In this document: positions 1 through 35,083 of the stretch, piece after piece | Position numbering within the stretch: position 1 is the stretch's first letter | Layout of the letters: every line of letters starts with the position of its first letter | DNA from: a virus | Strand: one strand, 5' to 3' | DNA length: 35,083 bases | IMG/VR virus record: IMGVR_UViG_3300032207_000456 | Location: 1-35,083 of that record | Program-made: the position numbers and the translations under genes | Notes under the pieces: model-generated | The model's input: only the letters and a program-made list of their open reading frames with translations | What the model was told of the DNA's origin: nothing | The model's database searches: none

Positions 1-119
1 GTGTTCTGTGATTTAACTCCTTTGTGTGTTTTTGGTTTGGTGGGCATCACTTTGAGGAATGATAAATGTCCCTCATCTGTTGTTACTTCGATCTTGTAAG
101 TTGCAGTCGTTGTTTCCAT
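1..119 (-). CDS. Hypothetical early protein, 3' end beyond the window
   Basis: The frame opens with ATG at 119 and has no stop before the left edge, so only the first 39 codons are visible. The peptide begins METTTATYKIEV and continues with a short stretch rich in Lys and Thr. It starts one base downstream of the stop of the preceding gene, which makes it the fourth cistron of the operon led by the promoter at about 629. I do not recognise the family. The support is the close operon spacing and the open frame; the fragment is too short for more. Confidence 0.55.
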   Translation of the reverse strand, partial: METTTATYKIEVTTDEGHLSFLKVMPTKPKTHKGVKSQN

Positions 120-120
120 A

Positions 121-297
121 TCAGTAACGAGAATCGTTGATGAATTGTCGATAGACTTGAGCAACTTCTTCCCAATGATAATCTTTTAGATCACCACACA
201 TTGACTCCATGTAATCATAAACCATACCCCAATCAGCATCGGTAGATTTGATGTAACTAGGGAGAGTCTTGAGAGCAGAGTTAAACATTGTTTGCAT
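121..297 (-). CDS. Small hypothetical protein (58 aa)
   Basis: The ATG at 297 overlaps the TGA of the upstream gene by one base (TGATG), an arrangement typical of translationally coupled phage genes. The 58-residue product begins MQTMFNSALKTLPSYIKSTD and is rich in aromatic and acidic residues, with a segment containing DWGMVYDYMESMCGDLKDYHW. The in-frame stop a few codons upstream of 297 leaves little choice of start. No catalytic motif or membrane segment is visible. It looks like one of the small host-takeover or accessory ORFs common in cyanophage early regions, but I cannot assign a function. Confidence 0.6.
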   Translation of the reverse strand: MQTMFNSALKTLPSYIKSTDADWGMVYDYMESMCGDLKDYHWEEVAQVYRQFINDSRY

Positions 298-437
298 CAG
301 AATGAAATGTTGATCTTGTTGGGAGTATCAGGACTGATAATCTCTGCTGCATTGTTGAGACCGTCAGCAGTAAATTTGCGGGCATCATCACTACTCCAGA
401 ACAGAATGGCAATGACAATCAGAGCAAAAACTTTCAT
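297..437 (-). CDS. Small membrane-anchored or secreted protein (46 aa)
   Basis: The product begins MKVFALIVIAILFWSSDDAR. A Lys is followed by about 12 hydrophobic residues and then a polar tail of about 30 residues ending NKINISF. This is the shape of a signal peptide or a single N-terminal membrane anchor with a short soluble tail. The start at 437 lies two bases after the stop of the upstream gene, and its TGA overlaps the next ATG by one base. Small hydrophobic proteins of this form recur in T4-like cyanophages, to my recollection without known function. An envelope role is inference. Confidence 0.62.
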   Translation of the reverse strand: MKVFALIVIAILFWSSDDARKFTADGLNNAAEIISPDTPNKINISF

Positions 438-439
438 GA

Positions 440-604
440 TCAAAGAGATTCGATGATGGAACGACGTGCTTCGTATGCTTGAAACTCAGAGTTGAATGTA
501 GCAATCTTAGTGAAGTCATCCTTCCAATAGATTGCCCACTTATGTGAACCCCAAACTGCTTTGATTTTGATGGGGTTGTCGATGCCAAGTGGATAAGGTT
601 GCAT
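440..604 (-). CDS. Small hypothetical early protein (54 aa)
   Basis: I chose the ATG at 604 (MQPYPLGIDNPIK) over an in-frame ATG at 637. The latter lies in the promoter region, while 604 follows the leader AAAGGAACGCAACCC with its Shine-Dalgarno-like AAAGGA. The product carries a compact pattern, IKAVWGSHKWAIYWKDDF, then TKIATFNSEFQAYEARRSI, which reads like a small alpha/beta domain with conserved Trp. It is the first cistron of a four-gene operon reaching the left edge. The same leader precedes the gene at 1243, so the two transcripts are probably expressed together. I cannot name the function. Confidence 0.65.
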   Translation of the reverse strand: MQPYPLGIDNPIKIKAVWGSHKWAIYWKDDFTKIATFNSEFQAYEARRSIIESL

Positions 605-623
605 GGGTTGCGTTCCTTTGACT

Positions 624-678
624 CTTATAGAATACACGAAAACGAGAGCAGATCAACCAAAAGTGGACACCTTAGCGA
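624..678 (-). promoter_or_regulatory. Early sigma70-like promoter for the 1-604 operon
   Basis: On the minus strand TTGATC (651-656) is followed after 16 bases by TATTCT (629-634), with TATAAG directly after it. The leader then runs AGAGTCAAAGGAACG into the gene start at 604. A block AGGTGTCCACT, with TCGCTA at 673-678, lies where the related promoters at 1312 and 5611 carry TTGACA or TTGAGA, 38 bases from the -10. The upstream box overlaps the stop codon of the preceding gene (672-674). Confidence 0.65.
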
Positions 679-1004
679 CTGGCACAATAGTTGTTGTAAA
701 GAACCTGCTCTAAAGTATATGCTTCATTTTCTCTCTCTTCATCATCAAATTGCCCATTTTCATTTTGAACAACGTGAACCAATTCATGCAGCAATGTGGT
801 GATATAGTCCTTTTCATTCAGATCATTGTGAATCTGAACAAATTGCTCATCACCATTAACCTCAGTGAATCCGAAGGCATTATCATCACTTAGGTCAGTG
901 TGATAAACCTCAACGTCACTGTCAATCTCATATTTGGTTGTAAAGAACTCGAACACACTTTGAGTGAGATGAGTGTGCTTAGATTTGCCAGAAGTGAATA
1001 ACAT
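672..1004 (-). CDS. Small HExxH zinc-metallopeptidase-like protein
   Basis: This 110-residue protein contains HELVH at residues 73-77 within TTLLHELVHVVQ, followed at about residue 94 by Glu in ENEAY. HExxH supplies two zinc-binding His and a catalytic Glu in zincins; a downstream Glu as third ligand would fit gluzincin or SprT-like arrangements. The N-terminal half is acidic with predicted beta character. There is no signal peptide, so action would be cytoplasmic. Its ATG overlaps the TGA of the preceding gene by one base. The protein is very short for a peptidase, so it could be a minimal protease, an inactive relative or a structural zinc protein. Substrate unknown. Confidence 0.62.
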   Translation of the reverse strand: MLFTSGKSKHTHLTQSVFEFFTTKYEIDSDVEVYHTDLSDDNAFGFTEVNGDEQFVQIHNDLNEKDYITTLLHELVHVVQNENGQFDDEERENEAYTLEQVLYNNYCASR

Positions 1005-1243
1005 CAGAAGGAGATTGCAAAGTTACCGAGATTGTCTTGAGTTACTGTCTCTTTACCTGATAACATGCTGCGATCCCAATCTACAATCCAGCAATCTATA
1101 TCCTCTTCAATAACAACAAACCCGAAACATCCAGGAACAGGCATCATATATTTGCCATGAGATTCTGCCTGTCTGGCACTGGAGAATCCGCGGGCATTGA
1201 TTGCCCAATCCTTGCCAAAATAAACACAGATGAAGTCTCGCAT
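1004..1243 (-). CDS. Hypothetical early protein (79 aa)
   Basis: The product begins MRDFICVYFGKDWAINARGF and looks like a small globular alpha/beta protein, with a central PVPGCFGFVVIEEDIDCWIVDW segment. It is the first gene after the promoter at 1268-1295. Its ATG at 1243 follows the leader AAAGGAACGGAACCC, almost identical to that of the gene starting at 604. The next gene is coupled by a TGATG overlap. I do not recognise the family. Confidence 0.62.
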   Translation of the reverse strand: MRDFICVYFGKDWAINARGFSSARQAESHGKYMMPVPGCFGFVVIEEDIDCWIVDWDRSMLSGKETVTQDNLGNFAISF

Positions 1244-1267
1244 GGGTTCCGTTCCTTTGACTCTTAT

Positions 1268-1327
1268 AGAATACAGGAAAACGGGTCCAGATCAACCGAT
1301 AGTGGACAGTTTGTCAAAGTGTCCACT
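1268..1327 (-). promoter_or_regulatory. Early promoter with dual -35 boxes and a hairpin
   Basis: On the minus strand TATTCT (1268-1273) is preceded by TTGATC (1290-1295) at 16 bases and by a perfect TTGACA (1312-1317) at 38 bases. The two boxes are therefore 22 bases apart. TTGACA lies in the 11-base loop of a perfect 8-bp inverted repeat (AGTGGACA at 1320-1327 with TGTCCACT at 1301-1308). The leader after the -10 matches that of the promoter at 629. The remaining space up to 1431 holds no ORF I can support. Confidence 0.65.
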
Positions 1328-1431
1328 AGTGCTAGCAAGGGATCTCAGGGTAACATAAACTGATTTTCTTGTATTTTAACCTGAGATGGGCATCAGATCG
1401 TCCCCGACAATCAAACTATAGAAAAAACAGT

Positions 1432-1755
1432 TTATTTGTTCCACAGGTGCTCTGTTTTCATTGCGATCCAACCAAGACCACAAATTGCTGCGACAGGTAC
1501 AATAATCCACCAGAACTCCATGATCAACCAAGTTGCAAAAACTATGCAACCAAGTATAAACCAACCTCCCATATCTCCAGCATCAGAGAGTAGAGAACCT
1601 CCATCCGAAACTTGTCTCAAATTGATGATTTGTTGAACATCACCATGCTTTGCATAGATTTGTTGTTCAGCACCACTAAAAGATGCTGCTTCAACTGTTG
1701 TTGTAATTTGTCCAACTCTTGAGTTTACAAATACATTTGCTTTCCAAGTTGCCAT
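1432..1755 (-). CDS. Small membrane protein with N-terminal soluble domain
   Basis: I start at the ATG at 1755 (MATWKANVFVNSRVGQ) because GGAGG lies at the right distance upstream; the TTG two codons earlier is a poorer choice. Residues 1-52 form a polar domain with a pattern (VFVNSRVGQITTTVEAASF, then SGAEQQIYAKHGDVQQIINL) resembling small phage domains that end in an N-x-R motif. About residues 64-100 contain two adjacent hydrophobic segments (GGWFILGCIVFATWLIMEFW and IIVPVAAICGLGWIAM), which suggests a hairpin membrane anchor with both ends on one side. It is the last gene of the operon starting at 3108. Function unknown. Confidence 0.65.
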   Translation of the reverse strand: MATWKANVFVNSRVGQITTTVEAASFSGAEQQIYAKHGDVQQIINLRQVSDGGSLLSDAGDMGGWFILGCIVFATWLIMEFWWIIVPVAAICGLGWIAMKTEHLWNK

Positions 1756-1758
1756 CAA

Positions 1759-2145
1759 TCAATCCTCCCAATGTTCATAAGACCATTTGTTATTTGTCAC
1801 AGAGTAGTATACATCTTTGATGCCACAATCTCTGAGATATGCCTCACAAACTGGGCAAGGTCTTGCCATTCTTAATTCATCCTGATTGTGTCCACCCAAA
1901 CGTGCAACGACGATCTTATCTCCTTCCTCTTTTGCTTTAATTAAGGCAGACAATTCTGCATGAAGATAGATCTTACAAGGTCTTCCCACTTTCTGCGCCC
2001 AATGTGCTTGAGTTGGATGAGTTTTCTTCTCATTGTTGGTAGCACAAGTGATAACCCTGTTCTTTTTGAGTAACACAGCACCAACCTTCTTTTTAGATGG
2101 TGATGATGCTGCGATCTCAGTTGCAAGTTTGAATAGACTTTCCAT
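1759..2145 (-). CDS. Deoxycytidylate/cytidine-deaminase-like zinc enzyme
   Basis: From the ATG at 2145 the product is 128 residues. HAE at 62-64 and PCPVC at 96-100 are the hallmark of the cytidine deaminase superfamily: one His and two Cys bind zinc and Glu64 shuttles protons. dCMP deaminase makes dUMP for thymidylate synthesis, a usual T4-like phage function. This protein is shorter than T4 dCMP deaminase (about 190 aa), and the segment between strand two and HAE is compact, so a free nucleoside or another cytosine-containing substrate is possible. ATGA overlap couples it to the upstream gene. A TTG start two codons earlier is less likely. Confidence 0.8.
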   Translation of the reverse strand: MESLFKLATEIAASSPSKKKVGAVLLKKNRVITCATNNEKKTHPTQAHWAQKVGRPCKIYLHAELSALIKAKEEGDKIVVARLGGHNQDELRMARPCPVCEAYLRDCGIKDVYYSVTNNKWSYEHWED

Positions 2146-2444
2146 CAGCAATCCGACGACGAAAGTTCATCATCACTATTATTCCAGAAATCTTCCCAGT
2201 CTGCACCATTTGCTTCTGTGACTGCATTTAACTTATCAAGCAGCATTGAACACTTTTTCTCATATCTTGCAAAGTATTCATGACTACCACGGACCTCTGC
2301 AATAATATCATCAAACAGTTCTTCCATTGATGTTTCTTCGTCTGAAATATAGTCAAAGATGACATCATTTAGACGTTCACGACGTTGTTGAGCGTAAGTC
2401 ATTGAATTGTAGTCCATAGGTGTTTGAATGGTAGGATAACACAT
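2145..2444 (-). CDS. Acidic hypothetical protein (99 aa)
   Basis: The product begins MCYPTIQTPMDYNSMTYAQQ and is dominated by acidic helices, including DVIFDYISDEETSMEELFDD, ending in a Ser/Asp-rich tail with SDDELSSSDC. No catalytic motif is visible. The strong negative charge and helical pattern would fit a small binding or inhibitor protein, but that is inference. It sits third in the 3108 operon, six bases after the preceding stop, and its TGA overlaps the deaminase ATG. Confidence 0.62.
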   Translation of the reverse strand: MCYPTIQTPMDYNSMTYAQQRRERLNDVIFDYISDEETSMEELFDDIIAEVRGSHEYFARYEKKCSMLLDKLNAVTEANGADWEDFWNNSDDELSSSDC

Positions 2445-2450
2445 TGTAAT

Positions 2451-2885
2451 TTAGCAAGCAAGAGCACCTTCAGGGATAACTTCTTTCTTTCCGAAGTTAT
2501 CATCCCAACTGCGAGTATTATAGCAGACCCATTCACCATTGCGGTAAATGTATCCATACTCTTCACCATCTTCGATGAATTGTTTTACATTCTTATCAAG
2601 ACGAGGAGGACAATCCTCACCACGTTGTGCATAGTATTGTGGACCATATTCTTCTGCTTCTTTATTCTCAATCACATATGGAGCAAGTTGCTTACCAGTC
2701 CAACGATCTTTTGTCCAGACAGATGAACAATCACCACCATCAATCAGTTCAGAAACTTTCTCTTTGGTGTTGTAATGTGTGTTCAGGATGCGACCAGTCC
2801 AGGAAGGATAACCATCCCAATGTTGATAGATTGACAGGATAGAATCGTCTGCGAGTTGAATACCAATGCGAGAACGAGTGCCCAT
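2451..2885 (-). CDS. Conserved phage hypothetical protein, MGTRSRIG type
   Basis: The 144-residue product begins MGTRSRIGIQLADDSILSIY and continues HWDGYPSWTGRIL, a signature I know from many phage and some bacterial conserved hypothetical proteins. The GTRSRIG start and the HWDGYP segment are the conserved core. The C-terminal half is rich in Tyr, Trp and acidic residues. No enzymatic assignment is established as far as I know. It is second in the operon led by the promoter at 3131-3158. Confidence 0.68.
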   Translation of the reverse strand: MGTRSRIGIQLADDSILSIYQHWDGYPSWTGRILNTHYNTKEKVSELIDGGDCSSVWTKDRWTGKQLAPYVIENKEAEEYGPQYYAQRGEDCPPRLDKNVKQFIEDGEEYGYIYRNGEWVCYNTRSWDDNFGKKEVIPEGALAC

Positions 2886-2922
2886 GATGAAGAAGAATTA
2901 GATGAAAATGTGAGAGTGAAGA

Positions 2923-3108
2923 TCACTCAAAAGATGGAATCTTTGCTTTTGCTTCTGCTGCATACTTTTCAGCATAAACACCAGCAATCCACTCAGTTTC
3001 GAGTTGTGTTGGTTGATCACCGTATCCAATTTGTGGACCGTTATCAGTCTTCCGACCGACCCACATACGTTGACGTGTCTTAACGCAGGATGCTTGAGAG
3101 AGAATCAT
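2923..3108 (-). CDS. Small hypothetical early protein (61 aa)
   Basis: The product begins MILSQASCVKTRQRMWVGRK and has a middle segment rich in Gly, Gln and aromatics, with a C-terminal helix (TEWIAGVYAEKYAAEAKAK). It is the first cistron after the promoter at 3131-3158, with a leader GTCAAAGGGACACACA directly before the ATG. No motif is diagnostic and I do not recognise the family. Confidence 0.58.
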   Translation of the reverse strand: MILSQASCVKTRQRMWVGRKTDNGPQIGYGDQPTQLETEWIAGVYAEKYAAEAKAKIPSFE

Positions 3109-3130
3109 TGTGTGTCCCTTTGACTTCTAT

Positions 3131-3171
3131 AGTATAAGGCACAGAGAGGCACCTACAAGGGTCTCTGTGCC
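3131..3171 (-). promoter_or_regulatory. Early promoter nested in a terminator-like hairpin
   Basis: On the minus strand TTGTAG (3153-3158) precedes TATACT (3131-3136) by 16 bases. A perfect 10-bp inverted repeat (GGCACAGAGA at 3162-3171, TCTCTGTGCC at 3138-3147, 14-base loop) holds the -35 box in its loop and ends directly before TTATACTAT. It lies just after the stop of the gene at 3179-4063, so it could end that transcript and start the next. Confidence 0.6.
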
Positions 3172-3178
3172 ACTTGTT

Positions 3179-4063
3179 TCACCGTCCAGGTGTCTGCCAC
3201 CGTTTGGGCATGTTAAAGTTGTTCATGGAGAAAATCTCACGGTCTACAAGTTTAACAATTTGACCAGATTCATCAGCAATAGTGAACCCTTCCTGCTTGA
3301 TTTGCAGAGAACCAATGAAAGATTTGGGACAGTTTGTGATCTTGAGACTATCCATCAGATCCTCTTTCATCTCGATCACAGTGAGATAAAGACCAGCAAG
3401 TCTGGGACAATCAAACACCAGCGTCAGCAATTCATAGGTGAGTTCTTTACCCTCACGGATGAAAGCATTGATGATTTTCTTACAGCAATCTGCTGTACGT
3501 TTGTCCAGAAAATTGACATCAGTGGTGTCAATCTGTGGTGTTTCAGGACTTCTCATCCAATCAACACAAGGTTGCACCCACTTGACTTTCTGATTATCAT
3601 CAAAATGCTCTTTAAGTGGAGATGCTACAGCATCACGCAGATCATTCTCTGCAAAGTATTCTGTATGAGGTGCAACAATGAACTTTTGAGTTACAACTTC
3701 TGGAAACTCATAAGTGATAGTATTCTGAGTGAAGATAGTTCCTGCACCCCAACCCAAGAAATCACCTTGGAAAATCCTATCAGTGCGAGGAAGGAAGTTG
3801 TAAGCAAGATGCAAAATCTCTGCCATCTCATCCTCATAGAAGAAGTCAATCTCCTCATGAGAGTGAGCAATACGGATCTTTTTCTTATTGAAAACTGCTT
3901 TATTGCCAACAAAGAATGTGCCAGTGGCAGGATCTTTGCCCCAAACAATAGCAATACCATCCATCTTCACACTAGCATGTGTGAAATTGTAGAGTAGATT
4001 GATGGCAGAAAGATCACCAGTCAGAATGGTGTCTTCAGGATGCTCTTGATGTTTGTTTTGCAT
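3179..4063 (-). CDS. Nucleotidyltransferase-like protein with KxDG motif
   Basis: The 294-residue protein has KMDG at residues 33-36 inside HASVKMDGIAIVWG, followed by TFFVGNKAVFNKKK (about 50-62). Later come IFQGDFLG (about 97-104) and FTQNTITYEFP. This order resembles a family of T4-like phage proteins (to my memory annotated DUF6267) with KWDG, FFVAKKGIFNK and IQGDLMF signatures. KxDG is motif I of ATP-dependent ligases and capping enzymes, where Lys takes the nucleotide; the QGDF segment may correspond to a later ligase motif. Ligase or nucleotidylation activity is inference. It is a single-gene unit behind the promoter at 4084-4134. Confidence 0.6.
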   Translation of the reverse strand: MQNKHQEHPEDTILTGDLSAINLLYNFTHASVKMDGIAIVWGKDPATGTFFVGNKAVFNKKKIRIAHSHEEIDFFYEDEMAEILHLAYNFLPRTDRIFQGDFLGWGAGTIFTQNTITYEFPEVVTQKFIVAPHTEYFAENDLRDAVASPLKEHFDDNQKVKWVQPCVDWMRSPETPQIDTTDVNFLDKRTADCCKKIINAFIREGKELTYELLTLVFDCPRLAGLYLTVIEMKEDLMDSLKITNCPKSFIGSLQIKQEGFTIADESGQIVKLVDREIFSMNNFNMPKRWQTPGR

Positions 4064-4083
4064 GTTTTCTTGTGACTGAAGTC

Positions 4084-4134
4084 AGTATAGGGCAGAGTGA
4101 GGGCAGAGTCAGGGCAGAGTGGGCACCTTGTCAA
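4084..4134 (-). promoter_or_regulatory. Early promoter with a 39-base spacer built of 11-bp repeats
   Basis: On the minus strand a perfect TTGACA (4129-4134) is separated from TATACT (4084-4089) by 39 bases. Removing two of the three 11-bp repeats in the spacer would leave exactly 17 bases. A weaker box CTGACT (4107-4112), created by a base difference in the middle repeat, lies 17 bases from the -10 and may be the working -35. The promoter serves the KxDG gene at 3179-4063. I see no small gene in 4135-4231. Confidence 0.65.
4089..4121 (-). repeat. Three tandem 11-bp repeats in a promoter spacer
   Basis: Plus-strand units are AGGGCAGAGTG (4089-4099), AGGGCAGAGTC (4100-4110) and AGGGCAGAGTG (4111-4121). 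Only the last base of the middle unit differs. The array lies wholly between the -35-like and -10 boxes of the promoter for the gene at 3179-4063. Confidence 0.9.
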
Positions 4135-4231
4135 CTGTCACATCTTGATCATTGCTTCGATAATAGTTGATGTTAAATGTGTTCCCCAATGAAGAAACCA
4201 GACGAATGATGATACAAACAGCAGTTTTTCT

Positions 4232-4783
4232 TTAGAAGTCAAGATAACCCTCGATTGCTTTGTTGATAGCCTTAGACAAAGATGTGGGTGGTTCAATGAC
4301 ATCAAAGTCACCCAGATCACACTCGTAATAGTCACCGAGTTTGAGTTCAATCATAGCACCGTCAGCACCATCAGTGTAGAGAGATCGTGCTTTCTCGTCA
4401 TCAACAATCACCACACGACGTGCAGTAAGATCAATCACCATCATGTAGTCGAAAGTTTTCAGTTGCTTGAAATCTTCGACAGTCTTCTTCTCACTCAGGA
4501 AAGACTTGACCTTAAACTTTTTAGTGGCATGAATGTCCTTACGTTTGTAGAACAAATTCTTACCCATCTTCAGTTCTACTTTCTTATCACCGAAGAGAAA
4601 ATCATATCCAGTTTGATCAACACGTTCAAGATCTGAGAACTTTGCGATTGCTTTTTCTACAGCAGTTGCACGGGCAAAGTTATCAGCATTGGAAGAGAAT
4701 CCTTTGTCATTGTAGAGAGAATCAACCACACCGAAGATCTTACCCCAGTCAGTTTTTGTTTCCAGAGAATCAATCAGGTGCAT
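4232..4783 (-). CDS. Probable PD-(D/E)XK nuclease
   Basis: From ATG 4783 (MHLIDSLETKTDWG) the product is 183 residues; an in-frame ATG at 4828 would add 15. Residues 58-73, TGYDFLFGDKKVELKM, give D61, E70 and K72 with the spacing of the PD-(D/E)XK fold: an Asp at the end of one strand and E-x-K on the next. An upstream Glu in AVEKAIAKF could be the helix-A acid. A second beta-rich half contains DYMMVIDLTARRVVIVDD. The architecture suits a small endonuclease or Holliday-junction-type enzyme. Overlap with the preceding gene is 14 bases. Host-DNA breakdown or recombination are both possible. Confidence 0.6.
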   Translation of the reverse strand: MHLIDSLETKTDWGKIFGVVDSLYNDKGFSSNADNFARATAVEKAIAKFSDLERVDQTGYDFLFGDKKVELKMGKNLFYKRKDIHATKKFKVKSFLSEKKTVEDFKQLKTFDYMMVIDLTARRVVIVDDEKARSLYTDGADGAMIELKLGDYYECDLGDFDVIEPPTSLSKAINKAIEGYLDF

Positions 4784-4991
4784 CGTTTTGTTTGGAGAAA
4801 GTTTTTTCGGTGATAGACTGCATGTCACTCAGAGACTGTAATTCTTTGAGATGCCATGATGTGAGGTTTGCGATGGCATGGTTCATACAGTGCTGAAGAA
4901 CCTCTGCCCCATCATCATACTCACATAGTTCACAGAATGTGTCTGTAAACCACTTTTCGTATTCTTTCTTAACCTTGTCAGGAGTTTGCAA
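4770..4991 (-). CDS. Small hypothetical protein (73 aa)
   Basis: The product begins MQTPDKVKKEYEKWFTDTFC. It is mainly helical and acidic, with three Cys (FCELC and QHCMN) and a His (QHCMNHAIAN), which could coordinate a metal but match no motif I know. It overlaps both neighbours by 14 bases, as expected in a tightly packed phage operon. It is third in the 5543 operon. Function unknown. Confidence 0.55.
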   Translation of the reverse strand: MQTPDKVKKEYEKWFTDTFCELCEYDDGAEVLQHCMNHAIANLTSWHLKELQSLSDMQSITEKTFSKQNDAPD

Positions 4992-5160
4992 GGTCTTCTA
5001 CCATTTGAATGTTGGCATATGTTTCAGAATATGCTAGATCCCACAATTCAGTAAGAATTGCATCATATTCTTTGTAACTTTCCCCATCAACGATACTGTT
5101 CACCTGTTGTTTGCGAACAGCATCGAAGACAAGTTTCCATTGATGATGATTAAGTTTCAT
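4978..5160 (-). CDS. Small hypothetical protein (60 aa)
   Basis: Two starts are possible: ATG 5172, overlapping the preceding stop as ATGA, and ATG 5160. I favour 5160 (MKLNHHQWKLVFDAVRKQQV) because GAGGA lies about seven bases upstream of it. The product is helical, with segments NHHQWKLVFDAVRKQQVNS and EYDAILTELWDLAYSETY. Helical pairs like this occur in small DNA- or protein-binding factors, but there is no diagnostic motif. It is the second gene in the 5543 operon and overlaps the next gene by 14 bases. Confidence 0.55.
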   Translation of the reverse strand: MKLNHHQWKLVFDAVRKQQVNSIVDGESYKEYDAILTELWDLAYSETYANIQMVEDLANS

Positions 5161-5168
5161 TTTTTTCC

Positions 5169-5543
5169 TCATTTCATATACAGATAACCACCTGCCCAAT
5201 CTGCATTGGCAAGCAACCATTCACGGTCACTAATGATGCAAAGATTGAAACGAATACCTTTTGCGGGTGCTTTGAATGATGCTGCTTTGTAAACATCACC
5301 AGTCTTTTTATCAACAAAGGCGTGAACACTACGGGAACCAGCACCAGTCTCCATGATGATTTTGTGATACTTACGTCCACTCTCAATGTAGAACTTGTAG
5401 TCATCAGACCTACGATTGTTCTTACCTTTGAAGTTATCAAGCAACGCATCACACAGCATCAAAGTGTACTTACGCACGTTCAATTCAATCGTGTTCCGTG
5501 CATCTTGCGTTGCAACGTAGTCAGAAAATGTCTGAGTGGTCAT
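5169..5543 (-). CDS. Conserved cyanophage hypothetical protein (124 aa)
   Basis: The product begins MTTQTFSDYVATQDARNTIE. Its second half contains SRSVHAFVDKKTGDVYKAAS and FKAPAKGIRFNL, a core I recall from many T4-like cyanophages as a conserved hypothetical. The pattern (FYIESGRKYHKIIMETG, then SVHAFVD, then DVYKAASFK) suggests a small beta-sheet domain. It is the first gene after the promoter at 5567-5616. No function is established to my knowledge. Confidence 0.68.
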   Translation of the reverse strand: MTTQTFSDYVATQDARNTIELNVRKYTLMLCDALLDNFKGKNNRRSDDYKFYIESGRKYHKIIMETGAGSRSVHAFVDKKTGDVYKAASFKAPAKGIRFNLCIISDREWLLANADWAGGYLYMK

Positions 5544-5566
5544 GCCGTTGTTCCTTTGACTCTTTT

Positions 5567-5616
5567 AATATACATGATTTTTAGTGCCATGGGGAGAATG
5601 GTGGACACTCTCTCAA
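5567..5616 (-). promoter_or_regulatory. Early promoter with distant -35 box
   Basis: On the minus strand TATATT (5567-5572) is followed by the common leader AAAGAGTCAAAGGAACA before the ATG at 5543. TTGAGA (5611-5616) lies 38 bases upstream of the -10 and is followed by GAGTGTCCACC, matching the block found at the promoters at 1312 and 4129. No good -35 box lies at 16-18 bases. The distant box overlaps the last codons of the upstream oxygenase gene. Confidence 0.5.
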
Positions 5617-6206
5617 CTGTCACGACCACTGCATGTGATAAATTTTGTGACAGCATATCTTTCATGTTCGATCACATCTGTCACACTGTGTTGTACCCAT
5701 CCAGGAAAAAGAACCGTTTGATTGTTTTTTGTCTCAATCTCTAAATCATATCTTGGGAAGTATAAGTTTCCACCACTGTCTTCCTCACGACAAAATGTAC
5801 TGCTGGTGATAACATTAACCCAGTAGTCTGAGTGAGGATCATATCCATCACCAGGAACATATCTTCTGACCTTGGTAAAGTCTTCATTAGAATGTTTATA
5901 TGTCTTCCAGTATTCATCATGATCAACCAAATCATCAATAAATTCTTGATTATTAAAGAAAAAATTATGAGTTATGTTTAGAATATCAGAAACATCACGT
6001 TGTCTATAGAGTGAATCTAATGACATACCTTGCGATCCTGTCAGATATGTTCCATCTTCCATTTTAGCACCACCATAACCATCTGGACCATTTAATTTGT
6101 CGAGAAGAAATGTCAATTCTCTCCAAATTAGTTCCAATTCACCTTCATTAAAGGTATCTTTTATGATGACATGTAAAAATGGTTCATTGAAAATCTGATA
6201 GTCCAT
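5613..6206 (-). CDS. 2OG-Fe(II) oxygenase, prolyl-4-hydroxylase type
   Basis: The 197-residue protein has PHSD (H125, D127), then GGNLYFPRYD, then FPGWVQHSVTDV (H173) and R183 ten residues later. HxD plus a distal His bind iron and the Arg binds 2-oxoglutarate, so all four key residues are present and the enzyme should be active. Related enzymes hydroxylate Pro or other side chains or small molecules; the substrate cannot be read from the sequence. It is the last of the oxygenase genes and overlaps the 72-residue gene upstream by 23 bases. Confidence 0.82.
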   Translation of the reverse strand: MDYQIFNEPFLHVIIKDTFNEGELELIWRELTFLLDKLNGPDGYGGAKMEDGTYLTGSQGMSLDSLYRQRDVSDILNITHNFFFNNQEFIDDLVDHDEYWKTYKHSNEDFTKVRRYVPGDGYDPHSDYWVNVITSSTFCREEDSGGNLYFPRYDLEIETKNNQTVLFPGWVQHSVTDVIEHERYAVTKFITCSGRDS

Positions 6207-6402
6207 CTTCTTGCTCCTTCATCAATTCTTGCATGGTGTCCATAAACTCATCTGCTGTTGTGAGATTATCCACAGCATGAATCATTTCACCCAATGCTTT
6301 AACAACAAAAGGTTTTTCGTTTCTTGCAGCAAATGCCAATGCCTCACGCAAATGTGCTTGAGCAGAGTCTAGTTCGTCTTTAACTTGATCAGATAGTGCC
6401 AT
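6184..6402 (-). CDS. Small conserved helical protein (72 aa)
   Basis: The product begins MALSDQVKDELDSAQAHLRE and is helical throughout, with the segment ALAFAARNEKPFVVKALGEM that I recall from other cyanophage small ORFs. It lies between two oxygenases, overlapping the upstream gene by one base and the downstream one by 23. No catalytic motif. A role as a partner of its neighbours is possible from position alone. Confidence 0.62.
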   Translation of the reverse strand: MALSDQVKDELDSAQAHLREALAFAARNEKPFVVKALGEMIHAVDNLTTADEFMDTMQELMKEQEDGLSDFQ

Positions 6403-7055
6403 TAGTTTTTCTTTCCTGTGTAGTTTCTATTTACATCATCCCAATAAAAATTGGGAAGTCTTTTATCATCTGCGTCTGATGAATACAGACCCCATCCAGT
6501 TGCAATATACTTATCACAGGAATAAACAGCATTTCCACGATGAACGTGAGTATAAAATGCTGGCCAAATTAACATCGTTCCTGCCTTTGGTTGTACTCTA
6601 CGACCTTGCCAAAGAAACTCAGTTTCACCTTCACCTTCGGGAATGTCATTCAAATATAACATCCAAACAGAAGATCTGTCAACAACACTTAAATCATTTG
6701 TCTCACAATGCCAGTCATGAAATCCACCTCTTGGTGGAGTTTTCTGAAGTTTTACATCTTCAAAGTGCATCTTAATATGAGGTAGAACCCAATACTTTTC
6801 AACATAATAATCCCAACAATGTTCAACTACTTGTCTAATAAGGTTTGCACAAGGATCGTCAAAATCCAAGTACCATTGATAATCATGACGACCAAGATGA
6901 AAACATTCACCTTCATCACATCCTAATCCTGTTTTTATTTTAGAATCAGGATCATCAGGATGCTTGTAGTTATCTTCAAAGTATTGAATAATACGATCAC
7001 ATGTCTGTTTATCTAAAACATCTGGATATACATCAATAAAGTCATTATGCTTCAT
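6402..7055 (-). CDS. 2OG-Fe(II) oxygenase with HxE metal site
   Basis: I start at ATG 7055 (MKHNDFIDVYPDVL), which overlaps the preceding TGA as ATGA; an ATG three codons earlier is less likely. The 217-residue product has GGFHDWHCE (H116, E118 in an HxE variant of HxD), a distal His in WPAFYTHVHRG (H172) and Lys182 in DKYIATGW, ten residues later. This fits the prolyl-4-hydroxylase-like family, with Lys binding 2-oxoglutarate as in animal P4H. Substrate unknown. The surrounding genes point to modification of fibre proteins or another virion target, which is inference. Confidence 0.78.
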   Translation of the reverse strand: MKHNDFIDVYPDVLDKQTCDRIIQYFEDNYKHPDDPDSKIKTGLGCDEGECFHLGRHDYQWYLDFDDPCANLIRQVVEHCWDYYVEKYWVLPHIKMHFEDVKLQKTPPRGGFHDWHCETNDLSVVDRSSVWMLYLNDIPEGEGETEFLWQGRRVQPKAGTMLIWPAFYTHVHRGNAVYSCDKYIATGWGLYSSDADDKRLPNFYWDDVNRNYTGKKN

Positions 7056-8413
7056 ACAACCCAAGTGATGATAGAATATCTAGTTCCTTCAGTTACAGGC
7101 ATAATCTCATGTGGATACATGAAATTGGATGGGAAAACTAATACATCACCAGCACCGAGTTTGTATACCAATTCACGATTGAATAGTGCGACTTCACCAC
7201 CTTCATAACCATCATTCATTGACATAATGACAGTCAATGCTCTAGGTTGCTCCTTAAAAGAATCACTGTGCTGAATATAAAAGTCACCAACTTCATACTT
7301 CAACAGTTCATATCCACTGTCTTCTTGAATCTCCAAATCAAATTCTGGATGCCGTTCTTGATATTGAGCAATAATATCTTTTACGATACCAAAGAGATAA
7401 TTATCCATCTCTCTTCTATCTTGTTCATTTGCCTCTTCAATTACACCTTGATCAGAAATAGGAATGAACTCACACTTTCTTGCTCCAGGATCATGCCCAC
7501 TACCAGTTAGTGTCTTCTCCCAGTAATTAGTTGGTGCATATTCTTCTAGGAGTTTATCACAAAAATCTGGATCAATAAATTCACTTTCATGCCAGATAAA
7601 ATGTTCCAAACCCAAAGAACTTAAGTTTTTCACTTTCGTTTGAATTTCTGGTGTTTCTTTCTTCTTCAGAAACTTTTCATACTTACTATTTGCTACAACG
7701 ACATTATCAAAGTCAACGTAACCTTCATTTTTATCATCTTCTGGGACAAAATCTATTGAAGACTCTTCAAGTTCTCTATATTTTCTAGGAAGAATTGCTT
7801 TAGGACTTGCGTGTTCAAATTTGTTTCTCATTGTTTCATACTCCTTTCTCAGTGCTTCATGATCTTCGATTGCCTCTGTTGGTATTTTATCAAAATAAGT
7901 ACAACCATATAATCCCCTACTTCTCACATAATGTAGAAAGATTTGTGCATAATGTTCACCTTCAAATTTAGTTCTCCAATGTGGAGCAATACAACCCAAG
8001 TATAACATAGCGTCACCAGGATTTAAGGTGACGCATTTCTTTTCTTTTTCTGGTGTCTCAATCCAAATTGCCCATGGTTTATCACCACCAAGATGCACCG
8101 TCATTGATATTTCACAAGAGGGACGATCTGTGTGCCTTGCGAGAACACTATCTTGATGATATATCCTAGAATAAGTGTATGTTGGTAGAACAGTTTCACC
8201 AATAAGTTCACTAACTTCACTAGTTTTATTACATAACAACTCTACAGCAGGATGAAACATAAAACATGACGCAGAGTTTGGTGCTTGTTCATCACCATCA
8301 AACTCAAACTGTGCGTCTGTTATGATAAACTCTTTTTCTAGTCTTTTAGCATAATCTAGATCAATAAAACCAGGAACAACCATATAGTTGTTCTTCAATA
8401 ATTCAAGTTTCAT
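7052..8413 (-). CDS. Double-domain 2OG-Fe(II) oxygenase
   Basis: This 453-residue protein holds two dioxygenase domains. The first (about 1-170) has RHTDRPSCEISMTVHL (H94, D96), NPGDAMLYLGC and a distal His145 before HWRTKFEGEHYAQ. A charged linker (about 180-260) follows. The second (about 268-453) has IQHSD (H382, D384), EGGEVALFN, GDVLVFPS, H435 and R445. Both iron sites look intact. Domain two has the classic Arg ten residues after the distal His; in domain one the 2-oxoglutarate-binding residue is less obvious. Tandem fusion suggests processive or paired modification of one substrate. Its TGA overlaps the next oxygenase gene. Confidence 0.8.
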   Translation of the reverse strand: MKLELLKNNYMVVPGFIDLDYAKRLEKEFIITDAQFEFDGDEQAPNSASCFMFHPAVELLCNKTSEVSELIGETVLPTYTYSRIYHQDSVLARHTDRPSCEISMTVHLGGDKPWAIWIETPEKEKKCVTLNPGDAMLYLGCIAPHWRTKFEGEHYAQIFLHYVRSRGLYGCTYFDKIPTEAIEDHEALRKEYETMRNKFEHASPKAILPRKYRELEESSIDFVPEDDKNEGYVDFDNVVVANSKYEKFLKKKETPEIQTKVKNLSSLGLEHFIWHESEFIDPDFCDKLLEEYAPTNYWEKTLTGSGHDPGARKCEFIPISDQGVIEEANEQDRREMDNYLFGIVKDIIAQYQERHPEFDLEIQEDSGYELLKYEVGDFYIQHSDSFKEQPRALTVIMSMNDGYEGGEVALFNRELVYKLGAGDVLVFPSNFMYPHEIMPVTEGTRYSIITWVV

Positions 8414-8419
8414 ATGTCA

Positions 8420-9766
8420 TCACTTATCGTTTTTGTCTAGAACTTCTTTCAGTGCAGCAAACCATTTAACTGCCTTATCTAAAGGTATTTCAGTTCCATC
8501 TCCTCGTTCTTGATCTGTAAGAGTAGAGTATAGTTTTTCTGGATCAATCTCATCCATCATTGACAAAATGTCATTGACTGAATACTCTTGACCACTCTCA
8601 AGTTCTTGTCTTTCTAGACTTTCACCTGCAAGTTTAGATAGTTCAGTAGGATCAGTGTTTTCTGCCTTATATGAGTCAAGAAGTCTTGCTCTTTGAGTTT
8701 CCCTATACTCCAATTCTGCTCTTTCAAATTCTCTTTCTAGTGCATCATCAAGTTCATCATATGTCTGCTCATTGTCCATCTTTTGAAGAACCTCTTCATG
8801 TGCTCTCATAACAATGTTCATCTGATTGTCAACTTCTGATTTCATTAGTTTCTTTTCATATTCAAGTTCGAGAAGCATCTTTTCTCTTTCAGCATTAACT
8901 TGTTCTACTGCATATTGTGCTTCTTTCCAACCTGCTTCAACTGCTTGTTTTTGCATCTCAAGTTCTAACTTAGAAATTTCAAGTTCTTCATCATCAAGCA
9001 TCCTTGTTTTTTCAAGAACTTCTTCTCTTCGGGCCCTTTCTTTATCCTCTAGAAGAATACTCTTTTCACTATCTTCAATTTCACGATCTACTTTATCACG
9101 TTCCATTTGAAGTAATTCATTATACTGCTTTCTCTCTTCAATAAATGCTTCCTTCTCTTTCTCAAAGTCATGATATAGATCATCATACTTTTTAGAAAGT
9201 TCTAGAGATTTAGCAGCAAAAAATTCATCAGCTTTTGTTGCTTCGAGTCCTACTCTTTCTGCTTCTCTTGCTGTTTTTTCTCTTTCAAGTTCTAATCTAG
9301 CAGTGTGTTGCTCATAAATTTTTGCTTGCTCTGCTTTATCTTTTGCAGTATAAAGTTCTTCTCTCTCTTCACGAAGTTCTTTATTTTGTCTCTGAAGATC
9401 TTCAATGATAACAAGTTGTGCTTCTTTTTCTAGTTTATCTAGATTCAATTCTTCAATCTGAGCAGCAAGATTTTCTTCCTCTGCTATTGCAGCAGCAAGT
9501 TCTTTTTGCTCATAGAGTGTAAGGAAGGAATTAAAATAATCTAGGTATGGTTGAATGATAGAATCAAATTCGTCTTCACCAAAAATTTTATTTGGTACAG
9601 GATCTTCTCCAGGAATATCTTCATATTCCAATGAACCTCTACCGTCTTTCCACTGAATTGCATGGATAGTTTCATCATCAAAACCCCAAGGTGCATCATC
9701 CTCAAGATCAACAGTCTTACCATCTACAATAATTTTTTTATCTTCTGGGATAATAGAAATTCTCAT
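8420..9766 (-). CDS. Long coiled-coil protein with assembly-type N-terminus
   Basis: Residues 1-80 (MRISIIPEDKKIIVDGKTVD, then ETIHAIQWKDGRGSLEYED) resemble the small IHAIQW domain that I recall in phage tail-fibre-associated or assembly proteins. Residues about 90-390 are an almost unbroken Glu/Lys/Leu/Arg helix with heptad-like spacing, so a very long coiled coil. The C-terminus (about 395-448) is a short helical domain, with SVNDILSMMDEIDPEKLYST. It overlaps the four-cysteine gene by four bases and lies beside the fibre-tip genes. It could be a fibre-assembly chaperone, a fibre shaft or a scaffold; chaperone-like is my first choice, with modest confidence. Confidence 0.6.
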   Translation of the reverse strand: MRISIIPEDKKIIVDGKTVDLEDDAPWGFDDETIHAIQWKDGRGSLEYEDIPGEDPVPNKIFGEDEFDSIIQPYLDYFNSFLTLYEQKELAAAIAEEENLAAQIEELNLDKLEKEAQLVIIEDLQRQNKELREEREELYTAKDKAEQAKIYEQHTARLELEREKTAREAERVGLEATKADEFFAAKSLELSKKYDDLYHDFEKEKEAFIEERKQYNELLQMERDKVDREIEDSEKSILLEDKERARREEVLEKTRMLDDEELEISKLELEMQKQAVEAGWKEAQYAVEQVNAEREKMLLELEYEKKLMKSEVDNQMNIVMRAHEEVLQKMDNEQTYDELDDALEREFERAELEYRETQRARLLDSYKAENTDPTELSKLAGESLERQELESGQEYSVNDILSMMDEIDPEKLYSTLTDQERGDGTEIPLDKAVKWFAALKEVLDKNDK

Positions 9767-10149
9767 TGTTGCTCCTCGTCGGACTCGGGTAGTAAGTTTT
9801 CTTCTGTATTATCTATACCTTCAATCTGTTCAATGTATTCAGAAACATTAACACCTTGTGCTTCACACATATCAAGATACATGTTACCAACAGCATCTAA
9901 CATTTGTTGATTACTGTCATTTGCCTTCACCATTTCATTACGGAATGATTCAACAGCAGAACTGGTAGATCTTTGTTGTTGACTATTCTCAATCATTAAC
10001 ATTGGCATCCATTGTATTGCACAAGACCAATGATCTACTGGATTTCCAGTATTAGGATCTGAACCTACAATATGTGTGTACCAAGCACACTTATGTTCAA
10101 CACAATCCTTTTTAATAAGAGGACACCACTTACCAGATGCTTTAGTCAT
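9763..10149 (-). CDS. Four-cysteine conserved phage protein (128 aa)
   Basis: The N-terminal 45 residues contain C9, C16, C21 and C43 (WCPLIKKDCVEHKCAWYTH, then DHWSCAIQW), a spacing that suggests a metal site, zinc or iron-sulfur. The pattern is one I know from conserved phage proteins near tail genes, without proven role. The remaining part (MLMIENSQQQRSTSSAVESF onward) is helical and ends in an acidic tail. A T4-type late promoter lies 20 bases upstream (10169-10176), so it is a late gene and probably the first of a late transcript into the oxygenases. Confidence 0.68.
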   Translation of the reverse strand: MTKASGKWCPLIKKDCVEHKCAWYTHIVGSDPNTGNPVDHWSCAIQWMPMLMIENSQQQRSTSSAVESFRNEMVKANDSNQQMLDAVGNMYLDMCEAQGVNVSEYIEQIEGIDNTEENLLPESDEEQQ

Positions 10150-10168
10150 AAGATGAAATTCAGTGTAT

Positions 10169-10176
10169 TATTTATT
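10169..10176 (-). promoter_or_regulatory. T4-type late promoter, AATAAATA
   Basis: On the minus strand AATAAATA is followed by ATACACTG. The promoter at 12040 carries the same ATAAATAATACAC string. It lies about ten bases after the stop of the arginine-rich fibre-tip gene and 20 bases before the four-cysteine gene. Confidence 0.6.
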
Positions 10177-10185
10177 ATAGCACGA

Positions 10186-11460
10186 TCAATCCAAACTGCA
10201 AACAATCACATCGATGTATCGTACTCTCAATGGTGCTAAAGGAACAGTAAATGATGCTGGTGATGCTGTAAATGGATGAGTATGTGCTTGACCACCACCA
10301 GTTGGTGATGTTGCTGGTGCATTAGTATTACTTCCTCTAATAGTACCACCAGGAGTTAAAGTTCTTGTGGAAACTCTTATACTTGTTACCTGTGGGTATC
10401 TTTGTGTTGTACGATATGCTCTTGGTTGTCTATAAGATGCAGGATTTCTTTGAGAAACTGACACTCTGAATGGAATACTCACTCGGAAAGCATTTCTTTG
10501 TCTGAATGAATATCTCACTCTGAATGTTCTTGGTTGCCTCTGTCTAAACTGTCTTCTCTGTCTAGCGTTAAGTGGTACTCTAGTGTTTCTAGGTTGTCTA
10601 AATTGTCTTCTCTGTCTAGCAGATCTAGGTTGTCTAACCTGTCTTCTTTGTCTATTTGCACCATTTCTGGGTTGTCTTCTTACTGCTCTTCTTGGGAATC
10701 TATCATTCCTTCTTCTTCGTCCACCTCTTCTTCTTGGTTCTCTATCATTATTTCTAATACCAGCACGGAAACTAAATGGAATTGGTCTTCTACTTCTTCC
10801 TGTATCAGCACGGAAGCTAAATGGTCCTCTAGATCTTACATCAGCACGGAAACTTCTTGGTTGTCTAAAGGTAAATGGTGCTCTAGATCTTGTATCATAT
10901 CTAACTCTTTGGTTCCTGGGTTGTCTCTGTCTGAGTGGAACTCTTTGTCTTTGTTCTTGTCTATAATTACGAGGTTGTCTTACACTTACTGGTTGTCTAA
11001 AGTTAATAATGACTCTTTGACTTACACTTGCTCTAGTTATTGCCCTGACATTATATCCACGTGGTTGTCTGTTATCTGTTCTAAATGGTGAAGAACCTGC
11101 GGATGATGTATATGTACCAGGATTACTTCCAGTATTATGAGTGTGTGCTGGTAGTTGTTGCGTAGTTAATGTTGTATCTCCTACAGTTCCATCAGTTACT
11201 GATGTTGCTGGACCACTGGCACCAGTACCATTCCATACTGATGAAAGTGCAAGTGATCCTCCAGAAGATCCTCCAGTTAAAGGAAGAGTATTATCTACAA
11301 CTCTAAGTGCTTTATCATTGTCAGTAGTATCTTGTGTCCATCCAGTTGGTGCTGATGCTTGATAAAACACCATCACAGAACTTTGAGGAACGATTCCGTA
11401 AAAGGAATCTAATATAGTTCCATTACCAAATTCAATACCATCTGCTTGTAAAATTGACAT
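10186..11460 (-). CDS. Fibre-tip adhesin with arginine-rich RQPR insert
   Basis: Residues 1-110 and 367-424 match the neighbouring 178-residue gene: MSILQADGIEFG at the start, FYQASAPTGWTQ (the collar-like segment), QQLPAHTHNTG, then NTNAPATSPTGGGQAHTHPF and VRYIDVIVCSLD at the end. The two HxH motifs (HTH at 106-108 and 393-395) recall the metal-binding HxH of T4 gp37 and gp12 fibre tips. Between them lies an insert of about 240 residues with nine RQPR tetrapeptides and about 30 per cent Arg, no Lys and few acids. It probably binds a receptor at the fibre tip. ATG 11460 follows GAGG. The insert is in frame, so not a pseudogene. Confidence 0.78.
   Translation of the reverse strand: MSILQADGIEFGNGTILDSFYGIVPQSSVMVFYQASAPTGWTQDTTDNDKALRVVDNTLPLTGGSSGGSLALSSVWNGTGASGPATSVTDGTVGDTTLTTQQLPAHTHNTGSNPGTYTSSAGSSPFRTDNRQPRGYNVRAITRASVSQRVIINFRQPVSVRQPRNYRQEQRQRVPLRQRQPRNQRVRYDTRSRAPFTFRQPRSFRADVRSRGPFSFRADTGRSRRPIPFSFRAGIRNNDREPRRRGGRRRRNDRFPRRAVRRQPRNGANRQRRQVRQPRSARQRRQFRQPRNTRVPLNARQRRQFRQRQPRTFRVRYSFRQRNAFRVSIPFRVSVSQRNPASYRQPRAYRTTQRYPQVTSIRVSTRTLTPGGTIRGSNTNAPATSPTGGGQAHTHPFTASPASFTVPLAPLRVRYIDVIVCSLD
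10363..11082 (-). repeat. Degenerate RQPR/RQRRQ-coding repeat region
   Basis: The minus strand repeatedly encodes RQPR as AGA CAA CCA AGA (plus strand GGTTGTCT). The nine RQPR copies are surrounded by variants such as RQRRQFRQ, PFSFRAD and FRVS. Spacing is irregular and copies are diverged. Corresponds to residues 127-366 of the 424-residue protein. Confidence 0.85.
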
Positions 11461-11468
11461 TTATAACC

Positions 11469-12005
11469 TCACTGGAAACGGCAGAGAATGACATCAATAT
11501 ATTGAACTCTCAGGTCCATAGTTCCACTAAATGGTGATGAAGCACCAGTAAATGGGTGAGTATGTGCTTGACCACCACCAGTTGGTGATGTTGCTGGTGC
11601 ATTAGTATTTACAGCACGTCCACCAATACCAGGAGATCCTGGACTAACTGTTACTTGAGAACCAGCATTATGTGTGTGTCCAGGAATTTGTTGCGTAGTT
11701 AATGTTGTATCTCCCACACTACCAGCAGCAGTTACAGTTCCACTAATTGGTCTAACACTTGTTGGAAAAATGGTGGAAAATGGTTGTCCACCAGGACCAG
11801 CAGTTCCACCAGAACCAAATCCTCCACCAGTTCCACTTACAACTCTAAGTGCTTTATTATTATGTGTATTAACTTGCGCCCAACCATTTGGTGCTGATGC
11901 CTGATAAAATACTGCTACACTATTTTGAGGAATAATTCCATACTTAGAGTTTAAGATAGTGTTGTCAGAACCAAATTGTATACCACTTGCTTGAAGAATA
12001 GACAT
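11469..12005 (-). CDS. Short fibre-tip adhesin with two HxH motifs
   Basis: The 178-residue protein has the same ends as its neighbour (MSILQASGIQFG and VQYIDVILC), the collar-like FYQASAPNGWAQV segment, a Gly-rich stretch (about 58-75) and HTH motifs in IPGHTHNAG and QAHTHPF. Only about 35 residues separate the motifs, so it represents the compact form of the tip domain. In T4, HxH pairs coordinate iron in trimeric fibre tips; a trimeric tip here is inference. A late promoter lies 35 bases upstream (12040-12047). It is followed after eight bases by the arginine-rich paralogue, so both are on one transcript. Confidence 0.78.
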   Translation of the reverse strand: MSILQASGIQFGSDNTILNSKYGIIPQNSVAVFYQASAPNGWAQVNTHNNKALRVVSGTGGGFGSGGTAGPGGQPFSTIFPTSVRPISGTVTAAGSVGDTTLTTQQIPGHTHNAGSQVTVSPGSPGIGGRAVNTNAPATSPTGGGQAHTHPFTGASSPFSGTMDLRVQYIDVILCRFQ

Positions 12006-12039
12006 ATTATACCAATTACTAACTACAAATGACGTGTAT

Positions 12040-12047
12040 TATTTATC
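12040..12047 (-). promoter_or_regulatory. T4-type late promoter, GATAAATA
   Basis: On the minus strand GATAAATA overlaps the last codon and TAA (12043-12045) of the oxygenase gene and is followed by ATACACG. It would drive the fibre-tip gene starting at 12005. Confidence 0.65.
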
Positions 12048-12702
12048 CAACATTAAATGCAATAGATATTCTCTCTTGATCACTAAAATGTGGTGTCACA
12101 TAATGACCAACTGTGGATGGCATCAAATATAAACTACCCACTTTAGGTTTGATTACAAATTCACACCAATTCTGAATATCAGCAAATGCAGCATTATGAT
12201 TTGATGGATCAGATCTAAGAATAGTTAAGTTTCCCTCATTCTCTTCAAGATCATCAGGAATCATTGGATAATAAATTCCAATCACTGTGCAACCAGGATG
12301 TGTATGATAGACATTATATCCCATTCCTTTGTTGATGTTAATCCACCAACCAATCTGATCATCACCAACTCTAACCACAGATCCACAATCTTCTAGCATA
12401 TCATTTGCTAAATCAACTACATTTCTAGCAAGATTTTGAATAGCAGGTGTAACTTCTCTTCTAATTCGTGCCAGTTCATATACTTGACTTTGCCAACCAC
12501 CACCAAAGTTAGACTTACTAACTCCATTGGGATATTTATCTTTTAGTTCAAAACACTCATCAACAATCTCCTGATTATTAAAGTCTAGATTGTAACCATA
12601 AAATGGAGTCGTGAACAGATCAATTTTGTTTCTATTTTCTACATTTAGAGGATAAAAATTATCTTCATTTGGATTTATATCAGGTCTAAATTTATGCTCC
12701 AT
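12043..12702 (-). CDS. Putative 2OG-Fe(II) oxygenase, TIGR02466-like
   Basis: The 219-residue product has NKGMGYNVYHTHPGCTVIGI (H133, H135), the conserved YYPMIP, and a late KPKVGSLYLMPSTVGHYVTP with H200 and R211 before ISIAFNVG. This matches the TIGR02466-type layout: HxHPG, a G-x-L-x-L-x-P segment, the His, then R-x-S-x-x-FN. In this family the first ligand pair is often HxH rather than HxD. Substrate is unknown. It overlaps the next oxygenase gene by one base. Confidence 0.75.
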   Translation of the reverse strand: MEHKFRPDINPNEDNFYPLNVENRNKIDLFTTPFYGYNLDFNNQEIVDECFELKDKYPNGVSKSNFGGGWQSQVYELARIRREVTPAIQNLARNVVDLANDMLEDCGSVVRVGDDQIGWWININKGMGYNVYHTHPGCTVIGIYYPMIPDDLEENEGNLTILRSDPSNHNAAFADIQNWCEFVIKPKVGSLYLMPSTVGHYVTPHFSDQERISIAFNVG

Positions 12703-13433
12703 TATTTTAGTGCCCTCGGATTTTTGAAGAAAAATACTTGATTGATTCTAAATTCGGCATCACTATAATGATCTGCAAAATAATTTCTACCAGTTAGATC
12801 CATACTGTGATAGTAATATGATCCTTCAAACATCACAAACCGATTGAACTTTGAACGAAATCTAATTATGATTTCCCATAGATTTTTGGGTGTCCATGGG
12901 ATAGCATGTTCATCTCTCACACCACCATTTTCATCCAAAGGTAGTACATCAGGATCATCAGTAATTTTTGGTTTATATAAATTTGTTCCTATCTCATTTT
13001 TCTTCGAGAGATAACAAATACCATTATATCCTCCGTCATGATGAGGCCACCAAAAATGACTATCGTATGGGTTTTGTTTAACTTTAGAAAATCTTGTAAA
13101 GTTAGTTACAATCTCATCATCTAATGGATCTTGATCACAAATATCCGCAACCTTATCATACAATGAGCATATACCAGGATGCTTCATCATATGTCTACGA
13201 TCTTCAAAGTATTTTGTATTGAGAGTTCCTCTACCTAAATCCCATTCTGGTCCTACTTTCCACAGTGGTGGTTCAATCGAAAGCAAATAATTATATACAT
13301 CATCAGGTCGTTTATAGAAGTCATCCATCCAGTAAATGTTGGATACTTTGTCACCATCAACGAACTCAATGATATTCATATTTGAGAAATCATTAGTCTC
13401 AAATAGTGTTGGATCTTTGCTTAAATCTCTCAT
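12702..13433 (-). CDS. 2OG-oxygenase-like protein (243 aa)
   Basis: The central part has WWPHHDGGYNGICYLSK (a candidate HxD as HHD, followed by a Gly-rich turn), then GTNLYKP. The end has NRFVMFEGSYYYHSMDLTG (a candidate distal His) and FRINQVFFFKN with Arg. The order fits the dioxygenase double-stranded beta helix, but the spacing between ligands is longer than in the prolyl hydroxylases here, so this is a more distant member. Whether it is active is uncertain. It overlaps neighbours by one and four bases inside the oxygenase run. Confidence 0.62.
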   Translation of the reverse strand: MRDLSKDPTLFETNDFSNMNIIEFVDGDKVSNIYWMDDFYKRPDDVYNYLLSIEPPLWKVGPEWDLGRGTLNTKYFEDRRHMMKHPGICSLYDKVADICDQDPLDDEIVTNFTRFSKVKQNPYDSHFWWPHHDGGYNGICYLSKKNEIGTNLYKPKITDDPDVLPLDENGGVRDEHAIPWTPKNLWEIIIRFRSKFNRFVMFEGSYYYHSMDLTGRNYFADHYSDAEFRINQVFFFKNPRALK

Positions 13434-13993
13434 AAAAATATCTCTCCTATTTTCTTATCATCCAAACAAAAACCAAACACCCATAGTATTCTAGGAGTAT
13501 TACCTTCAGTTACTGTGACCTCATGATGAACCTCAGACACTTGATAGATCAGAAGATCTGTAGCATCTAGGTCATTATATTCTACACCACCAATGATAGT
13601 ATGTCCACCCCTATCTGCTTGCTGTGTAATAGCATTAAAGTGGATTGTCTTCGTATCTGGATAGTATGTAGGATCAATGTGATTTTCTATTCTTCCACCA
13701 GAATATCCAATACCATTTACAATCCCATGACTATATGATGGTGGACTTTTGTATCCATCCAGATCAAAGTAATTTACAATTCTTTGCCTGACAATGTGTG
13801 CAGCATCAGGATAATTTATATGTGGAGCAACTGATTCATTTGGAAATCGAGTTGTAAATCTTGTTCCAGAATTATCAGGGTCCATGTTAGCGTCTTCAAA
13901 GAACTCTTGATGGCAGTTATCAAGAGTCCATTGATTCAGTTCTTTTACATCATCTTGAAACAAAAAGTTTCTAAGAACAAATGACTTAGACAT
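13430..13993 (-). CDS. 2OG-Fe(II) oxygenase (187 aa)
   Basis: I start at ATG 13993 (MSKSFVLRNFLFQDD), because the upstream 25 residues of the open frame lie inside the previous gene and begin poorly. Signatures are RIENHIDPTYYPD (HxD), GGHTIIGGVEYND, LLIYQVSEVHHEVTVTEG (distal His) and Arg in NTPRILWVFGF, the arrangement of prolyl-hydroxylase-like enzymes. It overlaps the preceding gene by eight bases and the following one by four. Substrate unknown. Confidence 0.74.
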   Translation of the reverse strand: MSKSFVLRNFLFQDDVKELNQWTLDNCHQEFFEDANMDPDNSGTRFTTRFPNESVAPHINYPDAAHIVRQRIVNYFDLDGYKSPPSYSHGIVNGIGYSGGRIENHIDPTYYPDTKTIHFNAITQQADRGGHTIIGGVEYNDLDATDLLIYQVSEVHHEVTVTEGNTPRILWVFGFCLDDKKIGEIFL

Positions 13994-14657
13994 CGGTGGT
14001 ACTATATTCACCAGGTCCTTGAGCATTTTCTTCTGCAAATGTAAAATGCTCGTATTCTGCATTGACATTAAATGAGAGAATAATTCTATCTACATCACTT
14101 TGATTTGGTGCAGTGTAGTGCAAAACATATGATGGGAAAAATATCAGTGATCCTTCTCTAATTCCTGGTGGAACAATATTACAAGTTTCAACATCTGCTA
14201 GATTAGGATTCATAAAAACAGTTGGTGTATGATGCTTCGGATCAAACTGAATGAAACATACAGCACTGAATCCTTGACATCCATGATTATGAACCTGATG
14301 AAACTTAGTGGTTGATGCCTTTTCAAACCATGTAGTGCAAACTTCTACACTACATTCAAATGTATCAGCAAGTGCTTCTAATTCTGATTGGAAAATTTCC
14401 ATGATGTCTTCATCATAGGCATATCCCGTATCATAATTATGATGATAATCTGTTTCTACATCTAAACTTGTTTTACTTCCTGTAGCAACTTTAAATTTAG
14501 ATTTATCAGACTTTCTCTTCTCATACATTTCGAGTAGAGCTTTTTTCTTTTCTTCCCAATCCTCCACTTTAAGATGCATAAGAGGAGTAGAAAACATTGG
14601 AATTATGTACTCTTCATTTCCTTGTGGTGGTTCACCATAAATTCCGTAATGTGTCAT
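13986..14657 (-). CDS. Putative 2OG-Fe(II) oxygenase, TIGR02466-like (223 aa)
   Basis: The segment KFHQVHNHGCQGFSAVCFIQ carries the HxH pair. PPGIREGSLIFFPSYVLHY gives the G-x-L-x-x-F-P-S segment and distal His, and DVDRIILSFNV the Arg and the S-F-N end. The layout matches the gene at 12043, so these two are paralogues of one type in a mixed cluster. The N-terminus (IPMFSTPLMHLKVEDW) is typical for the family. It starts one base after the stop of the small basic gene upstream, and may be read through from the early helicase operon. Confidence 0.74.
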   Translation of the reverse strand: MTHYGIYGEPPQGNEEYIIPMFSTPLMHLKVEDWEEKKKALLEMYEKRKSDKSKFKVATGSKTSLDVETDYHHNYDTGYAYDEDIMEIFQSELEALADTFECSVEVCTTWFEKASTTKFHQVHNHGCQGFSAVCFIQFDPKHHTPTVFMNPNLADVETCNIVPPGIREGSLIFFPSYVLHYTAPNQSDVDRIILSFNVNAEYEHFTFAEENAQGPGEYSTTDV

Positions 14658-14658
14658 A

Positions 14659-14886
14659 CTATTTCCTTTTTGTCTTCTTGAGGTATCTTTTTTGTAATTT
14701 TAACACTGCTGTCAATGCTGTGTCAAACTTACGATATATTTTCCCTGTTGGTTTTCCTTCAATAATGGTGGTGTAGTTTTCTTTCTTACCTGCCATCGGA
14801 ATCACAACAAAATTTCCATCATCTGAGCAGTATTGATTGCGAAAATCAGGTTCTAATACTGATGAGTTAGTATATGTATACTTCAT
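14659..14886 (-). CDS. Small basic protein (75 aa)
   Basis: The product begins MKYTYTNSSVLEPDFRNQYC and ends in a strongly basic helix, VLKLQKRYLKKTKRK. The middle (NFVVIPMAGKKENYTTIIEG) looks like a small beta domain. Starting three bases after the helicase stop, it is probably co-expressed with the helicase. The basic tail suggests nucleic-acid binding, which is inference. I do not recognise a family. Confidence 0.6.
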   Translation of the reverse strand: MKYTYTNSSVLEPDFRNQYCSDDGNFVVIPMAGKKENYTTIIEGKPTGKIYRKFDTALTAVLKLQKRYLKKTKRK

Positions 14887-14889
14887 AGA

Positions 14890-16137
14890 TCACCTCTTGA
14901 TTGTAGAAACAGCAGCACCACCTTGCTCAAACACAATGTCAACAACAGTTTGGATCTTTTGAGCTGTTTGAATACCAACTTTGTTGTAGGTAGGAACACA
15001 AACCAGACCGAAAGACTTGGTATACTGATCAAGTTTACCAGGAATGATGCTGCCATTGCGAAGACCTTCAGCATCATCTTTATGCAGACGGATCACACGT
15101 CCGATGGTCTGACTGATACCAATGTAGTCCATGGACCGCATAAAGATCACAGCATTAAGACCAGAAACGTTGATACCTTCAGACAGGATGCTGTGGTGCA
15201 GAACAACAAACTTCTTCTCATTGTCTTTGCCCCATGCACTCAAAGTCTCAAAGAAAACCTCACGATTGACCTTGCGACCATCAATCACAGCACCAGTCTT
15301 GGCAGTGATATACATGTAAGAATATCCGCGGATCTCTAGTTGGAAAGTAAAGTCAGACTGACCAATCAGGTTGACAATGTTCTTCGTAGACTTGGAGCAG
15401 ATCAGTGCTTTGTCAGCACCAGTCTCGTCAATAGTCTTGATCAGGTGAGCAGAATCCCGTGCAGGAACATCAGCAAACAGATCAGCATTGTCCAGTTCGT
15501 TGACAACAACCTTAGGAGGAATGATGAAACCGTTGTTGATAAGTTCAGGTGCAGGAACCTGACAGATCACATCACCATAGACCTCACGATCATTCATGCC
15601 AGGTTTCATCACCGTAGCAGAGTGTTTCGGAGTCGCAGTAAAGAAATAGCAACGATCAGCAGCATTGCTGAAGTGCTCAGTAGCAGGAAAGAAGTTACGG
15701 GTGACAGAGTTATGAGATTCATCAAAGTAAATGGTATTGACTTCAATATCTGCCTGCTGAACTTTGTGCAGGGAGTGATAAGTGGTGAAGATAATACAAG
15801 AATCACCAGCAGTCCGAGCAACATTAGCAAACATGTGAATTTGGTCTGCTTTGGTGCTGCTGAAGTGGTGAGTTTCACCACTGTGAACGTGCATCACATG
15901 GACATTCTTGGTGTCAATCAGTTCCAGAAACTCACTGCAAAGTTGCTCAGCGAGAAGAATACGAGGAGCAACAACAACAGTAGTGGTGCCACTGTTGATT
16001 GCATTATGAGTTGTAATAGTATCTTGAATCATGGTGATAGTCTTACCACCACCAGTCGGAACAATAATTTGACCAAGATCATGCTTCAGCATAGCATCAC
16101 ATGCACGTTGCTGATGAGGACGAAGAGAGATGGTCAA
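14890..16137 (-). CDS. SF2 DNA/RNA helicase, UvsW/Rad25-like
   Basis: The 415-residue protein has all core SF2 motifs: Walker A PTGGGKT (27-33), motif Ia VVVAPRILLAEQL, motif II DESH (139-142), motif III TATP (167-170), motif V SEGINVSG (from 329) and motif VI QTIGRVIR (343-350). It is shorter than T4 UvsW (about 500 aa) and lacks an extra N-terminal domain, so it may be a separate helicase of cyanophages rather than the UvsW orthologue. Roles in recombination or fork remodelling are likely. Its promoter (16161-16189) is early-type, and the 75-residue gene follows in the same transcript. Confidence 0.85.
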   Translation of the reverse strand: MTISLRPHQQRACDAMLKHDLGQIIVPTGGGKTITMIQDTITTHNAINSGTTTVVVAPRILLAEQLCSEFLELIDTKNVHVMHVHSGETHHFSSTKADQIHMFANVARTAGDSCIIFTTYHSLHKVQQADIEVNTIYFDESHNSVTRNFFPATEHFSNAADRCYFFTATPKHSATVMKPGMNDREVYGDVICQVPAPELINNGFIIPPKVVVNELDNADLFADVPARDSAHLIKTIDETGADKALICSKSTKNIVNLIGQSDFTFQLEIRGYSYMYITAKTGAVIDGRKVNREVFFETLSAWGKDNEKKFVVLHHSILSEGINVSGLNAVIFMRSMDYIGISQTIGRVIRLHKDDAEGLRNGSIIPGKLDQYTKSFGLVCVPTYNKVGIQTAQKIQTVVDIVFEQGGAAVSTIKR

Positions 16138-16160
16138 GTGGTTTTCGTATCGATGAATAT

Positions 16161-16189
16161 AATATAAAGCACCCTGACCCGAAAGTCAA
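16161..16189 (-). promoter_or_regulatory. Early sigma70-like promoter for the helicase
   Basis: On the minus strand TTGACT (16184-16189) is followed after 17 bases by TATATT (16161-16166), with a second TATATT immediately after. It lies 23 bases before the helicase ATG. The -35 box falls inside the terminator-like hairpin listed separately. Confidence 0.72.
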
Positions 16190-16194
16190 GGTGC
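16169..16194 (-). terminator. Terminator-like hairpin overlapping the helicase promoter
   Basis: On the minus strand GCACCTTGAC (16185-16194) pairs with GTCAGGGTGC (16169-16178), a 10-bp stem with one G-U wobble and a 6-base TTTCGG loop, followed by TTTATATTATATT. This fits an intrinsic terminator for the 54-residue gene upstream, 27 bases after its stop. Confidence 0.6.
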
Positions 16195-16220
16195 CTGTGA
16201 CAGTTCTCAAACTGGTCCTA

Positions 16221-16385
16221 TCAGATCATTTTGATCGTCTCTTGTTGTTTGAAATATAATTTTACATATGACTTAAGCATTGTTCGTAGACCCTCAATAT
16301 CTTCAATCTTATCAATATCCCTCGAAATTTTCTCATATTCAAAGGATTTTGATGGTGTTTGTAATGAAATTTCAGATGGGTCCAT
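16221..16385 (-). CDS. Small conserved early protein (54 aa)
   Basis: The ATG at 16385 follows an excellent Shine-Dalgarno AAAGGAG. The product begins MDPSEISLQTPSKSFEYEKI and is charged and helical. I recall very similar small ORFs in other T4-like cyanophages, unnamed. It stands alone between strong consensus promoters (16414-16500) and the hairpin at 16169-16194, so it should be among the most strongly transcribed early genes here. Function unknown. Confidence 0.75.
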   Translation of the reverse strand: MDPSEISLQTPSKSFEYEKISRDIDKIEDIEGLRTMLKSYVKLYFKQQETIKMI

Positions 16386-16413
16386 GAAAATACTCCTTTA
16401 CTAGTGTCTTAGA

Positions 16414-16442
16414 ATTATATAGATAAGTCTCAGAGTTGTCAA
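16414..16442 (-). promoter_or_regulatory. Perfect consensus sigma70 promoter
   Basis: On the minus strand TTGACA (16437-16442), 17 bases, TATAAT (16414-16419): both hexamers and the spacer are the exact consensus. It lies 28 bases before the ATG of the 54-residue gene. Confidence 0.88.
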
Positions 16443-16455
16443 GAACCTTCCTTTT

Positions 16456-16500
16456 GATCCCTAACAGAGATATTCTACACATGATTAGGGATCTTGTCAA
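16456..16500 (-). promoter_or_regulatory. Second consensus-like promoter inside a 9-bp dyad
   Basis: On the minus strand TTGACA (16495-16500), 17 bases, TAGAAT (16472-16477). The -35 overlaps the stop of the structural gene at 16497. GATCCCTAA (16485-16493) and TTAGGGATC (16456-16464) form a perfect 9-bp inverted repeat with a 20-base loop holding the -10. There is no T-run after it, so it is not a classic terminator. The downstream perfect promoter is only about 30 bases away. Confidence 0.65.
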
Positions 16501-19500
16501 TAGAATCCTCCATCAATCTCAACATTTACAACATTTAGAACATTTTTAACTTCTTCACCAGTGTCAACAGTCCCTGCTTCAAAGATTGTAGTGATTCCAA
16601 TAGTATTGTCTATGTTAATGTAGAGATTTGATAGTTCTAACTCTGATGGAAGTCCTTGAGGTAGGACATAACGATCTCTTCCAACTTCACCAGTTCCAGG
16701 ATCGATTTCTACATCTGTGCGAATTGCAACTCTTCCTTCAGATTGATCATAGAAAATACCAGCATACCTATGAGTTGAGAGACCAACATCATAACGTGCC
16801 ATCAAAATACCAGCATCGCCAGTATTTCCTGCTGCTACATTAGGTGGAATAAGTGTACCTTCATTGAGTGGATCTTCAATGAGACCAAGTGTCAGAAGAT
16901 TATCTCTAATGTTGACATCTTGAACATTTAGTCTTGCCTCAAGACCATTAAAGAATGCACTGTTAGCAGTTAGATCACTCGTAATTCCAACATCACCAGT
17001 TCCACCTTCCATTTCAATACAGATAGTTCCATCACCAGCACGCATTGTGCCTGTACCTACCTGTAAATCACCACTAACAGTTGTTTTTACATCACTATCC
17101 AATGTGATGTTTGGTTGACCATCACTTGAACGGATTTCATTATCACCTACTTGAATTGCACCAGCAAATATAGTATTATTATTTGCAATCATGGTGATAT
17201 TCGTATCACCAGTACCTGCTTGAATATCATTACCTTCAACTCTAATATCACCAGTGAAACTTGTTAGTTCTTGATTATCAAGCATCAAGATATTAACACT
17301 GCCATCTGATGATAGGATTTCATTTCCACGAATTTCAATATCACCATAGAAAATAGTTTTACTATCACCAACCATTGTGATGTTAGTGATACCAAATCCA
17401 GTCTGAATATCATTACCACCAACGATTAGATCACCTTCTGTTTGAGTAAATGTTCCAGCTAATCCAACAGTAATTGCTGTAAATCCATCGGATGATTGAA
17501 TGACATTCTTGCCAAGTCTTAAGAAACCAGTAAGTTCAGTGATATTATTTCTGAGAGTAGCAATACCAAGATCATTAGCACCGATAAGAACATTTGGTGC
17601 CTGTTTGAAGAGTTGTGCATTTAGTGGTGTATCTGCAATATCAATATCATTTTGATCACACTTGATGTGAGTACCACCAATTTGAACAAATCCTGCAAAT
17701 GCTGTAGATGTTGTGCTATCAAGAGTGATATTTACTTGCCTATCACTTGCTTTAATTTCATTTTGTGATAGAATTAGTCTGCTAACTTCTGTATCTTCAC
17801 TTCTTATGGAAGTGATAGATCCTGCTTGCTGACCCAGACCTATGTCAATATGTTGTGCAGATGAAGCAACGTTTAGATATGATACTCCATAATTGAGTAA
17901 ATCAAATCTTAAATCAGGTTCTGCCTCTGTTGCATTGATTGCAGTACCAAGAACATTCAGATTGTTAGATACAAATAGACTTGTACTAAACGCATCTAAG
18001 TAGAAACCTTGATTGACGAATAATCTTCCTCCAGCATCAGTCTGAGAGATACCAGCATTTGCCATTGCTGGATAGAAGAACTCAGGATTTGTACTGTTAC
18101 TTTGATTTTGTTCATAAAGATCTACGTTGTTTGCTTGGAAAGCAGTAGCAACGAATGCATTGTTAAATGTATCACTAATGATGTTTACAACACCTTGGAA
18201 TGTTGCAATTCCAGAGAAGAAGAAAGCACCTTGGGCATCAATACTTTGAAAGTTTGCTTTACCAAGACCAACATCTAGGTAAATTTCATCTGGATCAGTT
18301 CCACCATCTCCAGCAACACTTAAGAACGCAATAGTAGCACCATTTCCAACATTTACATTTTCAAATTCTGCTATACTATCTGATCCAAGAGGACCAACGA
18401 ATAAATTATGAAAATAACCGTTCTCCCAACGTGAAGTATCTTTACCAACATTATTGTGAGGTCTACCTTCAGCATATGATGGAAGTATATCGGTGAATGT
18501 GCAGGCATTAGTGTCAACCTGAGTGAGTCCATCATTAAAACTAGCATCATATCTAGGATCAGCATCACTAATTCCGATAGAAACTAAAGAAGCTTTTATA
18601 TCAATAGGAGAATAAATCTCGTTCTGTGGTGTAAACTCATTGGAATCAAATCCAAGATTTATTGAGTGACCAACAGTAAGTGATAGACCGATACCTGTAT
18701 TTGCATCAACCTGAAGACCACCATTTGTGTAAATTGCTGGTTGCCCTAGTTCATCAGTTTCACCAGACTTATTCTGGAAGTCTGGATTAAGAACTCTAAA
18801 TGAAGCACCGATACTTGCACTATTTGCTTTAACAATATCAATTCCTTCAACAACAGTTACTCTGTCATAGAAGAGTGACTTTGGAACAACAACAAATTCA
18901 GTTCCAAGTCCAGTTTCACCACCATTTGTTGGATCTGTAAGTAAAGGATCACCACCATTGAAGTGAACTCTACCTGCAACATATAGTGCTACATCTTTTT
19001 GAGGATCTCCAGCACCTTGATTATCAATAACAACTAAACCATGTACCGAACTATCATCATCGGCAGATCCTATTGGTGTACCACCAGGACCAGTAACTGC
19101 AATACCAATGTTAGCATTAGTTCCAGTTGAACCGTTTTGTGATCCATTGATAGTAACAGTTTCTTGACCAACATATACTGTTCCAAATCCAGTATCACGG
19201 GCAAGTGTTGTAACACCAACTACTACAAGATCCCTAGTTGTTGTTAGTCCACCTACGTTTAACTTAGGGAATGTAGCACCAAAACCAGTGATAGAAGCAC
19301 TAGATCCATTATCAACGTTTAAGTTTCCTTCAATATAAACATCATCCAGCAAATAAGACTCGTTAAAGTTGATTAGTGAGTCGTTGGCATTAGAACCTCT
19401 TGACGTTCGTTCTGTTAGATAATCACCGACCGTACTACCGATACCAACACCACCTAGCATGACTAGGGATGTTGTCAGTCCTATATTTTGGTTTGCATCT

Positions 19501-19553
19501 CTGACTTCAACGAAAGACGCAAATTGAGATAGTTCTCTACTATTTCTAGTCAT
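16497..19553 (-). CDS. Virion fibre/structural protein with 30-residue repeats
   Basis: This 1018-residue protein begins MTRNSRELSQFASFVEVRDA and is made of beta-rich, Gly/Asn/Thr/Ile segments with frequent VGVTT, TNITM and GNDI patterns. The C-terminal half has a clear 30-31-residue repeat, and the end contains an AGILMARYDVGLSTHRYAGI segment before a short final domain. The pattern resembles beta-helical fibres or tail spikes of marine phages. It has no enzyme motif. A late promoter at 19610-19617 drives it. It is the last gene of the structural operon; the promoters that follow are early-type. Confidence 0.72.
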   Translation of the reverse strand: MTRNSRELSQFASFVEVRDANQNIGLTTSLVMLGGVGIGSTVGDYLTERTSRGSNANDSLINFNESYLLDDVYIEGNLNVDNGSSASITGFGATFPKLNVGGLTTTRDLVVVGVTTLARDTGFGTVYVGQETVTINGSQNGSTGTNANIGIAVTGPGGTPIGSADDDSSVHGLVVIDNQGAGDPQKDVALYVAGRVHFNGGDPLLTDPTNGGETGLGTEFVVVPKSLFYDRVTVVEGIDIVKANSASIGASFRVLNPDFQNKSGETDELGQPAIYTNGGLQVDANTGIGLSLTVGHSINLGFDSNEFTPQNEIYSPIDIKASLVSIGISDADPRYDASFNDGLTQVDTNACTFTDILPSYAEGRPHNNVGKDTSRWENGYFHNLFVGPLGSDSIAEFENVNVGNGATIAFLSVAGDGGTDPDEIYLDVGLGKANFQSIDAQGAFFFSGIATFQGVVNIISDTFNNAFVATAFQANNVDLYEQNQSNSTNPEFFYPAMANAGISQTDAGGRLFVNQGFYLDAFSTSLFVSNNLNVLGTAINATEAEPDLRFDLLNYGVSYLNVASSAQHIDIGLGQQAGSITSIRSEDTEVSRLILSQNEIKASDRQVNITLDSTTSTAFAGFVQIGGTHIKCDQNDIDIADTPLNAQLFKQAPNVLIGANDLGIATLRNNITELTGFLRLGKNVIQSSDGFTAITVGLAGTFTQTEGDLIVGGNDIQTGFGITNITMVGDSKTIFYGDIEIRGNEILSSDGSVNILMLDNQELTSFTGDIRVEGNDIQAGTGDTNITMIANNNTIFAGAIQVGDNEIRSSDGQPNITLDSDVKTTVSGDLQVGTGTMRAGDGTICIEMEGGTGDVGITSDLTANSAFFNGLEARLNVQDVNIRDNLLTLGLIEDPLNEGTLIPPNVAAGNTGDAGILMARYDVGLSTHRYAGIFYDQSEGRVAIRTDVEIDPGTGEVGRDRYVLPQGLPSELELSNLYINIDNTIGITTIFEAGTVDTGEEVKNVLNVVNVEIDGGFY
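17030..17790 (-). repeat. 30-31-residue coding repeats in the 1018-aa fibre protein
   Basis: Units follow the pattern GN(D/E)I, two to six residues, DG or GD, xxNITM, about eight residues, T-x-F-x-G-D-I (for example GNDIQTGFGITNITM and GNEILSSDGSVNILM). At least four clear copies and several diverged ones follow each other, about 90 to 93 bases apart. A parallel beta-helix shaft is the likely fold (inference). Confidence 0.65.
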
Positions 19554-19609
19554 CTACTATTCCCTAGCTAGGTGGATCTCTTAAGAGTATTTAGTTTCTC
19601 ACAATCTCC

Positions 19610-19617
19610 TATTTATC
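19610..19617 (-). promoter_or_regulatory. T4-type late promoter, GATAAATA
   Basis: On the minus strand GATAAATA overlaps the TAA (19613-19615) of the 114-residue gene, 57 bases before the ATG at 19553. The intervening bases contain no ORF. Confidence 0.65.
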
Positions 19618-19957
19618 CCAAGGTAAGTGTTGTAGATAAAGATCCAACAGTAATGACTAAATCATTTCCAACAACGTTTAAAGAAACTGCTGTACCAATT
19701 CCATTAGTGCTAATACCACCAGTTACTAAAATATCACCAGTTACATCTAATGCTTGCTGCGGTTGAGTGCTACCGACACCTACAGAATATCCAGTACCAA
19801 CAATAATATCCGATTGAACTTTACCTCCAATCGAAACATCTGTACTAATCGCAACAGTGTTTGCGTTTAGATTTAGATTAGTAGGACTTGTTAGATTTGG
19901 TATTCCAGAAGAACCAATAAGTTCTATCTTCTTTACACCAAAATTCTTATCTGCCAT
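19613..19957 (-). CDS. Small structural protein (114 aa)
   Basis: The product begins MADKNFGVKKIELIGSSGIP, with LNLNANTVAISTDVSIGG and QQALDVTGDILVTGGIS segments typical of phage fibre shafts, and ends in SLNVVGNDLVITVGS. It looks like a minimal version of the repeats in the neighbouring giant proteins and could be a fibre cap, connector or small accessory subunit. A late promoter lies 15 bases upstream (19972-19979). No enzyme motif. Confidence 0.7.
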   Translation of the reverse strand: MADKNFGVKKIELIGSSGIPNLTSPTNLNLNANTVAISTDVSIGGKVQSDIIVGTGYSVGVGSTQPQQALDVTGDILVTGGISTNGIGTAVSLNVVGNDLVITVGSLSTTLTLG

Positions 19958-19971
19958 GAGTCTTTTTTAGT

Positions 19972-19979
19972 TATTTATG
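19972..19979 (-). promoter_or_regulatory. T4-type late promoter, CATAAATA
   Basis: On the minus strand CATAAATA overlaps the TAA (19975-19977) of the subtilase gene and lies 15 bases before the ATG at 19957. Confidence 0.6.
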
Positions 19980-22632
19980 AGTATGATATGTTTATTCCTT
20001 CAAAACTCAAAGATGCATTATCAACAAAACGAACTTTTTGTAAGTCATAATGTCTTCTAATTTGATCACTAGTTAAGAACTGATTATAAAGACGAACAGC
20101 ACCATATCTAGCATTTAATCTATAATTACTAGCAAAAGGACTGTCAGCAAATCTTCCTATAGCTATCTCAGCAGTGCTTCCATATAATGAAGATGCTGGT
20201 GTATGAATAAAATCTTGGACACCATTCAAATACATTCTAATATCAGTTCCATCATAAGTAATTGCGACTTGACTCCATTCATTTAGAGGAATTGAAGTTG
20301 GTGCGGATGAGAGATCAACTGCGGAACTTCTTGATGAAGAAGTCCAATACACCATGTCTTGTTGATTATTTGGAGCATCACCTATTCTCCATTGCCATCC
20401 TTGCCCATCACCAATACCAACATCTTGACATACAACCTGCCCATATCCACCACCATTAGCATTTCCTAAAAGATAAATCCATGCTTCTATTGCAAATGAA
20501 CCACCAGTTATGTTTAGACCAGCAGAAAGTTCAAGACCACCTTGATTAGAAAATTCTATTGGTCCTTGAAACATCTGATATGATACTCCATTATATGAAT
20601 TATCATTATATAAAGTTGGTAGATTATCACTGCCACTTAAATCAGTAGTAAATCCAGATGGACCATCAAGATGCATTACAAGTCCAGTTGTAGTTATACC
20701 AGTAAGTGATCGGTCAATACTATATTGATCATCCGAAAGACTTAGAGATGAATCATTATCACTAGCATAAGGATTGTAAGTAACTTTTGGTTCAGCACCT
20801 CTTAAGTTATAAACACCAGTCCAATATGCAGTAGTTGTATCATCGTTCTCTTGATCAAGGAAACCATCTCCAACTGTGGTGCTACTAGTTGTTTCTAAAA
20901 GAGTTGATCCATGATCTCTCAACCAATTATGAACTGCTCTAGAATCAGCAGTTGGGTTTGCTTCTAAAAACAGTGCAACTAAACCACATGCAACTGGAGA
21001 TGCAGCAGAAGTTCCATTGAAAGAAGCATCATAAAATCTAGAATCATCATATCTTTCATAATCATCATATCCACCATTAGAGAAAACTCCACCAGCAGCC
21101 AAAGTTTCATCAGCAGGTGCCCAGATGTCAACACCAGGACCATTATTTGAATATGATGCTTGATATTCTGCACCAGCAGTTGTTAATGTATCTTCTAATG
21201 CACCAACGGCAACAACAGGATGAAAATCTTTTGACTCATCAAATCCAATACCTGTTGGATGAAGGAAATCTCTATGATTGGTTGGGACAGTTCCTATAGG
21301 AAATTCATCTCTAGGATCAGTACTGTCGAACCAATCATCATCCATATAGTTTAAACGATCAGGGTCATCTTTACCAATACCAAGTCTTTGGTTATTATTA
21401 CCTGCTGAAGTAACATAAATGACACCTTCTAACATCATTTCATTACCAGCAGCTTCAGTCGAATTAGAACGTGAGGAAGTTGACCAAGATCTGTACGCAC
21501 CACTAATTTGATTATTAAGACCATCTTTCATCGCAGTAACTTGATCTGTTACTGATGCATTTCCAATAAATGAACCTGTCGTTCCTCTAAACTTATAATT
21601 TACGGTATCAGTAGATTGAAATCCCGCTTGATATCCCCAACTTCCATTGATAACGGTGGGATTCTTTTTACCAGTTTCCGAATTAACTGGTTTTAAACGA
21701 TGCCATATTTTCATTGCATCATAATTTGTTCCTGGTGACATGCTAACATTGTCACTAATACCAGGCATATTCCAGATATTTGCTTCAAAAGCATTACCAA
21801 AGTTTTTACCTGCTGCTAATGATGCACAAGCAGTTCCATGTCCACTTGTTAAACTATTAGTTCCATCTAAAGATGCACCCATAGATCTTGCTTCAGTATA
21901 GTTTGATGATACTGAAATAGTTCCTTCTGATTGAAACTGTGCAGATCTGTTAGAACTATTTGTCCACCATCCTCTAGATTCTGCTTCTCTTCCTGTTACT
22001 CTACCGTCTGCTCTTGTAGTTGTATATCCATTAGAAATAAAGTAATCGGGATCAATATGATATGGACCATCAAGAATAATATCTCTTACTCTTGACTGAC
22101 CATTTGCATCCATAAACTCTGGATGATACTGTAAAACTCCAGAATCCTGAATAACAACATCTACATTTTTTCCAGTAAGAGTATATGAAACATCACCTAG
22201 TTGAGACGCAACAGTGCCACTATTATCTGAGAAAAATGTACCACTTTTCCTAACAGTTGGTCTTGCTACACCATAAGTAGATCTATCTAGTTCGGCAGAA
22301 GTGGGACTAGTTGCAGGTATACCTGCAGAAAGTACATCACGATAAAACTTTACGTTCTTCTTAAATCTTTTTGTAGCAGGTTGTGGTTTTGGATATGAAT
22401 CTGGATTATCAACTGGTGATAATTCTATCCATTTAACATGAGGATGGGCAGCAATCTCTGCTGCCTCCTCTTCGGTTAATTCATAAGTTCCACGAACAGC
22501 ACTATGATCTTTAGAATCAGTACATGTAACTTGTCTATCAGGAATACCATCTTGATTAGAATCAACAATTAACGCATCATGAATCTCAGACCAATATTCT
22601 GGACTTGTAACGGCTAATTCGTATCTCTTCAT
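19975..22632 (-). CDS. Subtilisin-like (S8) protease with LamG-like domain
   Basis: The 885-residue protein has the full S8 triad: DVVIQDSG (D163), SGHGTACA (H265) and GTSAASP (S542), with oxyanion Asn412 in TSAGNNN. Residues 1-75, with YELTEEEAAEIAAHPHVKWI, resemble an I9-type propeptide, suggesting self-processing. The triad region (about 150-575) carries large insertions relative to typical subtilisins. Residues about 650-855 look like a concanavalin/LamG beta-sandwich (SFAIEAWIYLLG, EWSQVAITYDGTDIRMYLNG), usually a carbohydrate- or protein-binding module. It lies between fibre genes in the late operon, so it is probably virion-associated; no signal peptide is visible. Targets could be host surface proteins or phage fibres. 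Confidence 0.85.
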   Translation of the reverse strand: MKRYELAVTSPEYWSEIHDALIVDSNQDGIPDRQVTCTDSKDHSAVRGTYELTEEEAAEIAAHPHVKWIELSPVDNPDSYPKPQPATKRFKKNVKFYRDVLSAGIPATSPTSAELDRSTYGVARPTVRKSGTFFSDNSGTVASQLGDVSYTLTGKNVDVVIQDSGVLQYHPEFMDANGQSRVRDIILDGPYHIDPDYFISNGYTTTRADGRVTGREAESRGWWTNSSNRSAQFQSEGTISVSSNYTEARSMGASLDGTNSLTSGHGTACASLAAGKNFGNAFEANIWNMPGISDNVSMSPGTNYDAMKIWHRLKPVNSETGKKNPTVINGSWGYQAGFQSTDTVNYKFRGTTGSFIGNASVTDQVTAMKDGLNNQISGAYRSWSTSSRSNSTEAAGNEMMLEGVIYVTSAGNNNQRLGIGKDDPDRLNYMDDDWFDSTDPRDEFPIGTVPTNHRDFLHPTGIGFDESKDFHPVVAVGALEDTLTTAGAEYQASYSNNGPGVDIWAPADETLAAGGVFSNGGYDDYERYDDSRFYDASFNGTSAASPVACGLVALFLEANPTADSRAVHNWLRDHGSTLLETTSSTTVGDGFLDQENDDTTTAYWTGVYNLRGAEPKVTYNPYASDNDSSLSLSDDQYSIDRSLTGITTTGLVMHLDGPSGFTTDLSGSDNLPTLYNDNSYNGVSYQMFQGPIEFSNQGGLELSAGLNITGGSFAIEAWIYLLGNANGGGYGQVVCQDVGIGDGQGWQWRIGDAPNNQQDMVYWTSSSRSSAVDLSSAPTSIPLNEWSQVAITYDGTDIRMYLNGVQDFIHTPASSLYGSTAEIAIGRFADSPFASNYRLNARYGAVRLYNQFLTSDQIRRHYDLQKVRFVDNASLSFEGINISYS

Positions 22633-25613
22633 CAGATCATTGTCTCCCTAGTGTATCTATAAGTAATAGTTCCATTTACTCCAGTTTCAGGTGTCCACTC
22701 AAGTTCTACATTACCAGATCTGACTGTTGCACCCACAGAAACTAGAAGATCATTATTGAACATGATTGCATATTCTTGAGCATATGCATTTGTTCCATCA
22801 TCCATGACAAGAACTTTCTGTGATTGAATACCACTTGAATGTGAGAAGTATAGTGTATATTCTGCAGTCACAAAATCATTTCTACCGTATGTATTCGCAG
22901 TGTATGCAACACCCGCAGAAGCAGTAAATGTTCCTGATTCTGCAGTTGCAGAAGAAATTCCAGATACATTTACTGCACCAGTTACATTAATACCAGCAGC
23001 AGTGGTTTCAAACTTCTGATCAAGAATACCACCCGCAGTAGCAGGATGATAGAGTTTACATGAACCTTGATAAAAGAGTAGATAATAATCTGTATTGTCA
23101 TCAAGAAGAGAATATGTTGCTGATCTTAAATCAATAGAGTTTGATGAATTGTCATCATTATAAATTTTTAATTGATTTGCATTTCCACTAATTGTTGCGG
23201 TGCTTGTAGCACTAGTCTGAATTTCAATACAACCACCAGAAGCAGGATTAGATGCCGCAGTAGTAAATTTAAGTTGATCACCTTGTGAAGTGAAAGTAAG
23301 ATTTCCTCCATTTACAGTGATATCATCTTGGAATGTAGAAAGACCAGAGACATTCAGAGTATCAGCATTTAAGTTTGCAGTATTGATTCCAGAAGTTACA
23401 GTAACAACACCTGCAGATGCAGAAGTTACAGAAAGACCAGAACCAAAGTTAATTGTTCCTGCAGTACCTACAAGACTATCATTATCCTCAATGATGACTT
23501 CGGTGCCACCACCTCCACCTCCACTAGAGATGAGAGTTGCAGTGATACCAGTAATTCTTCCATCGGCAACAGTAATCTGTGGTGATACAGTAGAACCACC
23601 ATAGGTTCCATCTACAACATCAACCGTTCCAGTCAGACCAATACCTGATCCAGAGAATGATGTGGCAGTTGCAATACCAGTAATAGTTACACCAGCACCA
23701 GTAGTTTCAAACTTCTTAGAGTCATCATAATAGAGTTCTACATTGCCATCTTCTCTTGCAATAATTGCGTTTTCACCAGCTTTTGGTTGAATAAAGATTC
23801 TATTCGTACCAGCTGCGTTAGTGTCTCTAATGTATAATTCACCTATAACATTGTCAATGTAACCATTGGAACCATCATGATAGATTTCAAAATCATTAAC
23901 TGCACCAAAGGTTAATTTATTATTATAACCAAGAGAAACATCATCATAGAAAGTAGAAACACCAGTTACTTGTAATGTATCAGTCGCAGTGTTACCAGTT
24001 ACATCAATACCTCTATCAGTAGTTTCAAACTTCTTAGAGTTGTTATAGAAGAGACTTACACCAGCACCCACTCTGAAGGATGCCATCTCTCTATCTACTC
24101 CATATTGTCCAATCGAGACATATGGGTTTGCATCAATGTTGAGACCACCATCACCTTGATCTTGGATGTAACTATTTGTACCATCAAAGTAAATTCTTAG
24201 GTCATTACCTGCACCAAAGATTAATTGATCATTATTTCCAAATTGAACATTTCTTTCAAAGTTTACAGACTCTGTAAATGTAGAAACTCCAGTTACTTGT
24301 AATCCACGTGTACTAGTAACACCAGCAACAGACAGTTGATTAGTAGATGGATTATATTGTAATTTCTCTCTTAGATCGTATCTTGCATATGTATGACCAC
24401 CTTGAGTTGGATCAAGGAACATTGCAAGTGTATAATCATTACTATCAACAACACCAGCGGTATAAATTTTATGCTGACCAACTAAGTCACCATCAAATCC
24501 AGGTGCTGTAATAATACCACTATATCTTGCATCACCTCTGGAAGACAATGTTAATGCTGTTCCAATTCTAATTTCATCTAATCTTCCATCAAGTGTAATA
24601 CTTGAAGTTCCTATTGTTAAGATGCCAGTTACTCTTGCATCACCATTGACCCATAGTTGTGTTCCAGCAGCACCTACAGAACCAATTTCTGTTTGGAATC
24701 TTGGATTTGTTGTACCAAGACCAACAGCAGCAGTATCGGTGAAAATACCAACAGAAGCATCATTATTTACTTTACCAAATAATCCTGCAACGTTTGCTCC
24801 ACCACCTAATCCAACACCATATCCAGTGATATTGAGTGTAGAGATGCCAGTGATATTAGAACCATCACCATGGAATTCTGTTGCGGTAATGACACCTACA
24901 CCCGCAATACCTCTATTGTTTAGATCTAAGTATCCACCAAGTTGTGGTGATGGATCACTAACAACATCAGTTAGACCACCAGAATCAATGTATGCTGTAA
25001 CCAGACCTGATGTTCCATCTAATGTAACACCTAGACCAACGAAGTCGAGGATTTGAATTCTTCCAGCAGTTCCACTATCAATACCTGCCTTTCTAACAGA
25101 AACACCAAGGATACCAGTGTTTCCTGCTCCTACACCAGCAGCACCATGGGCAATAATCTCAATTTCTTCTCCACCAAATGCAGCAGCAAAGAGTGTGATT
25201 GATCCACCACCTGCATTGATGACATAATCACCCTCGGTGAGTTTTACACCATCGATGAATACACTTGTCAGTGCAGTTTCAGTTAGTAAAAATGATGGAA
25301 AATTTCCTGTAGCAGGAACTCTTGTTTGTCCTGCAGTAAGTGTAATTCTTTCTTGTTGTCTAGAGATAGGAAATGATTCCCATCTCCACTTATCTCCAGT
25401 TGATTGTAAATATTGACCACTTACACCACTAGTTCCACCACTTGACACTGGTGAAAACAATCCACCATCAATAGAAGCATCACCAATAACATCTAATTCA
25501 AACTCAGGTGTTCCTGAGTTAATACCAACACGATTAGTTTCATCATTAGCATATAACAAGGTGTCCGCAACTTCAAGACCGTTGCGAACGACAAAATTCT
25601 TGTTAATTCCCAT
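22632..25613 (-). CDS. Tail-fibre protein with KKFETT repeats (993 aa)
   Basis: The protein begins MGINKNFVVRNGLEVADTLL. Residues 60-160 include a segment (WRWESFPISRQQERITL, SVFIDGVKLTEGDY) that recurs in marine phage fibres. Three copies of a roughly 100-residue unit follow at about 441-547, 548-649 and 755-880, each with a (D)GTN/GSN-Y and a KKFETT or QKFETT segment and then IDVTG or ITITG. The C-terminal 90 residues form a distinct beta domain. A perfect late promoter lies about 45 bases upstream. The TGA overlaps the subtilase ATG by one base, so protease and fibre are translationally coupled. Confidence 0.78.
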   Translation of the reverse strand: MGINKNFVVRNGLEVADTLLYANDETNRVGINSGTPEFELDVIGDASIDGGLFSPVSSGGTSGVSGQYLQSTGDKWRWESFPISRQQERITLTAGQTRVPATGNFPSFLLTETALTSVFIDGVKLTEGDYVINAGGGSITLFAAAFGGEEIEIIAHGAAGVGAGNTGILGVSVRKAGIDSGTAGRIQILDFVGLGVTLDGTSGLVTAYIDSGGLTDVVSDPSPQLGGYLDLNNRGIAGVGVITATEFHGDGSNITGISTLNITGYGVGLGGGANVAGLFGKVNNDASVGIFTDTAAVGLGTTNPRFQTEIGSVGAAGTQLWVNGDARVTGILTIGTSSITLDGRLDEIRIGTALTLSSRGDARYSGIITAPGFDGDLVGQHKIYTAGVVDSNDYTLAMFLDPTQGGHTYARYDLREKLQYNPSTNQLSVAGVTSTRGLQVTGVSTFTESVNFERNVQFGNNDQLIFGAGNDLRIYFDGTNSYIQDQGDGGLNIDANPYVSIGQYGVDREMASFRVGAGVSLFYNNSKKFETTDRGIDVTGNTATDTLQVTGVSTFYDDVSLGYNNKLTFGAVNDFEIYHDGSNGYIDNVIGELYIRDTNAAGTNRIFIQPKAGENAIIAREDGNVELYYDDSKKFETTGAGVTITGIATATSFSGSGIGLTGTVDVVDGTYGGSTVSPQITVADGRITGITATLISSGGGGGGTEVIIEDNDSLVGTAGTINFGSGLSVTSASAGVVTVTSGINTANLNADTLNVSGLSTFQDDITVNGGNLTFTSQGDQLKFTTAASNPASGGCIEIQTSATSTATISGNANQLKIYNDDNSSNSIDLRSATYSLLDDNTDYYLLFYQGSCKLYHPATAGGILDQKFETTAAGINVTGAVNVSGISSATAESGTFTASAGVAYTANTYGRNDFVTAEYTLYFSHSSGIQSQKVLVMDDGTNAYAQEYAIMFNNDLLVSVGATVRSGNVELEWTPETGVNGTITYRYTRETMI

Positions 25614-25656
25614 TGATACTCCTGGGGTTCACTATCCCCCCGATTTTTTACTAGTT

Positions 25657-28600
25657 CTATTTATACTTCGGATATGCATTACCACAGTTGTCAGTTACAC
25701 CAGTTGCTTTAGTTCCTGTGCCAAGTGCAGCAACAATAGCATTATAGAGAGAACCTAATGTTGGATAATTTTGTGGTTTGTCTTTAAAGTTATTATACCA
25801 ATTTGTCATTTGAGATTGAGTTGCTGGATAGTTTCTCTTGTCCCAAAATGCTCTGTTAATTCTCTTGAACACATCAGTTTTATTATATTTGGTGTACTGA
25901 ATAGTATAAACGATTGCGACAGCACCAGCACCACCATCACCTCCACCATTACCACATCCACCACCAGATCCACCACCACCCCATTGGTTTCCTCTAGCAC
26001 CTTCTTGTGTTCCTTTCTCTTGTCTGTTGCTTCCACTACAGTTTCCATTGAACTGTGATCCTTGTCCTGGTCCACCTTGACTACACCGTTGAGATCCAGG
26101 ATCTGCTACACCATTTTGACATTCATTTGAACTGTTTTCTGGTTCACTAGCATATATTCTGCCAGCACCTCCACCATGACCACCTTCATCACCTCTTCTC
26201 CCTGAACCTTGGCCACCATTTCCACCAAACCATGAGGTAGGTTGTCCAGGTAGACCACCTGCACCTTTTCCACCTACACCACCATTTTTTTCATCACCAG
26301 CTTCACCACCTTCAGAACGTATTCTTTGGGAGATATTTTTACCTTTAATTTCAACCCAAGAATCTTGACCACTTCCACCAGGATATGGTCTTTCTTTATC
26401 ATCCCACTGTCCTGCAGTAGTTGCTCCTTTACCTCCTCTACCAGCAAAGAATTTAATTACATCACCACCTTCTGCATTATTCCATTCAATTTTGAAGGCA
26501 CCACCGCCTCCTCCACCACCAGCACCCTCATCACTGGTATTCTGTTTACCACCTCCACCACCACCAGCAATTCCTTTTGCTTCTACGGTAGAAGTTCCAG
26601 TTGGTAAAGTAAATGTGCTATTTTGTTCTCTATCATTAGCAAATCTATCAATAGTACCCTTAGTAACTTTTTCTCTATTTCCACCAGTAGTTCCAGAGCA
26701 TCCACTAACACCAATCACACCTTGTCTATTACCACCAACACCATTGGTAGATTTAAATTGTCTAGTTTTTAAAGTACAACCACCGAGACTGAATGTACCA
26801 TTTGAAACTGTACAATCTAATGTTTTTACTTTAAATGTTCTCTGAACACCACCAATATTCATTGTGGCTGTTTTTTGGGTGTTGAAAGAATTAGATGCAT
26901 TCATCTTAATTCTTAAACTACTACAAGAAGTACCGTTCTTCACTCCAGATTTTGAAGTAGTCCCATCCAAGAATTTAGCACCACCACCACTGATAGTTGC
27001 AGTTACAGTAACATTAGGAGACAAACCATGAACTGAATTTTGTGGAGAAGAGACGAACTGTGGTTGAGATTCATGTGCGGATCCACGATTTACATTAGTT
27101 TTAGACGATGGATTCATATTATAATTATCAACCGTCGTATCATTAGTTACTTTTACTGTAGCATCATCTTGATCAGTTTCACCAGTTCTACTATTTCTAA
27201 CGGTCATTGTATAAGTGAAAGTTCCACTTGTTGAAGGTGTAACATTTTTATTTCCTGATTGAGCATTTCCACTAGAAGTCGTGCCAGCGCTGGTTTTTTG
27301 AGAGGCACTATAAGTACTACCAACTACATTTTGAATTGCTGCATGGAAATCTGTATTTTGGGGTTTATAAAATCCATCATGTCCACCTGTTGGAGCAGTA
27401 ATATACTCATAATTTTGACTATTTGATGTCATAGCACTGGTAAGATCATTCATCCAAGTTACTTGACCAGTTGAACCTGTTCCTCCAGTAGTATCATCAA
27501 GTGATTGTAAATATGTTATCTTTGCTTTATGACCAGTTACATAATTGTATAATAATGAAACATCTTTATACTCTTGTGCGGTCGTTGCAGACCCAAAGGC
27601 ATCAAACATCTTTTGACATGTTATATTATTTGCATCCAATGATTGATTATTTCCAACTAATCCATTACTTTCCTGTGCTGAACAAGTTATATCTAAACGA
27701 ATTGGTCCAGGAGCATTTGCAATGACACCATCTGTTGTTTCTAAGGTATTCAGTTTATGTACTAATGATCCACCTTGAGAATGTCCAAACATGTAGACTT
27801 TATCTCTTGTTTTGGACAGATTATTAGATGACAGGTAAGTGTTTAAATTATTCTTTACCCATAGTAAGGCAGCTCTAGCATAAGGTAAATTGTCACCAAA
27901 CTCAAAACTGTTTAAATCTGCTTGACTTAAAAGATTTATATTTTGTGCTGGGGTTATTCCATCTTGTGGATATGCTACACCAAAAATAATTTTGTCATTG
28001 ATTGCTATATCATCTCCCTTTAAAAGAGATACCATCGTATTTGCGGAAGTTAATATTGTGGTTGCTGATGCTGATGTGTCCAGTGAAAGTGTTCCAGGAT
28101 AGGCAACGACTGCATCAACAGAACTATTTGTTACACTTGTAGGAACCCATAATCTACCTCTAACGGGATATGTTACTCCATCTATTGTATATGACTGATC
28201 TGTAACTGTTATAGTAGATCCCGTTATGGTTGTTGAAGATGAAGAAGAAGTTGTTGTAGTGGAAGATGTAGAGGCAACATTGGTAAAATCCTGTCCAGAA
28301 GAAGAAGTTATTTGATCAGCATCAACAATGTTCCAAGATAGTTTTGTGCTTTGACCAGTGATAATACTTGTTGGATTGGCAGTAAGAGTTACTGATGGAC
28401 TAAAGTTAAATGTAATGGATTTATCTACTTCATCTGGATTTGATCCAGCACCAACTGCTCTTGCAATGTAAACTTCACCATCAGTTGCAGGTGTTACAGT
28501 GTCATTTCCAGATTGTTTATTTCCAGTGCTAAATCCAGTTCCTTGTATTGCTTGAACTTTAACTGCGTTAGTTGAAGACCAATATATTTTTTTACTATTG

Positions 28601-30846
28601 TTTCTCTTTATACTAACTTGTTTAGAGCAAGTATCGGAAAGTGAACTGGTTGCACAGAAGAATAATGTTGGTGATGGTGGAGTTCCAACAATAACATTAA
28701 TTGTATCTGTTGTACTTCCAGTACAATTAGAGACAGTTAGTTCAAATTTAGTCTGACCATTTATTAAATTCGTTACATTTTTACTGCCAGTTTTTGTCTG
28801 ATCAGCAAGAGTCGTAGGAGTAATACTAGTCAGATCAGTAAAAGCACTACCACCAGAAGAAGCAGGAGTTTGTTTAGAAGTTACTGCACTATTTGTAACA
28901 TGAGTATATTCGTAATTAATTGTTGTACTTCCACCATCAGGGAACACAAATGGTGGATTTAAATTTGAAGCAGTTAGATTTAATGTTGGTAATGGTGGTG
29001 CTGGAGGTGATATTGTCCACACATCACTTTGGTTAGATCCAGATGTTGCAAAAGCTGCTGATAATGATATTGTTGTCGATCTTGTAGAACAATAATAAGG
29101 AGTTGTCATGTAAATTTCGACAATATCACCTTGTTTTAAATCATTTAGTGTTGTACCTTGGACATTTGTTCCCTTTTTCTTAAGATATGAGTTAGTATTA
29201 GATGTAGTTGCAGTAATGTTACAGTCAAATTCAAAACTTCCACCAACTGTAAATTCTGTTTGTGCTTGTTGACCAGGAACTAGTGTTGATGTTCCTTGCG
29301 GTACATCAGTAAGGGAGAATGCAGTAATTCCACAATCTCTTGCTTTTGAAGTTACATTCCATGTGTCTGATGTAGATCCAGGAACTCCAGCAATAACACT
29401 AAAAGTATTTGTTCCAGATACAGTGAAGGTAGCACTTCTTGTTCCCTGCGATGTTGTTGCGGATAACAATCTAAGTTGTATTTGATCACCTTGTCTAACA
29501 CCAAATGTGCCACTAGTCCAATCTTGTACTACAGTGCCACCTCTAGTAACTTTAAATTTTGCCTCTACTGCTGAATCTGCAGCAATGCTGGCAGTTCCCT
29601 CATCAAATATATTTGCACCGTCTCCAGTGGTCATACCATTTAGAGTAATGATATTACTGTAAATTAATTCGTTTCTTAATACGTTTGTTTGATCAGTAAA
29701 TACAAAAGCAGATGGAATTGTATCAATTGGTCTTGGTCTAGTTGTTACTGAATATGTGTCTGATTGATTAGCAACAGTTAGTGTCGCATCAGTTGTTGTA
29801 CTGTAACTACTAGATGCTGTCTGCTTAATTTGAATTGTATCACCATTATTACAAGTATTAGTCGAAGCAGTTGTATATTCTTGTACTACAGAACCACCTC
29901 TAGTAATTCTATATTCAGAAGAATTGGGTGAAGTGAAGGTTATAGGTAGTGGATTGTTTCCATTTAAGTTTTCATCAGCACCACTAATAGTAATTATATT
30001 ACTTTCATGAACTGTGGAAAGATCTACATCAACAACATCAGTAAATGTAAATGGATCAATAGATGTATCTGCAAGTCTTGTTGTAATATTCCAATTTGCT
30101 TGGAAAATGCCAAGTTGGACAAGAGTTGTTACTGAAGTATTATAAAAATTAGAAGTTGTATTTCTTAATTGTAATGTATCTCCATCAAAAATCTTGGCGG
30201 TTTGTGTCCAAGATCCACCATTTATTCTTAATTCTCCATTTCCTACAATAAAAACGTCTACACCAATTATATCATCAATACCAGTGACAGTAACAACGTC
30301 ACTACCTTGTAAAGTATTGATCTCTAGATTATCTAGATCGGTAAAATCAAAAAAGTCTGGATCATCATCAAGTTCTCTTGTCTTAACAGTCCAACCATCT
30401 CCAGTTCTTTTACCGATGGTTACACCTATACCATAAATGACATTAAATGCATCTCTACCAACAACATTTGCTGACAGAGTGAGTACTTCAAGTTCAACTT
30501 TATCTTTATTACGGATAATAACAGGATTATTTTGGGAATCGGAAGCATCTACAAAGTCTCCTACTGTTCCGTAGGAATCGGTTTCTTCAATATATGGAGT
30601 AACTCTAACCGATACTCCAACACCAGCATTTAATGCAAATAGAGGTTCATTTAGAGTTGCAACAAATAATGCTTTATAGTTAATGCCTGTTACAGTTACA
30701 GGACTAGAAGTATAAGCTAGTCCTGGTAATACTCCCGATCCATCACCACCATTTTCTGGTGGAAAAATAAACTCATCTGGGTATTCGTCAAGATTACCTC
30801 GCCATGATATATTAGATCCAGGACCCTGAGCACCAATTAAAGGCAT
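25657..30846 (-). CDS. Giant fibre protein with embedded alpha/beta hydrolase
   Basis: Residues 1-610 include about four Ig-like repeats of 100-130 residues, each beginning near W-x-V-T-x-R or Y-S-V-T-T-R, with F-x-F-T-D soon after. Residues 620-860 hold further Ig-like modules. Residues about 882-1177 are an alpha/beta hydrolase with GHSQG (S1023), D1117 or D1118, and H1156 in GGHDG; Ser/Thr-rich linkers join it to a split Ig-like domain. Residues about 1425-1645 are glycine-rich, recalling polyglycine adhesin tips such as phage S16 gp38 (resemblance only). The last 85 residues are a small aromatic domain. No signal peptide. It is likely a tail-fibre adhesin with esterase or related activity on host surface material. 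Confidence 0.8.
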   Translation of the reverse strand: MPLIGAQGPGSNISWRGNLDEYPDEFIFPPENGGDGSGVLPGLAYTSSPVTVTGINYKALFVATLNEPLFALNAGVGVSVRVTPYIEETDSYGTVGDFVDASDSQNNPVIIRNKDKVELEVLTLSANVVGRDAFNVIYGIGVTIGKRTGDGWTVKTRELDDDPDFFDFTDLDNLEINTLQGSDVVTVTGIDDIIGVDVFIVGNGELRINGGSWTQTAKIFDGDTLQLRNTTSNFYNTSVTTLVQLGIFQANWNITTRLADTSIDPFTFTDVVDVDLSTVHESNIITISGADENLNGNNPLPITFTSPNSSEYRITRGGSVVQEYTTASTNTCNNGDTIQIKQTASSSYSTTTDATLTVANQSDTYSVTTRPRPIDTIPSAFVFTDQTNVLRNELIYSNIITLNGMTTGDGANIFDEGTASIAADSAVEAKFKVTRGGTVVQDWTSGTFGVRQGDQIQLRLLSATTSQGTRSATFTVSGTNTFSVIAGVPGSTSDTWNVTSKARDCGITAFSLTDVPQGTSTLVPGQQAQTEFTVGGSFEFDCNITATTSNTNSYLKKKGTNVQGTTLNDLKQGDIVEIYMTTPYYCSTRSTTISLSAAFATSGSNQSDVWTISPPAPPLPTLNLTASNLNPPFVFPDGGSTTINYEYTHVTNSAVTSKQTPASSGGSAFTDLTSITPTTLADQTKTGSKNVTNLINGQTKFELTVSNCTGSTTDTINVIVGTPPSPTLFFCATSSLSDTCSKQVSIKRNNSKKIYWSSTNAVKVQAIQGTGFSTGNKQSGNDTVTPATDGEVYIARAVGAGSNPDEVDKSITFNFSPSVTLTANPTSIITGQSTKLSWNIVDADQITSSSGQDFTNVASTSSTTTTSSSSSTTITGSTITVTDQSYTIDGVTYPVRGRLWVPTSVTNSSVDAVVAYPGTLSLDTSASATTILTSANTMVSLLKGDDIAINDKIIFGVAYPQDGITPAQNINLLSQADLNSFEFGDNLPYARAALLWVKNNLNTYLSSNNLSKTRDKVYMFGHSQGGSLVHKLNTLETTDGVIANAPGPIRLDITCSAQESNGLVGNNQSLDANNITCQKMFDAFGSATTAQEYKDVSLLYNYVTGHKAKITYLQSLDDTTGGTGSTGQVTWMNDLTSAMTSNSQNYEYITAPTGGHDGFYKPQNTDFHAAIQNVVGSTYSASQKTSAGTTSSGNAQSGNKNVTPSTSGTFTYTMTVRNSRTGETDQDDATVKVTNDTTVDNYNMNPSSKTNVNRGSAHESQPQFVSSPQNSVHGLSPNVTVTATISGGGAKFLDGTTSKSGVKNGTSCSSLRIKMNASNSFNTQKTATMNIGGVQRTFKVKTLDCTVSNGTFSLGGCTLKTRQFKSTNGVGGNRQGVIGVSGCSGTTGGNREKVTKGTIDRFANDREQNSTFTLPTGTSTVEAKGIAGGGGGGKQNTSDEGAGGGGGGGAFKIEWNNAEGGDVIKFFAGRGGKGATTAGQWDDKERPYPGGSGQDSWVEIKGKNISQRIRSEGGEAGDEKNGGVGGKGAGGLPGQPTSWFGGNGGQGSGRRGDEGGHGGGAGRIYASEPENSSNECQNGVADPGSQRCSQGGPGQGSQFNGNCSGSNRQEKGTQEGARGNQWGGGGSGGGCGNGGGDGGAGAVAIVYTIQYTKYNKTDVFKRINRAFWDKRNYPATQSQMTNWYNNFKDKPQNYPTLGSLYNAIVAALGTGTKATGVTDNCGNAYPKYK
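25658..25665 (-). promoter_or_regulatory. Perfect T4-type late promoter, TATAAATA
   Basis: On the minus strand TATAAATA is made from the last Tyr and Lys codons and the first two bases of the TAG of the giant fibre gene. It lies 45 bases before the ATG at 25613. A GGGG/CCCC mini-hairpin (25624-25639) sits in the leader just before the Shine-Dalgarno AGGAG. Confidence 0.75.
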
Positions 30847-30866
30847 TTATCAAACCCTCCGATATT

Positions 30867-33800
30867 TTACTGATATTGTGATTGAGAATATAGAACATCA
30901 AAGTCAGTCACTGGATCTCCAGTATTAAATTTCCTGACCAACACATAGGTATATAGATCTAAACTGTTTGCGTTTCCAGTATTTATAGTCAATGAACCAT
31001 AATATCTTGGAGACATTCTTATGTCATCAATATAAACTTCATCGTTATAATATGGTGTCGGACCTTGTTTTGTGGTTACGGCAACAGTAATAGATTCACT
31101 GACCTCTAGGAAGTCTGTCAGTGCAAGTCCTGCACGTCCTCTCATGTTTATTGCCCAGTTAGCACCAGCATCTTGTGTGTAGTAGTAGATAGAAGATCTA
31201 TCTAGGTCAGCATTAACCATTGTAGTACCAATACCAAGGACAGTAGCATTATCTAAAGTAGTATTTTCAATGATTTCAAACACCTTCATGGTGCCTCTGA
31301 TTTCTGCATTGCCTTGAACGTACATGGCAACGTCTGGTTTGGAACTGTTTGTAGTACCAAAACCTACATTACGAGTGGTGTGAATACCTGTTGCATCAAT
31401 TGCCCAGATATCAGACACATCAGTTAGACCAGATCCATCACCAGTAAATGTACCGATGAAATATCCACCAATTTCAAAGATGTCTGTCTTATTGGAAATA
31501 CCACCGAAAGGATACCAATCATTATCAGTGGTATATACCCAACCAGCATTTTGTCCTCTAAATGGGTTTCCGTTAAAGATAATATCACCTGGGTTTCCTG
31601 CATCCTCTCCAACAAGTTCAACAGAAGATGCTGGTTGAGTAACACCCACAGTATACTTTCTTGAAACTGTTTCTTCACCTTGTAAGAATAGACTTGGTGA
31701 TTCTAGTCCTTTGTTTGAAGTAACAGTGAGTTTGTTGTTGACTAGAAGTGGTCCGTCAAACTGTGAAATAGTTGTCTTATCTTCGCCACCATCAACTCTT
31801 AAAGCATCGGAGACATTGACTTCAGATGCCTTGATCACATTAAAACCAAGTTTAGTATCAGGAACTTCTTTGGTTTCACCTCTAAATCTTGGACGTGGTG
31901 TGGAGAATGTTTCTTCATCACCTGCAGTAGTGATAACTCTCTTATTGGAGATATAGAAATCACCATCACTGTTCATGCCAGTATAAACAACAAATCCACC
32001 TTCTTCAGTAAATGACTGCGAAAGAACTTCCTCTGCTGCACTTAGTTGACGATCATGACGATCTGGGAATGCGGTAGAGTAGTTACCAGGACCATAACCA
32101 AGATATTCAAATGTATGACCAGAAGCACGAATAATAGAATGCCTTCTAAATTCAATTGGTTTTGCATCAATTCTTCTAAATGCTGATCCGTTGACGTGTT
32201 CTTCTGCTTGTGTTCCTAAGAGACCTCTATAAACCTTAACTGGATTTCCAGTTACAGATTGCTTCACTCTCATGACTTCACTATCAATAAGAATATAATC
32301 ACCAATTTCTAGGTCTAGATCGTCTAGATCAGTGACATTCATATCCGTATCAAGTTTTGACATTGCAAGTGCAAGACTTCCATAAAGATTACCATATGGA
32401 ATTGAAAGTCTGCTACTGAAACTTTCATTACCTATTGTAATTTCTCCACCTTTAGAACCTAAAGTGGTTGGATATAATCTAGGAGATCCAGCAGCATTAA
32501 TTGATGCTAACGTAGATACTCCAACATTGACAACAATGTCATTGAGAGAATCAACTCTTTGAATCAAGAATGATCCATTAAAGTGTTCACTATCTCCAGT
32601 ATTACCACCAATAACAATCTTATCATTAACCTGTAATCCGTGTGGATTAATACCTGTGGTGAATGTAGCAATACCTGTTGCTGGAGTAAAGTCGGACGCA
32701 GTAATACTGAATGATGGTCCGTTTAAGTAACCAAACGCATCTGATGCATTTGCAGAACCAACTCCACCAATTGTTGAACCAATACCAACTGCCGTTGAAG
32801 ATATTACATCAAATTCATTAATTACACCATCACTAATATCATTAATCTCATATGTGGTATTATAATCGCCATAAAGATCAGAAATTCTCTCTAATGTGAA
32901 TGAATCACCAATGTTACTATAAACTCTAGTTACTCTTACAGAACCTGGAATATGTCCACTTGTTGTAGAAATACCAACAACAGACATGGTATGTCCGATA
33001 GCATATGCAGAACCACCGTCAAGAATTTGAACACTAGCAAGTGTACCTGCAGATGAAACTTGTACTTTTGCTGTTGCATTTGCACCAGTAACTGATCCAG
33101 CAAATCCAACTAGTTGTGCATTATAGAGGTTTTCGGTGATTCCAATTCCAGTTCCATAGCTTGTTCCAGGATCTACAACTTCAACTTCAACAACTCTGTT
33201 TAATCCGTGATCATGATTGGTGAAGATTGTGTGTCTGAGAGCATCTACTGGATCCTCAGAAAGAATATCAGTAACACCAATACCAATACCATAATTTTCT
33301 AGAGCAGAAATTACTGTTTCTTTTGTAATACTCTTCTCTGGATCATTAACAACAACTTTACCGATTGGATCTGAAACAGCAAAACATCTTGCAGGATTTG
33401 GATCAGAGTTTGGATTATCTCTGTCATATTCTGGATATAGATTATCAAGAGGTTGTGACAGTTTTACACCAGTAAATGGTGAAACATTTGGTGTATTTGA
33501 TGAATTGACAACAGTTAGATGATAGACACCATCTTGCTCATTTTGTACATATCTTTGAATTTCTTCCGACTTGTAAACAACGAAAGTTCCTTCGTGCTTT
33601 TTCTTCTTGAATTTTGGAAGACTTTGATTACGAACAGAAGTATCACTTGTAAAGTCACCAGGATTTGTTGCAACACTAACTTTAAACTGTTTTCTACTCT
33701 CAATACTATCAACAGTAAATGTTCCATTAAATCCTTGATTTGCTTTTCCTGTAGTATTGAATCCACTAATGACATTAGTGATTTCTATTTGAGAACCTGC

Positions 33801-35083
33801 CGTCAAATTGTGTGGAAGTTCTGTTCTAATAGTTGCCTTATTATCGAGAGAAGACCAATCAGCATCTGCAATGAATCTAAAGTTTCTAAACTCAGTTGAA
33901 TTTGATAATGTTTGACTATCAAAATTCAGATACTTTTCAACTTCAGCATTAGTGGCACCATCAACATTATTTGATTCTTGTAAAATAAATCCATCAACAG
34001 GAGGTCTTCCTAATGTTGGAGAATCCTTTGGTAGAACATAACGAACCTTATAGATGCTTCCTTCAACATTTCTATCAGTTGGTTTTCTGAGTACAAATGT
34101 TCTTGGAGTTGTTTCACCCAGTTCCGCAACACCTCTTGTATACAATTGATTGTAGATACTTGCATCAGTGCTGCCAGTAGATACATTGATATACCACTGA
34201 GTTTGTGTTGCATCCCATTGAATTGGGTGTCCAAGATCTCCAGCAGATTTATCGGATACTCTACTTACAATACTAAGAATACCACCAGTATTATTGATAT
34301 TGATAGGAACATCATTGTTAGCATCATTTAGAGTCGCAGCAAGTTTTATTTGCTTTGAAGTGAGTGCTGGATTAGGAGAAATTGCGGTTGTAATTACATA
34401 ATATACTCTTTCTTCTTCAACACCATCAGGTAATCCACCATTTTCACTGATAACTCTAACTGTTTCACCATTTAGGAAAGTGTGATTTTCATCTAAAGTA
34501 AGTGTATTTGATGAAATAACATTTAAACCTAGAGACTGTTTAACTTTATGGATTTTTTCAGATATCTTTTCATTTGAAGTACCTTCAGTGCTAGGCATTA
34601 CAACTTTAGAGTGATAAGTTGTAATTTCGTTTCCTTTTGCAAGAAGAACTTTTAGTGCTTCATTTTTGTTAGAACCAATACGATATCCATCAATGACTGT
34701 TGATGGTGGAATATCAAAGTTCTTTTCGTCATATAAGAAAAGTTTACTGGTTGTTGCAATACCTACAGCAGTAGAAACGCCAACATCAATACCTAAGAAT
34801 TCAATGCCTCCCTCTGCAGATTCAATTTCTTTTGGTGAAATTACATGTGAAATGTAACCAATGTCATCTCTTGGGAATGCATCAGGTCTGAAACCTCTAG
34901 AAACAAGAGCTTTAGCACCAAAGTTAGAGTTTGAGTTTGTGATAGAAGCATCACCACCAGACTCTAATAGGAAGTGATTGTTGAAACCAATTGCGAAGAC
35001 TGAAACGATCTGTAAAAGTGAATTGTTACTACACTTAATATGATGGTTCTCATATGATGGTTTGAATCTTGCTTGAGAATCTG
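30867..35083 (-). CDS. Large virion structural protein, N-terminus beyond the window
   Basis: The frame is open from the stop at 30867 to the right edge. The Met at 34598 (MPSTEGTSNEKISEK) is internal: 161 further codons upstream read as normal protein without a stop, including NSNFGAKALVSRGFRPDAF and SPKEIESAEGGIEFLG. The visible part is about 1404 residues. It is beta-rich with segments such as FVVYTGMNSDGDFYIS, WVYTTDNDWYPFGG and IWAIDATGIHTTRNVGFGTT, typical of giant cyanophage tail or fibre structural proteins. No enzyme motif is visible. The next gene starts after 20 bases behind GGAGGG, so the two are cotranscribed. Confidence 0.75.
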   Translation of the reverse strand, partial: DSQARFKPSYENHHIKCSNNSLLQIVSVFAIGFNNHFLLESGGDASITNSNSNFGAKALVSRGFRPDAFPRDDIGYISHVISPKEIESAEGGIEFLGIDVGVSTAVGIATTSKLFLYDEKNFDIPPSTVIDGYRIGSNKNEALKVLLAKGNEITTYHSKVVMPSTEGTSNEKISEKIHKVKQSLGLNVISSNTLTLDENHTFLNGETVRVISENGGLPDGVEEERVYYVITTAISPNPALTSKQIKLAATLNDANNDVPININNTGGILSIVSRVSDKSAGDLGHPIQWDATQTQWYINVSTGSTDASIYNQLYTRGVAELGETTPRTFVLRKPTDRNVEGSIYKVRYVLPKDSPTLGRPPVDGFILQESNNVDGATNAEVEKYLNFDSQTLSNSTEFRNFRFIADADWSSLDNKATIRTELPHNLTAGSQIEITNVISGFNTTGKANQGFNGTFTVDSIESRKQFKVSVATNPGDFTSDTSVRNQSLPKFKKKKHEGTFVVYKSEEIQRYVQNEQDGVYHLTVVNSSNTPNVSPFTGVKLSQPLDNLYPEYDRDNPNSDPNPARCFAVSDPIGKVVVNDPEKSITKETVISALENYGIGIGVTDILSEDPVDALRHTIFTNHDHGLNRVVEVEVVDPGTSYGTGIGITENLYNAQLVGFAGSVTGANATAKVQVSSAGTLASVQILDGGSAYAIGHTMSVVGISTTSGHIPGSVRVTRVYSNIGDSFTLERISDLYGDYNTTYEINDISDGVINEFDVISSTAVGIGSTIGGVGSANASDAFGYLNGPSFSITASDFTPATGIATFTTGINPHGLQVNDKIVIGGNTGDSEHFNGSFLIQRVDSLNDIVVNVGVSTLASINAAGSPRLYPTTLGSKGGEITIGNESFSSRLSIPYGNLYGSLALAMSKLDTDMNVTDLDDLDLEIGDYILIDSEVMRVKQSVTGNPVKVYRGLLGTQAEEHVNGSAFRRIDAKPIEFRRHSIIRASGHTFEYLGYGPGNYSTAFPDRHDRQLSAAEEVLSQSFTEEGGFVVYTGMNSDGDFYISNKRVITTAGDEETFSTPRPRFRGETKEVPDTKLGFNVIKASEVNVSDALRVDGGEDKTTISQFDGPLLVNNKLTVTSNKGLESPSLFLQGEETVSRKYTVGVTQPASSVELVGEDAGNPGDIIFNGNPFRGQNAGWVYTTDNDWYPFGGISNKTDIFEIGGYFIGTFTGDGSGLTDVSDIWAIDATGIHTTRNVGFGTTNSSKPDVAMYVQGNAEIRGTMKVFEIIENTTLDNATVLGIGTTMVNADLDRSSIYYYTQDAGANWAINMRGRAGLALTDFLEVSESITVAVTTKQGPTPYYNDEVYIDDIRMSPRYYGSLTINTGNANSLDLYTYVLVRKFNTGDPVTDFDVLYSQSQYQ

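Follow-up and report, generated by a model that had tools for sequence, protein, structure and literature searches.

Genes for 2OG-Fe(II) oxygenases rank with the most frequent unexplained genes in marine phages, where they are mostly assigned to host metabolism or DNA repair. The locus analysed here raises the question of why seven such genes, with eight oxygenase domains, surround two fibre-tip genes, and whether any of them act on the tip. The window, that is, the whole stretch of viral DNA analysed (35,083 nucleotides; IMG/VR record IMGVR_UViG_3300032207_000456), is related to Synechococcus phage S-SCSM1 (MK867354) at 82% identity. All seven oxygenase genes (A, B, C, H, I, J, and K; Table 1) were true minus-strand ORFs, separated from their neighbours by gaps of just -23 to +37 bp. 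Each has an S-SCSM1 orthologue labelled 2OG-Fe(II) oxygenase, in the same order and around the same two tip genes. By this orthology, the seven genes are not new and are counted among the 24 oxygenases published for S-SCSM1 (PMC9602691). That report treats the oxygenases as host-metabolism genes and, in the sections consulted, describes no link to the tips, E, or D. It also gives a literature range of 1-5 oxygenases per cyanophage genome, and about 20 oxygenase matches were obtained for P-SSM2 in the present searches, so the one or two that the earlier note called ordinary is too low.

Table 1. Features of the fibre-tip locus, with functions as predicted.
Feature	Position	Strand	Description	Remarks
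A	5613..6206	-	2OG-Fe(II) oxygenase, P4H-like	PF13640 2e-8; HSD...H...R
A2	6184..6402	-	Small conserved protein, phrog_1179	Between B and A
B	6402..7064	-	2OG-Fe(II) oxygenase, TTG start	PF13640 9.5e-9; phrog_61
C	7052..8413	-	Two-domain oxygenase	Core of tip module in many phages
D	8420..9766	-	N-terminal domain common to tail-fibre assembly proteins, long coiled coil	
E	9763..10149	-	Four-Cys protein	Invariant C9, C16, C21, C43; ENS.QQR..VES.RNE
ATAAATA	10169..10175	-	Late-promoter-like	Ahead of E; unit E-D-C-B-A2-A
F	10186..11460	-	Fibre-tip protein, HxH motifs, long RQPR loop	
F loop	10285..11133	-	RQPR loop	283 aa; 26.5% Arg, 9.2% Pro, no Lys; net +67; ten RQP
G	11469..12005	-	Plain fibre-tip protein	S-SCSM1 orthologue flagged virion protein
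ATAAATA	12040..12046	-	Late-promoter-like	Ahead of G; unit G-F
H	12043..12702	-	Oxygenase, PF13759/TIGR02466-like	PF13759 6.5e-16
I	12702..13433	-	Probable 2OG oxygenase	phrog_1644 2e-30; DUF6445 sub-threshold
J	13430..13993	-	Oxygenase	Modelled fold closest to prolyl hydroxylases
K	13986..14657	-	Oxygenase, PF13759/TIGR02466-like	PF13759 4.5e-11

The HxD/E...H triad and an Arg or Lys for 2OG were read in each domain and were conserved in orthologues, the 2OG residue of the N-terminal domain of C (CN type) being less evident. Invariant in the orthologue alignments were H94, D96, and H145 in the first domain of C and H382, D384, H435, and R445 in the second; H133, H135, D165, H200, and R211 in H and K (an HxH...D...H...R pattern); H131, D133, H209, and R229 in I (HxD...H...R); and H105, D107, H157, and R168 in J. 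In B, HxE is conserved in place of HxD, with a Lys for 2OG. Family matches above the cut-off were obtained for A, B, H, K, and the C-terminal domain of C (P4H/PiuC type; PF13640, 1.7e-14), while CN (phrog_2954/3531, 1e-57 to 1e-62) and I were placed via PHROG families only. H and K fell below the TIGR02466 cut-off and matched PDB 3bvc and 2rg4, uncharacterised members of the putative 2OG oxygenases of TIGR02466/PF13759. J, whose most likely start is 13993 rather than 14068, gave no family match in the sequence-family databases searched. These results indicate that the seven genes encode 2OG-Fe(II)-superfamily domains with the iron ligands kept in the families checked and with predicted catalysis.

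The model of J (pLDDT 94.7) was compared with solved structures. It matched Pseudomonas putida P4H (4j25; E 7e-9), with P4H, PHD2, and WelO5 structures as top matches, and points to a prolyl-hydroxylase-like fold, modelled confidently. For the domains other than J and I, the double-stranded beta-helix of the superfamily is implied by family membership. A partial PDB profile match of J to CusF (0.006) was dismissed as chance, given the fold result. Bacterial P4H (B. anthracis 3itq/5hv0; P. putida 4j25) and PiuC/PKHD hydroxylases, which J matched by fold, were matched at 3e-8 by the profile of the C-terminal domain of C. The nearest solved relatives of C and J thus include peptidyl hydroxylases, and the P. 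putida enzyme acts on EF-Tu. Compared with C by profile, J gave a weak match (probability 38%) and I gave none. Because the AlphaFold model of I, built from an alignment of eligible loci only, was not usable (mean pLDDT 50.9), I is the least certain domain, a probable oxygenase by its motif and weak profile matches. Together with the ORFs, orthologues, motifs, and family matches, the J model confirms the count of seven genes and eight domains made from the sequence earlier, and the gene layout bears out their placement around the two tip genes, E, and D.

Both G and F carry SAPxGW and HxH motifs, and G aligns with the solved tail fibre 9qgo (3.6e-6). On these motifs, and for G also on the solved match, the two proteins belong with T4-like fibre tips/collars. 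F differs from the T4-type tip (collar/needle domains, HxH) in adding the RQPR loop inside the tip. E is widespread next to tips and has no family name, and we know of no counterpart. D is probably a fibre chaperone. The window D gave no Pfam match, and it is related through its N-terminal part to a P-SSM2 protein that belongs to the tail-fibre assembly chaperones of PF16778 (Phage_tail_APC; 8e-12, above the cut-off).

The order tip-E-D-C recurs in diverse, divergent viral contigs. The P-SSM2 tip has collagen repeats, and after it come E, a tail-assembly chaperone, and an oxygenase that is of P4H type but is not C. The tip-E-D slot of unrelated phages hosts oxygenases of the CN, CC, B, J, L034, L025, and ORF16 types, and long records with both CN and E, including S-SCSM1 and S-SCSM2R, usually have one copy of CN, at a distance of no more than ~2 kb from E. 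C occurs without an adjoining tip in S-T4, ACG-2014f, and S-SCSM2R, and in the last E-D-C are kept together and head a glycosyltransferase cluster. No oxygenase was detected at many distant tip-E loci. Two contaminated jackhmmer seeds, one with a carbamoyltransferase fusion and the other with a small ORF, had been discarded.

We also compared the number of PF13640 genes near E (no more than 3 kb away) with the number farther off. With genes taken as independent, though the phages are kin, 18 near and 56 far genes gave a 6.9-fold enrichment in the core set (P 3e-9), and 16 near and 7 far an 8.9-fold enrichment in the distant set (P 5e-7; P 5.7e-6 without near-copies). The enrichment was also seen in small phages with just one or two oxygenases. 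Of the 12 genes that lie closest to the two tip genes in S-SCSM1, 7 are oxygenases against 1.0 expected (hypergeometric P 8e-6; scan-corrected 0.0035). However, 17 of its 24 oxygenases lie away from the fibre region among replication and sugar genes, and therefore not every oxygenase serves the fibre; those outside the tip region are mildly clustered too (P 0.035).

In a phage group separate from that of the window, one oxygenase co-occurs with one near-identical loop on divergent tips. The exact loop pattern was found in 4 of 2.9 million contigs, all four of which carry the L034-type oxygenase; reciprocally, all five contigs (four distinct genomes) with a close L034-type oxygenase and tip sequence have the loop as well. 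Identity across these tips is 90-95% in the loop and only 35-60% in the flanking backbone, and two gene orders occur. The L034-type gene can sit directly between the tip and E. Synteny, enrichment, and this pairing thus show the association of oxygenases with fibre genes in related and unrelated phages, the test that the earlier note had set. Of the dedicated virion protein-modification module proposed there, the fibre-tip link stands and is wider than proposed, but it does not extend to the S-SCSM1 oxygenases encoded elsewhere.

In the loop clade, the late-promoter-like ATAAATA was present ahead of G at 13 of 16 loci and ahead of E at 12 of 22 (background 1.7%), and it stood directly before none of 104 oxygenase genes. 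Across the window it was not above chance (7 found versus 9.6 expected), and the pattern is informative by position and conservation only. No late-promoter-like element of their own was found for H, I, J, and K.

Judging from related gene neighbourhoods across numerous unrelated marine viruses, some oxygenases may chemically finish the host-recognising tip. We infer, with a probability of about 50%, a fibre-tip maturation module whose core, expressed late like the virion proteins, would consist of one or more tip genes, E, an assembly chaperone of the D type, and C. Before the tip is mounted, C would hydroxylate side chains on exposed tip loops or, during trimer assembly, on a partner; several of the other oxygenases (H, I, J, K, A, and B) would by extension do likewise, with a putative effect on host binding or stability. 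Proline may be just one option for the modified residue. The oxygenase families recruited to this one slot would differ between phages, and a particular oxygenase may be matched to a particular receptor-binding loop in at least one phage group. No S-SCSM1 oxygenase carries a virion-protein flag, which is expected since they are enzymes and lends the module no support either. A literature search on hydroxylated phage tail fibres found nothing. A virus P4H, PBCV-1 vCPH (PDB 5c5t), presumably modifies Pro-rich proteins that the virus itself encodes (Eriksson et al. 1999, cited by PMC9301287), and the modelled fold of J resembles it. PBCV-1, however, is a eukaryotic algal virus with one enzyme, whereas the window has several families of predicted oxygenases in a tail-tip setting.

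Alternatively, the oxygenases could be auxiliary metabolic genes acting on host small molecules, nucleotides, lipids, or surface sugars, and their clustering by the fibres could reflect a recombination hot spot. This is how the literature views S-SCSM1 and other cyanophages (PMC9602691), and it agrees with the mild clustering of the 17 oxygenases elsewhere, some by sugar genes, and with the S-SCSM2R glycosyltransferase cluster. The tip-E-D-C order is nevertheless conserved, not shuffled, over large divergence; the enrichment near E in small phages and the tracking of one tip loop by one oxygenase despite differing intervening sequence also speak against this explanation, which we consider possible but not the likely one. 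Action on the assembly partners E or D, or help with iron loading of the HxH tip, in place of tip modification, would fit the observation that no genes accompany C more constantly than E and D, and the E-D-C of S-SCSM2R that stays together with no tip beside it. The tips carry HxH motifs, and such motifs bind iron in the T4 gp37 tip. The L034-type oxygenase, by contrast, tracks a tip loop and can sit immediately between tip and E, and we regard this alternative as improbable.

The earlier note had named the RQPR loop of F as the natural substrate of P4H-type enzymes. The ten RQP motifs of this repetitive, Pro-rich stretch, the prolyl-hydroxylase-like modelled fold of J, and the peptide substrates known for the PBCV-1 enzyme (cited in PMC9301287) are consistent with this. 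H/I accompany the loop in all 15 distinct genomes that had coverage and occur in none of 40 loopless loci. However, the loop has a single evolutionary origin, so this correlation counts as one event, and the loop-tracking H and I are not of P4H type. The P4H-like C is found with tips with or without the loop and accompanies most loopless ones, which rules out loop composition alone as proof of P4H action; at 53 of the 67 loci that lack the loop, an oxygenase is encoded downstream of E. A varies in presence within the clade, and both A and B can be absent: among loop phages, L020 lacks both and L023 lacks B. The S-SCSM1 orthologue of F, in contrast to that of G, has no virion-protein flag. Hydroxylation of the loop prolines by P4H-type enzymes is thus quite unlikely. 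RQP-rich ORFs in L118 (a tandem-repeat ORF) and L128 (an unrelated protein) were spurious pattern matches.

A bolder form of the maturation module is that marine phages exchange cassettes of tip plus oxygenase, each with its own hydroxylase that modifies a specific receptor-binding loop after translation, and host recognition needs the modified residue, the window being an extreme with eight catalytic domains for two tips; this we put forward as speculation, with the odds clearly against it. If the module matures tips, the conserved tip-E-chaperone-oxygenase arrangement would give a subset of marine phage 2OG oxygenases an alternative role in receptor-binding tip maturation, and enzymatic hydroxylation would join the means by which phages diversify host recognition. 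Two public-record names would then need correction. The C orthologue is named "ferrochelatase" in RefSeq, and no ferrochelatase family was found for it in Pfam/NCBIfam, its domains being those of an oxygenase. The I orthologue is named "minor coat protein" in RefSeq; it has no virion flag in MK867354, and its invariant HxD...H...R points to an oxygenase.

The window, a 35 kb viral contig in IMG/VR, has Synechococcus phage S-SCSM1 (Kyanoviridae, Zhoulongquanvirus) as its nearest annotated relative, with 82% identity across the gene block. On the minus strand, the genes are arranged in transcription order as helicase, L, K, J, I, H, G (plain tip), F (tip with the RQPR loop), E, D, C, B, A2 (small conserved protein) and A, with intergenic gaps of -23 to +37 bp. 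The earlier proposal of seven genes with eight oxygenase domains (A, B, two-domain C, H, I, J and K) was borne out by family matches, motifs and a model of J; I is the weakest case. Pfam cut-offs for 2OG-Fe(II) oxygenases were passed by A, B, the C-terminal domain of C (CC), H and K. The N-terminal domain of C (CN) belongs to phrog_2954/3531 with its own HxD...H motif, and I belongs to phrog_1644 with a weak DUF6445 match. J had no match in family searches; its model (pLDDT 94.7) has prolyl hydroxylases as nearest solved folds. The iron-ligand residues are invariant across aligned orthologues, B having a conserved HxE variant. RefSeq names NC_070962 gp124 (C orthologue) ferrochelatase and gp130 (I orthologue) minor coat protein, although both look like oxygenases; the ferrochelatase name is also on the C homologues of ACG-2014f and S-T4.

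We used F and E as anchors to search 2.9 million viral contigs, and the order tip, E, D, very often followed by C, was found repeatedly. E, a four-cysteine protein with the invariant segment ENS.QQR.T..VES.RNE, had no Pfam and no confident PHROG match; viral contigs contain at least 570 relatives of it, and these adjoin tip genes at nearly all loci examined. D-type proteins are probably tail-assembly chaperones: PF16778 was hit by PSSM2_030 (8e-12), and CRP-361 gp41 carries that annotation. In P-SSM2, the collagen-repeat tip PSSM2_028, E, PSSM2_030 and the P4H-type oxygenase PSSM2_031 (PF13640, 1.7e-16) form one row; as a well-studied Prochlorococcus phage, P-SSM2 offers a convenient test case. 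In S-SCSM2R, E-D-C heads a glycosyltransferase cluster without a tip, and a tip relative lies 39 kb off.

CN is mostly single copy, and long records that contain both CN and E place them no more than about 2 kb apart. In the distant set, no oxygenase was detected at most loci; those that do have one usually carry it at the tip. The numbers of PF13640 matches up to 3 kb from E and elsewhere were 18 and 56 in the core set (6.9-fold, P 3e-9) and 16 and 7 in the distant set (8.9-fold, P 5e-7; 5.7e-6 without near-copies), P-values that take no account of shared ancestry. Families seen in the tip slot include CN, CC, B, J, L034-type, L025-type and ORF16-type. These results indicate that the oxygenase-fibre association is real and wider than first proposed.

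In the best-supported mechanism, to which we assign about even odds, C and the recruited oxygenases would mature the tip or its assembly partners. The main rival is a metabolic role, with clustering at fibre genes incidental. The S-SCSM1 paper (PMC9602691) reads the oxygenases as reprogramming host metabolism; it reports 24 oxygenase ORFs, names the orthologues of the window's seven (ORF240-243, 248, 249 and 251) and already points out the double domain of ORF248. Of the 12 genes closest to the tips in S-SCSM1, 7 encode oxygenases (1.0 expected; hypergeometric 8e-6); P is 0.0035 once the best window anywhere is allowed for. The other 17 sit among baseplate, replication, sugar and photosynthesis genes, so a high per-genome number does not in itself point to fibre modification; about 20 oxygenase matches were found in P-SSM2. 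Virion status was taken from the flag in the S-SCSM1 GenBank record, which is carried by ORF244 (G orthologue) and is absent from ORF245 (F orthologue) and all seven oxygenases. Trypsin cleavage of the Arg-rich loop may have caused its absence from ORF245.

The F loop has 283 aa, 26.5% Arg, no Lys and a net charge of +67; in relatives it spans 275-365 aa and is R/Q/N/P-rich. H or I was present at 23/23 loop-bearing rows with enough upstream sequence (several contigs duplicate others, leaving about 15 distinct genomes) and at 0/40 loopless loci. Loop-bearing loci form a single clade in the E plus CN tree; the exception is L057, whose contig starts inside E. With one origin, the correlation alone cannot separate function from common descent. 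Inside this clade, L020 lacks A and B, and L023 lacks B. Thus, the loop accompanies H and I, and C accompanies tips generally. With H and I not of the P4H type, C also present beside loopless tips and A and B sometimes missing, the earlier suggestion of the loop as the P4H substrate is disfavoured. Exact in-frame matches to two adjacent [YF]RQPR units came only from these F genes and two further ORFs dismissed as spurious. The 47.7 kb IMG/VR contig 3300032193_000397, whose F is identical, represents the window in counts and was left out as a second genome. Among first-tip loops of L058-L079, loopless C-linked tips have a conserved motif, NP[DNA]G...GGDV.R...W.R, a possible substrate segment for C.

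A second, independent pairing involves an oxygenase of 167-175 aa (PF13640, 2e-5 to 2e-6) in L034-related phages, located between tip and E or behind E and a CC-type oxygenase. Four contigs of the collection have the exact loop pattern SDPG[YV]QVIRGSP[SG]GTTSFQEW, and each of them also encodes this oxygenase; the loop is present in every contig with a close L034-type oxygenase and tip sequence (L034, L132, L214 = L215, L216); L218, without the tip region, is outside this count. Loops are 90-95% identical across different tip backbones, with flanks 35-60% identical, and most DNA differences are synonymous. The sample is only four genomes, but the two gene orders are not accounted for by one transfer of adjacent genes. 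In L133, the oxygenase of this type is more distantly related and the loop is a different one.

Coordinates of genes, gene rows and ATAAATA matches
Feature	Position	Remark
E	9763-10149	
J, mechanical ORF list	13430-14068	start 14068; 83 bp overlap with K
J, start ATG	13993	agrees with S-SCSM1 gene; K overlap then 8 bp
ATAAATA ahead of E	10169-10175	minus strand
ATAAATA ahead of G	12040-12046	minus strand
ATAAATA within H	12533	minus strand
Other exact ATAAATA	19610, 19972, 25658, 30980	minus strand; completes the window's seven
P-SSM2 row	L035:10315-13470	
S-SCSM2R E-D-C	L002:14201-16284	

ATAAATA is the core of T4-type late promoters. It lies directly ahead of E and G in the window and was found at 0/104 oxygenase starts. 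Among loop-clade loci, it precedes G in 13/16 and E in 12/22, with a background of 1.7%. These positions suggest that G-F and E-D-C-B-A2-A are late transcription units; transcription of H, I, J and K would then start further upstream.

Follow-up and report, generated by a model that had tools for sequence, protein, structure and literature searches.

An alpha/beta-hydrolase domain inserted in an Ig-like domain of a cyanophage tail fibre belongs to a family found in three circular orders

RESULTS

The fibre gene and its split Ig-like domain

The window analysed here is the whole stretch of 35,083 nt of viral DNA (IMG/VR record IMGVR_UViG_3300032207_000456), and its minus strand carries the gene of a long fibre protein with the features collected in Table 1. 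Residues 221-588 of the fibre match PHROG 4924, 'short tail fiber protein' (E 1.4e-20). A first-pass annotation, made from the sequence alone, had described an alpha/beta-hydrolase domain spliced into an Ig-like domain of this protein. The motifs it named are found where it placed them (GHSQG at residues 1021-1025, SLDD at 1115-1118 and GGHDG at 1154-1158), two Ig-like stretches starting at residues 818 and 1194 flank the enzyme, and the adjoining module, around residues 746-815, does have the uninterrupted strand STGNKQSGNDTVTP. The same insert, with a single copy of the domain, is present in a 47.7-kb contig, which shares 99.98% identity with the window over 15.4 kb and evidently comes from the same virus.

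Elsewhere in the fibre, residues 1408-1647 (window 25906-26625) form a glycine-rich domain at the C-terminus (PF21722, E 8.9e-6), in which G+C rises locally to 0.43-0.46; this end of the protein is a possible receptor-binding tip. Apart from the fibre, a 453-aa ORF at 7052-8413 matches a PHROGs ferrochelatase in its first part and a 2OG-Fe(II) oxygenase in its last part, and the ferrochelatase label is doubtful.

Table 1. Features of the fibre gene, in window coordinates
Feature	Position	Strand	Basis or remark
Fibre gene, 1729 aa	25657..30846	-	ortholog of S-SCSM1 SSCSM1_226 and of ORFs in L004 and L005
Uninterrupted neighbouring Ig-like module with STGNKQSGNDTVTP, about residues 746-815	28402..28611	-	
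Split Ig-like domain, part 1, residues 818-857	28276..28395	-	aligned to uninterrupted domains of L001, L004 and L005
N-terminal linker, Ser/Thr-rich, residues 858-881	28204..28275	-	inserted block only
Inserted alpha/beta-hydrolase domain, residues 882-1177, order Ser-Asp-His	27316..28203	-	model, fold matches and family alignment
S1023 codon, predicted nucleophile	27778..27780	-	model residue 156, directly after strand 146-155 (strand 5)
D1118 codon, predicted acid	27493..27495	-	model residue 251, after strand 243-248 (strand 7)
H1156 codon, predicted base	27379..27381	-	model residue 289, after strand 279-284 (strand 8)
C-terminal linker, short, residues 1178-1193	27268..27315	-	inserted block only
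Split Ig-like domain, part 2, residues 1194-1235	27142..27267	-	alignment to uninterrupted orthologs

Orthologous fibres without the insert

Orthologs of the fibre were sought by tblastn in 50,697 phage records, which gave a match to S-SCSM1, present as two records, and a weak match to one other phage; two further orthologs, L004 and L005, were added from IMG/VR. When the four fibres were aligned, all three orthologs, which are 65-68% identical to the window protein, lacked residues 858-1193 as one block. At the junction the window reads SSGQDFTNV, the insert and then NAQSGNKNVTPSTSGTFTY, and the ortholog reads SSGPSFSNI TALSGSKEVTMNSSGTYKW with the Ig-like domain unbroken, as it is in all three. 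Measured against fibres without it, the insert thus comprises 27268-28275 with both linkers, and is longer than the first-pass range of 27316-28206, which corresponds to residues 881-1177. We are almost certain that a hydrolase was inserted in the fibre: the block is absent from three of three orthologs and the segment is modelled as an alpha/beta hydrolase. It would have entered a surface loop of the Ig-like domain as a single block, linkers included.

Presence and absence of a domain carry no direction in themselves, and the same pattern would be seen if an ancestral fibre had possessed the domain and the other lineages had lost it. This is very unlikely, as the three orthologs are cleanly without the domain and keep an intact Ig-like domain, and as the window domain is closest to that in L030, an unrelated Ig-repeat protein and not a member of this fibre family. 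Insertion is thus retained as the reading of the locus, but the suggestion that it was recent is not upheld. Base composition is alike in the insert and the remainder of the fibre (G+C 35.8% versus 37.3%) and hence uninformative, and the domain shares no more than 55-62% identity with its nearest relative.

Fold and catalytic triad

Residues 868-1180 were modelled with AlphaFold2 together with nine relatives (model m6c560082d2e1), and the result is a canonical alpha/beta hydrolase with a pLDDT of 89.4 and a pTM of 0.90. In the numbering of the model, strands are at 9-21, 24-35, 42-49, 86-90, 146-155, 173-177, 243-248 and 279-284; one helix lies between strands 42-49 and 86-90, two others are at 120-140 and 157-168, a helical stretch lies between strands 173-177 and 243-248, and helices follow strands 243-248 and 279-284. 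The arrangement is that of the alpha/beta hydrolases, with the G-x-S-x-G elbow after strand 5, the Asp after strand 7 and the His after strand 8. The first-pass annotation had hinged on this fold and on S1023, D1117/D1118 and H1156 coming together, and at the level of strand topology the model speaks against neither. Between the two candidate acids it offered, D1118 is conserved, and the position of D1117 is taken by G, N, S, E or Q in relatives.

Searching the PDB with this model by Foldseek gave 1041 chains at E<=1e-3, and structural realignment gave Z>=8 in all 1000 of the 1000 chains compared. The best fold match is the feruloyl esterase 7xri (Z 20.6, 242 residues, rmsd 3.4, 12% identity), with which many esterases, lipases and acylaminoacyl peptidases tie. 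The predicted fold is firm. These fold matches make an esterase plausible, and nothing points to a depolymerase.

At the level of sequence the relationship is distant. Pfam gave nothing above its curated cut-off for the window segment, the best hydrolase family scoring 12.8 bits against 25, and in a scan of 10 family members the segment had no Pfam family at E<=0.1. A sequence search of the PDB with the segment alone gave no hit, and profile searches of the PDB reached at best E 0.02 (LpqC, 3d0k), all their matches being weak and lying near the GHSQG elbow or in strand regions. A chance match of motifs was rejected, because the segment has a family of its own and a confident alpha/beta-hydrolase model. 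SGNH esterases have a GDS block near the N-terminus of the domain and a DxxH block at its C-terminus; this type was rejected too, as the nucleophile lies in a mid-domain GHSQG and D1118 and H1156 are 38 residues apart. The insertion, the fold and the positions of the triad in the window domain are thus borne out by sequence and model.

One family in three circular orders

Relatives were collected by scanning IMG/VR with SSCSM1_235 of phage S-SCSM1 and with Ser-segment and whole-domain alignments. Three profile HMMs, for the Ser segment (A), the Asp segment (B) and the His segment (C), were used to record the order in each protein. In this way 42 distinct domains were found in viral contigs, the isolate S-SCSM1 and one bacterium, and they fall into three circular orders: 20 have the order Ser-Asp-His of the window (A-B-C), 18 are Asp-His-Ser (B-C-A) and 4 are His-Ser-Asp (C-A-B). 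Left out of the counts were 22 proteins with an identical Ser segment; L086, which nearly duplicates L085, and L089, truncated at a contig end, were left out of the 42-row tree, and so were the duplicates L076 and L079 and the contig-end locus L122. For L030, L053/L054 and their copies the third segment was placed by eye first and was recovered by later HMMs. When viral sequences were scanned with the Asp-His segment, 27 loci came up, almost all of them on known contigs, and judged by contig names only L122 was new.

The isolate provides an order other than that of the window. SSCSM1_235, a gene other than the fibre ortholog, has the order His-Ser-Asp with its His segment N-terminal, and in BLASTP its Ser and Asp segments are collinear with those of the window domain (39% identity over 257 residues). 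Among the 50,697 phage records, three different member queries matched S-SCSM1 only (two records). For the order Asp-His-Ser, the model of L013 has its strands ordered 7, 8, 1-6 and keeps the strand context of Asp and His. Confidence in this model is moderate (mean pLDDT 72.5, pTM 0.77, 76 of 299 residues below 50, weak edges), and pLDDT over the five L013 models runs from 72.5 down to 55.0. By both methods its top PDB matches are engineered permuted HaloTags (8b6n: E 2.0e-4; Z 11.0, 194 residues aligned, rmsd 4.1). With PHROGs, 1 of 15 permuted domains had a match, a weak one to phrog_13666, which has no named function.

Edges of the Asp-His-Ser domains are nearly constant across hosts, from 'SxYxxIGLES' to 'HGAPG', with the exception of L067. 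The linker NPxGxIxNxQF from His to Ser is common to the His-Ser-Asp and most Asp-His-Ser domains. We hold it very probable that these domains are one sequence family in three circular orders. Since most loci are metagenomic contigs, the orders might be artefacts of assembly or of overlapping repeats, yet His-Ser-Asp is present in the complete isolate genome of S-SCSM1, Asp-His-Ser is identical in independent contigs (L013, L014 and L015; L021 and L023) and occurs in 13 host contexts, and the domain edges are constant; an artefact is therefore extremely improbable.

The predicted catalytic residues are conserved almost throughout this one family. Ser is kept in 41 of the 42 distinct domains, Asp in all 42 (by eye) and His in 41 (by eye in the bacterial member), and members are often less than 50% identical to the window domain. 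In L065:7004-7903, within an open-ended protein of 3382 aa, Ser is changed to Thr (FGHTQG) and His to Gln (GQNAY) and Asp is kept; judged from these replacements the domain is likely a pseudoenzyme, and with both Ser and His lost it suggests that the domain can persist without catalysis. Such a loss, tolerated at least once where FGHSQG/GHxAF is replaced by FGHTQG/GQNAY, would agree with a lectin-like binding module in which the hydrolase fold and triad are present but catalysis is incidental or lost, and insertion into a fibre is compatible with binding as well. However, conservation of Ser, Asp and His in 41 of 42 domains, across three orders and at identities often below 50%, argues against a binding module, which we regard as unlikely. 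A working enzyme is the better account, and the domain is probably an active hydrolase in the virus of the window.

Host proteins and shared sites

Comparison of the flanks of the 42 domains gave 25 host contexts, 24 viral and one bacterial, so that the family is spread over many unrelated hosts. Six host proteins were scanned with Pfam, which named an S74 fibre (L013), a collar-domain fibre (L022) and subtilase-family proteins (L021 and L047); in the scan of host L019 no family was found. In L017:786-4331, a permuted hydrolase occupies residues 398-682 of a podovirus-type tail nozzle protein, identified by PF25675 (E 3.5e-150, two stretches in total, the best at 687-1180). Two different serine hydrolases, a subtilase (PF00082) and the present domain, share one chain in L021:5599-8400 and in L047:4769-7756; in L047 the insertion lies in a C-terminal stretch that by eye resembles a copper-binding cupredoxin.

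Two orders are present in 4 of the 25 contexts: L012/L018/L028 with L039, L016/L027 with L075, L022/L024/L025 with L057, and L030 with L037. The first is the strongest. Its host, a long tail fibre, matches 1281 phage records in tblastn, and the long tail fibres of S-SRM01 and P-SSM2 are empty sites for the block of L012, L018, L028 and L039. The A-B-C domain of L012 is flanked by S-SRM01 residues 750 and 757. In L039 the same loop is occupied by a B-C-A domain, which follows S-SRM01 residue 747. In the other three contexts the two orders share one small domain but occupy different loops of it; these loops were placed for L022/L057 through S-WAM2, which is an empty site for the block of both, and by eye for L016/L075 and L030/L037.

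Cellular relatives

A genome scan for cellular relatives gave 45 candidates and none was confirmed; a second gave 63 candidates, of which one was confirmed, in Parcubacteria bacterium OLB19 (L090:6734-7693). It is a stand-alone protein of 320 aa with the order Ser-Asp-His, 31% identical to the window domain, and is apparently secreted, with a signal-like N-terminus by eye. Among 379 genomes of its phylum three had a match, namely its own genome and two weak ones (25-26% identity, E about 5e-4), and no relative of comparable strength was found in the other 378.

History of the permutation

A tree of the 42 domains was rooted at the midpoint, and the branch of the cellular member is long. The order A-B-C makes up the deep branches, together with the cellular relative, and is therefore probably ancestral as far as sequences tell. 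The C-A-B domains are one clade (100/99) nested in B-C-A, and the tree requires four order changes. The shared linker from His to Ser and the near-constant edges of the B-C-A domains fit one fusion of the ends, after which the finished cassette was copied.

An alternative is that the orders arose independently many times, with a circular DNA form re-inserted and cut anew at each entry. Repeated re-insertion would agree with the number of cut points, two or more distinct ones in addition to the native one, with the occurrence of two orders in one and the same fibre loop, and with an AU test in which monophyly of the permuted domains as a whole is weakly rejected (p 0.0285). That rejection, however, barely stands without L057 (p 0.049) and is gone without L057 and L067 (0.56); cut points are near-identical within each order except in L067, and no long repeat is found at the domain edges. 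We consider many independent origins rather unlikely. Tandem duplication with partial deletion, or a circular intermediate, probably gave rise to the orders, and ordinary phage recombination would then have spread each of them from one gene to the next. Across the domain edges of 41 loci no direct repeat longer than 10 nt was found, the shorter matches being chance-like, and repeats within the window are only short and mostly low-complexity. Permutation may be tolerated because insertion into a loop needs ends that are close together, which would make a new cut point cheap.

DISCUSSION

The window domain is best explained as a catalytically complete Ser-Asp-His, esterase-like module in a cyanophage fibre, and we put the probability of this reading as a whole at about 75%. 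By analogy with known tailspike esterases, the role of a receptor-modifying esterase on the virion is favoured, with rather less confidence than catalysis itself. Displayed outside the virion, the enzyme would at adsorption strip ester-linked groups, e.g. O-acetyl, from the surface polysaccharide of the cyanobacterium. Annotation or domain content marks the hosts of the family as virion proteins; SSCSM1_235 is annotated 'tail fiber protein (virion protein)'. Mass spectrometry found 45 proteins in the S-SCSM1 virion (PMC9602691), and 48 CDS of this phage are labelled virion protein, a label that is not tied to that list. The family as a whole most likely represents a portable esterase of virion proteins that tolerates permutation and modifies receptors.

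A more far-reaching proposal is a portable cassette of phage particles that passes from one virion gene to another, unrelated one by way of a tandem or circular DNA intermediate and may be opened at a different loop for each new host. We regard this as possible but doubtful. If true, permutation would routinely accompany movement and would offer a choice of ways to present the active site on the fibre. Most known circular permutations of enzymes are single, ancient events or were made in the laboratory. In the present case, one family with an intact triad has three orders in about 24 viral contexts, and empty, filled and differently permuted versions of a site can be compared. This makes it possible to test how domains naturally insert into surface loops, and whether selection favours permutation or it simply follows from the way the DNA moves. 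It also points to an unrecognised class of enzymes on the adsorption structures of marine phages, one that is missed by Pfam and is present in the cultured phage S-SCSM1.

Tailspike esterases are known to deacetylate surface polysaccharide, and the activity of G7C gp63.1 is needed for infection (PMC10743462). SGNH domains occur in receptor-binding proteins and fibres of Klebsiella prophages (PMC13123978). All of these resemble the window protein in placing a Ser hydrolase on an adhesin, and the tailspike O-acetyl esterases, which remove acetyl groups and leave the polymer uncut, are the model for the role proposed for the window domain. G7C gp63.1 and the Klebsiella proteins are SGNH enzymes, however, whereas the window domain is an alpha/beta hydrolase with GHSQG after strand 5; the string 'permut' occurs 0 times in the available text of the Klebsiella report (PMC13123978).

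With the alpha/beta-hydrolase superfamily the window domain shares the fold, the strand order, the nucleophile elbow and the positions of Asp after strand 7 and His after strand 8. Feruloyl and cinnamoyl esterases, TTL lipase, dienelactone hydrolase and acylaminoacyl peptidase are the nearest solved folds. It differs from the solved members in being only ~8-16% identical to them, in its place inside a fibre and in having permuted relatives. The only clear cellular relative found, that of OLB19, has the same order as the window domain but stands alone, not in a fibre. A 2024 classification of the superfamily describes permutation of peripheral strands only (1-2 in some lipases) as well as domain insertions, and the word 'phage' occurs 0 times in its available text (PMC11878206). 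Searches of the open-access (PMC) literature brought up no paper on a naturally permuted alpha/beta hydrolase in phage fibres.

Permuted alpha/beta hydrolases are otherwise familiar from engineering. In the HaloTag permutants 8b6n, 8b6o and 8b6p the new termini lie in a loop of the chain, as in the permuted phage relatives, and permutants of Candida antarctica lipase B have likewise been engineered (PMC3982246); the HaloTag forms are laboratory-made, whereas permutation in the phage family is natural. Natural circular permutation is known generally (PMC3281007), and circularly permuted GTPases, cpRAS and YRG, include one that is inserted into larger proteins (PMC2430557). Like the phage family, these GTPases present one fold in more than one natural order with a scattered distribution. 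Their cut points differ between families (PMC2430557), whereas here the orders occur in one sequence family in phage particles, and two orders are found also in one homologous loop.
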